Below are positions 1-64,000 of a DNA stretch of 64,000 nucleotides, one piece after another (the first letter of the stretch is position 1; each line of letters starts with the position of its first letter). A program made the translations under genes and the position numbers. Source of the stretch: Terriglobia bacterium (lineage in GTDB: Bacteria > Acidobacteriota > Terriglobia > Terriglobales > Acidobacteriaceae); the NCBI GenBank assembly GCA_020073165.1, contig JAIQFP010000005.1, positions 1 through 64,000 on the forward strand, written 5' to 3'. The notes beneath the pieces are model-generated. The model had not been told where the DNA came from. It did not search any database and worked only from the letters and a program-made list of their open reading frames with translations.

Positions 1-505
1 GTGCTGCTTCCGCTAGCTGCTCGCGTGGAACGCGGCTTTCTTTGGCGGCGTTGGCTTCCACGAAGCTGCCGTCCACCGACAGATGCTTGCCTTCGACCAG
101 CCCGACTTCCACGCACTGCCGCACGATCTGCTCAAACAACTGCTCGAACAGCTTTGACTGCTGAAACCGTCCGTGCCGGTTCTTGGAGAAAGTGGAGTGA
201 TGCGGGATCTCCTGATCGAAGCCCAGACCGGTGAACCAGCGCCAGGCCAGGTGCATACGCAGTTCCTCCACCAACTTCCGCTCGCTGGTGATGCCGTACA
301 GGTAGCCGATCAGCAGCATGCGCAGCAGCAGTTCGGGATCAATCGACGGCCGACCGGTCTCGCTGTAGCTGTCTTTCAATTGCTGACGTACAAACTCAAA
401 GCTGATGTGCTTGTCGATAAGCCGTAGCAGATGGTTTTCAGGAACCTGATCTTCCAGACGGAAGTAGTAGAACAGCGCTTCGGAGCGGTCGTGTTGCCCC
501 ATCAT
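1..505 (-). CDS. IS1182-type transposase, N-terminal part (cut by window edge)
   Basis: Reading the minus strand from an ATGATG pair at 505 gives 168 open codons to the window edge. The translation holds the DUF772-type N-terminal domain of IS1182/IS5-like transposases (RPSIDPELLLRMLLIGYLYG) and TGLGFDQEIPHHSTFSKNRH, then VDGSFVEANA, which should carry the first Asp of the DDE triad. A GGAGG ribosome site lies about 10 bases before the start. The rest of the catalytic domain is outside the window, so intactness cannot be judged. The outer end of the IS probably lies near 590-615, where GACTTTTTCAACA resembles many IS termini; no inverted-repeat partner is visible. Confidence 0.85.
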   Translation of the reverse strand, partial: MMGQHDRSEALFYYFRLEDQVPENHLLRLIDKHISFEFVRQQLKDSYSETGRPSIDPELLLRMLLIGYLYGITSERKLVEELRMHLAWRWFTGLGFDQEIPHHSTFSKNRHGRFQQSKLFEQLFEQIVRQCVEVGLVEGKHLSVDGSFVEANAAKESRVPREQLAEAA

Positions 506-682
506 GATCAGCAGGCCTCCAACGATGAGAATCCAACAGAGCATGGACGAATGCTTTCTTCTAACACGCCTCGGCTGAATCTCATCCTGCTAATCGAAGT
601 GACTTTTTCAACACCCACAGGCGATTACACTCATTGAACCCAGCCCGAGTCGGTGACCGACGGTCAATGAGTTTTACGTCAA

Positions 683-1522
683 CTATCTCTTGGCCGCACC
701 AGCGGGAGGGGTCCAGAGGAAGCCGTGCTGCCTTCCATTTGAATCTAAGAAAAAACCTACTACCTCTCCGGCGTCATTGATAGCGGTGGCTTCAGTGATG
801 TTGGATCCCGGGAACTGTACTGTCTGCACAACACCATTCTGGTACACAAAGCCAGCGGCCACATCTGGGGTGGAGAGATACACGCCCACAAGAGCGGTAC
901 CGGCATTGTTGATTCCTAATTCTAGAGCGGATGGCAGACTTGGTAGGAGCAGCCTGCGAGACACGCCCCTGAAGTACTCAAAGTTCGCCCCGGCGAAGCC
1001 CACGAGCTTACCTTTAGTGCTGATTCCGTAAACGTAAGTGTCAAATTCATGAGGGAGCTGGATGTCTATGTAATCTGAACCCACCAGCGCAAACCCATGA
1101 AAGTGGCCGTGATAATAGTAATACCCGCCGACTGTGCCAGCATTGTTGATACACGTTGGCGTGGTCTGCTGCTGCGTGATTGGATCGATAATCGTCTTGA
1201 ATTCTTGAGTGTTCAGATCGTAAACAAAGCCTGTTGTGCTGACGCCCACAACTTGTCGGAGATCGTTTACGCCCCCGAAATTGGTAGCCTGCCCCTTCAA
1301 GTTCACAGATGTATAAACATCGCCGTTGAGCACGAATCCATGGGCGCCTGCAACATCGTAATAGAAGCCAACAATGTCCCCGACGTTGTTAATCCCCGTG
1401 GCATGGGTCAGAAGTGAGCCCGGAGGATCTATCTGCGTGTAGGTTCCTTGTGCCAGCGCCAGTGGGGCGGATGCAATCAGGAATGCGGCTAAGAAGCAAA
1501 CTGCGTTGCGGGGATTCACCAC
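683..1522 (-). CDS. Secreted HAF-like repeat protein
   Basis: A 279-aa protein starting at GTG 1522, chosen because GGAGG lies 6 bases before it and because the signal peptide (NAVCFLAAFLIASAPLALA, cut before QGTYT) then begins a few residues in. The longer open frame upstream adds Cys/Trp-rich sequence without a ribosome site. The mature part contains recurring units of the type 'INNxGxxVGxYxxxxxxxHGFxxxxG', as in the extracellular HAF-repeat family, which form beta-propeller-like folds. No enzyme motif is present and the function is unknown. It lies between the IS1182-type transposase and the integrase remnant, so it may be cargo of an old insertion. Confidence 0.75.
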   Translation of the reverse strand: MVNPRNAVCFLAAFLIASAPLALAQGTYTQIDPPGSLLTHATGINNVGDIVGFYYDVAGAHGFVLNGDVYTSVNLKGQATNFGGVNDLRQVVGVSTTGFVYDLNTQEFKTIIDPITQQQTTPTCINNAGTVGGYYYYHGHFHGFALVGSDYIDIQLPHEFDTYVYGISTKGKLVGFAGANFEYFRGVSRRLLLPSLPSALELGINNAGTALVGVYLSTPDVAAGFVYQNGVVQTVQFPGSNITEATAINDAGEVVGFFLDSNGRQHGFLWTPPAGAAKR

Positions 1523-1760
1523 GGCACACCTCCACCACCAAAAAGCCGAGCAATTGTGCGCTCGGAAGGGGCAGAAATCAAGGTGCAAAGAGTTTACACA
1601 CATTGTTGTAATGAGGCGTTCTTACAGCAGTTTGCCACTGCCTGCTATGCCCACGACGGGGCAGCGAACGCTCAACTACACCATAGATGCCTGGCCTGGC
1701 AGTTGTGCGACGCGAGTTTCCTGACTGGAAAATCTATTGAGCGCGATGACGGGAGGGATC

Positions 1761-2336
1761 ATGTCTAGAGCACACCTTGTAGTTCAGGCTAGTGTCTTGC
1801 TTATATTCACTCTTGTGAGTGCGCAGTGGAGTTCCAGTCAGGGAACGAGTGCAACCCACGCCCTGACACTCAGTGCTGACAAAGAATCCGTCGTTCGTTT
1901 CTTTTATCAGCCCAACGACAGCAATTATTTCCACGTTGCATTGCTCTTTCGAGTAGTCGAAGGAAGCGACCCACGTTGGAACACAGCACCGGTGTTCGAC
2001 GTGGGTCGAACTGCCTATGTTTCCTTTTCGGAAATGCGACAGCTCATGACCGCCCTGTCTGCTGCGAATCTATCTTGGGACGAGTCGGCGAAAATCGAGG
2101 GTCTTGAAACTTACAAGAATATTCACTCTTATCGCGGCATGGGCGTCAAGGTGCTGTCCGCCAACGAAACCGCCAAAACCACAATCGCAGCGGACAAGAT
2201 TTGCGAGACGCTCGCTCCGCTGGACGCAGCACTACAAACACCACGGGCTCTATGGGAGTTTCAACTGTTTCGAACGCAATATCACTGTCAGGTTTCGAAC
2301 TCTAACCCTAAGGCTTACCCTGACCGGGTTCCTTAG
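1761..2336 (+). CDS. Secreted hypothetical protein
   Basis: A 191-aa protein starting at ATG 1761, preceded closely by GGGAGG. It has a signal peptide (MSRAHLVVQASVLLIFTLVSA). The mature part has mixed alpha/beta composition and a single Cys pair (KICETLA and YHCQVSN) that could form a disulfide. No family is recognised. An in-frame ATG 24 bases upstream is possible but lacks a ribosome site. The gene sits just upstream of the recombinase remnant and may be island cargo. Confidence 0.6.
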   Translation: MSRAHLVVQASVLLIFTLVSAQWSSSQGTSATHALTLSADKESVVRFFYQPNDSNYFHVALLFRVVEGSDPRWNTAPVFDVGRTAYVSFSEMRQLMTALSAANLSWDESAKIEGLETYKNIHSYRGMGVKVLSANETAKTTIAADKICETLAPLDAALQTPRALWEFQLFRTQYHCQVSNSNPKAYPDRVP

Positions 2337-2387
2337 AGAGTGGTAGGCGCAAAATCTCATCATCGTGGGTGACCCTGGATTGGGTGA

Positions 2388-2600
2388 ACACAACCAGGCC
2401 TGGGCGTCCCAGAGAAAGTGATTCAGCAGATATTGCGGCACGCGAACGTGAGCACAACCAGCACGTACTACATCAAGACGGTTCCCGCCCAAGTGACCGA
2501 CGCGATGGAAAAACTGCAACAGGCATTGCCGGAATCGTTATCTGGCAACGAAGTGGCAACAGACGCCTGGAAGGCCGCGGCATTCTCTGCCATTAACTAG
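2388..2600 (+). pseudogene. Tyrosine recombinase (integrase) C-terminal remnant
   Basis: About 70 codons in frame after a TGA at 2385 read LGVPEKVIQQILRHANVSTT followed by STYYIKTV. This is the end of a phage-type integrase catalytic domain: the His of box II (LRHA) and the tyrosine nucleophile (TYY) are kept, while the N-terminal and core-binding domains and the first catalytic Arg are missing. No start codon with a ribosome site precedes it. It lies 21 bases from the encoded 3' end of tRNA-Arg, the usual site for such integrases, so it is probably what remains of an integrated element. Confidence 0.8.
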
Positions 2601-2621
2601 TGCCCTTTCATTGAGGTGGGA

Positions 2622-2698
2622 TGGTAGCCCCGGGGTGACTCGAACACCCGACCAACGGTTTAGGAAACCGCTGCTCTATCCATCTGAGCTACGGGGCC
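2622..2698 (-). tRNA. tRNA-Arg (anticodon CCU)
   Basis: The minus strand folds into a complete cloverleaf. The acceptor is GGCCCCG with CGGGGCT (one G-U), the D-arm GCTC/GAGC, and the anticodon stem GCGGT/ACCGT with loop TTCCTAA (anticodon CCT). The T-arm is GGGTG/CACCC with TTCGAGT, the discriminator is A and the terminal CCA is encoded. Its 3' end points toward the integrase remnant. Confidence 0.95.
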
Positions 2699-3219
2699 AT
2701 AAAGGACTGAGGTTCTGAGAGTCAGTTTACAACAGCGGTAGGCCGGAAGCCGGAGTGCCAAATCTGGCCCGGTGTTACTTCAGAATTCGCAAGTCCAGGT
2801 GCAACTGCAATCGGGGCTGTGCGGCGTCTGGTCTTGGTAGGAGTGACATCTCCTTCAACTACGGAGCGAGCGACGTGAATCGCTGCGTCGCTCCGCTTGC
2901 GCTGCCCCCGCTTGGATGCGCCTTTCAGTCGATTTCTTGAGCATTGTCAGTGATTCGCGGCACTCTGCAATGTGATGGCTTGGATGGTTCCGCGAAATCA
3001 GAAATGCCCCGTGGGTTACGGCCATCAGGCCGTTGCACCTGACCTGGATTGTAGCCAGAAGCTCCCCATCTCGCGTCGAAGCCGGGTTCGCAACCAAACC
3101 CGGGGCTAGAATTTCAGCGTAGCCGGGAGGCTCACCCTGTAATCATCTTCGCATGCGCACGCTTGTCTTTTTTGGCCCTTTGATTCCTCCCGGTGATATC
3201 GCGCAAGGAGGACATCCAT
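2699..3219. other. Gene-poor interval
   Basis: About 520 bases between tRNA-Arg and the GloVer-repeat gene. The 80-codon frame at 2855-3097 (minus) has no ribosome site, no recognisable domain and Ser/Arg-rich composition, so it is not called. Several G+C-rich inverted segments are present but no clear terminator. The last 20 bases contain the AAGGAGG site of the next gene. Confidence 0.5.
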
Positions 3220-4449
3220 ATGCAATTCCAGAAAAATTCTTTGAAACTGGCTGTGGCTCTCCTCTGCCTTCTCATGGTCCTGATCTTCGGCGGCCAGGCC
3301 TGGGCGTACAGAGTGGTGCATCGCTTCACTCTCAAGGACGGGAACCAGCCCTGGGCTGGCCTGGTCGCCGACGCCGCCGGCAACTTCTACGGCACTACCT
3401 ACTGGGGAGGCCGTTATCGCTGGGGTAGCGTGTTCAAGCTCTCCCCCACTCCCGACGGCCGGTGGCCGGAGAGCGTGATCTACAGTTTCGGCAGCGACGG
3501 CATTAATCCCTGTTCCCCTCTCATTCTCGACGACGCAGGCAATCTGTACGGCGCTACTTTCCAGGGTGGCGCCTTCGGAAATGGGGGCACGATCTTCAAG
3601 CTGGTCCCAAACCCTGACGGAAGCTGGACTCACGTTTTGCTCTACGAATTCACCGATGGCGTGGATGGGTCTGCGCCCGAATCCCGCCTAACGTTCGATT
3701 CCGAGGGGAATCTTTACGGTACCGCGTCTCGAGGCGGCCTCGGCTACGGCAACGGCACCATCTTCAAACTCGCCCCCAATCCGGATGGCAGCTGGACCTA
3801 CACCCTGATCTATTCCTTCAATAACCGCTCTGACGGTTTTTCCCCCATCGGCGGTCTGGTGTTCGACACCGCCGGCAATTTGTACGGCACCGCCAACGGC
3901 CAGGGCATGTACACACACGGCACCATCTACAAACTCACTCCCGATGGAAACGGCGAGTGGACCTTCAGCACCATCCATCAATTCACCGGAGGCGATGACG
4001 GAAGCAACCCTGTCGCCAGCCTGGTCTTCGACCAATCCGGAAATCTCTACGGAACAACCTCGGACTGGCAGGGTATTGCGGTGGGGAACGGGGCTGTCTT
4101 CCAGCTGCAACCCTTGCCGGACGGTAAGTGGAGATACCGCACGCTCCACTACTTCACAGGGGGCTGGGACGGGAAACAGCCGTTCTGCGACGTGGTGCTG
4201 GACGCTGCCGGCAATCTCTACGGAACCACCCGCGCCGGCGGAGATCACGGTATGGGCGTGGTGTTCAAGCTGATCCCCACGCCGGAGCATCCCTGGAAAC
4301 TGGAAGTGCTGCATCACTTCTGGGGCGGCCAAGACGGGAATTACCCCAACGCCGGACTGACCTGGGATGGAAACGGCAATCTTCTCGGCACGACCGTGTA
4401 CGGGGGCGCGGACAACAACCGCGGAGTCGTATTTCAGCTCACACCCTGA
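3220..4449 (+). CDS. Secreted GloVer-repeat protein (choice-of-anchor tandem repeat)
   Basis: A 409-aa protein. The start is ATG 3220 because AAGGAGG lies 9 bases upstream; an in-frame ATG at 3193 lies before that site. An N-terminal signal segment (KLAVALLCLLMVLIFGGQAWA) is followed by about seven tandem units of 45-55 residues with the core 'DxAGNLYGTTxxGG...GxVFKLxPxPDGxW'. This is the GloVer-containing tandem repeat common in Acidobacteriota, probably a beta-propeller. No catalytic residues stand out. The protein is exported and likely cell-surface. Its role is unknown. Confidence 0.85.
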   Translation: MQFQKNSLKLAVALLCLLMVLIFGGQAWAYRVVHRFTLKDGNQPWAGLVADAAGNFYGTTYWGGRYRWGSVFKLSPTPDGRWPESVIYSFGSDGINPCSPLILDDAGNLYGATFQGGAFGNGGTIFKLVPNPDGSWTHVLLYEFTDGVDGSAPESRLTFDSEGNLYGTASRGGLGYGNGTIFKLAPNPDGSWTYTLIYSFNNRSDGFSPIGGLVFDTAGNLYGTANGQGMYTHGTIYKLTPDGNGEWTFSTIHQFTGGDDGSNPVASLVFDQSGNLYGTTSDWQGIAVGNGAVFQLQPLPDGKWRYRTLHYFTGGWDGKQPFCDVVLDAAGNLYGTTRAGGDHGMGVVFKLIPTPEHPWKLEVLHHFWGGQDGNYPNAGLTWDGNGNLLGTTVYGGADNNRGVVFQLTP

Positions 4450-4856
4450 CCCACATTTCCGGGCCGCTCCGCCTTTCTCCAGCGGTGCGGTCCGGAGGTT
4501 GCACCCATATCAAGAAGAATCGCAGGGAAACCAGCAAAACGACACCGAGAGGTCTCCCCAAACCGGGGAGACTCATGGCATTTCAGGCCATCCCAATCTT
4601 CAAATCGCGGATGACATGGCGCACCAAGCTTTGATTGCAGCCTAGGCGTCTACGATGGCAGGCCGGCGAATGGGTCGGTGGCCGCAGCGTGATCTCCGGG
4701 TTGGCGTGGCGAGCTGCGACTGCTCTCTCCCATCTTTAAGTTGACAGCACCAAGAGGATGCGGCACACTGGCGAACCAACCGCGCGGGTCCCCGTCCCCG
4801 GGGGACGAGATCATCATTGGTTGTCAGCACAGTCTGTTTTCGCAGAAGGGGATGGG
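4450..4856. other. Intergenic leader region with a strong hairpin
   Basis: About 400 bases without a gene. A near-perfect stem-loop, GTCTCCCC at 4552-4559 and GGGGAGAC at 4565-4572 with loop AAACC, lies 100 bases past the GloVer gene but has no T-run. A second G/C hairpin is near 4790-4808. The rest probably includes the promoter and leader of the beta-helix gene. No known riboswitch consensus was found. Confidence 0.4.
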
Positions 4857-7800
4857 ATGAAGGCAGTGAGCGTTTGCGCGCTGGGTGTGTTGGTTTGCTG
4901 GGCCTTGGTCTTTACCAGTACAGGTTGGGCGCAGGGCTCTGGCGCGAATGTGAACGAGGGTTTGGAGACCACCTCCTACTGGGTGGACGTCAATAACGGT
5001 TCCGACTCCAATCCGGGAACCCAATCCCAGCCTTTCAAAACCATTGCATATGCCGCGGCGGTCGCCGAGGCGAACACGGCCAGCGGTACCAAAGTGACCA
5101 TCAATCCCGGCATTTATCGGGAGGCTATCGGCCTTTCGACAACCGGCCAGAGCACGACTTTTCCCATCACCCTGGAGGCCGCCACAACCGCCACCGCAAT
5201 TCTGAACGGCGCCGATATATTCACCGGATGGCAGCCTTACAGCGGCAACGCGAAAATTTATACCAACGCGTGGCCCTACCAGTACGGGTTGTGCTCCTCG
5301 GACACGGGCGGCGCTCCCTTCGAGCAGGACATTGTGCTGCGGCGGGAAATGGTGATCGTGACACCCAACGGGGGAACGCCGATGCCGCTCACCCAGGTGC
5401 TATCACTGGCGCAGATGCAGCAGGGAACCGTCTACGTGGACGAGGCCGGAGGGACCATTTACATCTGGCCGGCGAATGGCACAAACCTCAATACCGCAAC
5501 GGTCGAGGTGGCCACGCGCCCCAACCTGATCTCCATCTCCAACACATCGCAAATTGTGCTGCGCGGGCTCACCTTCCAATATGCCAACTCGTGCCGCACC
5601 GATGCGGCGGTCCCCGTCTACAACTCCAATAACATCCTGATTGATAGCGACTTCTTTTACTGGAACAACGCGCAAGGGGTTGCCCTGACCGCCGACCGCA
5701 ACACCACGGTGCAGAACACCATCGCCAACCACAACGGCCAGGGCGGCATATCCGGATATCAGACGCTGCAGGGAGTGTGGTCCGGCAATACCACGAACTT
5801 CAACAACTGGCGTGGATCGCAGGGCGCTTACTACCTGTGGAGTTCGGCGGGCTTTCACCCTTACGCCAACCACGACGACACGGTGGCGGGGCACACCAGT
5901 ATCTTCAACCAGACATTTGGCGTGCACTTCGACACGGACAACATGAACATCGTGGCCAGCGGGATGGTCTTGTCCGAGAACCTGCTGGCCGAAGGCTTCG
6001 TGGAAAAGAGCGAGGGTCCCATCACGATTTCCAGCAGCTACATGTGCAATGGAAATCCCGTGACCGGGCCGAACTCGATTGGCTTTGAGGCGCGCAACTC
6101 GGAAAACATCACCCTCAGCGGCGACCTGATTGCCGATGACAACAGCGAACTCACTATCTTCGGCGTGGCCGGCGGCATTCTGGTGACCAACTGGCAGACG
6201 GGCCAGGTTTACAACCTGGTCACCAAGAACATGAGCAACACCGGCAATACGATTGTCGGCAACACGCTGGGAAGTACGCCGCCCGAAGCGCTTTTCTACG
6301 ATGGATCGCTCGACGGAGCGGACTGGGCCATGTTCGCCAGTTCCTTCACCTCGAACAACAACACCTATTGGAGCCCGGTTCTTAGCACGCCGTTTACGGT
6401 TCCGGTCCCCAATCCCTTCACCGAGCTGAGCTTCTCCGGGTGGCAGGGGTTGGGATTCGACCTGAACTCGACCTTCACCCAGCCGACCGGGAACTACCTG
6501 GCGCCCTGCACCCTGAATGCCGACAGCGCCGAGTTCTGGCTGGTGCAAAACGCGCTGGCTACGCTGCAACCGATCCTGTCCGGGGGAACCGCGTCTTTCG
6601 AGGACACGGTTACTCCCATACTGGGGTTCAATGGCACCGTGACGCTCACCGCCGACGGGGTGCAAAACATTCCCGGGGCGACGGGGAGCTGGAGCAATAA
6701 CACGATAACGGGGGGATCCGGTACCGCGACCTACACGGTGACGACCAGCGCCTCGACTCCGACCGGGGTGTATCCCATTACTATGATCGCCAACAGCGGG
6801 AGCATCACCAAAACCACGGTGGGTTCGTTGCTGGTGAATACGAATGTTGCCATCGACCCGCTGATTGCCAATCTCGGCGGCGTGGATGTGGGCAGCCCCA
6901 GTCCAGCGTTCACCGCCACTGTGGTTAACGTGTCGAGCACGACGCCGTTGGCAATTTCGAATGTCACAACCAGCGGCGACTTTGCTCAGACCAATACTTG
7001 CGGCACGCTGCTGGCGGCGGCTTCCAGTTGCGCGATCACCATTACCTTTACGCCAACGGCGGTCGGAACCCGCACTGGAACTCTAACCATCACCGATGTG
7101 GATGGCGGCAGCCCTCAGAAGGTATCCCTGACGGGCATGGGTGTGGGGGTGCCGATTGTCAGCCTTTCCCCAACCAGCCTGACGTTTCCTAACACGAACG
7201 TCGGCAGTTCCAGCGCGCCGATGAATGTCACCCTGACCAACACCGGGACCGCAACGCTACTCATCTCCAGCATTTCCATCACCGGCCTGAATGTGACGGA
7301 TTTCAGCCAGACCAACACTTGCGGCACTTCGGTAGACATCGGCGCCAGCTGCACGATAAGTGTCAGTTTTGTGCCGCAAGTGACCGGACCACGCAGCGCC
7401 ATGGTGAGCATCTCTGACAATGCCGGCACTGTGCCGCAAAGCGTCAGCTTGAGCGGTACCGGCACAGCCCCCGTCGTGTCCCTCAATCCGACCTCGCTCA
7501 ACTTCGGCAGCGTGCCACTCGGCAGCAACAAGAGCCTACCTGTCACGCTCAAAAACACCGGCACCGGCACGCTCACCATCAGCAGTATCAGTTTCACCGG
7601 CACCGATCCCGGCGACTACTCCCAGACCAATACCTGTGGGGGCTCCGTCCAAGTGGGCGCCAGCTGCACCATTACGGTGACTTTCACTCCCCAGGCCCTC
7701 GGTCCGCGGCCAGGGATCATGCAGATCTTCGACAACGCCTTAAACAGCCCGCAGGGAGTGAACCTCTCGGGTAGCGGGTCGGGACCGCAGGTTAAACTCC

Positions 7801-9041
7801 AGCCCAATGCCATCAACTTCGGCAGCGTGCCGGTGGGCATGAAGAGTGCTGCGAAAACCGTCACCCTGACCAACAGCGGCACCGCCGACCTGATCATCAG
7901 CAGCATCACCATCGGGGGTAGCGATCCCCAGGACTTCGCTCAGACCAACAACTGTCCAGGCACGGTCCCGCCGAGTGGAAGCTGCACGATCAGCGTGACG
8001 TTCATGCCGACGACAACCGGCACTCGCACTGGGACGGTCAGCATCGCCGACAACGCCAGTAACAGCCCACAGACCGTCAGTCTGACCGGCAAAGGCACCA
8101 GTGCAGGCGGAGTGACTCTCACCCCCAACAGTCTCACGTTTACCACACAGCTGGTCGGGGCTGCGAGTAGACCACAGAAGATCACGGTCAAGAACACTGG
8201 CACGACGGCGGTGACGATCAACAGCATCACGATCACCGGCCCGAATGCGGCCGATTTTTCGCAAACCAATACCTGCCCCACCTCGCTGGGCGGTGGAATG
8301 ACGTGCGCCATTACGGTCACGTTCAAACCCATCGGGTCCGGCACGCGAACGGCCTCGGTCAATGTGACCGATAGCGATGGGACGCAGACGGCCTCGCTGA
8401 CCGGCACCGGCACGGTGGTTTCGCTAATGCCGGCTGTGCTGAATTTCCCAACCACGGCGATCGGCCACAGCAGTGCGGCGAAAACAGTGACGATGAAAAA
8501 TGTGGGCACCACCTCCATCAGCATCACCGGCATTACCATCACGGGAACCAACCCCGGCGACTTCGCCCAGACCAACACTTGCGGCTCTTCGCTTGGCGCG
8601 GGCGCAAGTTGCACGATCAGCGTGACCTTCACTCCCACTGCAAGCGGAACCCGGAGCGCGACGGTTTCCATCAGCGACACCGGCGGCGGCAGCCCGCAAA
8701 CCGTGCCCTTGACCGGCACGGGGACTACGGTGTTCCTGTCACCCACCGTGCTGAATTTCCCGTCTACTGGGGTCGGGCACAGCAGTGCGGCGAAAACCGT
8801 GACTCTGACCAACGTAGGTACGACCGCGCTCACAATTACGAGCGTGACCATCATCGGCACAAACCCGAACGACTTTTCGCAGACCAGCACCTGCGGATCG
8901 TCGGTAGCGGGGGGCGCGAGCTGCACCTTCAGCGTGGTCTTTAGCCCAACGGCGACGGGAGCGCGAAGCGCGACTCTTTCCATCAGCGACAGTGGGGTGG
9001 GTAGTCCGCATATCGTCGCCCTCGGCGGAACGGGAATGTAG
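4857..9041 (+). CDS. Secreted parallel beta-helix protein with seven ASH (choice-of-anchor D) repeats
   Basis: A 1394-aa protein starting at ATG 4857, with an AAGGGG ribosome site just upstream and a signal peptide directly after (MKAVSVCALGVLVCWALVFT, cut near WAQG). Residues about 30-600 form a right-handed beta-helix of the DUF1565/pectate-lyase-like type (YWVDVNNGSDSNPGTQSQPF, then many N-rich rungs). Residues about 600-660 form an Ig-like linker. From about 665 to the end are seven repeats of roughly 100 aa, each with 'FSQTNTCG...GASCTISVTFTP...G(T/P)R...VSLTGTG', the ASPM-SPD-2-Hydin-like module. It has a paralogue at 32001-33959 that lacks the repeats. A carbohydrate-related surface role is likely but unproven. 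Confidence 0.88.
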   Translation: MKAVSVCALGVLVCWALVFTSTGWAQGSGANVNEGLETTSYWVDVNNGSDSNPGTQSQPFKTIAYAAAVAEANTASGTKVTINPGIYREAIGLSTTGQSTTFPITLEAATTATAILNGADIFTGWQPYSGNAKIYTNAWPYQYGLCSSDTGGAPFEQDIVLRREMVIVTPNGGTPMPLTQVLSLAQMQQGTVYVDEAGGTIYIWPANGTNLNTATVEVATRPNLISISNTSQIVLRGLTFQYANSCRTDAAVPVYNSNNILIDSDFFYWNNAQGVALTADRNTTVQNTIANHNGQGGISGYQTLQGVWSGNTTNFNNWRGSQGAYYLWSSAGFHPYANHDDTVAGHTSIFNQTFGVHFDTDNMNIVASGMVLSENLLAEGFVEKSEGPITISSSYMCNGNPVTGPNSIGFEARNSENITLSGDLIADDNSELTIFGVAGGILVTNWQTGQVYNLVTKNMSNTGNTIVGNTLGSTPPEALFYDGSLDGADWAMFASSFTSNNNTYWSPVLSTPFTVPVPNPFTELSFSGWQGLGFDLNSTFTQPTGNYLAPCTLNADSAEFWLVQNALATLQPILSGGTASFEDTVTPILGFNGTVTLTADGVQNIPGATGSWSNNTITGGSGTATYTVTTSASTPTGVYPITMIANSGSITKTTVGSLLVNTNVAIDPLIANLGGVDVGSPSPAFTATVVNVSSTTPLAISNVTTSGDFAQTNTCGTLLAAASSCAITITFTPTAVGTRTGTLTITDVDGGSPQKVSLTGMGVGVPIVSLSPTSLTFPNTNVGSSSAPMNVTLTNTGTATLLISSISITGLNVTDFSQTNTCGTSVDIGASCTISVSFVPQVTGPRSAMVSISDNAGTVPQSVSLSGTGTAPVVSLNPTSLNFGSVPLGSNKSLPVTLKNTGTGTLTISSISFTGTDPGDYSQTNTCGGSVQVGASCTITVTFTPQALGPRPGIMQIFDNALNSPQGVNLSGSGSGPQVKLQPNAINFGSVPVGMKSAAKTVTLTNSGTADLIISSITIGGSDPQDFAQTNNCPGTVPPSGSCTISVTFMPTTTGTRTGTVSIADNASNSPQTVSLTGKGTSAGGVTLTPNSLTFTTQLVGAASRPQKITVKNTGTTAVTINSITITGPNAADFSQTNTCPTSLGGGMTCAITVTFKPIGSGTRTASVNVTDSDGTQTASLTGTGTVVSLMPAVLNFPTTAIGHSSAAKTVTMKNVGTTSISITGITITGTNPGDFAQTNTCGSSLGAGASCTISVTFTPTASGTRSATVSISDTGGGSPQTVPLTGTGTTVFLSPTVLNFPSTGVGHSSAAKTVTLTNVGTTALTITSVTIIGTNPNDFSQTSTCGSSVAGGASCTFSVVFSPTATGARSATLSISDSGVGSPHIVALGGTGM
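6846..9038 (+). repeat. Seven in-frame tandem repeats encoding ASH domains
   Basis: Units of about 300 bases, starting near 6846, 7155, 7470, 7780, 8110, 8415 and 8730, encode the same module. Units 6 and 7 are closest to each other (both begin LNFP..GHSSAAKTVT), which points to recent duplication at the 3' end. Each keeps two Cys (NTCG and SCxI), likely forming a disulfide. Confidence 0.85.
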
Positions 9042-9250
9042 ATCGAAAAGGGAGACGGCAAGGACCAGGGCTGGAGCACTCCAGGAAACGCCAGCTCGGG
9101 CTGCGACGGACGGTTGCCAGATCGCTCCGCATCGTCAGCGCGAGACCTTCAGGTACCTCTGTCACTTGCGGGCAAGCTCACCTCCCAAGTAAATTCGGCT
9201 CAGGGGAAGGGGATTGGTCTGTCTTTAGGCGGAATCCGCAACCGACTGGC

Positions 9251-11806
9251 ATGAGCGTTACTCCCACGCAACTCGGGACCGCAAGCGGCGGCTTGAGCGG
9301 CAGTCGTGCCGCGTCGACCTTGGCTGGACGGGAAGCGGCAAATGCCCGTGTTGCCAGAGTATTCTTCTTTCTTGGGTCCCGGTTCGCCTTCGGCGGGTTT
9401 CTGCTGCTCACGTCGGTGTATATCCTGCTGCTTTATATCCCGTTCACCTATTTTGGCTTCATTCACGATCCGCTGCTGGGATGGCTGCCGGTATTCGTGC
9501 GCATCCATCCCTACCTTTTCGGAATCCTGCTCGGGGCGACGGTAGTGACCTTGCTGCCCGAGCTGCGCGCGGCGCGGACGCGGAGATCGGCGGCGGCCTT
9601 TGTGCTGCTGAACGGAGTGGTATGCGTCTACTTTCTGGCTCGACCGTCGCTGGGGAGCATGTTGCGTGATCTGTTCACCTATGTGTGGGCCTTGCTCTGC
9701 TTGTTCCCCCTGATGTGGCTGGCAGCGCTGGACCTAGCGGGCAGAGAGGAAGGGAAGACCGAGATGGCAACACGGCCGCAGAGAGGGGTGAATCTGTCGA
9801 CCACAACCCTCGCTGCGCTGTTGGTGACATTCGTGTTTGCGACAACGTCGCTGCTGCAGCGGGCGCTTCATGAAAGCTCCGGCGCCCAGGGATCGTGGCT
9901 GCGGGAGCTTGGGACGAGCCTGGTGTTCCACTTGGTCATCTTTACCGCGGTGGGCGCTGTCATCTGGGGAATGCGAGCCGCGACACGGAGAACGCACTGG
10001 CCGGAGCAGACATACTTCGTGGTCACTCGCGCAGTGGCGTGGCTGATCTGCTTTGAGGTGATCCGCGGCATCGCGTTGCCGACGATCTCGTTTGATGGGG
10101 TGCAGGCGAATCTGTTTGCCGCGGTGTTTGCCCTGGCGCTGGTGGCGTACGCCACCGGAATCATGGCAAAACTGCGCACGGGACTGAGCGTGACGGCAGG
10201 GTGGAACAGTGGGCGGCCCCGGGCCTGGCAACTTATCGTCTGCGGACTTTTGCTGCTGGCGGCGTGCTACGCCATCCCGGTGGTCATTGGGCGCACCGAC
10301 TGGGACTTTGTCCTGCAGAAGATTGCGGTGCTGCTGGTCTGGCTGAGCGTAGTCGGTCTTCTAGGCTGGGCAGGCGCCGCGTTGCAAGGGAGACGGTTGT
10401 GGATAACCAGCGTTGTGGCGCTGGTTTTCGCGACCGCAGGATTTGGAGCTTACCGGGCGCTGGCTTCCTCCCACTTCGAGGGGCAGGCGGAATGGACGGC
10501 AACGTTCGAGAGTTATGCCGGGGCGGACATTTCCTTCAAGACGGCCTACGACATTGTGTCGCGCTCCATGGATAACGAAGCCTATGACGGCTTTTACCGC
10601 TTTCTGCGGCAGAATACGAACCTGGGCCGAGACGTGGCCGTGGGCCCCGCGGACACCCGCCTGGTCAGCGATCTGAAACCCACCGTAGGTGAAAAACCCA
10701 ACATCTTCGTCTTCGTGATCGACAGCCTGCGCCGGGACTACATCTCGCCGTACAGCGCTTCCGTTACTTACACGCCGGAGATCGGCAGCTTCGCCCGCGA
10801 CAGCGTGGTCATGCAAAATGCCTTCACGCGCTATGCGGGGACGGCGCTGTCGGAGCCCGCCATCTGGGTGGGCGCAATGCAGTTGCACAAGCAATACATC
10901 GAGCCCTTCTATCCCATGAACAACCTGCAGAAGCTGCTCGATACTGAAGGCTACCAGAGCTACGTCAGTGTGGATCCCATTCTGCGAATCATCTTGCGGC
11001 CGTCGCCGGCGATGACGGAACTGGACAAGGACACAAAGTTCTGGGGCGATCTGGATTTCATCCCCACGCTGAAAGAATTGCAAGCCAAAATCGAGACACG
11101 GAGCGACAAGAAGAGGCCCATCTTTGCCTACACCCAACCGCAGAACGTGCACACGCTCACGCTGGAGCGCTCGCGGCGAAGCGGCAGCCGCCGGGAGATC
11201 AGCATTTATGAGCTGCAACGCATGGACACGGCCTTCGGTGAATTTGTGCAGTTCCTCAAGCGGCAGGGCCTGTACGACAACAGCATCATTATCCTGACCT
11301 CCGATCATGGCGACTCCTACGGCGAATTTGGCCGCTACGGGCACGCGGATTTTCTTTTCCCGGAGATCATCAAGATCCCCTTAATCATCCACTTGCCGCC
11401 GCGGATGCGGGAGAAGCTGGTGTGGGACACGCAGCAGATCGCCTTTAATCTGGACATCACGCCGAGCCTTTACTACCTGCTGGGTCATCCGCCGGCGGTA
11501 AAGAACGAGCTGTTCGGCCGGCCGCTGTTCACGCAGACACGGGAAGAGCAGGCGGGCGCGGTTCGCTCCGAATACCTGATTGCTTCCAGCTACGCTCCGG
11601 TGTACGGGATTCTCGGGGATGATGGCAGGTCGCTGTTCATTGTCGATGCGGTCAATCGCAGAAACTACTTCTACAATCTCACCAACGATCCGGAGGGCGT
11701 GCACAACCGCGTGACTCCGCAAATTCTCGAGCAGAACGAGCCGGTGATCCGCCAAGGGGTCACCTTGATCGATCGCTTTTACGGCTACACCCCGGCTAGC
11801 CACTGA
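9251..11806 (+). CDS. Membrane-anchored alkaline-phosphatase/sulfatase-fold enzyme
   Basis: An 851-aa protein. Residues about 30-420 contain around nine hydrophobic segments, and residues about 480-780 form a sulfatase-fold domain facing outward: NIFVFVIDSLRRDY gives the metal-binding Asp and TSDHGDSYGE the later metal ligands. At the nucleophile position there is YAGTALSEPA, a Thr. It lacks the Cys-x-Pro-x-Arg motif of formylglycine sulfatases, so it resembles phosphoglycerol or phosphoethanolamine transferases of the LtaS/EptA type more than true sulfatases. Envelope polymer modification is the best guess. Only a weak ribosome site precedes ATG 9251. Confidence 0.8.
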   Translation: MSVTPTQLGTASGGLSGSRAASTLAGREAANARVARVFFFLGSRFAFGGFLLLTSVYILLLYIPFTYFGFIHDPLLGWLPVFVRIHPYLFGILLGATVVTLLPELRAARTRRSAAAFVLLNGVVCVYFLARPSLGSMLRDLFTYVWALLCLFPLMWLAALDLAGREEGKTEMATRPQRGVNLSTTTLAALLVTFVFATTSLLQRALHESSGAQGSWLRELGTSLVFHLVIFTAVGAVIWGMRAATRRTHWPEQTYFVVTRAVAWLICFEVIRGIALPTISFDGVQANLFAAVFALALVAYATGIMAKLRTGLSVTAGWNSGRPRAWQLIVCGLLLLAACYAIPVVIGRTDWDFVLQKIAVLLVWLSVVGLLGWAGAALQGRRLWITSVVALVFATAGFGAYRALASSHFEGQAEWTATFESYAGADISFKTAYDIVSRSMDNEAYDGFYRFLRQNTNLGRDVAVGPADTRLVSDLKPTVGEKPNIFVFVIDSLRRDYISPYSASVTYTPEIGSFARDSVVMQNAFTRYAGTALSEPAIWVGAMQLHKQYIEPFYPMNNLQKLLDTEGYQSYVSVDPILRIILRPSPAMTELDKDTKFWGDLDFIPTLKELQAKIETRSDKKRPIFAYTQPQNVHTLTLERSRRSGSRREISIYELQRMDTAFGEFVQFLKRQGLYDNSIIILTSDHGDSYGEFGRYGHADFLFPEIIKIPLIIHLPPRMREKLVWDTQQIAFNLDITPSLYYLLGHPPAVKNELFGRPLFTQTREEQAGAVRSEYLIASSYAPVYGILGDDGRSLFIVDAVNRRNYFYNLTNDPEGVHNRVTPQILEQNEPVIRQGVTLIDRFYGYTPASH

Positions 11807-11831
11807 TCTGCGACGCCACAGCTTTGATTTC

Positions 11832-13490
11832 TTATACGGCCACGCTGGGCAGAAATCGCGGCGGCTTGCGGACCTTGGTTGCCTGCTCGAATCCGTACGC
11901 GATCTTCAGCAGTGTGGGCTCACTCCAGTCCCGGCCAAAGAAGGAAATCCCCACCGGCAGGCCAGAGATGAATCCTGCGGGCACGGTGATGTCGGGATAT
12001 CCCGCCACTGCCGCGGCATTGGAACTTCCGCCCGCAGCGTGATCGCCGTTCACCAGGTCGGTGAGCCAGGCGGGGCCGGCGGTTGGGGCCACGATGGCGT
12101 CCAGGTTGAACTTGTCCATCACGGCGTCTATGCCTTCTTTGCGCGACAGACGGTGATTTGCGTCCAAAGCGTCCAGGTATTCCTTGCTGGTCAGCGGACC
12201 CTTGGCCTGGGCCTTGAGGAAGATGTCCTGGGCGAACCAGGGCATCTCTTTGTCGCGGTTGCGGTCATTGAACTCGATAATTTCCTGTAGAGAGTGCACC
12301 GGAGCGGCCGGGCCAAGACCCTCCAGATAAGAGTTGAGATCGGCCTTAAGTTCATAGAGGAGCACCGTGAGCTCGGTATCGTCGAACTTACCGTGCGACG
12401 GCAGGTCGGCGGGATCAATAATCTCTGCCCCCTGACGCTTCATCTCCTCGAGCAGGCTGTTCATCAGAACGTCCACGCCGTCGTGAAAGCCGAAATACTT
12501 CCGCGCTACGCCAATCCGCGCGCCGCGCAATCCGTTGGGATCGAGAAAGCGGGTGTAATCGGTCTGAGCCTTGCCCTGGCTTTCGGCCGTTGCGGCATCG
12601 CGCGGGTCCACCCCTGCCAGCGTGCCCAACAGAATGGCCGCATCCCGCAGCGTGCGCGCCATGGGACCAGCGGTGTCCTGGCTGTGTGCGATGGGAATGA
12701 TGCCGGAGCGACTGACCAGGCCGAGCGTGGGCTTGATGCCTACCAGCCCGTTGGCGGATGCAGGACACACGACCGAGCCATCGGTCTCCGTACCCACAGC
12801 GACGGCACAGAAATTGGATGCGACCGCCGCACCCGAGCCCGAACTGGAGCCGCAAGGATTGCGATCGAGCGCGTAGGGGTTCCTGGTCAATCCGCCGCGG
12901 CCGCTCCAGCCGCTGGTGGAATGGCTGGAACGAATGTTGGCCCACTCGCTGAGATTGGTTTTGCCGAGAATGACGGCTCCTGCGGTGCGCAGTTGCTGGA
13001 CGACGAAGGAGTCCCCAACTGGCCGCGAGCGCAGTAGAGCGAGGGATCCAGCTGTGGTCATCATGCCGTCGGCGGTGTCGATGTTGTCTTTGATCAAGAC
13101 GGAGATGCCGTGCATAGGGCCGCGCGCGCCCTTCTGCTTGCGCTCCTGGTCGAGGGAGTCGGCGATCGAAAGGGCATCGCGATTGACTTCAATCACGCTA
13201 TTCACCGCCGGGCCCTGTTTGTCGAGCGACTCAATCCGCGCCAGGTATGTCTCGGCCAGGGAGCGAGCGGTAAACTTGCCGGAATTCATGCCCGTTTGGA
13301 GGTCAGCGATGGTGATCTCGTCGAGCTCAAACGGCGAGACATCCGGGGCGGACGGAGAGGATGGCGCTAACACGCGAGCGCCCGCCAAAGCCGGCAGCAC
13401 GGCGGCGCCGACTCCGGTGAGCAGACTGGTCTGCAGGAAACGGCGTCGGGGGGCTTCGCAATCAGGCAGTGGGTCTGTCTTTGGGCTCAA
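11832..13490 (-). CDS. Tat-exported amidase-signature hydrolase
   Basis: A 552-aa protein of the amidase signature family. IKDNID supplies the catalytic Lys, CGSSSGSGAA the cis-Ser, and GTETDGSVVCPAS the nucleophile Ser. The N-terminus has a twin-arginine signal (RRRFLQTSLLTGVGAAVLPA). The start is taken as TTG 13490 because AAGGAG lies 8 bases upstream; an ATG at 13544 in the same frame would add 18 residues before the signal and lacks a ribosome site. Such enzymes hydrolyse amides or acylamino bonds, and the periplasmic substrate is unknown. It converges on the sulfatase-fold gene. Confidence 0.88.
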   Translation of the reverse strand: MSPKTDPLPDCEAPRRRFLQTSLLTGVGAAVLPALAGARVLAPSSPSAPDVSPFELDEITIADLQTGMNSGKFTARSLAETYLARIESLDKQGPAVNSVIEVNRDALSIADSLDQERKQKGARGPMHGISVLIKDNIDTADGMMTTAGSLALLRSRPVGDSFVVQQLRTAGAVILGKTNLSEWANIRSSHSTSGWSGRGGLTRNPYALDRNPCGSSSGSGAAVASNFCAVAVGTETDGSVVCPASANGLVGIKPTLGLVSRSGIIPIAHSQDTAGPMARTLRDAAILLGTLAGVDPRDAATAESQGKAQTDYTRFLDPNGLRGARIGVARKYFGFHDGVDVLMNSLLEEMKRQGAEIIDPADLPSHGKFDDTELTVLLYELKADLNSYLEGLGPAAPVHSLQEIIEFNDRNRDKEMPWFAQDIFLKAQAKGPLTSKEYLDALDANHRLSRKEGIDAVMDKFNLDAIVAPTAGPAWLTDLVNGDHAAGGSSNAAAVAGYPDITVPAGFISGLPVGISFFGRDWSEPTLLKIAYGFEQATKVRKPPRFLPSVAV

Positions 13491-13616
13491 GGGCGTTTCT
13501 CCTTGGAAAAGAAACGAAATTATAGGCGATGGGTTGGCATACATCCGACAGGAACTTGGACGGGCTACGCCCTGTTCGTGTTTTTCCCACAGGGGTGAGC
13601 GCCGACATCAGCAGAA

Positions 13617-13640
13617 AAGGCAGCGCACAGGCGCTGCCTT
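13617..13640 (-). terminator. Rho-independent terminator
   Basis: On the minus strand AAGGCAGCGC, loop CTGT, GCGCTGCCTT, then TTCTG. It lies 23 bases after the stop of the DUF948-like gene at 13663. Confidence 0.8.
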
Positions 13641-13662
13641 CTACCTTCCGATTCCGGACCGC

Positions 13663-14169
13663 CTAGATGAACATTTCGTCCTGTGGAACGCCGATGCCAT
13701 TACGCCGGCGGCGCCTGCTGCCAAGCAGGAACTCCAATCCCGCAGTCACCCCCTGCAGCAGCCCGGAGAGTTGCCGCACCGGCGACACCACCGTCTTGTG
13801 GACCATGTCGGTGGTCTCTTCCACGCGGTCGATAGTGCGGGTGAGCAGTTCGTCGCCACGAATGATCTGCAAGCGGGCGCGGTCGATCACATCGCTGACG
13901 GTGGCGTCCAGCCGCTCCATCTGGGAGCGAACCATGGTAGTGGTGTCGCTGACATTCGTGACCGCAATCTCGATCTTGGGGCGCAACTCGGTCAGCATGG
14001 AGTGCGCCAATTCCGCCGTGGGCACGACCCTGGTCTTGACCTCGGTGAGCAGCGCTTCCATGCGGGCCCGGCTCTTTTGCACGCCCAGGTACAGGACAAT
14101 GAGAATGACCGCTTGAGTGAACACAGCGGCCGAGGTTACGGCAATCGAGATAGTAAGGAGGTTCTCCAT
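13663..14169 (-). CDS. DUF948-like membrane-anchored coiled-coil protein
   Basis: A 168-aa protein. One N-terminal transmembrane helix (ISIAVTSAAVFTQAVILIVLYLG) is followed by a long amphipathic coiled coil with heptads (MEALLTEVKTRVVP, MVRSQMERLDATVSDVIDRA) and a basic tail, RRRRRN. This layout matches DUF948 general-stress or envelope proteins. The start at 14169 is preferred because CGGAG lies about 8 bases before it; the codon two upstream (14175) is also ATG. It is followed 55 bases on by the YtxH-like gene in opposite order of transcription (both minus), which suggests a shared envelope-stress locus. Confidence 0.7.
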   Translation of the reverse strand: MENLLTISIAVTSAAVFTQAVILIVLYLGVQKSRARMEALLTEVKTRVVPTAELAHSMLTELRPKIEIAVTNVSDTTTMVRSQMERLDATVSDVIDRARLQIIRGDELLTRTIDRVEETTDMVHKTVVSPVRQLSGLLQGVTAGLEFLLGSRRRRRNGIGVPQDEMFI

Positions 14170-14224
14170 AAGCATTGCTCCGCGTCACAGCACTAGCGGC
14201 TAGGTCCGGCGGAGAAGTACTGCA

Positions 14225-14533
14225 TTACAGATTCTTTGCGCCGCCTTCGGTCGTAGTCGCTTCCTGATAGGCCTGCCGGCCGGCTTCGTAGGCTGAGCGG
14301 AACTGTTCCTTCTGCTGAGTCAGGACGTCTTTGCCCCGATCCACCCACTCCCCGGCCTGCTCTCGAGCCTGGCGTGCGCGCTCGCGCACATAGTCACGGC
14401 CCTCTTCCGCTCTGGAGCGAATGGCCTCCCGGGTCTCGCTGCCGGAACGCGGCGCATACAGCACGCCCGCGAGAGCGCCAATGCCCAGACCCGCAAGAAA
14501 CCAGAGGAAACTGTTACCGTCTCTGTCGGACAT
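14225..14533 (-). CDS. YtxH-domain protein
   Basis: A 102-aa protein starting at ATG 14533 behind GGAGG. FLWFLAGLGIGALAGVLYAP followed by RSGSETREAIRSRAEEGRD is the YtxH family signature: a short membrane helix ending in YAP.SG.ETR and a charged coiled coil. These are small stress-associated envelope proteins of unknown mechanism. The longer frame back to 14596 has no ribosome site. The gene lies upstream of the DUF948-like gene, with which it is probably co-transcribed. Confidence 0.85.
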   Translation of the reverse strand: MSDRDGNSFLWFLAGLGIGALAGVLYAPRSGSETREAIRSRAEEGRDYVRERARQAREQAGEWVDRGKDVLTQQKEQFRSAYEAGRQAYQEATTTEGGAKNL

Positions 14534-14687
14534 AATCCACCTCCAGCGATAATGGCTAACTAACGGGATGGTAGCACCCGGTCTGAGGAAATACAATTCT
14601 GGGGAAGTCCTTTGCCGTCAGCCAATACCGTGGACTTGTAGCCGGGCCGCACAAGCGAGACAATGGCAACGCACCCAGGAGTCTCCC

Positions 14688-15113
14688 GTGTCACCCAAGT
14701 ATCGCCAACCCGGGTACCAGGATCGCGGCGACGAGCCGCAGAAGAAAGGGTCTGCCGAGAAGCCCATGCGGCGCGACCAGACCTTTGGTCCGCGTCCCAT
14801 CCAGATGCCGGGCACGCGCAGCGTGTCGCGCTGTTCGCAGTGTGGCACTCTGCTTCAGGGGCTTGTGGAACCGCCAGGGCCGTGCCCCAAGTGCGGCTTC
14901 GAACTGCACTCCTGCAAGCAGTGCACTTACTTCGATCCCTCCAGCCGCTTCGAGTGCATGCAACCCATCCCCGAGCGGATTGCGCGCAAGGACGCGCGCA
15001 ACGAATGCACTTTTTATTCAATGCGCGTCACCCGGGAGAAAGAGACTTCCACGCCGGCAGCCGCCAAACCCAGCGACGCCCGCCAGGCGTTCGAGAATTT
15101 GTTCAAGAAATAG
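14688..15113 (+). CDS. Zinc-ribbon protein
   Basis: A 141-aa protein starting at GTG 14688, with AGGAG 6-7 bases upstream. The centre has four Cys pairs: CSQCG and CPKCG form one zinc ribbon, then CKQC and a later C...C pair (FECMQP, NECTFYS). Both termini are basic and disordered (PKYRQPGYQDRG; KPSDARQAFENLFKK). The second half resembles short acidobacterial 'CKQCTYFDPSSRFEC' proteins of unknown function. Nucleic-acid or protein binding is possible. The gene is divergent from ytxH. Confidence 0.75.
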   Translation: MSPKYRQPGYQDRGDEPQKKGSAEKPMRRDQTFGPRPIQMPGTRSVSRCSQCGTLLQGLVEPPGPCPKCGFELHSCKQCTYFDPSSRFECMQPIPERIARKDARNECTFYSMRVTREKETSTPAAAKPSDARQAFENLFKK

Positions 15114-15138
15114 GAATCCCTACTGCAGGTTGGCGCCT

Positions 15139-15906
15139 TTACGGCTTCAGCGTCGGTCGCAGCAGCACTTCGCTGGCGAACGATTGCGGCGCTTGTGTCA
15201 CCAGCATGGCGACCACATGCGCCACATCGTCGGCTTGCAGCATCTTGCGCGGGTCTTTTCCTGTGTGCGGAGTCAGTTCGGTGTCAACCGAGCCGGGGCA
15301 GACGACGGAGACGCGGATGTTGTGAGTGCGCAGTTCTTCGGCCACCGAGTAGCTCAGCCCGTTGAGCCCCCACTTGGAGGCGGCGTAGGCAGCACCGTTG
15401 GGGAGAGGGTTCTTGCCGGCGAGCGACGAGATATTGACGATGTGTCCGCTGCCCGCGCGAATCATGAGCGGAGCGAAACTGCGGATGCAGTAGTAGACGC
15501 CCCGCAGATTGGTGTTGAGCACCTTGTCCCATGCGTCCGCGGGCATCTGGTGCAGCGGGCCTCCGAAGCCGCCAATGCCAGCATTGTTCACCAGGATGTC
15601 GAGGCGCCCGAAACTCCGCTCCACATGGGCCGCGAGGTTTTCGACCGAAGGAAGATCCATGACGTCACACTCGGCAACTTCAGCTCGTCCACCGCTCCGG
15701 GCGATGGCCGCAGCCGTGGACTCCAAGGGCGCCCGCGAGCGGCCGCAGAGCACTGCCGCCGCGCCCATATCCGCCAGCTTGCGGGCGATGGCAGCGCCAA
15801 TGCCCCGTCCTGCACCGGTGATGACTGCCACTTGTCCTGTTAGGGAAGCCCGCTGCTGGTCCGTCATAAATGCACCTAGGGCCGGAGTTCCACTTTGGGA
15901 AACCAT
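15139..15906 (-). CDS. SDR-family NAD(P)-dependent oxidoreductase
   Basis: A 255-aa classical short-chain dehydrogenase: TGAGRGIGAA for cofactor binding, NNAG at strand 4, and the Ser ... YAASK catalytic triad. The closest general type is 3-ketoacyl-ACP reductase-like, but the substrate cannot be read. The start is placed at ATG 15906 after AAGGGAG; another Met 13 codons in is possible. It is divergent from the TPR protein gene. Confidence 0.88.
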   Translation of the reverse strand: MVSQSGTPALGAFMTDQQRASLTGQVAVITGAGRGIGAAIARKLADMGAAAVLCGRSRAPLESTAAAIARSGGRAEVAECDVMDLPSVENLAAHVERSFGRLDILVNNAGIGGFGGPLHQMPADAWDKVLNTNLRGVYYCIRSFAPLMIRAGSGHIVNISSLAGKNPLPNGAAYAASKWGLNGLSYSVAEELRTHNIRVSVVCPGSVDTELTPHTGKDPRKMLQADDVAHVVAMLVTQAPQSFASEVLLRPTLKP

Positions 15907-15965
15907 CCGGTCACTCCCTTTCTTGCATCGTACAAGGTAGACATATTTGAGCCGGGTGCGCAAAC

Positions 15966-15994
15966 TTGCCTTAGGCGTTGTACATACTTATAAT
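15966..15994 (+). promoter_or_regulatory. Sigma70-type promoter for the TPR gene
   Basis: TTGCCT at 15966-15971, 17-base spacer, TATAAT at 15989-15994. The predicted leader is about 175 bases and G/C rich. Within it, TGGGC/GCCCA followed by six T (near 16073-16098) looks like a weak attenuator. Confidence 0.65.
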
Positions 15995-16175
15995 CCGGCT
16001 CACCGGAATAAGCGTCTTTATTTGCCTGAAGGCTTCATGGAAGCATCAGGCGGTTCCGGGCCCGTCGCATGGGCAGGCGAAGCCCACGTTTTTTGAGAGC
16101 ACCCGGGTGAGCTGGGTTTGGGTTGTGCCCGGGTGAGTGTCGCGGATTCCCCGAGTTTTTCAAGGAGCCATTCGA

Positions 16176-17462
16176 ATGAAGAAGAGTCTGGTGGCGATTG
16201 TGCTTGCGTGTGTGGGGTTGGCAGGTGGACAGACTGCGCCGCAACCGCCGGCGCAAGCGGCCGCATCCCCGCAACAGCCGCAACAGCAGAAAAAGGAGAT
16301 TAAGGACCCGGCGGAGTACAACGCCTACGTGGGCGCGGTGCAGCAGCAGGATGCCGCGGCCAAGATCAGCGGGTTGGAAGCCTTCCTGGCGCAATATCCC
16401 AACAGCGTGATGAAAGAGGATGCGCTGGATTTGCTGATGGCTACGTATCAGCAAGCCGGGAACCAGGCGAAGGTGGTGGAAACCGCCAATCGGCTGCTGG
16501 CCGTCAACCCGGACAACACCAAGGCGCTGGTGCTGTTGGCTTATCTGGAGCGCTCCTCGCAGAAATGGGCGGACGCCAAACAACATGCGGAACACGGGCT
16601 GCAGGCCCTTCCCAAGATGCCCAAGCCGGACGGTGTCTCGGATGCGGACTTCACTAAACAGAAGTCCCAATTGTCCGCCCTGTTGAACAGCGTAGCCGGC
16701 CTCTCCGCCTTGCAGCTAAAGGACTACCCTGAGGCGCAAAAGTATTTGCGGGCCGCCGTAGAGGCAGACCCCAACAACGTGGAGAACATTTACCCCCTGG
16801 CCTTGGCTTACTTGACTGCCAGTCCTTCCGACGATGTGAACGGACTGTTCTTCATCGCCCGCGCCGCGAACCTCATTGCCGATCCCAAAGGGAAAGCGGA
16901 CGTCATCAAGTTCGGCCACAGCAAGTACCGGACCTATCACGGCTCCGATGACGGCTGGAACGAACTCCTGGCCCAGACGGCGACTACAGCGCTGCCGCCG
17001 GCGGGGTTCACCATCACAAAGTACGTTCCCCCTACTCCGCAGCAGCAGGCGGATGAAATTGCAAAGACCAAGAAGCCCGAGGAGATGGGCTTTGCCGAGT
17101 GGGAGCTGATCTTGTCTGTGGGCAGCCCGGAGAGCCAGGACAAAGTGTGGAGCGTGCTCAAGGGCAAGGTCTTGCAGTTGGCCCAGGTGCGGGTCATCGG
17201 TTCGTCGGCCACCAAGCTGCAACTGGCGGCCAGCGTCGATGACATCGATCAGAAGCGAGCCGACATCGAGCTCACCATGCTGGCGCCTCTCCCGGTTAAG
17301 CTGATTCCCAAAGAAGGCGCAGACATCCTTTTCGAGGGAACGCCGGTGTCTTACACCGCAAACCCCTTCGTTATTACCATGGAGAAGGGAGCGCTATTGA
17401 CCAAAGCGGCTCCCGCCCCGGCGAAGAAGCCGCCGGTGCACAAGAAGCGTCCGGGCGCGTAA
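16176..17462 (+). CDS. Exported TPR-repeat protein
   Basis: A 428-aa protein starting at ATG 16176, with AAGGAG 9 bases upstream. A signal peptide (KKSLVAIVLACVGLAGGQ) is followed by a Pro/Gln/Ala-rich linker (residues about 20-45) and TPR-like helix pairs across residues 50-230 (ALDLLMATYQQAGNQAKVVE, NPDNTKALVLLAYLERSSQK, YLRAAVEADPNNVENIYPLA). The C-terminal domain of about 180 aa is of unknown fold and ends in a basic Ala/Pro/Lys tail. It is probably a periplasmic scaffold. Confidence 0.8.
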   Translation: MKKSLVAIVLACVGLAGGQTAPQPPAQAAASPQQPQQQKKEIKDPAEYNAYVGAVQQQDAAAKISGLEAFLAQYPNSVMKEDALDLLMATYQQAGNQAKVVETANRLLAVNPDNTKALVLLAYLERSSQKWADAKQHAEHGLQALPKMPKPDGVSDADFTKQKSQLSALLNSVAGLSALQLKDYPEAQKYLRAAVEADPNNVENIYPLALAYLTASPSDDVNGLFFIARAANLIADPKGKADVIKFGHSKYRTYHGSDDGWNELLAQTATTALPPAGFTITKYVPPTPQQQADEIAKTKKPEEMGFAEWELILSVGSPESQDKVWSVLKGKVLQLAQVRVIGSSATKLQLAASVDDIDQKRADIELTMLAPLPVKLIPKEGADILFEGTPVSYTANPFVITMEKGALLTKAAPAPAKKPPVHKKRPGA

Positions 17463-17492
17463 CCGCAACCAATCGTCCGGGAATGAATCAAG

Positions 17493-17522
17493 GCAGCCCT
17501 GGTGGGCTGCCTTTTCCTTTTG
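17493..17522 (+). terminator. Rho-independent terminator
   Basis: GGCAGCCC, loop TGGT, GGGCTGCC, then TTTTCCTTTT, 30 bases after the TPR gene stop. Confidence 0.92.
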
Positions 17523-17602
17523 TGTGGGCCCGCAGCCCCTCGATCACAGCGGGAAGGGCGCGGGCGGGGGTGGTACCTGCAACTGGGGTGGTGCTCGCGA
17601 AC

Positions 17603-17668
17603 GCGAGGTCCTGCGACTCCACAAACGGGTTCGCTTTGCTCACCCGATTGTTCCGCTCAGGATGACAG
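17603..17668 (+). repeat. Hairpin-cassette repeat, copy A
   Basis: Constant left flank GCGAGGTCCTGCGACTCC, a variable hairpin (CGGGT 17626-17630 with ACCCG 17642-17646, extended by CAA/TTG), and constant right flank CCGCTCAGGATGACAG. Other copies are at 28409, 53416 (inverted) and 53584. Confidence 0.75.
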
Positions 17669-17700
17669 TGGGGAACAGTGGGGAGAAGAAGGACGGTTGT

Positions 17701-17979
17701 CTACCGCACCGCCTTCTTCTCGTAACTGAAAGGCCGCGCGCTGCGGGGCGGGCGCTTGATGCCATCGCGCAATTGGCGGACGTCAATCTTCAACTCGTCG
17801 ATGGTGCGGCTCAACGTATTGCGGTGCATGCCCAGCTCGCGCGCGGCGCGGCACTGGTTGCCCTTGTTCTCCTGCAGCACGGTCAGAATGAACTTCTTCT
17901 TGAACTCGCGTACCGCTTCGGAATAAAGAATGTTGCTCTTGTACATCTGCATGATGAGAGCTTCGAGCTGATCTTTCAC
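17701..17979 (-). CDS. Fis-type helix-turn-helix DNA-binding protein
   Basis: A 92-aa protein with a C-terminal HTH_8 domain: FILTVLQENKGNQCRAAREL followed by GMHRNTLSRTIDELKI, as in Fis and the tip of NtrC-type activators. The receiver and AAA+ parts are absent. The start is GTG 17979 (GAGAG upstream); an ATG at 18021 would add 14 residues. It lies 58 bases after cvpA on the same strand and may be the last gene of a purC-cvpA-fis operon. Targets are unknown; it is likely a nucleoid-associated or local regulator. Confidence 0.8.
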   Translation of the reverse strand: MKDQLEALIMQMYKSNILYSEAVREFKKKFILTVLQENKGNQCRAARELGMHRNTLSRTIDELKIDVRQLRDGIKRPPRSARPFSYEKKAVR

Positions 17980-18037
17980 GGCGTCTCTCTTTCTTGGTTG
18001 AAAAGCTGACCGTGCCTGCAAAACCTGTGCCTGTCCG

Positions 18038-18574
18038 CTACCTGCCGGGCGCCGGCGTGGCCTGTGGCTGGCGATGGAGCAAATCCAATCCCTGATAGAA
18101 GCGTCCGCGCAACTCTGAGGGCGCGACCCAAATCGCAGCGCGTCCCACGACCAGGAAATACGGCGCCAGCTCGGAACCCTCCAGCCACTTCGACGTCGGG
18201 GTGAAAGCGGCCATGCCCATAAGAACCACGGCCACGATCAAAGCACCCCGAACCAACCCCAGCACAGCGCCCAACATTCGGTCGAAAACGCTGAGGCCGG
18301 CTTCTTTCACCGCCCAACGGACAATGCGTCCGGCGATGCCGGCCAGCACCATCACGGCCACAAAAATAATCAGGAACCCGGCAATATCGCCCAACCAGGG
18401 CGACTTCAAATGGGGCGCGAACCACTCCGACAACCGGTGATACTGCCATGCCGCCAGCAGGTAGCCCACCACCAAGCCGGCGATGCCGAAGGCTTCGTGA
18501 AAAAAGCCCTCACTGGCAGCCCGGACGACAGAGAGCAGAACGACCCCAACAATGATCCAGTCTGCGCCGTTCAT
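18038..18574 (-). CDS. cvpA: CvpA-family membrane protein
   Basis: A 178-aa protein with four hydrophobic segments: WIIVGVVLLSVVRAASEGFF, AFGIAGLVVGYLLAAW, IAGFLIIFVAVMVLAGIAGRIV and MLGAVLGLVRGALIVAVVLM. The 'R..EGF..E.f...G...g' and 'DR.lGavlGl.rG.l' motifs are typical of CvpA. In E. coli this protein is encoded with purF and is needed for colicin V production. Here it follows purC by 27 bases, so the purine link is kept with another purine gene. Confidence 0.88.
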   Translation of the reverse strand: MNGADWIIVGVVLLSVVRAASEGFFHEAFGIAGLVVGYLLAAWQYHRLSEWFAPHLKSPWLGDIAGFLIIFVAVMVLAGIAGRIVRWAVKEAGLSVFDRMLGAVLGLVRGALIVAVVLMGMAAFTPTSKWLEGSELAPYFLVVGRAAIWVAPSELRGRFYQGLDLLHRQPQATPAPGR

Positions 18575-18601
18575 GGGTGACTCCCAGGAACGGCGTTACC
18601 G

Positions 18602-19513
18602 CTATACATCCAGTTCGCGTCCTGTCAGGCGGCGGTACGCCTCGAGGTATTTTTCGCTGGTCTTACGTGCCACCTCCGGGGGGAGGGCAGGGGCGGGCGG
18701 CAGTTTGTTCCAGCGGATTTCCTCCAGGTAGTCGCGAACGTACTGCTTGTCGAACGATGCCTGCGCCTTGCCCGGCTGATAGATCTCAGCCGGCCAGAAG
18801 CGTGAGGAATCGGGGGTGAGCACCTCGTCGGCCAAGGTAATGCCGGCCGCCGTGCGCCCGAACTCAAACTTGGTATCGGCGATGATGATGCCCTTTTTCC
18901 ACGCGTAGTCGGCAGCCTTGGTGTAAAGCCGAAGGCTGACGTCGCGCAACTTGCGGCTCTCGTCGGGATCGACAATCTTGCACATCTCCTGGAAGGAGAT
19001 GTTGATGTCATGCCCCGTAGTCGCCTTGGTGGCGGGGGTGAAAATCGGCTCAGGCAGCTTGTCGGACTCTTTGAGCCCGGCGGGCAGGTCGATGCCACAG
19101 ACTTTACCGCTGGCCTTGTACTCCTTCCACCCTGACCCCGAGAGATAGCCGCGGACCACACATTCCACCGGGAACATGTCACCGCGTACTACTTCCATGG
19201 AGCGTCCACGAAGCTGGTCGGCGTACTTGCGAACGTTAGCCGGATAGCGCTCGACGTCGGCGGTAATGAAATGGTTGGGAACGATGTCCTTGAGGAAGTC
19301 GAACCAGAAGAGCGAGATTTGGGTGAGAACGCACCCCTTGTGGGGGATGCCGGAGGCGAGCACGTAGTCGAAGGCCGAAATGCGGTCGGTGGCCACGAAC
19401 AGCAGGTGCTCATGGTCGAGACGGTACACGTCGCGGACCTTGCCGCTGGCGTGGCGCTCCAGTTCCGGGAAGTCGGTTTGCAGTAAGACAGAGTCGAGTA
19501 GTTGGGGGCTCAT
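18602..19513 (-). CDS. purC: Phosphoribosylaminoimidazole-succinocarboxamide synthase
   Basis: A 303-aa protein. It makes SAICAR from CAIR, aspartate and ATP in purine synthesis in the cytosol. Diagnostic segments are GKVRDVYRLDHEHLLFVATD, RISAFDYVLASGIPHKG, ECVVRGYLSGSGWKEY and IIADTKFEFG. At about 300 aa it matches the longer (yeast-like) PurC class rather than the 235-aa E. coli class. A TTGACA/TAGAAT promoter lies 32 bases before the start. It heads the purC-cvpA-(fis-like) operon. Confidence 0.96.
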   Translation of the reverse strand: MSPQLLDSVLLQTDFPELERHASGKVRDVYRLDHEHLLFVATDRISAFDYVLASGIPHKGCVLTQISLFWFDFLKDIVPNHFITADVERYPANVRKYADQLRGRSMEVVRGDMFPVECVVRGYLSGSGWKEYKASGKVCGIDLPAGLKESDKLPEPIFTPATKATTGHDINISFQEMCKIVDPDESRKLRDVSLRLYTKAADYAWKKGIIIADTKFEFGRTAAGITLADEVLTPDSSRFWPAEIYQPGKAQASFDKQYVRDYLEEIRWNKLPPAPALPPEVARKTSEKYLEAYRRLTGRELDV

Positions 19514-19544
19514 GATGAAATTTTACAGGCAGGAAACGTCGCGT

Positions 19545-19572
19545 ATTCTAGCCTTCCTGCAATTTTTGTCAA
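19545..19572 (-). promoter_or_regulatory. Sigma70-type promoter for purC
   Basis: On the minus strand TTGACA (19572-19567), 16-base spacer, TAGAAT (19550-19545). The predicted leader is about 25 bases. Confidence 0.75.
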
Positions 19573-19786
19573 CCACTTGCGTCACAGCTCCGTGTGGCGG
19601 CGCAATCCTATTCAGCACAAAAGAGTTGACAGATCTGCGAGGGAGGGGGATGGCTTGTCTGGCAAGGGTTTTCAAGGTGGTGGGTTGTGGAAAATCTGAG
19701 GACAGGTGAGGAAAAGCGGACGATGTCCCAAGGGACGGAGAGTTCGTGGAGACACGGCCTGCCAAGTCTCTCTTGTCAGTAACCGG

Positions 19787-22700
19787 TTACGCTGTCGCCC
19801 CGAAGCGCACCGAAACCAACTTCGACACCCCCGGCTCCTGCATGGTCACACCGTAGAGCACGGGAGCAATGCTCATGGTTTTCTTACTGTGGGTGATGAG
19901 CACGAACTGGGTCTGCACGCTCATCTCCTTGACCAGTTCGGTGAAGCGGCCGATGTTGGCTTCGTCGAGCGGGGCGTCGACCTCGTCGAGAATGCAGAAG
20001 GGGCTGGGCTGATACTGGAAGATGCCCACCAGCAGCGCCAGCGCGGTCATGGCTTTCTCGCCGCCGGAGAGCAGCAGAACGTTTTGCAGCTTCTTGCCGG
20101 GGGGCGAAGCCACTACATCGATACCACTTTCAGCGCTATTTTCTTCGTCGGTGAGGCGCATAAAGGCATTCCCGCCGCCAAACAACTTCTTGAACGTGGC
20201 CTGGAAGTTGTCGTTGATCCGCGCGAAGGCCTCCTGGAACTTCTGCCGGGAGAAGGTATCGATCTCCTTAATGGTGTTCTGGGTGTTCTCGATGGAATCG
20301 ATCAGGTCTTTCCGTTGAGTGTCGAGAAAGGCATGGCGCTCGGCGGTTTCCTTGTACTCTTCGAGGGCCATCATGTTGACGGGGCCCATGGCGTCGAGGC
20401 GAGTGCGCATCTCGCGATAGGTTTGGTCCTCCAGGGCTAGCTGCTCGCCAGTGGCCAGCGGCATGGTGCTGTCCGCCAGCAGTTCGTGGCGCTGGACTCC
20501 CAGCTCGTTGAGGCAAGTCTCCGCCATGTACTGGGCGTCGGACTGGAGCTTGGCGGCGGAGGCAGAGAGCTCGCCGCGGCGATCGCGGACTCGATCGAGG
20601 AGCTGGCGGGCGCTGTGCAGGGCTTCATCCATCTCCGCCAGGCGGGCGCGCCCTTGCTCGGATTCGAATTGCAGCAGGCCGTCGCGGGCCTCGGTGGCAT
20701 TGCGCTCGGCCTCGAGATCCAGCAACTGCGTGGCGAGCTGCTGGTTCTCCGCCTCGCGCTGCAGTTTTTCTGCGGCGGAGGACTCGATCTGCGAATGGAG
20801 GGAACTTACTCGCTCGCGCATTTCGCCAACCAGGGCTTCAATTCGTGCCAGCCCCGCCGTGGCCGCACGATGACGCTCTTCCAGGGTGGCGACCCGGGCC
20901 ACATGCTGCGAGGTGTTCTGAGCGGCCAGCTCGCGGCGGTCGCGCAGGCCGGCTAGTTGTTCCTGGGCGCTGGCGGCCAGGTGCTCCAGGTCGCTACGCT
21001 TATGTTCCGCGGCCGCCATCTGCCCCTGCCGCGCGTCGATCACTTCTTCCTGGCCGGCGCGTTCGGTGGAGAGCCGCCGCAGCTCCCCTTCGCAGGTGTG
21101 CAGGCGCTCATTGACGCGCGCCATTTCGGATTCAAGCTGCTGCAGCAGGTGGCCGGAGGTCATGGCCTGTTTCTCGGTGGCGCGCTTTTCCTCTTCGAGA
21201 CGGTCAAGCAGGGAAGCGAGTTCCTTGATCTCGCGCCCCAGTGTCAGCACCCGCATTTCCTCCTGGCGGAGCGCCGTTTCCAGTTCGGCCAGAAGGCGCA
21301 TCACGTCTCGCAGCTCGCGCTTCATGGAGAGCGGCCCCTCGTCCCGCTGCCTGCCGCCGGTGACGGTCACGTTATGGAAGCACTCGCCGGATTGGGAGAG
21401 GAAGAAGGCGTGCGGATTTTCCAGCGCCAGGGCGCGGGCGAAGCCAGGGTCGGGGACGATGTATCCGTCACGCAGCTTGGGAAGAATGACTTCCAGCGAT
21501 TTGCCGAAGCCGTTCAACACGCGAATGCTGTTCTTCAGCGGGAGAATGGACTGGCTGGGCGGCTCCGGGCAGGCGGCTTCGTCCACCAGAAACGAGAACT
21601 TCGCCTGCGAGTCGTCGGGGTGCACCAGGAAGGTAGCGCGGCCATCCACATCCGTGCGCAGCAGGCGCAGACCTTCGTCCGCGGCGTCCCAGGACTTGAC
21701 TACGACGTAGTTCAATTCGTCGCGCAGAAAGTCTTCGACTACGCCTTCAAAGCGCGGTTCCACCTCGAGAAAGTCGGCCAGCACGCCCGCTGGAGCCAGG
21801 CCCCCCTGCATTGCTCCCGACCGGAAGAGGCGGCGCACCGATTCGGTGGAATACCCATGTTCGGCGATGACGGCCTCAAGAGAGCTTTTCCGCCCCAGCG
21901 CAGAGGCGTACTCGGCGCGCAAACTGTCGAGGTGATTCTTGACTTCGCCCTCCTGGTGACGCTTGGACTCGATCGACTGCCGCGCCTGGGCAATCTCTTG
22001 GGTGAGCCCGGAGACACGCTGCGAAACGGTTTCAAATTCCAGGGCGAGCTGTCCGCGTCGGCCGCCGAAGGCGTCCACCTGGGAGTTGGCCGTCGCCATT
22101 TCGGTTTGCAGCCGCTGGGCCTCGCGATCCACGGCTGCAAGGCGCTCTTCGGCTTGGGTGAGCTGGTTGCGCAGGCCGGAAGCCGCGGCCACTGCTTCCA
22201 TGATGGCGATGCGTGATGCTTCCTGCTGCTGTTCCAACTCTGCCAGCGCATTGGCAGCGGCAGTGGCCTCCTGCTGGGACTGAGCCAGTTCATGCTGTGC
22301 GGCCGCGACATCGGCTGCGGCCGATTCGAGCACCTGATGGTTGGAATCGCGTTCCGCCTCGAGAGCGGTCAGGCGATGGCGGGCCTGGGCCAGTTCGGCA
22401 TCCAATGAACCTGAGCGCTCCACCAGTTCAGCACAACGCTCATCATTGTGACGGCGCTGGGCATGGGCGCGATCGGTTTCCAGCTTGATTTGATTCAGGC
22501 GCTCGCGGTTTTCCCGAATTTCCGCTTCGATGGCGTAGCCGCGTTGCGTACGCTCGCTCTGCTCGGCTTCGAGCTGCTGGACGGCCTCGCTGCGCAGGCG
22601 AGCCTGTTCGGAAAGGGAATTGATTTGGGCATCGATCTCGGCGCTTTCCTGCTCCAATTGCGCGAACTTGCTGGCCAACACCAGGCGGAGCTTAGCGCGC

Positions 22701-23644
22701 ATCTCCTCGCGGAGACGGGCATAACGCTCGGCCTTTGACGCCTGGCGCTTAAGCGAGTTCATCTGGCGCGTCACTTCCTCGAAGATGTCATTCACGCGGG
22801 CCAGGTTCTGCTTGGCATCTTCCAGGCGGGCTTCGGCTAGACGCTTCTTGGTTTTGAACTTGGTAATGCCGGCGGCTTCCTCGATGATGGCGCGGCGATC
22901 AGTGGGACGGCTGCTCAGAATCTGGCCAATACGGCCCTGCTCGATGAGGGCGTAAGACTCCGGCCCAAGGCCGGTGCCCATGAACAATTCCTGGATATCA
23001 CGCAGGCGGCAAAGTTTGCCGTTGAGCAGGTACTCACTGTCGCCGGTACGGAAAAGGCGGCGAGTGACGACAATTTCCCCGGCGTGGAATTGCTGCTGGA
23101 ATTTGCGGCGGCGAATCCTGAGCACGACCTGACCTGCGGCGAGTGGCGCCGCAGCAATCGAGACCACTTTCGCGCGCGCGGCGGGAGGCAGAGCGAACAG
23201 CGGTTCGTCCTCCATGTCCTCGGTTTTTCCAGGCTGAGCGTCCTGGGTGGACCGTTCGGTCTCCTCTGCGGCCCGGGCCCGGATATCGGATTCGTCCCAA
23301 TCGTCTGCCGTTTCCGGCATCTCGTCCTGGATGTCAATCTCGGTGGGGTTATTGGCGTCGGCACCGTGGTAGACCTCGGGGTCAATCAGGGTGAGCGACA
23401 CTTCCGCCATGCCGGTGGGCTTGCGGTCGCGGGTGCCGGCAAAGATGACGTCCTCCATGCGCGAACCGCGCAGGGTCTTGGCCGATTGCTCGCCAAGGAC
23501 CCAGGAGATAGCGTCCGCGATGTTCGACTTGCCGCAACCGTTCGGGCCAATGATGGCCGCAATGCCGTCGCCGTGAAACTTTAGCTCGGTGCGGTCGCAG
23601 AACGACTTGAAGCCGAGAACGTGAAGCTTTTTCAGTTTGAGCAA
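19787..23644 (-). CDS. smc: Chromosome segregation SMC ATPase
   Basis: A 1285-aa protein starting at TTG 23644 (AAGGAG six bases upstream; a 15-codon longer frame has no site). The N-terminal head has Walker A IIGPNGCGKSN. Two long coiled coils flank a hinge (RRLFRSGAMQGGLAPAGVLA and on to about residue 700). The C-terminal head has signature LLSGGEKAMTALALL and Walker B PFCILDEVDAPLDEANIGRF. It acts with ScpA/ScpB to organise the chromosome. Residues about 91-187 are an extra, acidic and Ala/Pro-rich block inside the N-terminal head that other bacterial SMCs replace with a short turn. Total length exceeds the usual 1150-1190 aa mainly because of this. Confidence 0.95.
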   Translation of the reverse strand: MLKLKKLHVLGFKSFCDRTELKFHGDGIAAIIGPNGCGKSNIADAISWVLGEQSAKTLRGSRMEDVIFAGTRDRKPTGMAEVSLTLIDPEVYHGADANNPTEIDIQDEMPETADDWDESDIRARAAEETERSTQDAQPGKTEDMEDEPLFALPPAARAKVVSIAAAPLAAGQVVLRIRRRKFQQQFHAGEIVVTRRLFRTGDSEYLLNGKLCRLRDIQELFMGTGLGPESYALIEQGRIGQILSSRPTDRRAIIEEAAGITKFKTKKRLAEARLEDAKQNLARVNDIFEEVTRQMNSLKRQASKAERYARLREEMRAKLRLVLASKFAQLEQESAEIDAQINSLSEQARLRSEAVQQLEAEQSERTQRGYAIEAEIRENRERLNQIKLETDRAHAQRRHNDERCAELVERSGSLDAELAQARHRLTALEAERDSNHQVLESAAADVAAAQHELAQSQQEATAAANALAELEQQQEASRIAIMEAVAAASGLRNQLTQAEERLAAVDREAQRLQTEMATANSQVDAFGGRRGQLALEFETVSQRVSGLTQEIAQARQSIESKRHQEGEVKNHLDSLRAEYASALGRKSSLEAVIAEHGYSTESVRRLFRSGAMQGGLAPAGVLADFLEVEPRFEGVVEDFLRDELNYVVVKSWDAADEGLRLLRTDVDGRATFLVHPDDSQAKFSFLVDEAACPEPPSQSILPLKNSIRVLNGFGKSLEVILPKLRDGYIVPDPGFARALALENPHAFFLSQSGECFHNVTVTGGRQRDEGPLSMKRELRDVMRLLAELETALRQEEMRVLTLGREIKELASLLDRLEEEKRATEKQAMTSGHLLQQLESEMARVNERLHTCEGELRRLSTERAGQEEVIDARQGQMAAAEHKRSDLEHLAASAQEQLAGLRDRRELAAQNTSQHVARVATLEERHRAATAGLARIEALVGEMRERVSSLHSQIESSAAEKLQREAENQQLATQLLDLEAERNATEARDGLLQFESEQGRARLAEMDEALHSARQLLDRVRDRRGELSASAAKLQSDAQYMAETCLNELGVQRHELLADSTMPLATGEQLALEDQTYREMRTRLDAMGPVNMMALEEYKETAERHAFLDTQRKDLIDSIENTQNTIKEIDTFSRQKFQEAFARINDNFQATFKKLFGGGNAFMRLTDEENSAESGIDVVASPPGKKLQNVLLLSGGEKAMTALALLVGIFQYQPSPFCILDEVDAPLDEANIGRFTELVKEMSVQTQFVLITHSKKTMSIAPVLYGVTMQEPGVSKLVSVRFGATA

Positions 23645-24245
23645 CGCATACTCCTTAAATCGCCGTAGCGCCGGCGTTCCGCCAGCCACCAGCTACCTAA
23701 CCAAGACCTCTCACCTTGGGCGTCAGGCTCCTTGTCGAAGGCGTCATCCCGAAGCCCAGCGCCGTTCACGGTGAGAGATCTCGCATTTAGCAAGAAGCCC
23801 TGAGCGTCCGGATCACACCCAGGCGCCGCTATTTACCAATCAGATGCCTCCACAACGCGCTGTGACGGACTCCTCCCCGAGGCTGGATCGGGTGGGCACA
23901 AATCAAAGCTACTGTAACGGCGAAATTGCACCGGGGTCAAGCAAGAAAACACCACATATAGTGTGCCCATGCAGATAACCCCCTTATTCTGCACACACAA
24001 TGCAGCCAGGACATGGAACAGAGGTGAAGGAAGACGAAGGAGGGGAGAATCGCGAGAGCCAGATAAGAGTAGCGCAAGGGTGGGCCGGAAGCAACGGCAT
24101 CTTGTCAGGTACTTGGTTCGCGCAGAAGGACAAGATCAACGGTCTAGCAGGAAAAAGGGCAGGAGTTTAGTACGCGTTCCCCGGAAATCCTGCCGAACTG
24201 CGCTCGGCAGGGACGGGTCAGAAACCCGTCCCCACACGATTCTTT
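23645..24245. other. Gene-free interval upstream of smc
   Basis: About 600 bases between smc and the M20 dipeptidase, both on the minus strand. The frame at 23963-24403 (+) is Arg/Gly/Ser-rich, overlaps the dipeptidase and is not called. The segment near 23710-23785 (CTCACC ... GGTGAG) and the double hairpin at 24189-24230 are inverted repeats. The smc promoter presumably lies within 23650-23950. Confidence 0.45.
24189..24230 (-). repeat. Tandem hairpins after the dipeptidase gene
   Basis: Two adjoining stem-loops: CCTGCCGA/TCGGCAGG (24189-24211) and GACGGGT/ACCCGTC (24212-24230). They begin 15 bases past the dipeptidase stop. No T-run follows, so this is more likely a REP-like mRNA-end structure than an intrinsic terminator. 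Confidence 0.6.
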
Positions 24246-25619
24246 CTACTTGCCCAGCTTCTCGAAGAACAGGCAGATGGATTCGATCCCGCGGTAGAAG
24301 TTCGGGATGTGGAACTTCTCGTTGGGAGCATGGAGGTTGTCGTCAGGAAGGCCGAAACCCATCATCACGCTGGGAATCTTCAGCACATCCTGAAAATCGG
24401 TGACGATCGGAATCGAGCCGCCGGAGCGGATGAATACGGTGTCCTTCTTGAAGATCTCGTGCATCGCTTCGGTAGAGGCTTTGACGTACCTGTTATCGGT
24501 GCCTACCACACAGGCTGGGCCCTTGCTCCAGACCTTGACCTTGATATCAATGCCCTTGGGCGTGATCTTCTTCAAATAGTTGGTGTACTTCTTGAGGATA
24601 TCGTCGGGGTCCTGGTTGGGCACGAGGCGCATGGAGACTTTGGCCGAGGCCTTGGCGGGGATGACGGTCTTCGCGCCGGGTGCGGTGAAGCCACCGGGCA
24701 TGCCATGAACTTCGAGCGTGGGGCGCGCCCAGGTCCGGTACAGTACGGAGAATCCCGGCTCGCCGGTCAGTACCTTGGACCCGACTTCGGTCTTGCGATA
24801 GTGCTCTTCGCTGAAGGGCAGACGCTTCCAGGCTTTGAGTTCGTCTTTGGTCGGGGCCTTCACGCCCTTGTAGAAACCGGGGATCAATACCTTGCCCTTC
24901 GAATCTTTAAGCTTGCTGATCATCTCGATCAGCGCGAAAAACGGATTGGGAGCCGCGCCGCCATACATGCCGGAGTGCAGATCTGTCTTGGCACCGTAAG
25001 CCTCGATCTCGGTGTAGACCAAGCCGCGCAAGCCGACGCAAAGCGTGGGTAGATCAGGGGCGAACAGTTCGGTATCACAGACCAGGGCGAAGTCGGCCTT
25101 GAGCTTGGCTTTCTGCTTGCGCACGTAGTCGGCAATGGATTCGCCGCCCACTTCTTCTTCACCCTCGAAGATGATCTTTACGTTCAGGGGCAGCTTGCCA
25201 CCGTGGGTCTTCATCAGCGATTCGAGAGCTTTGACCTCCATCCATAGCTGGCCTTTGTCGTCGACGGCGCCGCGGGCATAAATATTGCTGTTGCGCTCGG
25301 TAGGCTCGAATGGCGGCGAGTGCCACTCATCCAGTGGGTCGGGCGGTTGTACGTCGAAATGGGCGTACATGAGGACCGTCGGTTGGCCGGAAGCGTGCAG
25401 CCAATCGGCATAAAGAAGAGGATGGCCCTGGGTAGGGATGAGTTCGACATTCTCCATGCCGATGCGCCGCAATTCGCTGGCCACGAACTCGGCAGCTTTT
25501 TGCACGTCGGACTTGTGTTCTTCCAGGGTACTGATACTAGGAATGCGAAGAAGGTCCTTCAGTTCGCTCAAGAAGCGCTGCTGGTTATCGCGGGCGTAAT
25601 TGACTGCGGGGGAAGCCAT
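24246..25619 (-). CDS. M20-family dipeptidase
   Basis: A 457-aa zinc peptidase of the M20/M25/M40 family. VLMYAHFDVQPP gives the first metal His and Asp, ARGAVDDKGQ the bridging Asp, and IIFEGEEEVGGES the catalytic Glu and a metal ligand. The inserted dimerisation domain follows at about 190-330 (AYGAKTDLHSGMYGGAAPNP). The late His ligand is in DDNLHAPNE. There is no signal peptide, so it is cytosolic. Family members cleave dipeptides such as carnosine or Xaa-Gly; the exact substrate cannot be read. It stands alone, with no partner gene. Confidence 0.92.
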   Translation of the reverse strand: MASPAVNYARDNQQRFLSELKDLLRIPSISTLEEHKSDVQKAAEFVASELRRIGMENVELIPTQGHPLLYADWLHASGQPTVLMYAHFDVQPPDPLDEWHSPPFEPTERNSNIYARGAVDDKGQLWMEVKALESLMKTHGGKLPLNVKIIFEGEEEVGGESIADYVRKQKAKLKADFALVCDTELFAPDLPTLCVGLRGLVYTEIEAYGAKTDLHSGMYGGAAPNPFFALIEMISKLKDSKGKVLIPGFYKGVKAPTKDELKAWKRLPFSEEHYRKTEVGSKVLTGEPGFSVLYRTWARPTLEVHGMPGGFTAPGAKTVIPAKASAKVSMRLVPNQDPDDILKKYTNYLKKITPKGIDIKVKVWSKGPACVVGTDNRYVKASTEAMHEIFKKDTVFIRSGGSIPIVTDFQDVLKIPSVMMGFGLPDDNLHAPNEKFHIPNFYRGIESICLFFEKLGK

Positions 25620-25784
25620 AGCGTGTGTCCTTTTCTCGCGAACGAACGCGATCGGTATAGGGTTGGATGACTGATGAAACGTTTCAGTATACCTGAACTA
25701 CCGTGCCCACCTCGGTGAGCCAGGGGCCAAAGAAATCGAGATGTTAGACGAGCGGATGCTCGATTCGGCAGCATGTGAGACAGC

Positions 25785-27362
25785 TCACGCGTACCCCAGC
25801 CGGACCCGGCGCCCCAGATAGGAGGCCGCCAGAAGCCCAGCAGCTGCCAGCAGATACCAGGCGGTGCTGGGGGACTGTGGCGTAACTCCCATGAAGTCCA
25901 GGCCAGGGGTATGGTGCAGCGGCCCCATATACCACCACACGGTATAGAGGCCTTCGAAGAACTTGCTGCTGCCGCTCCAGGTACCGAGCGCGAGAGCCAG
26001 GCTGGGAATGAAAAGCGCTGCCGTTGCCCAAGCGGCAAGCGCGGGCCAGTCAGAACTCAACAACAGGCGAAGGCCGACGCCGCCGCCAGTCAGGAAGGCA
26101 ACGAGTACACCTGCTGTCCACAGCGCTGGAAGTTGGCGGTAGAGTGCGCGTGGGGAAGAGAAGATCAGGGACTGGGTGGCGTGACGGGACTCCTGCGACC
26201 CCATGGGCGACCAGAGCAGGACCGGCCAGAGCCAGGCGGCGAGCAGCACTCCCGCGCGGGCTTCGGCGGTGGGAGACGCCAATTGCGCCACCAACAGGCC
26301 AACAGCTCCCACGTACCACCACCAGCGCCGGCCCTTGAGCATGAGGCGCAATTCGGAACCGACCAGGTGCGCGAACCGCATTTCTCCGTGCGAACGAGCG
26401 ATTGGAGTCAGGTGTCCCGCCGATACCGGGAGCGTGGCTGGGGCTGGCGCCACCGGAAGTTCCTCGACTCCCCCGTTCTTTGGCGCCTGGCTTTTTCGGT
26501 TCCAGTTCCAGCTCTCGCGTGCCGGGTCAAAGCGAGGAAAGAACAGGGCAGCCAGAAGCGCGATCCCCAGGGCTGCAACTACCCACAGCAAGCGATGAAG
26601 AATGACCTGCGGCGTCCAGTGAACCCCGCTCCACAAGAACACCTTGTGGGCCGGCGGACCATTGGTGCTGAGGGTCAGGGATATGCCGTTCTTGTAAGTG
26701 GGATCGATTCTCTTCAACACGGCTTGCATGTTGCGGGCGAGAACGGAAAACCCGGTCACGTCGTCGAATTGATTATCAATGCTGACGCCGAAGATGATTC
26801 CCCAGACAAAGAAATAGACGACATTGCCAACGCCACCGCGCAGCAGGGGCAGAGTCTCGAATAGAACCGGGAGCGCCGCGGTGAACGCCATGGCCGGCAG
26901 GCCCACCCAAACGAACGGCGCCAACAGCGTGCCGAGGTGGATGTGCGGGTCCTCGGCGCCAGTGATCTGCAAAAGCAGCGCCGCACCGGCCAATACTCCC
27001 ATCATCGAAGCGAGTACGGCACAATTGCTCACTGCCTTGGCCACGGTGTAGAAGCTGCGGCTCATGGGGGTGGTGGCCAGAATCTGACCTACGCGGGTCT
27101 GCTCGTCGCGCAGGAGGGCGCCTTTCACGATGTAGAAGCCGGCGATAGAAAGGAACGCGGTACCGACCAGCGTCATCGTGCTGCCCAGCCAGGCTGAGTT
27201 CAGCACGCCACGGTAATCATCGAGGCGAAGGACAATTCTTCCTGTGCCCGCACAAAAGGCCAGGTACACGGCGAATCCGAGAGTAAGCAGGAAGCTGTAG
27301 CGGCGCGCCCGCTCCAGAAAGTCGGCCCGCACCAGGTGATAGAGCACGCGGGCGTGCCTCAT
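25785..27362 (-). CDS. ABC-2-type transporter permease
   Basis: A 525-aa polytopic protein with about 12 hydrophobic segments in two halves (residues 20-250 and 335-525), joined by a soluble loop rich in Pro/Ala (about 285-320). Motifs such as VKGALLRDEQTRVGQILATTPMSR are typical of ABC-2 permeases. Its ATG overlaps the stop of the ATPase gene by four bases (ATGA), so the two are translationally coupled. Substrate is unknown. Export (for example of a lipid or peptide) is more likely than import because no binding protein is encoded nearby. Confidence 0.85.
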   Translation of the reverse strand: MRHARVLYHLVRADFLERARRYSFLLTLGFAVYLAFCAGTGRIVLRLDDYRGVLNSAWLGSTMTLVGTAFLSIAGFYIVKGALLRDEQTRVGQILATTPMSRSFYTVAKAVSNCAVLASMMGVLAGAALLLQITGAEDPHIHLGTLLAPFVWVGLPAMAFTAALPVLFETLPLLRGGVGNVVYFFVWGIIFGVSIDNQFDDVTGFSVLARNMQAVLKRIDPTYKNGISLTLSTNGPPAHKVFLWSGVHWTPQVILHRLLWVVAALGIALLAALFFPRFDPARESWNWNRKSQAPKNGGVEELPVAPAPATLPVSAGHLTPIARSHGEMRFAHLVGSELRLMLKGRRWWWYVGAVGLLVAQLASPTAEARAGVLLAAWLWPVLLWSPMGSQESRHATQSLIFSSPRALYRQLPALWTAGVLVAFLTGGGVGLRLLLSSDWPALAAWATAALFIPSLALALGTWSGSSKFFEGLYTVWWYMGPLHHTPGLDFMGVTPQSPSTAWYLLAAAGLLAASYLGRRVRLGYA

Positions 27363-28240
27363 GCGGCAACTCCGGCGCGATGATTGGAGAGGGAATAGAG
27401 ATAAGCGTCTTCCAGGGTTGGGGCCACGGGTTGCGCGCCATCGGGCGGATGCGGGGCCAGCATGCGCACATGCACGCCGTCACTGCGGCGAGTGGTGTTG
27501 CTGATCAGAAAGCGCTGCTTGGCGGCGTTGACTTCGGTACTGGGAATCACCCATTCCCAACTCTTGCCCTCCACCTGGCGCAGCAGTTGTTCCGGTGCCG
27601 CATGGGCGACCAGCGTGCCTTTGGAGATCAGGGCAATATCGGTGGCGGTCGCCTCCACGTCGGAGACGATGTGGGTGGAGAGAATGACAATGCGTTCGCC
27701 GGAAAGCTCGGACAGCAAATTGCGAAAGCGAACGCGCTCCTCGGGATCGAGACCCGCGGTGGGTTCATCCACGATCAGCAGTTGCGGATCGTTAAGGAGC
27801 GCCTGCGCAATGCCAATGCGCTGCTTCATGCCTCCGGAGTAGCCACCCAGCGGGCGTTTGCGGACGTCGGCCAGATTCACCAGATTGAGCAGCTCATCGA
27901 TGCGTCGCCGGGATGTGGCGGCATCGAGTCCCTTGACTGCCGCCAGGTACTCGAGGAACTCCACCGCATTCAGGTTGGGATACACGCCGAAATCCTGCGG
28001 CAGGTAACCCAGCACGGAGCGGATGGCGTCCGGGTTGGCGGCCAGATCGGTTCCGTCCCAGGTGACGCGGCCCTCGCTGGCGCGGGTGATAGTGGCGAGG
28101 ATGCTCATCAGCGTCGTCTTGCCCGCGCCGTTGGGACCCAGCAGGCCCAAGACGCCGGGCTTCAACTCCAGGCTGAAACCGCGCAGGGCCCAGACATTGC
28201 TCCCGTAACGTTTGCTTACGTTGTCGATAACCAGCTTCAA
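27359..28240 (-). CDS. ABC transporter ATP-binding protein
   Basis: A 293-aa ATPase: Walker A GLLGPNGAGKTTLMS, Q-loop LGYLPQDFG, signature GGYSGGMKQRIGIA, Walker B LLIVDEPTAGLDPEER and switch His in STHIVSD. The last 80 residues form a regulatory tail usual in CcmA/NatA-type exporters. It is first in a two-gene operon with the permease that overlaps it by four bases. Confidence 0.95.
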   Translation of the reverse strand: MKLVIDNVSKRYGSNVWALRGFSLELKPGVLGLLGPNGAGKTTLMSILATITRASEGRVTWDGTDLAANPDAIRSVLGYLPQDFGVYPNLNAVEFLEYLAAVKGLDAATSRRRIDELLNLVNLADVRKRPLGGYSGGMKQRIGIAQALLNDPQLLIVDEPTAGLDPEERVRFRNLLSELSGERIVILSTHIVSDVEATATDIALISKGTLVAHAAPEQLLRQVEGKSWEWVIPSTEVNAAKQRFLISNTTRRSDGVHVRMLAPHPPDGAQPVAPTLEDAYLYSLSNHRAGVAA

Positions 28241-28575
28241 GGTTCCTCCGGTAGGTTAGTAAACGGATAACGGAAGACAAAAGTTCAGGGAAAGAATCGG
28301 CAGGCGAACGGGCACCAAGCCCTCCTATCCTAGAAAGGAGCGGTTTCGTGGAGTCCCGTGAGCAATCAGGGAGGATTCCCTGAAATGTTCTCGCCAGGGG
28401 TGAGGAACGCGAGGTCCTTCGACTCCGTGGCCGCTTGCGCTCCGCGCAGCCGCCACTGCGCTCAGGATGACAGTTCTGAGGAGTGCTCAAGATGAGTTCT
28501 TGAGCTGCTGCTCAGGATCACAGTCCTCGAGCCGCTGCCCAAGGTGACAGCTCGCCGGGGGTTGCTCAAATCGCA
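28241..28575. other. Repeat-rich interval
   Basis: About 330 bases between thiO and the ABC ATPase gene (both minus strand). It holds a hairpin-cassette repeat (28409-28473) and then about four degenerate units of 25-27 bases based on GCTCAGGATGACAG, reaching 28570. No gene is seen. Confidence 0.6.
28409..28473 (+). repeat. Hairpin-cassette repeat, copy B
   Basis: Left flank GCGAGGTCCTTCGACTCC, variable two-part stem (GTGGC 28427-28431 with GCCAC 28452-28456; TGCGC 28436-28440 with GCGCA 28444-28448), right flank TGCGCTCAGGATGACAG. Homology with copy C extends about 45 bases to the left (GGGA.GAATCCCT...). Confidence 0.75.
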
Positions 28576-29649
28576 TCATGCTGCTCTTGCGAAGCGTGCG
28601 CAGGAAAAGGGTGCAAGGTCGCAATCAGGGTGAACGCCAGTGAGAAGCTGAGCCATCAGGTGGGCGGTGATGGGGGCGAGCAGGATGCCGTCGCGGAAAT
28701 GCCCGGCGGCGACGAAATAGCCGGGCGTGGCAGTGGCGCCGAGGATGGGCAGATCGTCTGGCGTCCCGGGGCGCAGCCCGGCCCAGGCTTCCAGCACGCG
28801 TGCTCCGCTCAGAGCGGGAACCATGCGGATAGCGGCCTGGTGCATGCGATGAATGATGGTGGCATCGGTGCGCTTGTCGTATCCCGCCTCTTCCACCGTG
28901 GCGCCGATCAGGATGCGCCCATCGCTGCGCGGAACCAGATACACCTCGGGCGAGCGAATCACGTGATGCAGTAAATGGTGAGCTGAGCCCACCACGGAGA
29001 GCATCTGCCCCTTCACCGGACGAGTGGGAAAGGGATGTGGCGGAAAATGTCCAGCCCACGCTCCGGCACAATTCACCACGGCAGGAGCCATGTAGGAGGT
29101 TTTGTGGGTGCTGACGCCAGATACGCGGCCATCGGAAACCAACACGGCGGTGACGGCAGTGCCTGAGGAGACATCGACCCCTCGGTGCTTGGCGGCTTTC
29201 AAGGCGCCCGCTGCCAACGCCCGCGGATCGACGCTGCGCTCCCTCAGATAAATGGCCGGGCGGTTGGGCTCCGCCAGGGCAGGCTCGAGTTCGGCCAGAG
29301 GCGAGGGAAGCAGGCTCGCGGTGGTGAAGCCGGGACGTTCGTGTACGTGCTCGGGTGGTGGGAAGAGCAGTGTGCCCTGATCGCGAAGATCCAAGTTGAT
29401 CCCAGATTCGTCCTGCAATTCGTGCACAAACTCGGGATACATGCGAGCACTGGCCGTGGCCAACGGCTGCAGTGCCGCCGGAGCTTCGAGCGTGCAGTCG
29501 GCCAGCATGCCAGCGGCGGCGTGGGAAGCCTCGCGACCGGGTTCGCCGCGCTCGACAACGAGCACCCGGCCGCCGCGTTTGTGCAAGGCAATCGAGAGCG
29601 AGAGGCCGATGATGCCACCGCCGACGATGATGACGTCCCAGGACTTCAC
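28576..29649 (-). CDS. thiO: Glycine oxidase ThiO / FAD-dependent D-amino-acid oxidase family
   Basis: A 357-aa FAD enzyme. The dinucleotide fold VIIVGGGIIGLSLSIALHKRG is at the start, followed by VERGEPGREASHAAAGM. The C-terminal GTPDDLPILGATATPGYFVAAGHFRDGILLAP segment is typical of ThiO, which oxidises glycine to iminoacetate for thiazole synthesis. The start is taken as GTG 29649 because it places the FAD motif at the N-terminus; the frame is open to 29781 but runs through a dispersed palindrome. No thi genes are adjacent, so another D-amino-acid or glycine oxidase role is possible. Confidence 0.8.
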   Translation of the reverse strand: MKSWDVIIVGGGIIGLSLSIALHKRGGRVLVVERGEPGREASHAAAGMLADCTLEAPAALQPLATASARMYPEFVHELQDESGINLDLRDQGTLLFPPPEHVHERPGFTTASLLPSPLAELEPALAEPNRPAIYLRERSVDPRALAAGALKAAKHRGVDVSSGTAVTAVLVSDGRVSGVSTHKTSYMAPAVVNCAGAWAGHFPPHPFPTRPVKGQMLSVVGSAHHLLHHVIRSPEVYLVPRSDGRILIGATVEEAGYDKRTDATIIHRMHQAAIRMVPALSGARVLEAWAGLRPGTPDDLPILGATATPGYFVAAGHFRDGILLAPITAHLMAQLLTGVHPDCDLAPFSCARFARAA

Positions 29650-29680
29650 AGAGGCATTGTAAGCCCGGTGTCCTGTTTGC

Positions 29681-29708
29681 GTAGAGACGCAGCAAGCTGC
29701 GTCTCTAC
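29681..29708. repeat. 28-base dispersed palindrome, copy 1
   Basis: Arms GTAGAGACGCAG and CTGCGTCTCTAC around CAAG, a perfect 12-bp stem. A second copy with the same 22-base core is at 54993-55014 and a degenerate one near 46183-46207. It lies between two divergent genes. Confidence 0.8.
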
Positions 29709-29810
29709 AGGGGAAAGGTGGCATCGAGGTTACTTTCAGCCGAACCCTTTCGGTTACGCGTGATCCTGCGGGCAGCAACATATAATCCGCGCAGGAAGCC
29801 CCCTACATCC

Positions 29811-31991
29811 ATGGACCAATCAAGCGGCGGAGCTGCGGTGCAGCCGCTCTGGATCTACAATCCTGGGCTCGATCTGATTGTGGGTTGCGGGGCGTGGTCT
29901 TTGCCGCTGCTCCTATTCACCTACTTCGCCACCAACTCCAGCACTTTGGCGTGGTCGGTCGCCTTTTACGGTCTGGCGCTCTTCTTTAACTACCCGCATT
30001 ACATGGCGACGATTTACCGCGCCTATCACCGGGCAGAAGATTTCCAGAAATACCGCGTGTTCACAGTCCACATCACTGGGCTGGTGATTTTGACCCTGGT
30101 GGCCTCACACTTCTGGCTGCGGGCACTGCCGTGGATTTTCACTCTTTATCTGACCTGGAGCCCGTGGCATTACAGCGGCCAGAATTACGGCTTGTTCATG
30201 ATGTTCGCGCGGCGGGCCGGGGCCAAGCCCTCCACCGCCGAGCGGCGTGCGCTTTATGCGGCCTTTGTGCTCTCGTACTGCATCCTTTTCTTGAGCTTTC
30301 ACACGGGGTCGTCGAGCGACCCGATGTTCGTGTCGCTGGGGATTCCGGGAAGGTTCAGCGCGATCGCGGTACTGCCGCTGGCGTTGGGGTTTGTGGTGTT
30401 ATCCGCGTACGGCTTCGCAGGATTGGCCGAGCAGCTGGGATGGCGGCGGCTGCTGCCTTCGCTGACCCTGTTCTCCACCCAGTTCGTGTGGTTTCTGCTG
30501 CCGACGGCGTTGTCGATGGGCGAGCGGCTGCAAATACCGCAGAGCCGCTACAGCACTGGCGTACTGGCAGTGATGCATTCCGCCCAGTATCTATGGATCA
30601 CCAGCTACTACGCCCGGGGAGAGACGAGTGCGGAAAATACCGGGCGTTGGCGTCCGTTGGCCTACTTCGGGATTCTTATGGCGGGAGGCATCGCGCTCTT
30701 CGTCCCGGGCCCATGGCTGGCCAGCCGTGTCTTCCATTACGATTTCACCGCCAGCTTCCTGATTTTCACCGCGCTAGTGAACATCCATCATTTCATTCTC
30801 GACGGGGCGATCTGGAAACTGCGTGATGGCCGCATTGCGGCCCTGCTGCTGAACTCGCGAGAACGGATGGCGAGCGTCAAAGCCGAGGCGGGCAGCCAGT
30901 TCGCGGCCGGCATGCGCAGGGTGATTGGCAGTTCTTCCGGAGCGCGCCTGCTGCGCGTCTCTGCTGCTCTGCTGCTGCTGGTTTGGGGAACGATGGACCA
31001 GGTGCGCTATTATCTGGCACTGCATCGAGACAACCTCGCCGACCTGCAACAGGCCGCCGCGCTCAATGCCTACGACAGCTCTTTGCAGACTCGTATCGGC
31101 CGCAAGCAACTGGAGGCCGGAAAGCCGCGAGACGCGATTGTCGCCTGGCAGCAGGCAGTGCGGACAAATCCAGGCGATGCGGCGCCGCGCAATCTCTTGC
31201 TGAAGCAGTTGACGGATCAGAAGCGTTTCGATGAAGCCTACCAGTTGACCCTCCAGTCGCTTCGCTACGCGCCCAAAGATGCCGACCTGCTGGTGAACCA
31301 CGGCATTCTAGCCGAGCAACTCGGCCACTCCGAGGAGGCGCTGGAGAGCTGGAACCAGGCGCTCAGGATCGATCCCTCCCAGTGGCGCGCGCATCTCTAC
31401 CTGGCCGACGAACTGGATCGGGAAGGGAAGGCGGAGGCGGCCATTCCCCATTACGTCATATTCCTGGATGAGGTAGCGCAGTTGCACGACCCTCCTCCGG
31501 CAGCAGAACTGATCGCTACCGTGCTGCGTCTGGCGCAGTGCCAGGTGCAAGCCAGTCACCCGGAGCAGGCGGAGAACAGCTACGCTCTGGCGCAGAGGCT
31601 GGCGTCGCAAAGCGGTGAGAAGAGGCTGGAAAGTTTTGCCAGCGTGAGTGAGGCGGAACTGGAAGTCCTGCTTGGCAAGACCCCCGCCGCGTTGCGCCTC
31701 TACCAGCACGCCCTCAGGCTGGACCGCACCCTCGGGGACAAACGCAGCGAGGCTGCGGACTGGTACAACTATGGTCTGTTCTTGCGGGACTCAGGACTTC
31801 CTGCACGCTTGGTGTACGTCTGTTTGTTGCACTCCGAATCCTTGATGGAACCGTTTAAGGATTCCTCGGAATTCCCGCCCATCGTACGGGTGTGGGAAGA
31901 GGCGGAAAAGAAGCTGGGGGGCGAAGCAGCCTACCTGCGGCGCAATCCCAAACCCGCGCTTGACGAAGCCCTGGCATTCAACGTTAGGTAG
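29811..31991 (+). CDS. Polytopic membrane protein with C-terminal TPR domain
   Basis: A 726-aa protein starting at ATG 29811 (AGGAAG about 13 bases upstream; a TATAAT at 29781-29786 suggests a 20-base leader). Residues 15-410 hold about ten transmembrane helices with conserved-looking FFNYPHYMATIYRAYHR, TWSPWHYSGQNYGLFMMFAR and NIHHFILDGAIWKLRD, His-rich segments that could bind metal or haem. From about 420 the chain is TPR-like (NPGDAAPRNLLLKQLTDQ, APKDADLLVNHGILAEQLGH, DPSQWRAHLYLADELDREGK). The family is not named with certainty. It resembles acidobacterial membrane proteins of unknown function. Confidence 0.75.
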   Translation: MDQSSGGAAVQPLWIYNPGLDLIVGCGAWSLPLLLFTYFATNSSTLAWSVAFYGLALFFNYPHYMATIYRAYHRAEDFQKYRVFTVHITGLVILTLVASHFWLRALPWIFTLYLTWSPWHYSGQNYGLFMMFARRAGAKPSTAERRALYAAFVLSYCILFLSFHTGSSSDPMFVSLGIPGRFSAIAVLPLALGFVVLSAYGFAGLAEQLGWRRLLPSLTLFSTQFVWFLLPTALSMGERLQIPQSRYSTGVLAVMHSAQYLWITSYYARGETSAENTGRWRPLAYFGILMAGGIALFVPGPWLASRVFHYDFTASFLIFTALVNIHHFILDGAIWKLRDGRIAALLLNSRERMASVKAEAGSQFAAGMRRVIGSSSGARLLRVSAALLLLVWGTMDQVRYYLALHRDNLADLQQAAALNAYDSSLQTRIGRKQLEAGKPRDAIVAWQQAVRTNPGDAAPRNLLLKQLTDQKRFDEAYQLTLQSLRYAPKDADLLVNHGILAEQLGHSEEALESWNQALRIDPSQWRAHLYLADELDREGKAEAAIPHYVIFLDEVAQLHDPPPAAELIATVLRLAQCQVQASHPEQAENSYALAQRLASQSGEKRLESFASVSEAELEVLLGKTPAALRLYQHALRLDRTLGDKRSEAADWYNYGLFLRDSGLPARLVYVCLLHSESLMEPFKDSSEFPPIVRVWEEAEKKLGGEAAYLRRNPKPALDEALAFNVR

Positions 31992-32000
31992 CCCCGAAGG

Positions 32001-33959
32001 CTACTGCACCGTCACCGTAACCGTCATGGTGCGGGTGGTGCTGGCATTGTTGGCGATCAGGGTGATGGGATGGTTTCCTTTGGGCGTGGACGTGCTGGTG
32101 GTCACCGTGAAGGTGGAAGTCCCAGACCCGCCGGTGATGATCTTTGAGCTCCACTTCCCGGTCGCACCGGCCATGTTCTGCAATCCATCCGAGCTGAGGG
32201 TTACCGTGCCGGTGAAGGCTAGCGGAACCACGGTTACCGTGAAGGCGGCTGCGCCGCCCGGGCTGACGGTCTGATAACCGTCAAATGCGTCCGTGATGAA
32301 CCAGTAGTCAGGCTGGTCGGGGGTGAGGTGGCACCTGGCCCCGGGGTTGCTGGGCGCCTTCCATACGGAGTGCGCATCTTCGCCAGTGGCGACCTGCCAG
32401 CCGGTGAAATCAGTCTTGGTCCACAACTTGGGGACGGGCACGAAGAAGACTTTGGTCGCTGTCGGGTTCCACCAGGTGTTGTAGTCGGAAGTTAGTGTGG
32501 TTTGGAATAGGATCCAATCGGCGCCGCCAAGTTGACCATCGGTAAACAATTGCTGATTCGTGGAGCCAGCGTACACGTTGTTCGTCATGGTCGTGTTTTG
32601 GCTGAACAGATTGTACGATTGCCCAGTCTCCCAGTTCTCGATGGTGATCCCGCCAGCCTGTCCGATCAGGAGCATTTGCGTCGTGTTGTTCAGAAATGTG
32701 TCGCCAGTCAATGTGACATAAGAAGAGTTTCGTAACTCAAATCCCATATTGTTGGGGCCGGTGTAAGGATTTCCGCTGCAGAAACTGCTGTTCGAGAGGG
32801 TGATCGGTCCCTGGCTCTTCTCGACAAGTCCTCCTGCCAACTGGTTCTGGGATGCGAGCAGGAGGTCGGCGGTGTCGTTCTCATTGTCCGTGTCCCAGTG
32901 GAAACCGAAAGTCTGGTTGAAGGAGCTGTCAATATTCTTGACCGTCTGGTCGTGGGCCAGTCCGAAGTGCATGCCCGCGACGCCCCACGCGTAGTAAACG
33001 CCTTGCGCCCCGCGCCAGCCGTTGTACCGGGTCTGGTTGTTTTGCCAGAGATCGTACTTGGTCTGGTAACCCTTCATCCCATCAGTGCCGTTGTGATTGC
33101 TCACGCTATTCTGCACGGTGGTGTAAGTGGTGAATTGCACTTTGACCCCTGCGGAATTGTTCCAGTAGAAATAGTCCTTATCGAGCAGAATGTTGCTGGA
33201 AGAAAACTCGGGCAGCACGGCGGCATCGCCGCGGCAGGAGTTAGCATATTGGAAGGTGAGGCCGCGCAACACGATATTCTGCATGCTGGAGAGGACGAAC
33301 AGGTTGGCGCGGGAGGGTAGCTCGACCGTCGCAGTGCTCATGTCGGTGCCGGTGGGCGGCCAGACGTAAATCTTGGCGCGAGTCTCGTCGACGAAAAACG
33401 CTCCCGGTTGCTTGAGTGCGCTCAGAGACATCACTTGGGTCAGCAGCACACCGTTGATGATGACCATTTCACGCCGCCGCACAATGTCTTCCTCGGGAGG
33501 CGCCTGGTCGCTCCCGGTGTCCAGCGGGCACAGCCCCCATTTGTTCGACCAGGTGTTGGTGTAGATCTGCGAATTCCCGGTGAACACCTTCCAATTCGTC
33601 GAAATGTCGGCACCGGAAACGATGGCGGTGCCCGGAGTTGCCGCCTGGAACGTGATGGGCAGCGTGGTGTCGCGCCCGTTGTATTGCAGGGTGACGGTTT
33701 CGCGATAGGTGCCGGGATTGATGATGACTTTGGTTCCAATGCTTGCCTGATTGTTCGTAATCGCCAAGGTTGCGGCAGCACCAATGGTTTTCAGCGGCTT
33801 CAGTTTGGTGCCGGGGTTAGCGTCCGATCCGCTGGCCGCGTCCACGTAGACAAAAGCGGTCTCCAGGCTCTCGTCGACATTGGCCTGGCTCCAGGCAAGG
33901 GCGCCGCAAAGCAGTGCGGCCGCAAGGATGAGCCCGGTGGCGATCCTGATCCTAATCAT
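32001..33959 (-). CDS. Secreted parallel beta-helix protein (paralogue of the 4857-9041 protein)
   Basis: A 652-aa protein with signal peptide (ATGLILAAALLCGALAWSQA). Its beta-helix aligns along its length with residues 1 to about 690 of the protein at 4857-9041: YVDAASGSDANPGTKLKPLK, IVLRGLTFQYANSCRGDAAV, NIVLRGLTFQYANS, WGLCPLDTG and others recur in the same order. It ends after the Ig-like segment (TVTTSTSTPKGNHPITLIAN) and lacks the ASH repeats. AAGGAG lies 12 bases before ATG 33959. Both are exported, and a carbohydrate-binding or -cleaving role is inferred only from the fold. Confidence 0.85.
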   Translation of the reverse strand: MIRIRIATGLILAAALLCGALAWSQANVDESLETAFVYVDAASGSDANPGTKLKPLKTIGAAATLAITNNQASIGTKVIINPGTYRETVTLQYNGRDTTLPITFQAATPGTAIVSGADISTNWKVFTGNSQIYTNTWSNKWGLCPLDTGSDQAPPEEDIVRRREMVIINGVLLTQVMSLSALKQPGAFFVDETRAKIYVWPPTGTDMSTATVELPSRANLFVLSSMQNIVLRGLTFQYANSCRGDAAVLPEFSSSNILLDKDYFYWNNSAGVKVQFTTYTTVQNSVSNHNGTDGMKGYQTKYDLWQNNQTRYNGWRGAQGVYYAWGVAGMHFGLAHDQTVKNIDSSFNQTFGFHWDTDNENDTADLLLASQNQLAGGLVEKSQGPITLSNSSFCSGNPYTGPNNMGFELRNSSYVTLTGDTFLNNTTQMLLIGQAGGITIENWETGQSYNLFSQNTTMTNNVYAGSTNQQLFTDGQLGGADWILFQTTLTSDYNTWWNPTATKVFFVPVPKLWTKTDFTGWQVATGEDAHSVWKAPSNPGARCHLTPDQPDYWFITDAFDGYQTVSPGGAAAFTVTVVPLAFTGTVTLSSDGLQNMAGATGKWSSKIITGGSGTSTFTVTTSTSTPKGNHPITLIANNASTTRTMTVTVTVQ

Positions 33960-34207
33960 GGGGGAGTTGTTCTCCTTGAACTAGAGGGGCACTGTGGTCG
34001 TGCGGGCGTGGCCAGCACCCGAACTGCAAACGAAGTGGTTGCTTCCAAACTAGACGGACTCGCGTGCAAGGGCAACGTGCCAGAGGTACACCGCGGGGCG
34101 CGGCAGGTGGACAATCGGGAGGGCCACAGCAGGACATTGCTGTGCCAGTCACGGGTTGGAGGATTCGTGGCCCAGCGGAGCGGAAGAACGACAAGACAGC
34201 AAGCAGA

Positions 34208-34696
34208 TCAGAGTTTGGTGAGGTACTCTAGAATCTCCGGCGTAGTCCAATCGACGGGGCCGATGAACTTGCGCCGCAGCGTGCCGTTGCGGTCGATGAT
34301 GTAGGTCTCGGGGTACTTGAAAGTGCCGTAAAGATCGCTGCTCTTGTGGCTGGGATCGCGCACGGTGAGCAAGTTCACTTTGTAATCTTTCAAAAACTTG
34401 TGATAGGCGTCTTCGTCCACATCGACGCTTACTGCCAGCACGGTGATGCCTTTGTCTTTCAATCGCTGCTGCATCTGCACCAGAGAAGGCATCTCCTCAA
34501 CGCAAGGAGGGCACCAGGTGGCCCAGAAGTTCAACACCACAACCTTGCCGTGCAATTCGTTGAGAGTGATCCTGCGATCCGAGTCTTGCACCGAGAAATC
34601 CGGAGGAGTGGTGCCAATGCGGGGCGGACGGCTGCCGCTGTAGCATCCGGCGAGCAGAAGCGTCACAAGGCCAAGGAAAGCGAAGGCGGGTCGCAC
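34208..34696 (-). CDS. TlpA/ResA-like thioredoxin lipoprotein
   Basis: A 162-aa protein. The start is GTG 34696, chosen because it gives a lipoprotein signal (FAFLGLVTLLLAGC) with lipobox Cys at residue 18; the frame is open much farther upstream, through the start of the divergent glycosyltransferase gene, and is not coding there. The thioredoxin-fold domain has VVVLNFWATWCPPCVEEMPS with the CPPC active site, then DRNGTLRRKFIGPVDW. It acts outside the cytoplasmic membrane in disulfide reduction, for example in cytochrome c maturation. No ccm/ccs genes are nearby. Confidence 0.88.
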   Translation of the reverse strand: MRPAFAFLGLVTLLLAGCYSGSRPPRIGTTPPDFSVQDSDRRITLNELHGKVVVLNFWATWCPPCVEEMPSLVQMQQRLKDKGITVLAVSVDVDEDAYHKFLKDYKVNLLTVRDPSHKSSDLYGTFKYPETYIIDRNGTLRRKFIGPVDWTTPEILEYLTKL

Positions 34697-34701
34697 ACAG
34701 C

Positions 34702-34707
34702 TATAAT
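34702..34707 (+). promoter_or_regulatory. -10 element for the pterin operon
   Basis: TATAAT 14 bases before the ATG of the glycosyltransferase gene. The expected transcript start is about 34714, leaving a leader of only 7-8 bases, too short for a ribosome site. Confidence 0.5.
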
Positions 34708-34721
34708 ATCTGATTCGGCCT

Positions 34722-35837
34722 ATGACCACGGCAAATCCAGTATCGAGCGGGCCGGTAGTGTCGGTGATTGTCCCGGCTCGCAATGAAGAAGCTAGCCTGG
34801 GCGCGTGCCTGGAGTCGCTGGTGGGGCAGACCGGCGTCCGTTTCGAAATCATCGTAGTGGATGACGGCTCGACCGATCGCACTCGGGAGATCGCGCAATC
34901 GTATGCGGGGGTGCGGGTGGTGGATGCAGGTACGCTGCCCCCGGGATGGAGCGGGAAGAACAACGCCCTGATGGCTGGCGCAACGCAAGCCCGCGGCCAA
35001 TGGCTCCTGTTTACCGATGCCGACACTGTGCATCGCCCCGGTTCGCTGGCTCACGCCTTGGCGGAAGCTCAACAGTGCAGCGCGGCTTTGCTCTCCTATT
35101 CTCCTCAACAGGAAGTGCACGGGATGTGGGAGAAAGCGGTGATGCCGGTGATCTTTGCCGAACTGGCTGCGACCTACCGGCCGTCGCGGGTGAGCGATCC
35201 GAAGTCTGCCGCGGCAGCGGCGAATGGGCAATACCTGCTGATCTCACGCGAGGCTTACGACGCGGTGGGCGGACATGCAGCCGTGGCGAGCAGCCTGCTC
35301 GAGGATGTTGAACTGGCGCGCGCGGTGAAATTGTCGGGGCGCAGGATTTTCTTCCGGCACGGCGGGGACTCGGTTCGGACTCGCATGTACCGCAGTTTCG
35401 CGCAATTGTGCGAAGGCTGGACCAAGAACCTGGTGCTGTTGTTTCCGACTCCGGGTCGGCTGTCGGTGCTGCGGCTTACGGAATTTGTGCTGATCGTGGG
35501 TAGTATCGCGGTGGCAATTATCAAGGTCGCAAGCGGCAAGTTCCAAGTTGCGACATTGGCGGCAGTTCTGGGCCTCAGCATGCTAGGTTTGCTTCTTAAG
35601 CGAATCCGGCGGGCACATTTTTCCTGGGAAGCAAACGTTTTGTCACCCATGGGGCTGCCACTGTTTGCGTATCTCTTGCTGCGTTCCAAACTTGCTTACA
35701 AGAAGGAAAGCGTGAGTTGGAAGGGGCGTAGCTACCGGACGGATCAAAGTGTTGATTTGGTTGGGAAGGGAGCAGTGGGGGCGGGACGCCTCCACGACAG
35801 CCGGCATGATGCCGGCGCTACTGTGGTCCGGGGTTAA
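34722..35837 (+). CDS. GT2-family membrane glycosyltransferase
   Basis: A 371-aa protein. The GT-A domain has VSVIVPARNEEASLGACLES, VVDDGSTDRT and FTDADTVHRPGS (DxD). LPPGWSGKNNAL is typical of the CrtQ/HpnB group that acts on lipid-like acceptors. About three hydrophobic segments follow (FVLIVGSIAVAIIKVASG, LAAVLGLSMLGLLL, LSPMGLPLFAYLLL). The last 20 or so residues (VGAGRLHDSRHDAGATVVRG) are translated from a REP-like repeat at 35775-35821. It is first in a five-gene operon, two bases before the first PTPS gene. It could glycosylate a pterin or be a lipid glycosyltransferase that shares a promoter. Confidence 0.85.
   Translation: MTTANPVSSGPVVSVIVPARNEEASLGACLESLVGQTGVRFEIIVVDDGSTDRTREIAQSYAGVRVVDAGTLPPGWSGKNNALMAGATQARGQWLLFTDADTVHRPGSLAHALAEAQQCSAALLSYSPQQEVHGMWEKAVMPVIFAELAATYRPSRVSDPKSAAAAANGQYLLISREAYDAVGGHAAVASSLLEDVELARAVKLSGRRIFFRHGGDSVRTRMYRSFAQLCEGWTKNLVLLFPTPGRLSVLRLTEFVLIVGSIAVAIIKVASGKFQVATLAAVLGLSMLGLLLKRIRRAHFSWEANVLSPMGLPLFAYLLLRSKLAYKKESVSWKGRSYRTDQSVDLVGKGAVGAGRLHDSRHDAGATVVRG
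35775..35821 (+). repeat. Two-hairpin REP-like element, copy 1 (inside a CDS)
   Basis: Hairpin one is GTGGGGGCGGGACGCCTCCAC; hairpin two pairs GCCGGC with GCCGGC, followed by GCTAC. The element lies wholly in the 3' end of the glycosyltransferase gene. The second copy is at 38950-38997, where the outer pair is changed from G-C to C-G. Confidence 0.8.
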
Positions 35838-35839
35838 AC

Positions 35840-36250
35840 ATGGTCTATCTGACGCGCAAAGCCGAATTTTCTGCTTCGCACTATTATCACAATCCTGAGT
35901 TCACTGCGGAGGAGAACCAGCGTCTTTTTGGCAAGTGCAATAATCCCAACGGCCATGGGCACAACTACACGCTAGAAGTCACGGTGAAAGGGAATGTTGA
36001 TCCGCGGTCGGGATTTGTGGTGGACCTGAAGCAGTTGAAGGAGGTCTTGAACCGCGAGGTGTTGGATGCGCTGGATCACCGCTTCCTGAACAAAGAGGTT
36101 CCGGAGTTCTTCACCCGCATTCCAACCACGGAGAACCTCGCCATTGCCATCTGGCAGCGGCTGGCGCCCAAGCTGCAAAAAGCACAATTACACAGGGTGC
36201 GGGTGTATGAAACGCCAGATCTGTTTGTGGATTTCTACGGAGAAGCATGA
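35840..36250 (+). CDS. 6-pyruvoyl-tetrahydropterin synthase (PTPS-II type), first copy
   Basis: A 136-aa protein. GKCNNPNGHGHNYTLEVTV has the C-x5-HGH motif that marks the tetrahydrobiopterin-type PTPS-II, rather than C-x3-HGH of QueD. Zinc ligands are His of SASH and the two of HGH. The catalytic Asp-His is in DALDHRFLN and the substrate-anchoring Glu in VRVYETPD. From memory it is strikingly like the animal enzyme over its whole length. It converts dihydroneopterin triphosphate to 6-pyruvoyl-tetrahydropterin. It overlaps the next gene by four bases. Confidence 0.9.
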   Translation: MVYLTRKAEFSASHYYHNPEFTAEENQRLFGKCNNPNGHGHNYTLEVTVKGNVDPRSGFVVDLKQLKEVLNREVLDALDHRFLNKEVPEFFTRIPTTENLAIAIWQRLAPKLQKAQLHRVRVYETPDLFVDFYGEA

Positions 36251-36654
36251 AGGCACATCTGACCCGGCGATATATGTTCTCGGCCTCGCATCGCCTGCAC
36301 AGCGATGAGATGTCGGACGCGGAGAACACCGCCACCTATGGCAAATGCAACAACCCGTACGGCCACGGTCACAACTACGCACTCGAGGTCACGGTGAGCG
36401 GCCCGGTGGACGAGCGCACCGGGATGGTGTGCAACCTGGTCGAACTGGATGAGTTTGTGCAGCGCAAAATCCTGGAGCGCTTCGACCACGAAAATCTGAA
36501 TATGCTAACGGAATTTGCGCAAGCTGTACCGACTACCGAGAATCTGTGTACCACGATCTATGATATTTTGCAGCGCGGATTCCAACCGGCTCATCTGGAC
36601 AAGGTACGATTGGAAGAAACCATGATGAATTCGTTCGAGTACGCGGGCGATTGA
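36247..36654 (+). CDS. 6-pyruvoyl-tetrahydropterin synthase (PTPS-II type), second copy
   Basis: A 135-aa paralogue of the preceding gene. GKCNNPYGHGHNYALEVTV again has C-x5-HGH, ERFDHENLN the Asp-His, and VRLEETMMNSF the Glu (the first copy has VYETPD). FSASHRLHSDEMSDAEN is the N-terminal zinc segment. PTPS forms hexamers, so the two chains could form a mixed oligomer or have divided functions. ATGA overlap with the first copy shows translational coupling. Confidence 0.9.
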   Translation: MKAHLTRRYMFSASHRLHSDEMSDAENTATYGKCNNPYGHGHNYALEVTVSGPVDERTGMVCNLVELDEFVQRKILERFDHENLNMLTEFAQAVPTTENLCTTIYDILQRGFQPAHLDKVRLEETMMNSFEYAGD

Positions 36655-36669
36655 GTAATCAGGACATTT

Positions 36670-37269
36670 ATGACCCCATCTGTCGAATCCACCACGCTGA
36701 CCAGTGCCAGCTTTGAAGAACTGGCGCGCGAAATGCTCATTCGTCTGGGCGAGGATCCCGCACGCGAGGGCCTGCTGCGAACGCCCAACCGGATGCACCG
36801 GGCGTATGAGTACCTCACCAAGGGTTACAGCGAGGACCCTGGGGCGCTGCTGAAGAAGGCACTGTTCACGGTGAGCTACGACGAAATGGTCATCGTGAAA
36901 GATATCGAGATGTTCAGCCTGTGCGAGCACCACCTGCTGCCTTTTTTTGGCAAAGTGCACGTGGCGTACATCCCCAAGGGCAAGGTGATCGGGTTGAGCA
37001 AGATTCCGCGCCTGATTGAAATCTTTGCCCGCCGCCTGCAGATCCAGGAACGCCTGACCACGCAAATCGCGGAAACCATCCAGAACGCCATAGAGCCGCA
37101 AGGTGTGGGCGTAGTCATTGAAGCCCGCCACCTGTGCATGATGATGCGCGGAGTGGAGAAACAGCACTCGGCGGCCGTGACTTCCTCCATGCTGGGCTGC
37201 TTCCGCGAGGAAGAAGAGACCCGGACGGAATTTCTGGCGCTCATCCGCGACCGGAGCAACGGAGTCTAG
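36670..37269 (+). CDS. folE: GTP cyclohydrolase I
   Basis: A 199-aa protein. It converts GTP to dihydroneopterin triphosphate, the first step of folate and tetrahydrobiopterin synthesis. Motifs are [20 protein letters not shown] (zinc Cys and catalytic His), [35 protein letters not shown] (second zinc Cys) and a C-terminal SSMLGCFRE. It begins 15 bases after the second PTPS gene and ends 2 bases before the SDR gene. Confidence 0.97.
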
Positions 37270-37271
37270 GG

Positions 37272-38018
37272 TTGGCACGGAAGAACCTGCGAAATGCTCC
37301 GGCCCCACCAAGCCTGCGCGGCAAAGTCGCCCTGATCACAGGAGCCACGCAAGGCATTGGCCTGGCCATGGCGCGCGCCCTGGCAGCCGAGGGATGCGCG
37401 CTGGTGATTACTGGCCGTAGCGAACCACGGTTGCGGCGGGCGGGCAGGGAACTAGCGGCGCACACTCCGGTGTTGGCGATGGCATGCGATGTGCGCGACC
37501 TCGATGCCGTGCAGTCCCTCTGTGTCGCGATCAAGGAGCGGTATTACCGGCTGGACATTCTGATTAACAACGCCGGTATGGGGCATTCCAATCGCAAGGT
37601 TGCGCAGCTCTCACCCGAAACTTGGCGGGACGTGATTGAGACCAACCTCAACGGCATGTTCCTGGTCACTCATTACGCGTTGCCGCTGATGAAGGCCGGC
37701 GGCGCCATCGTGAATAACCTTTCGATCGCCGCGAAAAGAGTGTTTCCCGGATCGTCGGCCTACAACGCCTCGAAGCACGGAGCCTTGGGATTCACCAATA
37801 CCTTGCGGGAAGAGCTGCGGCCGCGGGGAATCCGGGTGATTGCGCTGCTGCCAGGAGCTACGGACACCGCACTGTGGAAAACCGTCTGGCCGCAGGCGCC
37901 GCGCAAGAAGATGATGCCGGCTGAGACCGTAGCCGCAGCGGTGGTGAATGCGCTCTCGCTTCCGCTCGAAGGCACAGTAGAAGAGCTGGTCCTTCTGCCT
38001 CGCGCCGGGACGCTCTGA
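37272..38018 (+). CDS. SDR oxidoreductase, candidate sepiapterin-reductase-like
   Basis: A 248-aa protein starting at TTG 37272. A GGAG at the end of folE is 7-8 bases upstream; an ATG start upstream would overlap folE by 135 bases. TGATQGIGLA binds NADP(H), NNAGMG is at strand 4 and YNASKHG carries the catalytic Tyr/Lys. The substrate is not readable from the motifs. Position as last gene after two PTPS-II and folE makes reduction of 6-pyruvoyl-tetrahydropterin, the sepiapterin reductase step, the most economical guess. A generic 3-ketoacyl reductase is the alternative. Confidence 0.8.
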   Translation: MARKNLRNAPAPPSLRGKVALITGATQGIGLAMARALAAEGCALVITGRSEPRLRRAGRELAAHTPVLAMACDVRDLDAVQSLCVAIKERYYRLDILINNAGMGHSNRKVAQLSPETWRDVIETNLNGMFLVTHYALPLMKAGGAIVNNLSIAAKRVFPGSSAYNASKHGALGFTNTLREELRPRGIRVIALLPGATDTALWKTVWPQAPRKKMMPAETVAAAVVNALSLPLEGTVEELVLLPRAGTL

Positions 38019-38069
38019 ACGCCCTCGAGGAACTCTTCTAGTCAACCCCTCCGGGACCCAAAAGTGTTA

Positions 38070-38097
38070 TTGACACCTGCCAAGTCCTGCCTAGAAT
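38070..38097 (+). promoter_or_regulatory. Promoter for the MerR gene
   Basis: TTGACA at 38070-38075, 16-base spacer, TAGAAT at 38092-38097, a strong sigma70-type match. The transcript start should fall near 38104, inside the first operator palindrome. Confidence 0.75.
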
Positions 38098-38132
38098 GTT
38101 TCAAACACATCGCACTCTAATTGTTTTAAACA
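38097..38132. promoter_or_regulatory. Paired palindromic operators
   Basis: TGTTTCAAACA (38097-38107) and TGTTTTAAACA (38122-38132): the same TGTTT-N-AAACA palindrome twice, centres 25 bases apart. The first adjoins the -10 box and both cover the transcript start, which fits repression, most simply autoregulation by the MerR protein. Confidence 0.7.
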
Positions 38133-38145
38133 TTTTGGCCTTGGA

Positions 38146-38616
38146 ATGCAGGAGCGGTTTACATCCCGGGACGTGGTTGCATTGACCGGCATCACGCCGC
38201 GGCAACTGCAATGGTGGGACGAGCGTGGCATTGTGGCCCCCGCCCGGGAAGGACACCGGCGCCTGTACGCCATGGAAGACCTGGTGGAGGTCGCGGTTAT
38301 CTGCCAGTTGCGGCAGCGCGGCTTCTCTCTGCAACGGGTGCGCAAGGTGATGCGTTTCCTGCAACGGGAGTTCGGCAAGCGTCTGGCGGAAACTGTCAGC
38401 GGCGCCTCCGACTACCACCTGCTCACCGACGGTACCAGTCTTTATCTGGAAACTTCGGCCCGGCAGATTGTGGACATCCTGAAAAACGCGCGTCAGCCCA
38501 TGCTGGCCATTTGCCTGAGCGACACGGTGCGGCAGGTGCGCGCGGTCATCCGCAGCGGGAAGAAGGGAAGCCGGCCGGCCCCGGTTTCATTGCGAAAAAG
38601 CAGGAAGGCTTCATAG
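38146..38616 (+). CDS. MerR-family transcriptional regulator
   Basis: A 156-aa protein. The winged HTH at residues 5-70 reads FTSRDVVALTGITPRQLQWW followed by DERGIVAPAREGHRRLY, then a dimerisation helix (LRQRGFSLQRVRKVMRFLQRE). The C-terminal effector domain has no Cys-rich metal site, so a small-molecule ligand or none is more likely than a metal. It starts 14 bases after the twin operators and has its own promoter, 128 bases past the pterin operon. Confidence 0.88.
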   Translation: MQERFTSRDVVALTGITPRQLQWWDERGIVAPAREGHRRLYAMEDLVEVAVICQLRQRGFSLQRVRKVMRFLQREFGKRLAETVSGASDYHLLTDGTSLYLETSARQIVDILKNARQPMLAICLSDTVRQVRAVIRSGKKGSRPAPVSLRKSRKAS

Positions 38617-38649
38617 GCAGGAACAATCTGGCTCCACGAAGGAGGCACG

Positions 38650-38913
38650 ATGGTAGCGGAACTCAACGTTCTGAGCGAATGGATCCCGGAGCAGATGCTC
38701 CCGGGGACGGTCTTCGTGCTGGAGAACGCGGGCCACGTGGGAGAGAAAGACGATCCTTACTGGGCGGTACTATCGTGCCCGGATTGCGGAACGCTGGGGC
38801 TGATCACGCGCAAGCAACTCGCGGGACTGCTGCCGGTCATCTGTGGATCAAGCGAGTGTTCGGCGCAGTTTTTCATTCATGACAGCGATGTGGTAGCACG
38901 CAAACCATTCTGA
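38650..38913 (+). CDS. Small zinc-ribbon-like protein
   Basis: An 87-aa protein with AAGGAGG just before ATG 38650. SCPDCGTLGLITRKQ and VICGSSECSAQFF provide a CxxC and a C-x4-C pair, probably one zinc site. The N-terminus contains PGTVFVLENAGHVG. It resembles short acidobacterial proteins of unknown role. It follows the MerR gene by 33 bases and is likely in the same transcript. Confidence 0.75.
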   Translation: MVAELNVLSEWIPEQMLPGTVFVLENAGHVGEKDDPYWAVLSCPDCGTLGLITRKQLAGLLPVICGSSECSAQFFIHDSDVVARKPF

Positions 38914-38949
38914 AGCTGTAGTAACCAAGCCTCTCTTGCGAGATTGAGA

Positions 38950-38997
38950 CTGGGGGCGGGACGCCCCCAGGACCAGCCGGCGGTACGCCGGCGCTAC
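38950..38997 (+). repeat. Two-hairpin REP-like element, copy 2
   Basis: CTGGGGGCGGGACGCCCCCAG, then a second hairpin of GCCGGC repeats ending GCGCTAC. Compared with copy 1 at 35775 the outer base pair is switched, so pairing is kept. It lies in the gap between two convergent genes. Confidence 0.8.
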
Positions 38998-39118
38998 CGA
39001 GTTTCTGAGGACTCCCCGAGATTCTCACGCATCCTTATCAGACTTGCCGCTGCTCGCCGGGCCCTTCATGGCCTACAAGGTCGTTCAGGATGACGTCATC
39101 ACGAGGGGAGCGGGCTAC

Positions 39119-40279
39119 CTAGACCTTTGCTCGCTCCAGCGTTACCGGCACCTGCTCAACAATTTCGATGCCAAATCCTTCCAGTGCCACCACCTTGCGT
39201 GGATGGTTGGTCAGCAGGCGTATGCGGCGGAGGTTGAGGTCGGAGAGAATCTGGGCGCCGATACCGATTTCGCGTTGCGTCTTGCGCTCGCTTTCCGGCA
39301 GGGTCGGTAGCGTTTTGTCGCGATGAAAGGCGAGCATGGTGCGCTCGCCGATGCGTTCCACCGAAAAGCCCTTTGAGGTCTGGTGCAGATAGATGAGCGC
39401 ACCCCGGCCCTCCCGCGAAATAGCCTGCATGGAACCCGCGATGGTGGCGTGGCAATCGCAGGCGGTCGATCCGAAAACGTCTCCCATCACGCAGTGCGCG
39501 TGCATGCGGACAAGGACGGGTTCGTTGCCGGTTTCAACCTCGCCGCGCACCAGGGCAACGTGGGACTCGCCGCCGTCTACTTCACTTTCGTAGGCGATCA
39601 AGCGGAACTCGCCGTGCACGGTGTTGACCATTGCCTCCCCTACGCGATGCACGTAACGCTCATGCTGCATGCGGTAGCGGATGAGTTCGGCCACGGTCAG
39701 CATTTTCATGCGGTGGGTCTGGCAGAACTCGATGAGGTCGGGAACACGGGCCATGGTGCCGTCGTCGCGCATGATCTCGCAGATGACGCCCGCGGGGACC
39801 AACCCCGCCAGCCGTGCCAGGTCGACGGAGGCTTCGGTCTGGCCGGCGCGCACCAGCACGCCCCCTTTGCGGGCGCGGAGCGGGAACACATGTCCCGGCC
39901 GCGCCAGGTCGGACGGGCGGGTGGCAGGATCAATCGAAATCTGGATAGTGCGGGCGCGATCGTAGGCCGAGATGCCGGTGGTCACGCCGTCGCGGGCATC
40001 AATGGCTTCGCAAAACGCGGTGCCATAGTTCGAGGTGTTTTCCACGGTCATCGGGCCGATGCGCAGGTGGTCCAGGCGCTCCTCGGTCATGGCCAGACAA
40101 ACCAGTCCGCGGCCAAACTTGGCCATGAAGTTGATCGCTTCGGGGGTAACCTTCTCGGCCGCCAGGGTCAGATCGCCTTCATTCTCACGGTCTTCGTCGT
40201 CCACCACGACGACCATCCGGCCAGCGCGGATCTCATCAATCGCGGTAGGGACGTCGGTGAAGGGTGACTGCGGCACCAT
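39119..40279 (-). CDS. ribBA: RibB / RibA-like fusion (riboflavin synthesis), RibA half divergent
   Basis: A 386-aa protein. Residues 1-200 are 3,4-dihydroxy-2-butanone-4-phosphate synthase: [20 protein letters not shown] (acidic loop), [20 protein letters not shown] and [13 protein letters not shown]. The second half resembles GTP cyclohydrolase II and keeps the zinc cysteines ([16 protein letters not shown]). Where active enzymes have RQEGRxIGLxxKxxAYxLQD this one reads [20 protein letters not shown], and the substrate Arg and Lys are lost. It may therefore supply only RibB activity, as described for RibBX-type proteins. The start is ATG 40279; a longer frame runs through the heptamer repeat. 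Confidence 0.88.
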
Positions 40280-40298
40280 GAGGGGATTGTAGCAAAGC

Positions 40299-40385
40299 GG
40301 GTCTCGGGTCTCAGGTCCCGGGTCCCAGGCGGCAATGAATCCTGGCACCCTGAGACCTAAGACCCAAGACCTGGAACCCGAGACC
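40299..40385. repeat. Heptamer-phased inverted repeat, copy 1
   Basis: Left arm, contiguous 7-base units: GGGTCTC, GGGTCTC, AGGTCCC, GGGTCCC. After a 24-base centre the right arm is the inverse: TGAGACC, TAAGACC, CAAGACC, TGGAACC, CGAGACC. It lies just upstream of ribBA. The same architecture with other heptamers is at 59884-59953. Confidence 0.75.
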
Positions 40386-40401
40386 TGACGTCAAAAGCAA
40401 A

Positions 40402-40419
40402 GGCCGCCCAAAGGCGGCC
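40402..40419 (-). terminator. Rho-independent terminator
   Basis: On the minus strand GGCCGCC, loop TTTG, GGCGGCC, then TTTGCTTTTG, 25 bases after the stop of the 75-aa gene. Confidence 0.88.
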
Positions 40420-40443
40420 CTGCTCATGAACGGGAATCTGCAG

Positions 40444-40671
40444 TTACAGAGTCGATTCGATCTCGAATCCCCAGGCCTCGAGCAACGGCTCCGGGATGTA
40501 CTTCGAATTCTTGTTGCGCCGCGCCCACTCGCGCAGACGGGTGGAGCGCAGGTACTGGTCGGGCGAGAGCTTGTACTCGCGCACGACCTGCTCGAACTCG
40601 GTAATGGTTGGGACGATGGGCCCGATCGGTTCGGGCTTGCCCCAGTTGGGATTTCCGCGTCGCTTAGCCAT
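40444..40671 (-). CDS. Small conserved-looking hypothetical protein
   Basis: A 75-aa protein. The start is basic (AKRRGNPNWGKPEPIGP), followed by a helical segment (TITEFEQVVREYKLSPDQYL, RSTRLREWARRNKNSKYIPE), so it could bind nucleic acid. GAGG lies 10 bases before ATG 40671, and a proper terminator follows the stop, which supports a real single-gene unit. The family is not recognised. Confidence 0.75.
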   Translation of the reverse strand: MAKRRGNPNWGKPEPIGPIVPTITEFEQVVREYKLSPDQYLRSTRLREWARRNKNSKYIPEPLLEAWGFEIESTL

Positions 40672-41260
40672 GAAAATTACGCCTCGTGCTTGAGATAAGA
40701 ATCAGTCCGATCCGTCAAAACCCTTTGAAAACTTAGATTCCAGTTGCACACACAGGGATTCACACCTTACCGTCTGCCCAAATTAAAGGCCTTACTGAGG
40801 AACCCCTGTAGTTAATTGGAAACCAGCGATTTTAGGGCGATTTGGTCTCGAAAGTCAATGGAAATCTTCAACAGCAAGCAACGTTGAATCAATCCAACCT
40901 TAACAAAACAAGTAACATATTGAATCAATAAGAGGGCCTCGGGAGGCAACAATAGGGCGAAAATGGTCCGAACCTCCCCGTTGGATTCGCTGGGTTCCAG
41001 GGTTCTCCGAAAGGAGTTGCGTTTCGCAACACCTCAACCACAGCCGCGGCGAAGGCGAGGCCAGACCACGAGGGCCTCGGCGCTGGGACCGCGGCCCCGT
41101 CCCTGTTGCCAGTCTGCGGGGCACGTCCCGCGCGCGGCAGGGAGATTCTGAGGCTAGGTACCTTCATGGGCCGGAAGAAGTTACTGGCGTAACTCGGCCT
41201 CTGGCCTGCCGCATTGACGAGAGTACGGCAGCTACCTAGAGTGCCTTCAGGAGGTCCATA
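40672..41260. other. AT-rich then strongly structured interval
   Basis: About 590 bases without a protein gene. 40720-40935 is AT-rich and holds two TTGAATCAAT boxes (near 40885 and 40919), possible operators or promoter region. From 41005 on there is a run of stems: CTCC-GAAA-GGAG (41005-41016), TTGCG/CGCAA (41017-41029), GCCGCGG/CCGCGGC (41043-41095) enclosing GAGGCC/GGCCTC, GCGGG/CCCGC (near 41116-41130), and then the three-way junction listed separately. The whole may be one structured leader or ncRNA. Confidence 0.55.
41154..41239 (+). ncRNA. Candidate cis-regulatory RNA: three-way junction leader
   Basis: P1 is CTAGGTA (41154-41160) with TACCTAG (41233-41239). P2 is GGCCG/CGGCC (41169-41173, 41195-41199) with a GAAGA bulge and AGTTAC/GTAACT closing a TGGC loop. 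P3 is CTGCCG/CGGCAG (41206-41211, 41226-41231) with a 14-base loop. The AGGAGG of the next gene begins 10 bases after P1. It does not match the c-di-GMP-I, c-di-GMP-II, TPP, cobalamin or glycine riboswitch consensuses I know. Confidence 0.6.
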
Positions 41261-41422
41261 GTGAAGGACATCTACGAAGTTCTGCGTAAAAAGCAAGCCG
41301 AACAGGCGCAGCTGGGCAAGCAGATCGAAGCTCTGCAAACTGCCGCCGAACAGCTCCGCAGTGTGGCTCATATGCTCGACGATGACCGTGAGGAGAGCGA
41401 CGCGTCGGCCGCCCATGGCTAG
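41261..41422 (+). CDS. 53-aa microprotein upstream of the PilZ gene
   Basis: GTG 41261 has AGGAGG 6 bases upstream. The product, beginning MKDIYEVLRKKQAEQAQLGK and continuing QIEALQTAAEQLRSVAHMLD, is a single charged amphipathic helix, probably a coiled coil, with an acidic end. It lies between the structured RNA and the PilZ gene (36 bases downstream), in the same direction. Short proteins starting KDIYEVLR occur near regulators in Acidobacteriota as far as I recall; function is unknown. Strong ribosome site, ordered heptads and position argue for a real gene. Confidence 0.75.
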   Translation: MKDIYEVLRKKQAEQAQLGKQIEALQTAAEQLRSVAHMLDDDREESDASAAHG

Positions 41423-41458
41423 AGGGAATGCCGGTTTCTCGGGCTTTGAGGGCGCATC

Positions 41459-42610
41459 ATGAAGCTGAAATCACTCGTACTGTGTTCCGACGAGAAGATC
41501 GCGCGCGTGTTGCGGCGCGTCCTCAGTGATCTGGACATCACGATGGAGTGCTGCAGCGAGGCGGCCTCGGCGATTCGCACCCTGACCCGGCAGAGATTCG
41601 AAGCGGTGATTGTGGACTGCGCCGATGAGCGGGCAGCTTCCCAGGTACTGAAGAGCGCCCGGCTGGCTCCGTGCAACAAGCGGGCCATCGCGGTGGCCAT
41701 CATTGACGGGCAGACCGCGGTGCGCAGCGCGTTTGAGTTGGGCGCCCATTTCGTCCTCTACAAGCCGATTTCGATGGAACGCACCAAGGCCAGTTTCCGG
41801 GCGGCGCGGGCTTTGATGAAGCGAGAACGGCGCCGCAATACCCGGATCCCGGTCCAAATGCCGGTGACTCTGGTGCCGGAAGGTGAATCCCGGCAGCGTA
41901 TCACCACTTCCACCTCCGACCTGGGGGAAGGCGGGATCGCGATCCAGCTCAGCCGGCGGCCCAAGAACCTGGGGCGTCTACGACTGGAGTTCACCTTGCC
42001 CGGGACGCAAGACGTGATTGCCTGTGCCGGTGAAATTGCCTGGGAGAATGCCGGCCGGCAGGCCGGGATTCGTTTCCTCAACTTGTCGGCGGACGAGCGC
42101 AACCAACTCAAGGCGTGGGTCGGCAGCCATTCTTCCGAGACCGAAGCCGACGACCCGCCGGCACACTGCAAGCTCACCGATCTCAGCTTAGGTGGTTGCT
42201 ACCTGGAAATCAGCTCTCCCTTTCCCGTAGGAACCAGGGTCGCCCTGGCGATGCGAGCGGGCCAGACCCAGATACAGGTCGACGGCGTGGTGCGAGTGAT
42301 GCACCCTGAAGTCGGGATGGGGGTGGAATTCACTCGCCGGGCCGAGCAGCAGCGGGAGCACGTCGAAAAATTCATCCAGGCATTGATGAAGAGCCAAGGT
42401 GCTCTCCCCGATCTCCTGGTGGAAGCCGATGGTTTGGAAACTGATCCTGAGCCCCAAGACTTAGCTGCGCCGGGAGCAGACCCTGCGGACGACCCGCTGC
42501 TCGCCTTGTTCCGACATAAGGCCGAACTCACCACGGAAGCTTTTCTGATCGAGCTCCGCCGGCAACGCGGCTCCAGCTGCGAAGCGCCCGAGCCCACTTT
42601 CTCGGTCTAA
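41459..42610 (+). CDS. Receiver-like plus tandem PilZ-domain protein
   Basis: A 383-aa protein. Residues 1-120 have the fold pattern of a receiver domain (LVLCSDEKIARVLRRVLSDL, VIVDCADERA, LYKPIS) but at the phosphoacceptor site the motif is VDCAD, so phosphorylation is uncertain. Two PilZ-like domains follow: RRRNTRIPVQMPVTLVPEGE ... TSDLGEGGIAIQL, and LTDLSLGGCYLEISSPFP. The first has the RxxxR and (D/S)xSxxG-like elements for c-di-GMP; the second lacks the Arg box. The tail is acidic. It probably couples c-di-GMP or a protein signal to motility or surface behaviour. Confidence 0.85.
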   Translation: MKLKSLVLCSDEKIARVLRRVLSDLDITMECCSEAASAIRTLTRQRFEAVIVDCADERAASQVLKSARLAPCNKRAIAVAIIDGQTAVRSAFELGAHFVLYKPISMERTKASFRAARALMKRERRRNTRIPVQMPVTLVPEGESRQRITTSTSDLGEGGIAIQLSRRPKNLGRLRLEFTLPGTQDVIACAGEIAWENAGRQAGIRFLNLSADERNQLKAWVGSHSSETEADDPPAHCKLTDLSLGGCYLEISSPFPVGTRVALAMRAGQTQIQVDGVVRVMHPEVGMGVEFTRRAEQQREHVEKFIQALMKSQGALPDLLVEADGLETDPEPQDLAAPGADPADDPLLALFRHKAELTTEAFLIELRRQRGSSCEAPEPTFSV

Positions 42611-42700
42611 ACAAAACTCCGCACTGATGTGTTGTGCTCCCGTTTCCGTTCTGAATCGCCCTCGCCTCAGTCAAAAGAGCGCGACCCGCACTCAGCATCA

Positions 42701-42728
42701 CTGACATTCGGCGCAAAGCTGATACAAT
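42701..42728 (+). promoter_or_regulatory. Promoter for the tricorn-like protease gene
   Basis: CTGACA at 42701-42706, 16-base spacer, TACAAT at 42723-42728. The leader is about 60 bases and ends in GGAGG 8 bases before ATG 42796. Confidence 0.7.
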
Positions 42729-42795
42729 CAGCAGTTTCTTTCAGGAAATCCATTCCAGTTCCCCGTCAGCGGAAATCTGCAAGGGAGGAGCCCTA

Positions 42796-45700
42796 ATGTC
42801 ATTTCTCAAGAGGTGGATAGCTCTGTGGGTTGTGGGATGCACTTGCCTGGCACTGGGCCAGGAGATGCAAGAAGGGCGCTTGATGCGCTTTCCCGATATT
42901 TACAAAGACAAGATTGCATTCATGTACGGAGGCGACCTGTGGCTGGCGTCGAGTTCTGGTGGAGTGGCGCGCCGCATCACGTCCAGTCCGGGGCGTGAAC
43001 TGTTCCCGAAATTTTCACCCGACGGCAAGTGGATCGCCTTTACCGGGCAATATGACGGCAACTTCGACGTCTATGTTATGCCGGCTGACGGCGGCCAGCC
43101 GAAACAGCTCACGTTCGACCAGGGCAGTGCGCAGCAGCTCAGCGACCGCATGGGTATCCACAACGAAGTGGTGACCTGGACACCGGACAGCAAGCGTGTC
43201 ATTTTTCTATCGCGTCGCGACGCCTCGAACGGCTGGACCAAGCGCCCGTACAGCGTTAGCGTGGATGGTGGTTTGCCAGAGCCGCTGCCCATGGATCAGG
43301 GAGGCCTGCTGTCGTTTTCGGCGGACGGAAACAAGATCGCTTATAACGTTATCTTTCGCAATTTCCGCCAATGGAAGCGCTATACCGGCGGGCTGGCACA
43401 GGAAATCTCCATCTATGATCTGAAGAACAACACCGTGGAAGCCGGCCCGCCCCATACGGAATGGACGGACGGTTTTCCCATGTGGCACAGCAACACCATC
43501 TACTTCAACTCCGATCGTGGCCCGGAACATCATCTGAATCTGTACGGCTACGACCTGGGCTCCAAGCAGCTCGAGCAACTCACCCACTTCACCGAGTTCG
43601 ACGTGCAGTGGCCAAGCCTAGGGCCGGACGCCATTGTTTTCGAGAACGGCGGTTATCTCTACACCTTCGACTTGCAATCCAAAGAGGCGAAGAAGCTGGC
43701 CATTTACCTGCCCGGCGAACGCGACCAGAGCATGAAGCGCTGGGCGAGCGTGAGCAAGAGCATTACGGACTTCGACATTTCACCGGAAGGGAAGCGCGTG
43801 GTCTTCAGCGCCCGTGGCGATGTGTTCACCGTGCCAGCCAAGGACGGCAGCATCCGCAACCTGACTCGCACGCCCGGGGTGCGCGAGCAAAAGGTCGCCT
43901 GGTCGCCCGATGGCCGCTGGATCGCTTACGTGTCCGACCGCACGGGAGAGGACGAGCTCTACATCAGTCCTCAGGACGGCATGGGCAAGGAGCAGCAGAT
44001 CACCAGCGGGTACAAAGGATTCAAGTTCGGGCCCAGTTGGTCGCCGGACAGCAAGAAGCTGGCTTGGGCCGATAAGGATTTGCGCCTGTGGTACACCGAC
44101 ATCACCGAGAAAAAGCCGGTCCAGGTGGACCAAGCCAAGTACTTCGAGATCAATAATTATTCCTGGTCGCCGGACAGCAAGTGGCTGGCCTACGACAAGC
44201 CCTCAGAGAATTTCTATTCCGTGGTGTACCTGTATTCCCTGGCTGATCGCAAGATCACCGCGGTCACCACCAGCATGACGAACAGTTATGCTCCCATCTT
44301 CGATCCCGATGGGAAGTATCTGTATTTCCTTTCGGACCGGGACTTCAACGAAGTTCTGGGGAATGTGGACTTCGAATTCGCCAATCCGAAGACGACGCGG
44401 GTCTACATCGTCACCATGCGCAAGGATGAACCTTCGCCGTTCCCGGCGCTGAGCGATGAAGCTCAAATCAAGAAGGAAGAGGCACCGGCGCCCGAGGCCA
44501 GCGCCAAGGAAGAAAAGGGCGGGAAAGAGAAGTCCAAGAAGAAGGAGGAAGAAAAGCCCAAAGAGACCAAGGAAGCTGCCAAAGAGTTCCGCATTGATCT
44601 CGAGGGCATCCAGGACCGGGTGGTAGCGCTGCCTACCGAAGCCGCGGTAATCCGTGCCTTTGGCGCAGCCAAGGGTTACATCTATTACTCAACGACGGCC
44701 ATCCAGGGCCTGTCGGGCCCGATCCCTGGCGAGTCTTCAGCGCTGCACGCGTATGACCTGAAAGAGCGCAAGGAAAAGACCCTGATCGAGGGCGTGGAAC
44801 GCTTTGCCGTTTCATTCGACGGATCCAAGGTGTTGTATGAAGGCGACGGAGGTCCCGGCGGCCACAGCTATGGCATCATCGACGCCAAACCCGATGGGCC
44901 GAAGAAGGCGGGCGAGGGTGCACTGAGTCTCTCGTCCATGCGGGTGGAAGTCGATCCACCACAGGAGTGGAAGCAGGTCTTCGAGGAAGTGTGGCGCCAG
45001 GAGCGTGACTACTTCTTTGAAGCTGCGATGAATGGCGTGGACTGGCAGAAGATGCACGACAAGTATGCGCAACTGCTGCCCTACGTCGCGGACCGTTACA
45101 GCCTCACCTACATTCTTGGTGACATGATCGGGGAGCTCTCCAATTCGCACACCTATGTGGGTGGTGGCGACTATCCTGAGCTTCCGCACGTCAACGTGGG
45201 CCTGCTGGGGGTTGACTTCGAGGCCGATGCGGCCAGCGGCATGTACCGCATCAAGAAGATCTATCCGGGAGAAAACTGGCATGCCAACACCCGCTCACCT
45301 CTCACTGAGCCGGGGGTGAACGTAAAAGAAGGGGACTACCTGGTGGCGGTGAACGGCCGCGCGCTGCGGATGCCACAAAACCCCTACGAACTGTTTACGA
45401 ACACGGTTAACGAAACTGTGACCTTGACGGTGAATTCCAAGCCATCCGAAGACGGGTCGCACACGGTGCAGGTGAAACCAATCGGGGATGAATACGATCT
45501 GCGAGAGGCGAACTGGATCGAGAGCAATCGCAAGAAGGTGGATGCTGCCACCAACGGCCGCGTCGGCTACGTGTACCTGCCGGACATGGGGGCACCCGGG
45601 CTCGACCAGTTTGTCAAGCAGTGGTTCCCGCAGGTCCGCAAGGAGGGCATGATCATCGACGTTCGCTACAATGGCGGCGGCTTTGTGGATCAGCTCATCT

Positions 45701-46176
45701 TCGAGCGCCTGCGGCGGACGTTGGCGGCCATGTCCACGTCGCGCAATTTCGGCGACACACCCATCCCATTCCCGTCCTTCTATGGCCACATGGCGTGTAT
45801 CACCAACCACTATGCGGCGTCAGACGGGGATTTCTTCAGTTACTTCTTCAAGCAGTACAAGCTGGGGCCGCTCATCGGTGAACGGACCTGGGGCGGTGTG
45901 CGGGGCATCCGCGGCCAGATTCCGCTCATCGACGGCGGTTACATCACGCGTCCTGAATTCTCGATCTATGACTTGAACGGCAAGTGGCTGATCGAGAACA
46001 GGGGTGTGCAGCCCGACATCGTGGTGGAGAACCGGCCCGACCTTGTGGTCAAGGGTCAGGACCCACAACTGGAGAAGGCGATCGATCTGGTCATGAAGGA
46101 GATTCAGGCGAATCCCAAGAAGCTGCCGGCGCGGCCTCCCGATCTACCGACTTATCCGGAAGGGCCGGGACTGTGA
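42796..46176 (+). CDS. Tricorn-like protease (S41 family), exported
   Basis: An 1126-aa protein with signal peptide (RWIALWVVGCTCLALG). Two WD40-type beta-propellers occupy residues about 30-550 (repeated SPDGKWIAFxxxxDGxxDVYVMP units). A Lys/Glu-rich linker (about 555-597) follows, then a core, a PDZ domain (about 830-900) and the S41 tail-specific-protease domain. Tricorn active-site elements are visible: GELSNSHTYVGG (Ser-His) and CITNHYAASDGDFFSY (nucleophile Ser). It degrades peptides, here probably in the periplasm, unlike cytosolic archaeal tricorn. It is a single gene with its own promoter and terminator. Confidence 0.92.
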   Translation: MSFLKRWIALWVVGCTCLALGQEMQEGRLMRFPDIYKDKIAFMYGGDLWLASSSGGVARRITSSPGRELFPKFSPDGKWIAFTGQYDGNFDVYVMPADGGQPKQLTFDQGSAQQLSDRMGIHNEVVTWTPDSKRVIFLSRRDASNGWTKRPYSVSVDGGLPEPLPMDQGGLLSFSADGNKIAYNVIFRNFRQWKRYTGGLAQEISIYDLKNNTVEAGPPHTEWTDGFPMWHSNTIYFNSDRGPEHHLNLYGYDLGSKQLEQLTHFTEFDVQWPSLGPDAIVFENGGYLYTFDLQSKEAKKLAIYLPGERDQSMKRWASVSKSITDFDISPEGKRVVFSARGDVFTVPAKDGSIRNLTRTPGVREQKVAWSPDGRWIAYVSDRTGEDELYISPQDGMGKEQQITSGYKGFKFGPSWSPDSKKLAWADKDLRLWYTDITEKKPVQVDQAKYFEINNYSWSPDSKWLAYDKPSENFYSVVYLYSLADRKITAVTTSMTNSYAPIFDPDGKYLYFLSDRDFNEVLGNVDFEFANPKTTRVYIVTMRKDEPSPFPALSDEAQIKKEEAPAPEASAKEEKGGKEKSKKKEEEKPKETKEAAKEFRIDLEGIQDRVVALPTEAAVIRAFGAAKGYIYYSTTAIQGLSGPIPGESSALHAYDLKERKEKTLIEGVERFAVSFDGSKVLYEGDGGPGGHSYGIIDAKPDGPKKAGEGALSLSSMRVEVDPPQEWKQVFEEVWRQERDYFFEAAMNGVDWQKMHDKYAQLLPYVADRYSLTYILGDMIGELSNSHTYVGGGDYPELPHVNVGLLGVDFEADAASGMYRIKKIYPGENWHANTRSPLTEPGVNVKEGDYLVAVNGRALRMPQNPYELFTNTVNETVTLTVNSKPSEDGSHTVQVKPIGDEYDLREANWIESNRKKVDAATNGRVGYVYLPDMGAPGLDQFVKQWFPQVRKEGMIIDVRYNGGGFVDQLIFERLRRTLAAMSTSRNFGDTPIPFPSFYGHMACITNHYAASDGDFFSYFFKQYKLGPLIGERTWGGVRGIRGQIPLIDGGYITRPEFSIYDLNGKWLIENRGVQPDIVVENRPDLVVKGQDPQLEKAIDLVMKEIQANPKKLPARPPDLPTYPEGPGL

Positions 46177-46218
46177 GGTAGAAACGCAGGTTGCTGCGTA
46201 CGAAGTGTCGAGATTTCT

Positions 46219-46253
46219 GCCGCCGGGGCTTTCATACTTCGGCGGCTTTTTTT
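46219..46253 (+). terminator. Rho-independent terminator
   Basis: GCCGCCG (46219-46225), 14-base loop, CGGCGGC (46240-46246), then seven T. It ends the tricorn transcript. Confidence 0.92.
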
Positions 46254-46271
46254 CGGCCAGCGGAAGCAGGA

Positions 46272-46376
46272 CTACTTCGATTCCAGCTTCTTGCGAATGC
46301 GCCGGACCTCCATGAACGTCAAGGCCGTGGTGACGCAAATCACGCTGCCGAACATGATGGCCACAATGGCATCCAT
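46272..46376 (-). CDS. 34-aa single-helix membrane microprotein
   Basis: On the minus strand ATG 46376 is preceded by GGAG 9 bases upstream. The product reads MDAIVAIMFGSVICVTTALT followed by FMEVRRIRKKLESK: one hydrophobic helix with a strongly basic C-terminal tail, the typical form of a small inner-membrane protein with N-out/C-in topology. It is too short for homology judgement. Composition and ribosome site favour a real gene. Confidence 0.5.
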   Translation of the reverse strand: MDAIVAIMFGSVICVTTALTFMEVRRIRKKLESK

Positions 46377-46542
46377 CTTGGCGGGCTCCCCTCCCGTGTC
46401 ATTGCTCGCGGAATTCACGAAAAAACCTGGGACTTCCAAATTCTGCCTGATATTACCCCGGAATTCCGGCCAGAAGGATTGCTTCTTTGGATGCGCGGCC
46501 CCGCAACGATGGCAAACAGCCGAAAAACTGGTAGTTTGCCCT

Positions 46543-46548
46543 TATAAT
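46543..46548 (+). promoter_or_regulatory. -10 element of an apparently leaderless gene
   Basis: TATAAT ends 8 bases before the GTG of the glycosyltransferase gene, so the transcript should begin at or next to the start codon. No ribosome site is present. The -35 region is weak. Confidence 0.6.
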
Positions 46549-46556
46549 AGAGCTTC

Positions 46557-47534
46557 GTGCCCAAGTACTCCATTGTCGTGCCGTTGCATAACGAGCAGGA
46601 GAACGTCACCGATCTGTACGACCGCCTTAAAGCGGTCATGGAGGTGAGCGGGGGCAGCTTTGAGTTAGTGCTGGTGGACGACGGCTCGGTGGACGGAACC
46701 TTCCACCTGCTGCGCGAAATTGCGGCCGTGGACAGCCGGGTCACAGTGGTCAAGCTCCGCCGGAACTTCGGGCAGACTTCGGCGCTAGCGGCCGGTTTCG
46801 ACCACGCCCGCGGCGAGCACATCATCGCCATGGACGGCGACCTGCAGCACGATCCCGCCGACATCCCGCTGTTTCTGGAGAAAATTGCCGAAGGCTATGA
46901 CATCGTCAGCGGCTGGCGCAAGCAACGCATCGACAATCTCTGGCTGCGTCGCATTCCATCGCGCTGCGCCAACTGGTTGATGGCCAAGCTGAGTGGAGTC
47001 GACATTCACGACTTCGGAACCACCTTCAAGGCTTATCGCCGCGAGATTCTGGAGCAGGTCCCGCTGTACGGCGAGTTACATCGCTTCATTCCGGCGCTGG
47101 CCTCGTGGCACGGGGCGTCGATCTGCGAAGTGCCCATCCGCAACGTGATGCGGGAGCGGGGGAGTTCGCACTACGGGATTTCGCGGACATTCCGGGTATT
47201 CTTCGACCTGATCACGATTCGCTTCCTGCTCCGCTACCTCTCCCGCCCGCTGCACTTCTTTGGAACGGTGGGCATGATGAGCATCCTGGCGGGGTCGGGC
47301 GTAAGCCTGTGGTTGCTCGCGGAAAAATTTCTTAATCATCGCGATATTATGAGCAACCACGGTCCGCTGATGATCTTTGCAGCGGTGCTGCTGCTGGCAG
47401 GATTCAACATGCTGGCGATTGGTCTTCTCGGTGAGATGCAAGTACGCCACTACTACGAACCGCGGCGCCGCGGGCCCTACTCCGTCGATCGCGTCTTCCG
47501 CGCACAGAGCGAAGAGCACACCATTTCAGAATAA
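46557..47534 (+). CDS. GT2 glycosyltransferase, polyprenyl-phosphate (DPM1/GtrB) type
   Basis: A 325-aa protein. The catalytic domain is YSIVVPLHNEQENVTDLYDR, LVLVDDGSVDGT, NFGQTSALAAGFDHARG and AMDGDLQHDP (DxD), with the C-terminal R.SS.Y.ISRTFRVFFDL motif. Two transmembrane segments follow (FFGTVGMMSILAGSGVSLWLL, MIFAAVLLLAGFNMLAIGLL). It is expected to move a sugar from a nucleotide donor to undecaprenyl phosphate for later use outside the membrane. GTG 46557 lies 8 bases after TATAAT, so translation is probably leaderless. Confidence 0.9.
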   Translation: MPKYSIVVPLHNEQENVTDLYDRLKAVMEVSGGSFELVLVDDGSVDGTFHLLREIAAVDSRVTVVKLRRNFGQTSALAAGFDHARGEHIIAMDGDLQHDPADIPLFLEKIAEGYDIVSGWRKQRIDNLWLRRIPSRCANWLMAKLSGVDIHDFGTTFKAYRREILEQVPLYGELHRFIPALASWHGASICEVPIRNVMRERGSSHYGISRTFRVFFDLITIRFLLRYLSRPLHFFGTVGMMSILAGSGVSLWLLAEKFLNHRDIMSNHGPLMIFAAVLLLAGFNMLAIGLLGEMQVRHYYEPRRRGPYSVDRVFRAQSEEHTISE

Positions 47535-47536
47535 GC

Positions 47537-48646
47537 CTACTTCGCGAACGCTTCTTTATTCACCACGTACGGCATCTTGGTAATATCGCCGCCGTAGTTT
47601 CCTTCCAGCACATCAATCAAGCCCTGGGCGCAACGTCCCGCCATGCCCTTGTTGGGATCGGTGGAGAGACGGGTGATGCGCGCGGCGCTGGCAAAGTGTG
47701 GCAACAGCCGGCATCGGTCTGCAATCTCCGGATCGCGCAGGGGTGAGTCCGCGGGCAGGGGCTCTTTTTCGTAAACGTCGAGCGCTGCCCCGGCGATCCA
47801 GTTTTCCTTCAGCGCCTTCGCCAATGCGGCTTCATCCACCACCGGGCCCCGCGAAGTGTTCACCAGGTAGGCAGTCGGCTTCATCCTGCGCAGGGTGTGC
47901 TCGTTGAACAGATGGTAGGTAGGGGTAGAGGTCTCACCCTCGCGCAGCAGGGGCACATGTACGCTCACAAAGTCGGCCCCGGTCAGCGCATCATCGAGAG
48001 TCGTGTACTTGATCCAGGTCTTTTCTCGACAAATGCCACGGGCGTGGCGCAGATCCTTCATTTCCTGGATGGCCTTGATGTAGTCGTGGTTCTGATAGGC
48101 GGGGTCGAAGCACAGCATGTTCATGTCGAAGCCGGTACACTTCTTGATCATGGCCAGGCCAATGCGCCCCGTCCCGATGATGGCGATAGTCTTGCCGGTG
48201 ACCTCGTCGCCGAGGAAGGGCAGGTAAGGATGCCAGTATCCCCACTTGTTTTCGCGGGTGAGATGCTCGGCGGTCCACAGCTTTCTTGCCAGAGCACCGA
48301 GCATGAAGAAGGCGAATTCCGCAGTGGCCTCGGTGAGCACATCGGCGGTGTGAGTGAACGGGACCTTGTAGCGGTTGGCATCGGCCCGGTGGATGTTGTC
48401 GAACCCCACCGCGATCTGGGCCACGACCTTGAGGGTGCCTTTGCCGGCCTCGAAAACCTCGGCGTCAACCGGGTCGCGCAGGGTGGTGATCAGGCCGTCG
48501 ATGCCCGATTTGACCTTTTCCACGATCAGTTTCTTGGGCGGCGCTTCCGGTTGGGGGTAGACCTCGACTTCGTAACCCCGCTGGCGCAGCAGGTCAACCG
48601 ACTCCCCAATGTCACAGGTGGCAAACACGCGAAATTTCTTGCTCAT
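47537..48646 (-). CDS. D-isomer 2-hydroxyacid dehydrogenase
   Basis: A 369-aa NAD(P)-dependent enzyme. The cofactor domain has GKTIAIIGTGRIGLAMIKKC, catalytic Arg in NTSRGPVVDEAAL, Glu in AALDVYEKEP and the His in LLPHFASAARITR (H.AS rather than the usual H.G.AT). GLITTLRDPVDAEVFEAG and VAQIAVGFDNI are in the N-terminal lobe. The best class match is glyoxylate/hydroxypyruvate reductase, but it is somewhat longer than usual because of an insert near residue 205 (EMKDLRHARGICREKTW). The start is ATG 48646; the longer frame to 48979 has no support. Confidence 0.88.
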   Translation of the reverse strand: MSKKFRVFATCDIGESVDLLRQRGYEVEVYPQPEAPPKKLIVEKVKSGIDGLITTLRDPVDAEVFEAGKGTLKVVAQIAVGFDNIHRADANRYKVPFTHTADVLTEATAEFAFFMLGALARKLWTAEHLTRENKWGYWHPYLPFLGDEVTGKTIAIIGTGRIGLAMIKKCTGFDMNMLCFDPAYQNHDYIKAIQEMKDLRHARGICREKTWIKYTTLDDALTGADFVSVHVPLLREGETSTPTYHLFNEHTLRRMKPTAYLVNTSRGPVVDEAALAKALKENWIAGAALDVYEKEPLPADSPLRDPEIADRCRLLPHFASAARITRLSTDPNKGMAGRCAQGLIDVLEGNYGGDITKMPYVVNKEAFAK

Positions 48647-48863
48647 CGTTTTCTCTGGATGGAGGTCTTGCAGATGAAACCCAACGACAGGAAATGATAC
48701 TACTCGCGGTCCCGCGAGTAAGACAGAGAACCGGGAAGTGTTCCTGCAACCGTCCGCTTTCGGACACTCGCATCCCACCTTCGTACAATTGGGCTCGCAC
48801 GACTTCCAACCTCTCCCGATCTGGACCTTTGAATTCAACTGTTTGCGGCATCTCCTAAACGGT

Positions 48864-50099
48864 ATGCTTCGTGCCTTTTCCCTGACCATGCAAAGCGCCA
48901 TGCACCTGTTGGCCGACGAAATACGCGCCCCGTGGACGCATCGGGAAGTCTCTGGCGAGTGGGACTCTCGGACCTCCACGGCCCATCCCCCGCGGGTGCT
49001 GATTGCGGACGACCAAGCGACGGTGTGTGAGGCCCTGCGGCTACTGCTGAAAAGTGATGGGTACGAGACCGAGCTGGTCAGCGGGCCGGCATCGTTGTTG
49101 GACAGCCTGGAGCGGCGGGACTTCGACCTGGTCCTGCTCGACCTGAACTATACCCGCGACACCACCTCAGGACGGGAAGGGCTGGATTTGCTGACTCGCA
49201 TCCGGGCCATGGACCAGAACTTGCCGGTGGTGGTCATGACCGCCTGGAGCAACGTGGACCTGGCGGTCGAAGCCATGCGCCGCGGGGCCTGCGACTTCGT
49301 CCAGAAGCCCTGGGACAACAAGCAGGTGTTGGCCAGTGTGCGCCATCACGTGGAGCGTCACCGCGCCCAGCGACGCGAGCGATCATACTTGAGCGCGGAA
49401 TTGAACGATGCTATCGAAACCCAGCGCCGCTTCCTGCCTGAGCAACTCCCGCAACCGTCGGGGTGCGACATCGCAGTTGCCTACCTGCCCGCGCGCCTTA
49501 TCGGCGGAGATTACTTCGACGTAGTCGAAGCAGACCAGCAAACCGCCATCTGTGTGGCGGATGTTGCGGGCAAGGGGCTGCCGGCAGCACTGTTGATGGC
49601 CAATCTGCAGGCCGCGCTGAAACCGCAAATGCAGCGCGCCATCAGCCCAGCCGGTGTCTGCCGCGACCTGAACCTCCACGTTCGCCACTCGGGAAAATTT
49701 ATTTCCCTGTTTCACGCGCTGCTCGATGCCGAGTCCCGGCGCCTGGTGTACAGCAACGCGGGCCACCTTCCGCCATTGCTGGTGCATGCCGACGGTTCCT
49801 GCGAGCGCCTGCTGAGTGAAGGCGCCGTCCTGGGCGCCTTTGCGACCTGGAATTATGAGGAAAGGGAAGTGCAGCTCGAGCCGGGAAGCCGCCTCGTGCT
49901 CTACACCGACGGAATGGTCGAGGCCAGCAATGCTTCGGGGCAGGATTTTGGGGAAGAGCGTCTGCGAGAACTAGCCATCGCCAACCGTCAGCAGACGGCG
50001 GAACAACTCAAGCAGACCATCCTGTCTGCCGTCATGGACCATTGCGGATCCCAACTTCAGGACGATGCCACACTGCTGGTAATCGCACTCAAAGACTAA
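48864..50099 (+). CDS. Response regulator with PP2C/SpoIIE phosphatase (RsbU-like)
   Basis: A 411-aa protein, start uncertain (several in-frame ATGs between 48738 and 48912, none with a good ribosome site). The receiver domain has VLIADDQATVCEALRLLL, phosphoacceptor in LVLLDLNYTRD and VVMTAWSN...QKPW. A coiled-coil signalling helix leads into a SpoIIE phosphatase domain: GGDYFDVVEADQQTAICVAD, VAGKGLPAALLMANLQ and LVLYTDGMVEASN, with metal Asp residues present. It probably controls an anti-anti-sigma factor in a stress-response partner switch. No partner genes are in the window. Confidence 0.88.
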   Translation: MLRAFSLTMQSAMHLLADEIRAPWTHREVSGEWDSRTSTAHPPRVLIADDQATVCEALRLLLKSDGYETELVSGPASLLDSLERRDFDLVLLDLNYTRDTTSGREGLDLLTRIRAMDQNLPVVVMTAWSNVDLAVEAMRRGACDFVQKPWDNKQVLASVRHHVERHRAQRRERSYLSAELNDAIETQRRFLPEQLPQPSGCDIAVAYLPARLIGGDYFDVVEADQQTAICVADVAGKGLPAALLMANLQAALKPQMQRAISPAGVCRDLNLHVRHSGKFISLFHALLDAESRRLVYSNAGHLPPLLVHADGSCERLLSEGAVLGAFATWNYEEREVQLEPGSRLVLYTDGMVEASNASGQDFGEERLRELAIANRQQTAEQLKQTILSAVMDHCGSQLQDDATLLVIALKD

Positions 50100-50200
50100 C
50101 CGTAGCTGGCGCGCAAATTGGCGGTGGCAGCCGATGCCACTACAGGTCGGCGATACGGCGTGCTCCCCCGTGCAGCGATAGGGCCCAGTTCGTATGTCGG

Positions 50201-52258
50201 CTAGCGCTCGACTAGCGCCACCCGCTCTTCCTTTTTCTCGTGGAACTCTTTCTTTACCGCCATCAACTCCACGGCCTTGTGGGCGATGTGCTCGGCGCTG
50301 ACTTCGAACTCCTTAATCAGCTCCCACGGTGCGCCGGAGTCGCCAAAGCGGTCTTTGACGCCAATCGCGCCCGTGATTACCGGCACGCCGTAAAGCTGGG
50401 GGGCCTGAGTAATCACATTGCTTACGCGCCATGCCAGGGCGCCGATCTGGTGCTCTTCAGCGGTCACAACCACCCCGGTTTCCAGGGCGGCGCGCAGGAT
50501 GGCAGCTTCGTGAATGGGCTTAAGCGTATGCAGGTTCACGATGCGGGTCTCGTAGCCGAAATCCTTCTTCAGGATCCACGCCGCGCGCATGGCTTCCGGC
50601 ACCATCGGACCGCAGGCAATGATGGACAGGTCTTCATGCTCGTTCTGGTACTCCGCCGCCAGCTTGGTCTCGAAGGCCTCGATGAAGTTGGCTGCTTCGT
50701 GGCGGAAGCGAATGACATTGGCTTTTCCGAAAACAAATGGCGTCTTGTCATCCGTGACAATCGGCGTAGCCTCGCGCGCGAAACGAATGTACTTCGGCCC
50801 CTGGTGCTTGAGCAGCAGGTAATTGGTGGCTTTGCGGGTCTCAACCACGTCGCAGGGAACAACCACCGACATATTGGGGAGGCTGCACATGGCAAACAGA
50901 TCTTCCAGGGCCTGGTGGGTGGCGCCGTCGGGGCCGACCGAGACTCCGCCGTGGGCGCCGGCGATCATCACATTGAAGTTGCCGTAACAAATGGAGGTGC
51001 GGATCTGGTCGAGGTTGCGGGCGGCGGCAAAGGTTGCGTAGGTGCCGAAGACCGGCAACTTTCCTTCTTTTGCGAGACCCGCTGCGGCGGCGGTGGCCGA
51101 CTGCTCGGCGATGCCCATGCTGATCCAGCGCTTCTTGCGCTCGGGCTTATTGGCATAGAACTCGCTGATGGTGATGGAGCCGGAAATGTCGAGCCCAAGG
51201 CACACGATGCGCTCGTCGTCACCGTTCTCAGCCAGTGACTGGCCGAACCCCATGCGCGTGGGCTTCATCTGCACTTTCATGTTTTCGCCGGTGTTCCACC
51301 AGTAGTTGCGGCTGAACTTGGGCATCTTGGCTTCGAGTTTGCGTTCCACTTCCGCCTGGTACTGCTTGGCGTGATCGAGTAGCGCCTGGACTGGAATCTT
51401 GTCGGTCAATCCGAGTTCGGCCAGCGCCTTCATCAGTTCTTCCTGGTTGGGCACCTTGCCATGCCAGCCGGCGACGTTTTCAATGAAACTGACACCCTTG
51501 CCTTTGACGGTCTCGGCGAGAATAACGGTAGGCTTGCCGGTGGCTTCTTTGGATTTTTCCAGGGCTTCGACGACCTGCTGCATGTTGTGGCCATCAACGC
51601 GGATCACGTTCCAGCCAAAACTGCGATACTTGTCGCTGAGCGGTTCGACGTTCATCACGTCTTTGACCCAGCCATCAATCTGAAGGCGGTTCACGTCGAT
51701 GATGCCCACCAGGTTGTCCAGCCCGAAGTGGCCGGCTTCCATCGCCGCTTCCCAGATCTGGCCTTCCTGCTGCTCGCCATCGCCCATGATGCAGAACGTC
51801 TTGTAGTCTTTGCCGTCGAGCTTGCCGGCAAGCGCGATGCCCACGGCCACGCTCAGGCCCTGTCCGAGGGAGCCGGTCGAAACTTCGACGCCCGGCAGCT
51901 TGAGCCAATGCGGATGTCCCTGGAAGGGCGACGACAGCTTGCGGAGCGACATAACATCTTCGACCGGATAGTAGCTGGCGAAGGCCAGCCCGAGGTACAG
52001 GCTGGGCGCTTTGTGTCCCGTGGACCACACGATGCGGTCACGGTCCGGCCAGGAAGGATTCTTGGGATCGTGATCGGCCACCTTGAGATAGAGGGCCGCG
52101 GTGATGTCCATGATGGACAGCGTGCCTCCGGCGTGTCCCGAGCCGGCCGCGCACAACGCGACCAGGTCATAGCCGCGCATCAGGTTGGCGGCCTCCTCGA
52201 GGGCGGGGATGGAATACTCCCGAAGCGTCTTGCCGGTGGTGGAATCCTTTATAGCCAT
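50201..52258 (-). CDS. tkt: Transketolase
   Basis: A 685-aa protein. It transfers two-carbon units in the pentose phosphate and Calvin-type pathways and needs thiamine diphosphate. SGHAGGTLSIMDITAALYL, STGSLGQGLSVAVGIALAGK and the thiamine motif GDGEQQEGQIWEAAM...VDVNR are in the first half. The pyrimidine-binding domain has LGLDISGSITISEF and WISMGIAEQSATAAAAGLA. DGATHQALEDLF and the C-terminal domain (VVTAEEHQIGALAWRVSNVI) complete the chain. It is a full-length single polypeptide, not the split TktA/TktB type of some bacteria. Confidence 0.95.
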   Translation of the reverse strand: MAIKDSTTGKTLREYSIPALEEAANLMRGYDLVALCAAGSGHAGGTLSIMDITAALYLKVADHDPKNPSWPDRDRIVWSTGHKAPSLYLGLAFASYYPVEDVMSLRKLSSPFQGHPHWLKLPGVEVSTGSLGQGLSVAVGIALAGKLDGKDYKTFCIMGDGEQQEGQIWEAAMEAGHFGLDNLVGIIDVNRLQIDGWVKDVMNVEPLSDKYRSFGWNVIRVDGHNMQQVVEALEKSKEATGKPTVILAETVKGKGVSFIENVAGWHGKVPNQEELMKALAELGLTDKIPVQALLDHAKQYQAEVERKLEAKMPKFSRNYWWNTGENMKVQMKPTRMGFGQSLAENGDDERIVCLGLDISGSITISEFYANKPERKKRWISMGIAEQSATAAAAGLAKEGKLPVFGTYATFAAARNLDQIRTSICYGNFNVMIAGAHGGVSVGPDGATHQALEDLFAMCSLPNMSVVVPCDVVETRKATNYLLLKHQGPKYIRFAREATPIVTDDKTPFVFGKANVIRFRHEAANFIEAFETKLAAEYQNEHEDLSIIACGPMVPEAMRAAWILKKDFGYETRIVNLHTLKPIHEAAILRAALETGVVVTAEEHQIGALAWRVSNVITQAPQLYGVPVITGAIGVKDRFGDSGAPWELIKEFEVSAEHIAHKAVELMAVKKEFHEKKEERVALVER

Positions 52259-52447
52259 TGGCTTTATCCTTCCGCGGCGGGCTTGGACAGCACAGTGCCT
52301 GCGCGCTGGTACTCCGCAAATCGAGGTTAGCGGGGAATGTCGCTGGGGGCAGTGAAGGGGATCACAGGGGGGTGTGATGGGTAACCCGGACTGCCGGGTT
52401 TAGACTGCCGATTGGCGATTGCAGCGGGCGACGATCTTGATAGAGGA

Positions 52448-52729
52448 CTACGAGTCGCCCTGCGAGAAAAGGTTTTCTATTCTTGGTCCGCATCTCCAGA
52501 ACCACACTGCGGCAAGAAACAAGGCAAGTATGCGAACTACGGTGAAGGCCGTGATTACCAAGTAGTAGTTGCTCCAATAATCTGGTGTCCCTAGGACGCT
52601 GCGCTGGCTCAGGTGATGGGAGAATGCAAAAAGTCGCTCCGGGAGGTAGGTGACATCAACCAAAGCCCAACTAATCAAGAGCAGCGCAAATGCGCGACTC
52701 ACGAGCAGGACTATCTCTTTTCTTGACAT
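52448..52729 (-). CDS. Small membrane protein
   Basis: A 93-aa protein starting at ATG 52729 (GGAG 5 bases upstream). Two or three hydrophobic segments: EIVLLVSRAFALLLISWALVD and YYLVITAFTVVRILALFLAA, plus VWFWRCG. A soluble loop between them holds LPERLFAFSHHLSQ. The family is not recognised. It lies 190 bases before transketolase and is separated from it by a short hairpin (52383-52400) that has no T-run. Confidence 0.7.
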   Translation of the reverse strand: MSRKEIVLLVSRAFALLLISWALVDVTYLPERLFAFSHHLSQRSVLGTPDYWSNYYLVITAFTVVRILALFLAAVWFWRCGPRIENLFSQGDS

Positions 52730-52829
52730 GTTCACTCCAGCTTCTGCACCAACGCGTCGTTCTACCGCACGTTAGCTGATCACAAGAGATCTGTTCCCAA
52801 ATGGATTCTATCCCACCGTAAGAAGGCCG

Positions 52830-53336
52830 CTAAGTCTTGAACCTCCACCGCGTAGCACTGCCCATGAAATCCTTTTCGTACAAACCGAACGCCACGCGTG
52901 GACGCACCACGTACACGGGCTCGCCGAACTCAGACATGTCCCACTTGTATTTCTTCTGGTAGAGGACGGCGAAGCGCTTCAGGAGCGCTGGTTCCGTGGT
53001 GGGCGTGGCTGTGCCCTCGACGATCACGGCTTGTTCGGCGTGTTCGGTCGAGATCACGCACTTGGGATTGTTCGCCAGATTCTTTGCCTTGCGCGACTGC
53101 TTCCCGGTGCTGAAGTAGAAGGCGCCGTCGAGCCACAGGCCCCAGACGATCATGGTGTGCGGGGAGCCGTCGGGGCGACTGGTCGAGATCCAGTAGTTGT
53201 GAGATTTCTTCAGTCGCTGCTCGGCCCAGGTCCAGGGAAGCAGTCCCTTGGCGGCTTTGGGGATGCCGTAACCGGGCATGTGGGGGCGAGTGGAGCGGGG
53301 CTGCTTTTCGGAAACGCGGGCTCTTGCTTGTGTCAT
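52830..53336 (-). CDS. Pyridoxamine-5'-phosphate-oxidase-like (PPOX) flavin protein
   Basis: A 168-aa protein of the split-barrel family. PWTWAEQRLKKSHNYWISTS leads the barrel, followed by RPDGSPHTMIVWGLWLDGAF and GKQSRKAKNLANNPKCVIST, all typical of the PPOX class that binds FMN or F420. EQAVIVEGTATPTTEPAL and YVVRPRVAFGLYEKDF complete the fold. It may reduce a small substrate with flavin or deazaflavin, which cannot be decided from sequence. It stands alone. Confidence 0.85.
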   Translation of the reverse strand: MTQARARVSEKQPRSTRPHMPGYGIPKAAKGLLPWTWAEQRLKKSHNYWISTSRPDGSPHTMIVWGLWLDGAFYFSTGKQSRKAKNLANNPKCVISTEHAEQAVIVEGTATPTTEPALLKRFAVLYQKKYKWDMSEFGEPVYVVRPRVAFGLYEKDFMGSATRWRFKT

Positions 53337-53415
53337 CTTCTGACTTCACCGCAAAGGAGACACAGCTCGGTACTGCTTACCTGGCAAACGGAACTACCCG
53401 GCACCTTCTCTAGAT

Positions 53416-53480
53416 TGTCATCCTGAGCGAAGAGCCGATTCGCCTTGCGAATCGACTACGCCGTCGAAGGACCCCTGCGC
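53416..53480 (-). repeat. Hairpin-cassette repeat, copy D (inverted)
   Basis: On the minus strand it has the same flanks: GGTCCTTCGACGGCG and CGCTCAGGATGACA. The variable stem is CGATTCGC (53436-53443) with GCGAATCG (53447-53454), extended by AG/CT. Confidence 0.75.
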
Positions 53481-53583
53481 TGCCTGCTCTACCAGGAGCG
53501 CGCCAAGGCATCCTCCCCGATTGCATCTGCCGCAGGAGAACCTGGGAAGAATCCCTTGAGACGCCACTGGCGCAGGATGCGAA

Positions 53584-53647
53584 CGCGGGGTCCTTCGACT
53601 CCGTTTAGCCACGCGGAGCGCGTGGCTAAACTGCGCTCAGGATGACA
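53584..53647 (+). repeat. Hairpin-cassette repeat, copy C
   Basis: Flanks GCGGGGTCCTTCGACTCCG and GCGCTCAGGATGACA. The stem is a perfect 12 bp: TTTAGCCACGCG (53604-53615) with CGCGTGGCTAAA (53619-53630), loop GAG. Confidence 0.8.
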
Positions 53648-53680
53648 CTGCACTAGAGATCCGAACTTTGATGACAGCTC

Positions 53681-54889
53681 TTACAAGTTCTTCTTCGTCC
53701 AGGCGTCGATGCGTTCGAGGGCTTTGTTCAGGTTCTCCAGCGAATTGGCTACGCTGAAGCGGAGGTAGCCCTCGCCGAAATCGCCGAATGCTGTGCCCGA
53801 CAAACAAGCCACGCCCGCTTCGTCGAGCATTGCGTCGGCCAGCTTCTTCGACTTCCAGCCGGTCTTCGTAATGTTGGGGAAGACGTAGAACGCGCCCTTG
53901 GGCATGCGGCAGGAGAAGCCTTTGATGCGATTCAATCCGGCGACGAAGGCGTCGCGGCGGCGCTGGAATTCCATCCGCATCTTCTCAACCGATGACTGGT
54001 CGCCGCGGACTGCTTCGATCCCCGCTACCTGCGTGAAGCTCGCCGTGCAGGAATTCGAGTTGGTCATGAGGCGGGTGATGTGGGTAGCCAGGTCGGGACG
54101 CATCACGCCGTAGCCCATGCGCCAGCCGGTCATGGCATAGGTCTTGGAGAAGCCGTCGAGCAGGATGGTGCGGTCTTTGAAGCCGGGCACCGACATGATG
54201 GAGTAGTGCTCGCCGTCGAAAATCAGGCGGCTGTAGATCTCGTCCGACAGCACCATGATGTTGCGGTCGCCGATGGCTTCGGCGATGTCCTGAATGTCGC
54301 GTTTGCTGAGCACGCCACCAGTCGGGTTCTGTGGCGAATTAATGATGATGAGCCGGGTGCGGTCGGTGATCAGCGAGGCCAGTTCGTCCACATCGAGGCC
54401 GAAATCTTTCTCTTCCTGCAAGCGGATGGGGACGGCGCGGGCGCCGAGATAGTGAATCATCGACTCATAAATCGGGAAGCCCGGGTTGGGGTAGATGACC
54501 TCATCTCCAACATCAGCTAACGCCAGCAGCGTAAAGAAAATAATAGGCTTGCCGCCGGGGACAACTACCACCTCGTCGCTCTTCACCTCGACCCCGCGGG
54601 TGCGGGTGATTTCTTCGGCGATGGCCTGGCGCAGCTCCGGCAATCCGGCCGAGGGACCGTAGTGGGTCCAGCCCTTGTGCAGGGCGTCGACGCCAGCCTC
54701 GACGATGTTCTTGGGCGTGTCGAAGTCGGGCTCGCCGATCTCCAGGTGGATGATGTTCTTGCCCTGGCGCTCCAGGGCGCGCGCCTTGTTCAGAACTTCA
54801 AAGGCAGTTTCGGTGCCGAGGCGCGACATGCGCTCGGCCAGGCGGAGTTCGTACTGGGTGGCTGGTTGCATAGTGGCAAGGCTGGTCAT
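53681..54889 (-). CDS. Class I/II PLP-dependent aminotransferase
   Basis: A 402-aa protein. HLEIGEPDFDTPKNIVEAG and HYGPSAGLPELRQAI begin the fold, NSPQNPTGGV binds the substrate carboxylate, VLSDEIYSRLIFD holds the PLP Asp/Tyr, LDGFSKTYAMTGWRMGY the Schiff-base Lys, and YLRFSVANS the C-terminal Arg. This is the aspartate/alanine-type fold I subgroup; the substrate cannot be fixed. ATG 54889 is used; a second Met six codons in is also possible. Confidence 0.92.
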   Translation of the reverse strand: MTSLATMQPATQYELRLAERMSRLGTETAFEVLNKARALERQGKNIIHLEIGEPDFDTPKNIVEAGVDALHKGWTHYGPSAGLPELRQAIAEEITRTRGVEVKSDEVVVVPGGKPIIFFTLLALADVGDEVIYPNPGFPIYESMIHYLGARAVPIRLQEEKDFGLDVDELASLITDRTRLIIINSPQNPTGGVLSKRDIQDIAEAIGDRNIMVLSDEIYSRLIFDGEHYSIMSVPGFKDRTILLDGFSKTYAMTGWRMGYGVMRPDLATHITRLMTNSNSCTASFTQVAGIEAVRGDQSSVEKMRMEFQRRRDAFVAGLNRIKGFSCRMPKGAFYVFPNITKTGWKSKKLADAMLDEAGVACLSGTAFGDFGEGYLRFSVANSLENLNKALERIDAWTKKNL

Positions 54890-54992
54890 TATACCCCCTA
54901 GGCGGCTGGCTTGGCCTACCCTCTATTGTTGCGCCCCGGCGGGGAGGTGTCTGGGATGGGGATCACGTCGCGGTGTGACATGGTGCGGGCAG

Positions 54993-55014
54993 GAGACGCA
55001 GCAAGCTGCGTCTC
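54993..55014. repeat. Dispersed palindrome, copy 2
   Basis: Arms GAGACGCAG and CTGCGTCTC around CAAG, the same core as at 29681-29708. It lies 6 bases past the stop of the Fe-S subunit gene of formate dehydrogenase. Confidence 0.8.
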
Positions 55015-55019
55015 TGCGG

Positions 55020-55994
55020 TTACTTCTTATTGACCCATTCCCAGCCGAAGCGGCCTTTGATGCACAGGTGGCCATTGGTGATCTGCTGGTCGAGCGGCGA
55101 GGTCACTTTGACGATCTTCTCGTCCTGTACCTGCAGGGTGAGGGTGCAACCCACGCCGCAATAGGGACAGATCGTATCGGCGCGCGTTTGTTTGGACTCG
55201 TCCCAGGTGCCCGCCCGGCGCATGACGTATTCGCTCTTGAACATCAGCGCGCCCGTGGGACAGACGCCGATGCAGTTGCCGCAATAGACGCACGCCGAGT
55301 CGGTGAGCGGGGCGTCGTATTCGGTAGAGATGCGTGCCGTGAAGCCGCGTCCGGCGACCGCGATGGCGAAAGTGTTCTGCGCGTCCACGCCGCAAGCTTC
55401 CACGCACTTGTAGCACAGGATGCATTTGCCGTAGTCGCGCACATAGAGGTCGTTGTCGATCTTGACGGGCTGGGCGACTGTGGCGGCGTTGCCATTCTCC
55501 GGAGCGTGATGATGCCCGGGCTGGGCGGCATCACGGTTTCCGGCTGGCCGGGCTGCGTCCCCGAATCGTTCCGGTTGCGCGCCGTAACGTTTCATGTATT
55601 CCTGGAACTGCGGCGCAGTGGAGACATCCACCGACGAGGCCAGCAACTCCAGCACCAGACGGCGGCTCAAACGGACCCGCTCGGAATCGGTCTTCACCAC
55701 CATGCCGGGCTCGGCTTGGCGCGAGCATGCGGGTACCAGCATGCGCGACCCCTCGACCTCCACCACGCAGATGCGGCATACGTTGACTGGGGTGAGATTC
55801 TCCAGGAAGCAGAGCGTCGGGGTGTCAATCCCGATGCTGCGCGCGGCCTGCAAGAGCGTGGAACCTTCGGGAACGGAGACAGCCTTTCCGTCGATGCTGA
55901 TCTCGACCATGCGCCTGGGACGCGGCGGGGGCAGAATGGGCAACGGGCCGCGCGGGACGGGCGTCTTCATGTCGGGAGCGTTTTGCGTGCTCAT
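55020..55994 (-). CDS. Formate dehydrogenase Fe-S subunit (split N-terminal half of FdsA/FdhA)
   Basis: A 324-aa protein. It has a [2Fe-2S] ferredoxin domain (TLCFLENLTPVNVCRICVVE), a NuoG-like His-rich linker (GHHHAPENG), and two [4Fe-4S] motifs (CILCYKCVEACG and CVYCGNCIGVCPTG). It ends with the cluster motif that normally opens the molybdenum domain, CPYCGVGCTLTLQ...NGHLC. It stops at GRFGWEWVNKK, exactly where contiguous FdsA/FdhA chains continue into the catalytic domain. The missing half is encoded at 57915-59828 as a separate gene upstream. It overlaps the NuoEF-like gene by four bases. Confidence 0.88.
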   Translation of the reverse strand: MSTQNAPDMKTPVPRGPLPILPPPRPRRMVEISIDGKAVSVPEGSTLLQAARSIGIDTPTLCFLENLTPVNVCRICVVEVEGSRMLVPACSRQAEPGMVVKTDSERVRLSRRLVLELLASSVDVSTAPQFQEYMKRYGAQPERFGDAARPAGNRDAAQPGHHHAPENGNAATVAQPVKIDNDLYVRDYGKCILCYKCVEACGVDAQNTFAIAVAGRGFTARISTEYDAPLTDSACVYCGNCIGVCPTGALMFKSEYVMRRAGTWDESKQTRADTICPYCGVGCTLTLQVQDEKIVKVTSPLDQQITNGHLCIKGRFGWEWVNKK

Positions 55995-57778
55995 CGCTTG
56001 TCCTCAAAAACCGGCAGTCGTGCCAGCGCCGACTCAATTGCACTCGAAGCGGTTTGGCCCAGGCCGCAAATAGAGGCGTCGCGCATGGCCTGGCCCACTT
56101 CCTTCAGCAAGACCAGTTCGTTCGGGCGAGATCCCAACGGTTTGCCGGCCGCCAGGCGATGCAGGATTTCCTCCTGGCGAACCGTCCCGACGCGGCAGGG
56201 AACGCACTGGCCGCAGGATTCGTCGCGAAAGAAGGAAGCAATACGCAGCAGAATCTGGCGCAGATCTACAGTGTCGTCGAACGGCATGACCACGGCGGAG
56301 CCCAGCGTAGCCCCAGCAGCGCGCGTGCCTTCAAAGGTCAGGGGAGTGTCGAGGTCTTTGGAGCCGAGGAAGGCGCCGGCGGCTCCGCCGATCAGAACCG
56401 CTTGCAGCTTCCCACTGCCGCCGACGCCACCAGCCAGATTGAGCAACTGCCGCAGGGTGGTCCCGAAAGGTACTTCATACACTCCGGGCTTGGCCACGTG
56501 GCCGGAGAGGCAGAACAGTTTTGTCCCGGTGGAGCGCTCAGTGCCGACGGCGGCGAAGGCTTTTCCACCTTCCATGATGATGTACGGGACATTCAGAAGC
56601 GTCTCGACATTCTGGATGATCGTGGGCTGGCCGAAGAGGCCGACCTGGGTGGGGAACGGAGGCTTGTTACGCGGCTCCCCGCGGTGGCCCTCGATCGAGT
56701 TGAGCATGGCAGTCTCTTCACCGCAGATGTAGGCCCCGGCCCCGACGCGTAATTCGATGTCGAAACGCACGCCGTGCCCCAGGATGTTGTCGCCCAGGAA
56801 GCTGCGGATGCGGCACTCGCGGATGGCGTGTTCGAGACGCCGCCGGGCCAGCGGATACTCTCCGCGAATGTAAAGGTAGCCTTGCTCGCACCCAGTGGCG
56901 AAAGCGGCGATGATCATGGATTCGATTACGGCATAGGGGTCGCCTTCCATGAGCACGCGGTCTTTGAAGGTGCCGGGCTCGGACTCATCGGCGTTGCACA
57001 CCAGGTATCGCGGCCGCGCGGCGGTGAGGATAGACGTCCACTTCTGGCCGCAGGGGAAAGCGGCGCCGCCGCGCCCGACCAGTTTCGATTCGACAACTTC
57101 GCGGACCACGGCGCCGGGCCCAATTGCAAACGCTCGCCGCAGCGCCACAAAGCCGCCGGTGGCGCGGTAGTCATCGAGGCTCTCCGGGTTGATTTGGGCG
57201 ATGCGGCGCAGCAGTTTCAGCCCGGGCTGACCCAGTTGCGGAACGGAAGCAGCCAGCGCGGGCTGGGGGACCGCCGTGCCCTGCAAGGCGGTCCGAATAC
57301 TTTCGGTTTTCGCGGATGCGAGCGATTGTTCGAAGTGCTGTTTTCCAGCGCTGTGCACTAAAGCAGCAGGCGCGTGTTCACAAAGGCCAAGGCAGGGACT
57401 GCGCCGCCAAGTCTCGCCATCCTTGCTCGAACCTTCCGGCCCGTGGGACTTCTCCAACTCCGAGCAAAGTTTTTCGGCACCCTTGGCTTTGCAGGCAATA
57501 TCGTCGCAGATGTGGGCTACGGCCGGGGGTTGTGGCCGGGTGGAGAAAAGTCCGTAGAAATCGGCCACGCCGAAGGCCTCGGCGGGCGGGACATCCAAGG
57601 CGCGGCTGGCGTAGTTCAGGGCTCCGGGGCTGATCCAGCCAATGTGGTTCTGGAGGGCGTGCAGGATGGGCAGCAGGTAAGAACGCCGGGTGCCGTTGGC
57701 GTTGGCGGGAATGGACACGCCGTCAACCGCGGCTTTCTCGTCCGCTGTCACTTCGGCGTCGGTAAAGTGCAGATCCAT
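55991..57778 (-). CDS. NuoE-NuoF fusion subunit (FdsG-FdsB-like) of NAD-linked formate dehydrogenase
   Basis: A 595-aa protein. Residues 1-150 are NuoE-like with a [2Fe-2S] site (CDDIAC and SPCLGLCE). The rest is NuoF-like: GRGGAAFPCGQKWTSI and CNADESEPGTFKDRVLM bind NADH and FMN, and ESCGQCVPCRVGT...ICGLG holds a [4Fe-4S] cluster. It passes electrons between formate oxidation and NAD+. The start is ATG 57778; the upstream part of the frame lacks NuoE similarity. It overlaps the Fe-S subunit gene by four bases, 136 bases after the catalytic gene. Confidence 0.9.
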   Translation of the reverse strand: MDLHFTDAEVTADEKAAVDGVSIPANANGTRRSYLLPILHALQNHIGWISPGALNYASRALDVPPAEAFGVADFYGLFSTRPQPPAVAHICDDIACKAKGAEKLCSELEKSHGPEGSSKDGETWRRSPCLGLCEHAPAALVHSAGKQHFEQSLASAKTESIRTALQGTAVPQPALAASVPQLGQPGLKLLRRIAQINPESLDDYRATGGFVALRRAFAIGPGAVVREVVESKLVGRGGAAFPCGQKWTSILTAARPRYLVCNADESEPGTFKDRVLMEGDPYAVIESMIIAAFATGCEQGYLYIRGEYPLARRRLEHAIRECRIRSFLGDNILGHGVRFDIELRVGAGAYICGEETAMLNSIEGHRGEPRNKPPFPTQVGLFGQPTIIQNVETLLNVPYIIMEGGKAFAAVGTERSTGTKLFCLSGHVAKPGVYEVPFGTTLRQLLNLAGGVGGSGKLQAVLIGGAAGAFLGSKDLDTPLTFEGTRAAGATLGSAVVMPFDDTVDLRQILLRIASFFRDESCGQCVPCRVGTVRQEEILHRLAAGKPLGSRPNELVLLKEVGQAMRDASICGLGQTASSAIESALARLPVFEDKR

Positions 57779-57914
57779 GCTCGGAGTCGGTCCCCTGGCA
57801 CACGGGAGAAACCAAACCAGATACCCCAACGGCTAAAGCCGTACTTGCTTCGCGAACCGTTCCTGCAGCGCTGAAGCGCAGCGCCACCCAAAACCAGGTT
57901 TCTGAAGCGGACTT

Positions 57915-59828
57915 CTAGACTGCCACAGGTTCTGTTTTCCTGACCTTTTCGATACGCACCGCGCTGGCTTTGAATTCCGAGGTGCCGGACTTCGGGTCCA
58001 CCGCATCAATCGTCAACTCGTTGGTCGCCACCTGGTCGGGGAAGTGCAAGGTCATAAAGGCCAGCCCCGGACGCAAACCGGGATCGAAGCGTACCGGAGC
58101 CAGCACGGAGCCGCGGCGCGACACCACTCGCACTGTTTCCCCCTCTTGAATGCCATATTTCTCGGCGTCCTGCGCGGAAATGTCGATCGTCTCCCCGTGC
58201 CGCAACGGCGACGCGTATCGGGACGTCTGCACCCCGGTGTTGTACGAATCCAGGCGGCGGCCGGTGGTCAAACGAATTGGGAACTCGTCATCCAGTACAT
58301 CCAGCGGTGGCTCGTACTCCACGCAACAGAGTGGCGCGCGGGGCCCGATCACCGGACGCGCCCACAAACGCCCGTGCAGATACTGTTCGCCGGGATGATT
58401 CTCGTCATAGCAAGGCCACTGGATTCCATGCATCTGCTCGAGCCGCGTATAGCTCATGCCGGCGTGCATCGGACTCAGGCTGCGCAGTTCGTTCCAGAGT
58501 TCTTCCGCGCTGGGATTGCCCAGGTCGCGTCCCATGCGGCGCGCAAGATGGCAGAGGATTTCAATGTCATCGCGCACGCCCGACGGCGGCGGCAGGGCAC
58601 GGCGCACGCGTTGCACGCGGCGTTCGCTGTTGGTGACGGTGCCTTCCGACTCGCACCATCCGGCAGCGGCAGGGAAAACCACGTCGGCCATTTCGGCAGT
58701 CTTCGACATGAGCATGTCCTGCACCACCAGGATGTCTAGGCCGTCCAGCAGCTTGGTGGTGCGGTGCTGGTCGGCCTCCGAGTTTGCCGGGTTCTCACCC
58801 ATCACGTATAGCGCCTTGAGTTCGCCGCGCTCCATGGCATCGAACATTCCGCTCAGATGCCAGCCCTTCTTGGGCGGGATTTTCGCGTCCCAGGTTTTCT
58901 CGAACTTGCCTCGCAGTTCGTCGTTTTCCACGTGCTGGAATCCCGGCAGGCGGTCGGGAAGCGCACCCATGTCGCCGCCACCCTGGACATTGTTCTGCCC
59001 ACGCAGTGGATTGAGTCCCGATCCGTAAGTCCCCACGTGGCCGGTCAGTACGCCCAGATTGATCAGCGCCAGGACATTGTCCACGGCGTTGTGGTGCTCG
59101 GTGATGCCCAGCGTCCAGCAGATCTGGGCGCGGTCAGCGCGCGCATAGGCGTGGGCCAATTCGCGGACTGCCGCCGCGGGCACTCCGCAAATCTTCGCCG
59201 CATAGTCCAGCGTGTACTTCTGAACGTGTCGCCGAAAGTCCTCGAAGCCGCTGGTTGCGTTCTCGATGAAGCTGCGGTTCTCGAGGCCCGCCGCGATGAT
59301 CTCCCGCGCCATGGCGTTGGCCAGGGCGATGTCGGTTCCCACGTGCAGGCCAAGCCACTTCTCCGCACACTGGGCCGAGCTGGTGCGCCGCGGGTCCACC
59401 ACGAAGAGCCGGGCCCCGTTGTGGATTCCCTTGAGCACGTGATGGAAGAAGATCGGATGCGTCTCCCGGGCATTCGATCCCCAGAGGACGATAAAATCCG
59501 TCTCTTCTATCTCGCGATAGGAGCTGGTGCCGCCGCCTGCCCCGAAGACCGTCGCCAGACCGACGACGCTAGGGGCGTGTCAAGTGCGGTTGCAACTATC
59601 GATATTGTTACTGCCCACCACCACCCGCGCGAACTTCTGGGCCAGGAAGTTCATCTCGTTGGTCGTCTTCGAGCAACTGAACATGCCGAAGCTTTGCGGG
59701 CCGTGCTTGCGCACGGTGTCGCCAAAGCCTTGCGCGGCACGGTCGAGCGCTTCGTCCCATGTAGCCGGACGCAGCTTGCTGCCCTCACGGACCAGCGGTG
59801 TGGTGAGCCGGGAATCCTGAGTTGCCAT
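57915..59828 (-). CDS. fdhF: Formate dehydrogenase catalytic subunit, selenocysteine-containing
   Basis: A 637-aa protein read through an in-frame TGA at 59582-59580 as selenocysteine, residue 83. Upstream of it the protein reads FGMFSCSKTTNEMNFLAQKF and SNNIDSCNRT, downstream HAPSVVGLATVFGAGGG, the exact context of Sec (or Cys) in formate dehydrogenases. The catalytic His follows directly, and the Arg is in PLRGQNNVQGGGDMG. Frame is unbroken on both sides. ATG 59828 has GAGG 6 bases upstream. It binds bis-MGD with Mo or W. The N-terminal Fe-S cluster domain usual in this family is absent and is encoded separately at 55020-55994. Standard annotation would split or truncate it. Confidence 0.92.
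59539..59582 (-). promoter_or_regulatory. UGA codon and SECIS hairpin
   Basis: On the minus strand UGA is followed by CAC, then a stem: GCCCC with GGGGC outside, and CGUCGUC with GGCGACG (one G-U) inside, closing the loop GGUCU. The loop begins 18 bases after UGA. Both the GGUCU loop and this spacing agree with E. coli fdhF as I recall it. Confidence 0.88.
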
Positions 59829-59883
59829 AAGGGGCCTCACCCCGTGGTGGACATTTTAGCAAGACCGGCGAGGGCAGGGATTT

Positions 59884-59953
59884 TAGATTGTAGATTTCAG
59901 ATTGCAGAATCAAGGGCGAGTTGGGCTGAATCTGAAATCTGAAATCTTAAAGC
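59884..59953. repeat. Heptamer-phased inverted repeat, copy 2
   Basis: Left arm of 7-base units TAGATTG, TAGATTT, CAGATTG, CAGAATC. After a 14-base centre the right arm is CTGAATC, TGAAATC, TGAAATC, TTAAAGC, the inverse. It lies between divergent fdhF and aminotransferase starts. Confidence 0.7.
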
Positions 59954-59998
59954 TGCAATTCGATGGCGGCGGAGCGAATTGGGTATCATGGCTCGGAC

Positions 59999-61168
59999 AT
60001 GTTTTCCCATCGCACTGACTGGAAGCTCACTCCCAACCGCTTCACCGAAGCCCAGCAGGAGCTCCGGGCCGCCGGCATGGAGGTGCTGGACCTGACGGTG
60101 TCGAATCCGACCCGTGTCGGGCTGGCCTACGACGAAGAAGCCATCATGCAGGCGCTCATCCGCCCCGAGGCGCTGGATTACGATCCCCAGCCCAAAGGCC
60201 TGCGCAGAGCGCGCGAGGCGGTGGCTGGCTACTACCGCGAACAGCATGAAGAGTTCGATCTGGATGCTGAATCGGTCATCCTTACTACCAGCACCAGCGA
60301 AGGCTACTCCTACGTTTTTCGTCTGCTTTGCAATCCGGACGATGAAATCCTGGTGCCCAAGCCCAGCTATCCGCTGTTCGAGTTCCTTGCCGATCTCCAG
60401 GACGTGAAGCTGGCCCCGTACCCGCTGATCTACGATCATGGCTGGCAAATTGATTTTCCTTCTTTGTACAAAGCAGTGACCCACCGCACGCGGGCGGTGG
60501 TGGTGGTGCATCCCAACAATCCCACGGGATCGTACGCCAGCGCAGTGGAGCAGAAGGAATTGAACGCCTTCTGCCGCGAATACAATCTTTCCCTGATCGT
60601 GGACGAAGTCTTTCTTGACTATGCCCACGACGGCGTCGCCCGGCCAACCTTTGCCCGCAACCCGGACGCGCTGACCTTTACCCTGAGCGGGTTGTCGAAG
60701 ATCTCCGGCTTGCCGCAGATGAAGCTGGCGTGGGTAGTGGCTAGCGGGCCCGAGGAGAAAGTGCAAGCCGCGCTGGCGCGGCTGGAAGTCATTGCCGATA
60801 CCTATCTCTCGATGAACGCGCCCATCCAGTGGGCGGTGCCGGTGCTGCTGGAGCAGCGCAAGAGCATCCAACCGCTGTTGCTCGACCGCCTGCGCACTAA
60901 CCTGGAAGAACTCGACCGGGAACTGACGAAGCAGAAGGCCAGTGCGCGTCTTGATGTGGAGGGCGGATGGTATGCCGTGCTGCGGGTTCCGGTGACCCAG
61001 TCTGACGAAGACCTGGCGATTGATCTGCTGCGCAAGGTGGCGGTGCTAGTGCATCCGGGGCACTTCTACGACTTTGCCTCGGATGGGTACCTGGTGCTCA
61101 GCCTGATCACTCCGCCGGAGGCGTTTCGGGAGGGGGTGCGGCGGGTGCTGGGTGTGCTGAACGGTTAG
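59999..61168 (+). CDS. PLP-dependent aminotransferase (fold I)
   Basis: A 389-aa protein. MEVLDLTVSNPTRVGLAY opens the fold, DYDPQPKGLRRAREAVAGYY follows. VVHPNNPTGSY, LIVDEVFLDYAHDG and LSGLSKISGLPQMKLAWV give the substrate site, PLP Asp and Schiff-base Lys. It is the subgroup that often lies near amino-acid or alanine metabolism genes. ATG 59999 is preceded at 59984-59989 by TATCAT, so it may be leaderless; ATG 59963 is an alternative without a ribosome site. It diverges from the formate dehydrogenase operon. Confidence 0.88.
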   Translation: MFSHRTDWKLTPNRFTEAQQELRAAGMEVLDLTVSNPTRVGLAYDEEAIMQALIRPEALDYDPQPKGLRRAREAVAGYYREQHEEFDLDAESVILTTSTSEGYSYVFRLLCNPDDEILVPKPSYPLFEFLADLQDVKLAPYPLIYDHGWQIDFPSLYKAVTHRTRAVVVVHPNNPTGSYASAVEQKELNAFCREYNLSLIVDEVFLDYAHDGVARPTFARNPDALTFTLSGLSKISGLPQMKLAWVVASGPEEKVQAALARLEVIADTYLSMNAPIQWAVPVLLEQRKSIQPLLLDRLRTNLEELDRELTKQKASARLDVEGGWYAVLRVPVTQSDEDLAIDLLRKVAVLVHPGHFYDFASDGYLVLSLITPPEAFREGVRRVLGVLNG

Positions 61169-61237
61169 CACCTTGAGCACAAACGCTGCTTCATCCACTT
61201 CGAGTGTGCCAAGAACCTTTTGTCGCACTCCACAGAT

Positions 61238-61582
61238 TCAATCTTCGACGAACAGCTTTAGCCTGGACAGCGCCTGATCCCACTGCTCGGAAACGAGATC
61301 GAGATACTCCTTGAGTCCTTCAATCGGCTGTGGATTAAGTTCAAATCGGCTCTCGCGACCCATACGGACGCTGTGCACCACTCCTACGCGCTGCAACACT
61401 CGCAGATGCTTAGTGATCGCCTGCCGAGTGAGGTTTGAGCCCCGGGTGAGTTGCGAGATTGAGTAGGGCCGTCCCTGCGAAAGTCTCACGACCAGCGAAA
61501 GACGTGTCTTGTCACCCAGGGCTGCAAAGATGGGCGCATGGGCCCGGAGCCTGGCAGCGGTGTTACGGCTTCTTTGCGACAT
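61238..61582 (-). CDS. ArsR-family winged-helix repressor
   Basis: A 114-aa protein. PIFAALGDKTRLSLVVRLSQ, SISQLTRGSNLTRQAITKHL and RVLQRVGVVHSVRMGRESRF form the ArsR/SmtB-type HTH and wing. It lacks the Cys metal site of SmtB, as is usual for the subgroup paired with SRPBCC proteins. It overlaps the end of the SRPBCC gene by 20 bases, so the two are coupled. It probably controls its own operon through the palindrome at 62018-62039. Confidence 0.9.
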   Translation of the reverse strand: MSQRSRNTAARLRAHAPIFAALGDKTRLSLVVRLSQGRPYSISQLTRGSNLTRQAITKHLRVLQRVGVVHSVRMGRESRFELNPQPIEGLKEYLDLVSEQWDQALSRLKLFVED

Positions 61583-62015
61583 AGCTCTCGATGTTTTTCA
61601 TCTGCTCCGTCCAACCACCGTCATTTCTGCGGAAGGCTTCCACACGACGGTCGCTGGGAATTTCCTCGAAACCGGACTCCGTGAGCAGGAGCAGGGTGCC
61701 GGTTGCGGTCTTCTCCAGCCTGAATTCGACGAGTGTCCGCGGCTCCTTGGAGTAATCCACCTGGTCAAACGACTTGGGATGGGGCCAGGTAAAGGAAAAA
61801 AGCCGTTCAGGCTCCATTGCTTGCACGATGGCCTCCCATCTGACGTGCTCGTAACCGGGATACGTGATCTGGCCGCGCGAGACCTGACCCGGCACGAATG
61901 GGCCATCGAGTTTCACACGAAACCACTCACCAAATTCACGATAGTCCGTTAGCGCGCGCCAGACCCGGGACACGGGCGCTTTGAGTTCAATCCGTTTTTC
62001 AATACGGTGATCCAC
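61563..62015 (-). CDS. SRPBCC/AHSA1-domain protein
   Basis: A 150-aa protein. HRIEKRIELKAPVSRVWRAL, TDYREFGEWFRVKLDGPFVP and TESGFEEIPSDRRVEAFRRN followed by DGGWTEQMKNIESYVA are hallmarks of the activator-of-Hsp90-homologue START-like fold, which holds a hydrophobic ligand. The start is taken as GTG 62015 (GAGG 9 bases upstream); TTG 62024 inside the operator is an alternative. It is first gene of a pair with ArsR. Confidence 0.85.
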   Translation of the reverse strand: MDHRIEKRIELKAPVSRVWRALTDYREFGEWFRVKLDGPFVPGQVSRGQITYPGYEHVRWEAIVQAMEPERLFSFTWPHPKSFDQVDYSKEPRTLVEFRLEKTATGTLLLLTESGFEEIPSDRRVEAFRRNDGGWTEQMKNIESYVAKKP

Positions 62016-62017
62016 GG

Positions 62018-62039
62018 TATGCAACCTCGAGGTTGCATA
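62018..62039. promoter_or_regulatory. Perfect 22-bp operator palindrome
   Basis: Half-sites TATGCAACCTC and GAGGTTGCATA, fully symmetric, immediately before the SRPBCC start. It is placed to block both transcription and the start region when bound, probably by the ArsR repressor of the pair. Confidence 0.75.
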
Positions 62040-62186
62040 TTAACTCATCCCAACTAAACCTGCAACCAAGCGGTTGCCATTCTGTTGGGGGGCCTCAAGA
62101 CATTGGTTTATGGCTGTCGGGGATTGTGTCTTAAACACTCGGCCGCTGTTTCGTCTAAGCCTCTTCGTCCGGGTCGACGGTCAGCT

Positions 62187-62192
62187 TATACT
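62187..62192 (+). promoter_or_regulatory. -10 element of an apparently leaderless gene
   Basis: TATACT ends 8 bases before ATG 62201. No ribosome site lies between. Confidence 0.55.
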
Positions 62193-62200
62193 TCTTGCTT

Positions 62201-62998
62201 ATGCCAAACGTGGACAAACATCCGCCCGGCGCGTTCTGCTGGATTGAACTCGGCACCACCGACCAGAACGCGGCCAAGAAGTTTTATGGAACGCTCTTCG
62301 GGTGGGAGATCAAAGACCTGCCCATGGGGCCCGACGATCTCTACACCATGTTCAGGCTGCAAGGCCGCGACGCGGCCGCAGGTTACACCTTGCGCCCAGA
62401 CCAGCGAGCGGCAGGTGTGCCTCCGCATTGGATGATCTACGTCGCGGTGGAGAGCGCCGATGCGTCCGCAAGGAAATGTGAACAGCTTGGCGGCAAGGTC
62501 GTGGCGGCGCCGTTTGATGTGTACACCGTTGGCAGGATGGCGGTGATCCAGGACCCGACCGGAGCGTTCCTGTCGCTGTGGCAAGCCAAAGAGGGCCCGG
62601 GCCTCGGCATTGCCGGCGAAAATGGGACGCTGTGCTGGGCCGATCTCAGCACGCCCGACCAGGTGCGCGCAAGCAAGTTTTATTCCGATCTGTTCGGATG
62701 GAAGATGACCGAGGACACCGACGATGATCCTCCCTCCGGCTACCTGCACATCATGAATGGGGAAGACTTCATCGGTGGAATTCCACCGGCCCAGCATCGT
62801 GATCCGACCGTTCCGCCGCACTGGCTGCCGTACTTCCAGGTGGCGAGTTGCGATGCGAGCGCAGCCAAGGCGAAGGAGTTGGGCGGAACCTTCTGTCTGG
62901 CCCCGATGACGATAGAGAGCGTAGGCCGGATGGCGGTGATCGCCGATCCACAACGGGCGGTGTTCGCTATCTTCCAGGCAATGCCGCGCAAGCCATGA
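62201..62998 (+). CDS. VOC-superfamily protein with two glyoxalase-like domains
   Basis: A 265-aa protein. Two tandem modules, residues about 8-130 and 135-260: FCWIELGTTDQNAAKKFYGT with LFGWEIKDLP, and LCWADLSTPDQVRASKFYSD with LFGWKMTED. Each ends in GRMAVIQDPTGAFLSLWQ or GRMAVIADPQRAVFAIFQ. The family includes glyoxalase I and extradiol dioxygenases; substrate is unknown. It overlaps the enoyl-CoA hydratase-like gene by four bases. Confidence 0.9.
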   Translation: MPNVDKHPPGAFCWIELGTTDQNAAKKFYGTLFGWEIKDLPMGPDDLYTMFRLQGRDAAAGYTLRPDQRAAGVPPHWMIYVAVESADASARKCEQLGGKVVAAPFDVYTVGRMAVIQDPTGAFLSLWQAKEGPGLGIAGENGTLCWADLSTPDQVRASKFYSDLFGWKMTEDTDDDPPSGYLHIMNGEDFIGGIPPAQHRDPTVPPHWLPYFQVASCDASAAKAKELGGTFCLAPMTIESVGRMAVIADPQRAVFAIFQAMPRKP

Positions 62999-63759
62999 TC
63001 CTCACCATCGATCACGGGCCGGTGCGCGAGTTGCGGCTTAACCGCCCGCCGGCGAACGCGCTTTCTCCCGAGCTGATCACGGTGCTGAAGCAGGCAGTGG
63101 AAGCTGCCCCGCAGGAGGGCGTGCGGGGACTGGTGCTGTCGGGCTCTCCCGGCAGGTTCTCCGGCGGATTGGACGTGCCGCTGCTGCTGACGCTCGACCG
63201 CGCCACCATGAACGGTGTATGGCGCGACTTCTACGGCCTGCTGCGTACGCTGGCCTGCTCTCCGGTGCCGATTGCCGCCGCCATCACCGGCCACGCTCCC
63301 GCGGGTGGCACGGTGCTGGCCCTGTTTTGTGATTGGCGAATTGCGGCCGGGGGCGACTGGAAGATTGGCCTCAACGAGGTGCAGGTCGGTCTGCCGTTGC
63401 CGCCGGTGATCTATTCAGCCTTGCAGCGCTTGGTGGGCGCGCGACAAGCAGCACGACTCGCCGTCGGCGGTCTGCTGGTGTCACCGGCAGAGTCGCTCAG
63501 CCTCGGCCTGGTGGACGAGGTGGTTCCGGCAGAGCAGGTGGTGGAACGGGCGGTGAAATGGTGCCAGGAGTGGCTGGCGCTGCCTTCGGTGGCGATGACC
63601 CGGACTCGCCGCGAGGCTCGCGCCGACCTGACCGCGCTGTTCGAGCAAAACTTGCCCGGCGAAGTCGAAGAGATCAGCGGGTGGTGGTGGGATGAGCAGG
63701 TGCAATCCGTACTGCGCAGCCTGGTGGAACGGTTGGCGAAGAAAAAACAGGCTGGCTAG
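62995..63759 (+). CDS. Enoyl-CoA hydratase/isomerase-family protein
   Basis: A 254-aa crotonase-fold protein. GRFSGGLDVPLLLTLD is the first oxyanion-hole loop and ITGHAPAGGTVLALFCDWRIAAGG the second. Where active hydratases have two Glu, this has VQVGLPLPPVIYSALQRL, closer to isomerase-type members. It begins in an ATGA overlap with the VOC gene, so the two are co-translated. Fatty-acid or aromatic degradation is possible but not proven. Confidence 0.9.
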   Translation: MILTIDHGPVRELRLNRPPANALSPELITVLKQAVEAAPQEGVRGLVLSGSPGRFSGGLDVPLLLTLDRATMNGVWRDFYGLLRTLACSPVPIAAAITGHAPAGGTVLALFCDWRIAAGGDWKIGLNEVQVGLPLPPVIYSALQRLVGARQAARLAVGGLLVSPAESLSLGLVDEVVPAEQVVERAVKWCQEWLALPSVAMTRTRREARADLTALFEQNLPGEVEEISGWWWDEQVQSVLRSLVERLAKKKQAG

Positions 63760-63782
63760 AGATCATTGGTAATCCAGACCTA

Positions 63783-63808
63783 CCCGGCACTTCCGTGCCG
63801 GGCTTTCC
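63783..63808 (+). terminator. Rho-independent terminator
   Basis: CCCGGCAC (63783-63790), loop TTCC, GTGCCGGG, then CTTTCC. It closes the VOC/hydratase operon; the weak T-run makes it a moderate match. Confidence 0.65.
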
Positions 63809-63880
63809 TATGCCGCCGCTGTGCGGCTGAGGCGCTGCTCAGGGACGACGTTTGGCTTTGTAAGACCACGGGGGAGCCGG

Positions 63881-64000
63881 TCAGCCCTTGACCAGGAAAG
63901 GATTGCTCTGCCGCTCTTCACCGATGGTGGTCAGCGGTCCGTGGCCGGGGACGACCACCGTCTCATCCGGCAGGGCTAGGACCTTTTCGTGCAGGGAGTT
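63881..64000 (-). CDS. MBL-fold hydrolase, C-terminal end (cut by window edge)
   Basis: On the minus strand the last 39 codons before TGA 63881 read [20 protein letters not shown] followed by [19 protein letters not shown]. [18 protein letters not shown] is the C-terminal end of glyoxalase-II-like metallo-beta-lactamase-fold hydrolases, with the last zinc His in PGHG. The rest is outside the window. Confidence 0.85.

Follow-up and report, generated by a model that had tools for sequence, protein, structure and literature searches.

Formate dehydrogenases and the proximal cluster

In the extract of PMC7171172 considered here, bacterial formate dehydrogenases are all said to share a bis-MGD subunit that also binds a proximal [4Fe-4S] cluster, and the corresponding extract of PMC12176258 presents this pair as ubiquitous among Mo-dependent formate dehydrogenases, the cluster being the first relay within the catalytic subunit, at 6.1 A from the bis-MGD in FDH-H. 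Can the two members of this pair reside on different polypeptides? The locus described here lies in a window of 64,000 nucleotides from a Terriglobia genome (by the window we mean the whole stretch of DNA that was analysed) and consists of three genes in the order Cat (the catalytic subunit), NuoEF and Fe-S chain, with the following features:

57915-59828, minus strand: Cat, catalytic subunit, 637 aa; predicted to bind bis-MGD (Mo or W), with a putative Sec83-His84-Arg276 active site and without an Fe-S domain of its own
55991-57778, minus strand: NuoE-NuoF fusion (diaphorase), 595 aa; [2Fe-2S], FMN, NAD-binding and N3-type [4Fe-4S] sites; Pfam PF01257, PF01512, PF10531, PF10589
55020-55994, minus strand: Fe-S chain, 324 aa; one [2Fe-2S], two ferredoxin-type [4Fe-4S] and the proximal [4Fe-4S] cluster A1, without a His-Cys3 cluster
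55029-55181, minus strand: A1 domain (PF04879) at the C-terminus of the Fe-S chain; Cys276, 279, 283 and 311, and Lys313
59580-59582, minus strand: in-frame TGA, predicted selenocysteine codon 83 of Cat; TGA in 145 of 145 relatives, loci partly redundant
59551-59567, minus strand: SECIS-like hairpin (bacterial), apical part; loop GGTCT, 21 nt after the first TGA base

The start of NuoEF is taken as the ATG that yields 595 aa, a longer frame from the TTG at 57829 being possible, and its stop overlaps the start of the Fe-S chain in an ATGA.

Two described enzymes come closest. FdsABGD of Rhodobacter capsulatus (6tg9; extract of PMC7171172) shares with the window enzyme NuoE, NuoF, the [2Fe-2S] cluster, A2/A3, A1 and a bis-MGD core with His and Arg, but FdsA holds A1-A5 and the bis-MGD on one chain, whereas here A1 is found on another chain, NuoE and NuoF are fused, a predicted selenocysteine (Sec) takes the place of Cys, and the His-Cys3 cluster A4 is missing. 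Of the features that define the FdsABG type, the locus thus has the bis-MGD core with Sec/Cys, His and Arg and the NuoE/NuoF diaphorase, and lacks the A4 cluster and an alpha chain that combines the proximal [4Fe-4S] cluster with the Mo/W core. Escherichia coli FDH-H (FdhF, 1aa6) has in common with Cat the Sec-His-Arg active site, the distance to the SECIS loop and the core fold, and, unlike Cat, carries A1 at its own N-terminus. The published rule, that bis-MGD and proximal cluster are held by one subunit, appears to be broken in this locus and its relatives at the level of individual residues. A catalytic chain of this family is also divided between two polypeptides in formylmethanofuran dehydrogenase (FwdB/FwdD); there, it is the C-terminal end that is cut off, and the cluster remains with the catalytic chain, unlike in Cat. 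Full-text searches, mainly of open-access journals, listed no paper with such a split described in its title or displayed abstract; the extracts of PMC8808070, PMC10100899, PMC7331816 and PMC13397495 make no mention of one, and in that of PMC3750248 the term 'split gene' is used for its supplementary tables.

A cut at the domain border

The sequence-only reading of this DNA had put forward a separate Fe-S protein of 324 aa, a catalytic chain that starts right after the cluster motif, and the gene order catalytic, NuoEF fusion, Fe-S. The coordinates given above bear out the order, and profile searches bear out the division. In Pfam, Molybdop_Fe4S4 (PF04879) matches aa 272-322 of the Fe-S chain and has no match on Cat, whose core domains are PF00384 and PF01568 only; the model TIGR01591 (Fdh-alpha, 672 positions) is itself divided, with positions 1-50 on aa 274-323 of the Fe-S chain and positions 49-672 on Cat 3-626, so that the first 48 positions, missing from Cat, are located on the Fe-S chain. 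With 660.2 bits, Cat scores just under the 666.25-bit cut-off that a whole protein has to exceed to be assigned to this equivalog. Comparison of profiles with solved structures gives the same picture, the Fe-S family profile covering residues 18-307 of FdsA (6tg9_A) and the Cat profile residues 305-932.

At the level of residues, C8, C11, C15, C42 and K44 of E. coli FDH-H align with positions 276, 279, 283, 311 and 313 of the Fe-S chain, whereas U140, H141 and R333 align with positions 83, 84 and 276 of Cat, and all of these cluster and active-site residues (the A1 Cys and Lys of the Fe-S chain; U83, H84 and R276 of Cat) are invariant in the 26 aligned members. Two alignments of 26 rows each were used. 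Of the 34 loci of the class, the first omits L051, L055, L064, L068, L077, L079, L083, L084 and L087, which had a second hit or stop, ran into a contig end or lay close to other rows; the second omits L051, L055, L065, L068, L077, L079, L083, L084 and L087. The further proposal of two separate polypeptides contributing the proximal cluster and the active site agrees with this division of the FDH-H-aligned residues. In the AlphaFold2 (AF2) model of Cat (mean pLDDT 74), residues 4-631 align with residues 305-936 of FdsA 9ktl_A at Z 37.2, so that Cat, as modelled, is the whole catalytic core; the AF2 model of the Fe-S chain is poor (mean pLDDT 53.8). All these alignments place the cut where two domains meet, with the proximal cluster on one side and the predicted Mo/W site on the other. 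Rejoining of the two parts through a split intein or some other covalent route was considered and rejected: the Fe-S chain ends a few to about 45 residues past A1 in the 26 aligned rows, and there is no Pfam intein in the proteins of the window.

An in-frame TGA and its probable reading as selenocysteine

The Cat frame is not open under translation table 11, being broken by a single in-frame TGA in the motif NNIDSCNRT(TGA)HAPSVVGL, and by alignment this codon falls on the selenocysteine position of E. coli FDH-H. A frame broken in this manner could be taken for a sign of an assembly error, a sequencing error or a pseudogene; there is next to no chance of that, given that the identical TGA is found at this codon in all 145 relatives (some genomes being reached by two routes) and that the same split and gene order recur in many separate assemblies, including the one-contig G046 and G157 and the isolate Aquisphaera insulae. 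The sequence-only reading had itself named two findings that would speak against it, an assembly error, which is contradicted by the recurrence of the split across many independent genomes, and a second complete FdsA, of which there is none, judged by eye, among the five PF00384 hits of the source genome. The PF00384 genes rejected as such a second FdsA are, by eye, NarG-like (on C7), another molybdopterin oxidoreductase (on C5) and NuoG (on C17), along with an FdhF-like gene on C23 that is devoid of the Sec/Cys-His motif and lies near Fe-S and antiporter-like genes.

Downstream of the TGA, a hairpin is conserved: the six base pairs adjoining the loop each form in 114 or 115 of the 115 distinct sequences, C-G, T-G and T-A occurring as alternatives at one pair, and the loop reads GGTCT in 111 sequences and GGGCT in four. 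The distance from the loop to the TGA, 21 nt, is the same as in E. coli fdhF. An Rfam search with the hairpin gave no match, and its single-sequence fold is unremarkable (z -1.0), so that the SECIS assignment draws on the conservation of the hairpin and its resemblance to that of E. coli fdhF. The source genome encodes tRNA-Sec and SelB (370.7 bits); tRNA-Sec is present in 29 of the 30 genomes of the class that have Cat and in all three further Cat genomes, and in five of the 13 class genomes that have no Cat match at 1e-80. The signature of a selenoprotein formate dehydrogenase, namely a TGA at the metal-ligand position, a SECIS-like element and, of the Sec machinery, tRNA-Sec and SelB, is thus present at the sequence level, and by these signals the TGA of Cat is predicted to be read as selenocysteine, which makes Cat a candidate selenoprotein formate dehydrogenase. 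The sequence-only reading was silent on the TGA, as it was on the missing His-Cys3 cluster.

Gene order and co-occurrence

Gene order and fusion state were compared across related genomes, as the sequence-only reading had suggested, and both the split and the order recur in many of them. In the class, 32 of 34 loci show the full order Cat-NuoE-NuoF-FeS, as do 64 of the 80 named loci, which are the best 80 of at least 588 relatives; the incomplete loci involve contig ends, a broken Fe-S gene (one genome) or inserted genes. Among these best 80, nine are partial, eight of them at a contig end and the ninth, L091, with a broken Fe-S gene and apparently on the same contig as L051 (genome G217, in which the Fe-S gene is in two pieces on two contigs), and Cat stands alone in seven, three of these at contig ends. 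All 34 class loci have NuoE and NuoF in a single frame, which in two of these loci contains one stop. The A1 motif was found upstream of Cat in none of 151 family loci, at least 250 nt being available for the scan in 145 (some genomes were reached twice); a scan of 27 family loci placed it downstream of Cat every time, on the Fe-S chain, and each of 30 other loci, among them fused FdsA types, E. coli FdhF and the layout of L216 and L224, has it immediately before the core. The Fe-S chain was found in all 11 genomes checked for it, ten of which had been picked because their Fe-S gene was not seen, lay far off or was broken.

Could Cat nevertheless work in one complex and NuoEF with the Fe-S chain in another, A1 being a relic comparable to cluster N7 of complex I? 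The separation of the Cat and Fe-S genes by about 10 kb in some genomes of Chloroflexota is compatible with such an arrangement, but several observations make it quite improbable. Among 299 genomes of the class, the Fe-S chain is present in 54 of the 57 that have Cat and never without Cat, provided that the Fe-S hits inside long fused-type frames in G011 and G041 are not counted as Fe-S chains; the three exceptions are G277, whose contig ends inside NuoF, and G048 and G067, which are 85% and 81% complete. Cat also co-diverges with the two other proteins, with distance correlations over 86 loci of r 0.81 for Cat and NuoF and r 0.68 for Cat and the Fe-S chain, both above all 500 permutations. 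Furthermore, the invariance of the A1 Cys and Lys noted above is hardly that of a relic, and Cat by itself offers no exit for electrons.

Distribution

The three genes recur in unchanged order, at 63-85% Cat identity, in metagenome-assembled genomes (MAGs) that carry the labels of nine phyla, as well as in Aquisphaera insulae JC669 (L123), whose genome (G306) also has tRNA-Sec and FdhD. This is the sole isolate among the named loci, the others being MAGs by title; single phylum labels of MAGs may be binning errors. The best 80 comprise 38 loci of Acidobacteriota, 21 of Chloroflexota, six of Actinomycetota, four of Planctomycetota, two each of Rokuibacteriota, Myxococcota and Vulcanimicrobiota, one each of Gemmatimonadota and Spirochaetota, and three without a phylum label. 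Cat of the same clade occurs in 57 of 299 sampled genomes of the class and, by hand counts from the listings, the family occurs in 18 of 247 genomes sampled across the phylum of the window and in 29 of 251 drawn from the phylum to which a Chloroflexota locus belongs. A gap sets the family apart in these listings, its members being at least 63% identical and the next matches only about 45%; family frames are about 630-790 aa long, apart from fragments and seven longer frames, and those of the 45% group are mostly at least 830 aa. The seven longer Cat frames, of 854-1130 aa, belong to G244, G240, G549, G299, G301, G525 and G427, and all the long-frame loci (L251, L080, L254, L135, L152, L252 and L253) were scanned, with no A1 motif upstream of Cat in any. 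A plasmid collection gave 238 records at E <=1e-100, every one below 60% identity. Where the sequence-only reading had left open whether the split is a lineage trait or a rearrangement, these data speak for a trait that is conserved far outside the class of the window.

A proposed formate dehydrogenase with its proximal cluster in trans

By its sequence features, the system is a real, conserved and widespread variant of NAD-linked selenoformate dehydrogenase in which the proximal cluster would be supplied in trans. From its anatomy, conservation, co-occurrence and selenocysteine signals we infer the complex, its electron path, its direction and its metal: the three genes very probably encode one soluble, cytoplasmic, NAD+-linked selenocysteine formate dehydrogenase, with A1 docked in trans and probably with an origin by core exchange. 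Cat would bind bis-MGD and take two electrons from formate, or give them to CO2, and the Fe-S chain would dock its C-terminal A1 domain where other enzymes of the family have their N-terminal domain, so that both the electron step from the Mo/W site to the cluster and the contact of the conserved Lys would cross a non-covalent subunit interface. The electrons would then pass from A1 to A2, A3, the [2Fe-2S] cluster, the NuoF cluster, FMN and, finally, NAD+. The His-Cys3 (A4) motif is absent from all 26 Fe-S chains; given that A4 lies at the dimer interface in R. capsulatus (extract of PMC7171172), a different dimer, or none, may be expected.

The assignment as a formate dehydrogenase, in particular, is suggested by the Sec/His/Arg triad, the linked diaphorase and the linked FdhD. 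Outside the class, FdhD is found in 39 of 44 Cat genomes, in 12 of which, as read from the listings, it lies within about 15 kb of the three genes, and in L059 these are flanked by an FdhD gene and a MobA-like gene. Within the class, no FdhD is recognisable in the source genome, and only five of 30 Cat genomes have it, against seven of 12 control genomes, whose best Cat-like hits are distant (34-42%) and in long frames. FdhD is essential for formate dehydrogenase activity in Methylorubrum, according to the extract of PMC13197769. In genomes that lack it, the terminal sulfido ligand would have to be installed in some other way, and its scarcity in the class counts against the formate dehydrogenase assignment. 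As for direction, it is unlikely that the enzyme mainly reduces CO2 to formate: an NAD-linked diaphorase favours formate oxidation on thermodynamic grounds. Enzymes of the FdsA type do run both ways in vitro (extract of PMC13397495).

If A1 indeed docks in trans, the roles of the cluster, the conserved Lys and the Mo/W site would become separable by the omission of one protein, and Cat would offer a natural modular catalytic subunit for the engineering of CO2 reduction. The enzyme is easily missed in MAGs, because gene calling under table 11 cuts Cat at the TGA and because the Fe-S chain matches models of hydrogenase, HoxU and NuoG better than those of formate dehydrogenases.

Origin of the split

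How did the proximal cluster come to be separated from the core? The sequence-only reading had the large subunit 'split in two'; the division itself stands, and the history of simple fission that the phrase suggests is probably too simple, since the trees of the modules point to core exchange. These trees included the window and 27 family loci, and the AU test the window and 16, chosen for spread among the fetched loci. The Cat tree recovers the family as a single clade (100/100) next to the fused enzymes L210-L212 (97/90), which have a TGA at the same codon (and, in L212, one further stop). The NuoF tree, by contrast, joins the family, itself weakly a clade (87/33; long-branch warnings concern other rows), to L216 and L224 (100/99), and in the ferredoxin tree the family, one clade (100/94), joins L216, L224 and the fused L219 (100/99). 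Like the window enzyme, L216 and L224 have a separate short Fe-S chain, a close NuoEF and no His-Cys3 motif; in contrast to it, they are cut before A1, which stays on the catalytic chain, and have Cys at the metal-ligand codon.

The simplest history would be fission: a fused FdsA would have been severed between A1 and the core, and the operon reordered, all without module exchange. The class does contain fused FdsA-type relatives (six were fetched, five of them ordered NuoF-FeS-Cat), the grouping of Cat with the fused selenocysteine enzymes L210-L212 fits such a cut, and the ferredoxin part, too, groups with one fused protein, L219. We nonetheless consider fission doubtful, because NuoF and the ferredoxin part group elsewhere, with L216 and L224, and because an AU test rejects a tree in which Cat is held with L216, L224 and L219 (p 0.011, for a group chosen after the tree was seen). 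Core exchange, which we rate as roughly twice as likely on these trees, would start from a module of NuoEF and Fe-S chain with A1 still on its catalytic chain; A1 would have been kept on the ferredoxin chain while a selenocysteine core of the FdsA type took the place of the rest of the catalytic chain, and the genes would then have spread between phyla. The A1 domain now seen on the ferredoxin chain is thus probably what remains of the catalytic chain that was exchanged. The broader reading, to which we lean with some reserve, is that of a catalytic polypeptide without any Fe-S cluster, whose proximal domain moved in a core swap, such that the Mo/W subunit would be an exchangeable plug-in, with the first electron step across an interface, throughout a widespread family.

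The A1 domain itself is closest to that of L224 (mean identity 59%), followed by L210 (51%), a fused selenocysteine enzyme of the other lineage, a weak signal from about 52 residues. NuoE and NuoF are fused in L224, as read, and fused or adjacent across the layout represented by L216 and L224. A similar layout is seen on the plasmid pHTUR01 of Haloterrigena turkmenica (L235), where NuoF is separate.

Probable selenocysteine in the relatives of Cat

The metal-ligand codon is TGA in several relatives of the window enzyme that are fused or bear the proximal cluster domain A1 (L210, L211 and L212, the fused enzymes nearest the catalytic chain Cat in the tree, together with L217, L220 and L222), and these are likely to be selenocysteine forms of cytoplasmic formate dehydrogenase (FDH), the FdsA type included. 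In this respect, the FdsA-type enzymes among them would differ from the entry for FdsA-type FDH in PMC10100899, where the residue is Cys.

Distribution of FdhD and gene arrangement

A genome search did not find FdhD (PF02634) in the window's genome, one of the 25 out of 30 class genomes with the split enzyme from which this gene is missing; outside the class, FdhD is present in 39 of the 44 genomes that encode the split enzyme. On two contigs (G299:C19 and G301:C40), Cat and the Fe-S gene are separated by approximately 10 kb, with the Fe-S gene about 3 kb from FdhD and a tRNA-Sec on the same contig as all three. Genome G005 has two tRNA-Sec matches above the cut-off, some 3.6 kb apart:

G005:C2, 1112064-1112158: tRNA-Sec match
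G005:C2, 1115713-1115807: tRNA-Sec match

Other molybdoenzyme genes and neighbours

L016 (G000:C23), 4274-6460: FdhF-like protein (728 aa) that carries an A1 domain itself
L068, 10871-13879: second molybdoenzyme frame, immediately downstream of the Cat, NuoEF and Fe-S genes
L216, 4038-4643: carbonic anhydrase gene (PF00484), between the Fe-S chain and catalytic chain genes

The FdhF-like protein, encoded in the window's own genome, lacks a Sec/Cys-His motif where the metal ligand would sit, as judged by eye; its gene lies close to Fe-S and FAD/NAD-type genes and to others resembling complex I antiporter genes. The second frame of L068, a class locus, combines an internal stop with a twin-arginine-like start and resembles a gene of the FDH-N type that encodes selenocysteine. 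The carbonic anhydrase gene belongs to a related cluster of formate dehydrogenase-like type, found in one of the genomes of the Chloroflexota sample.
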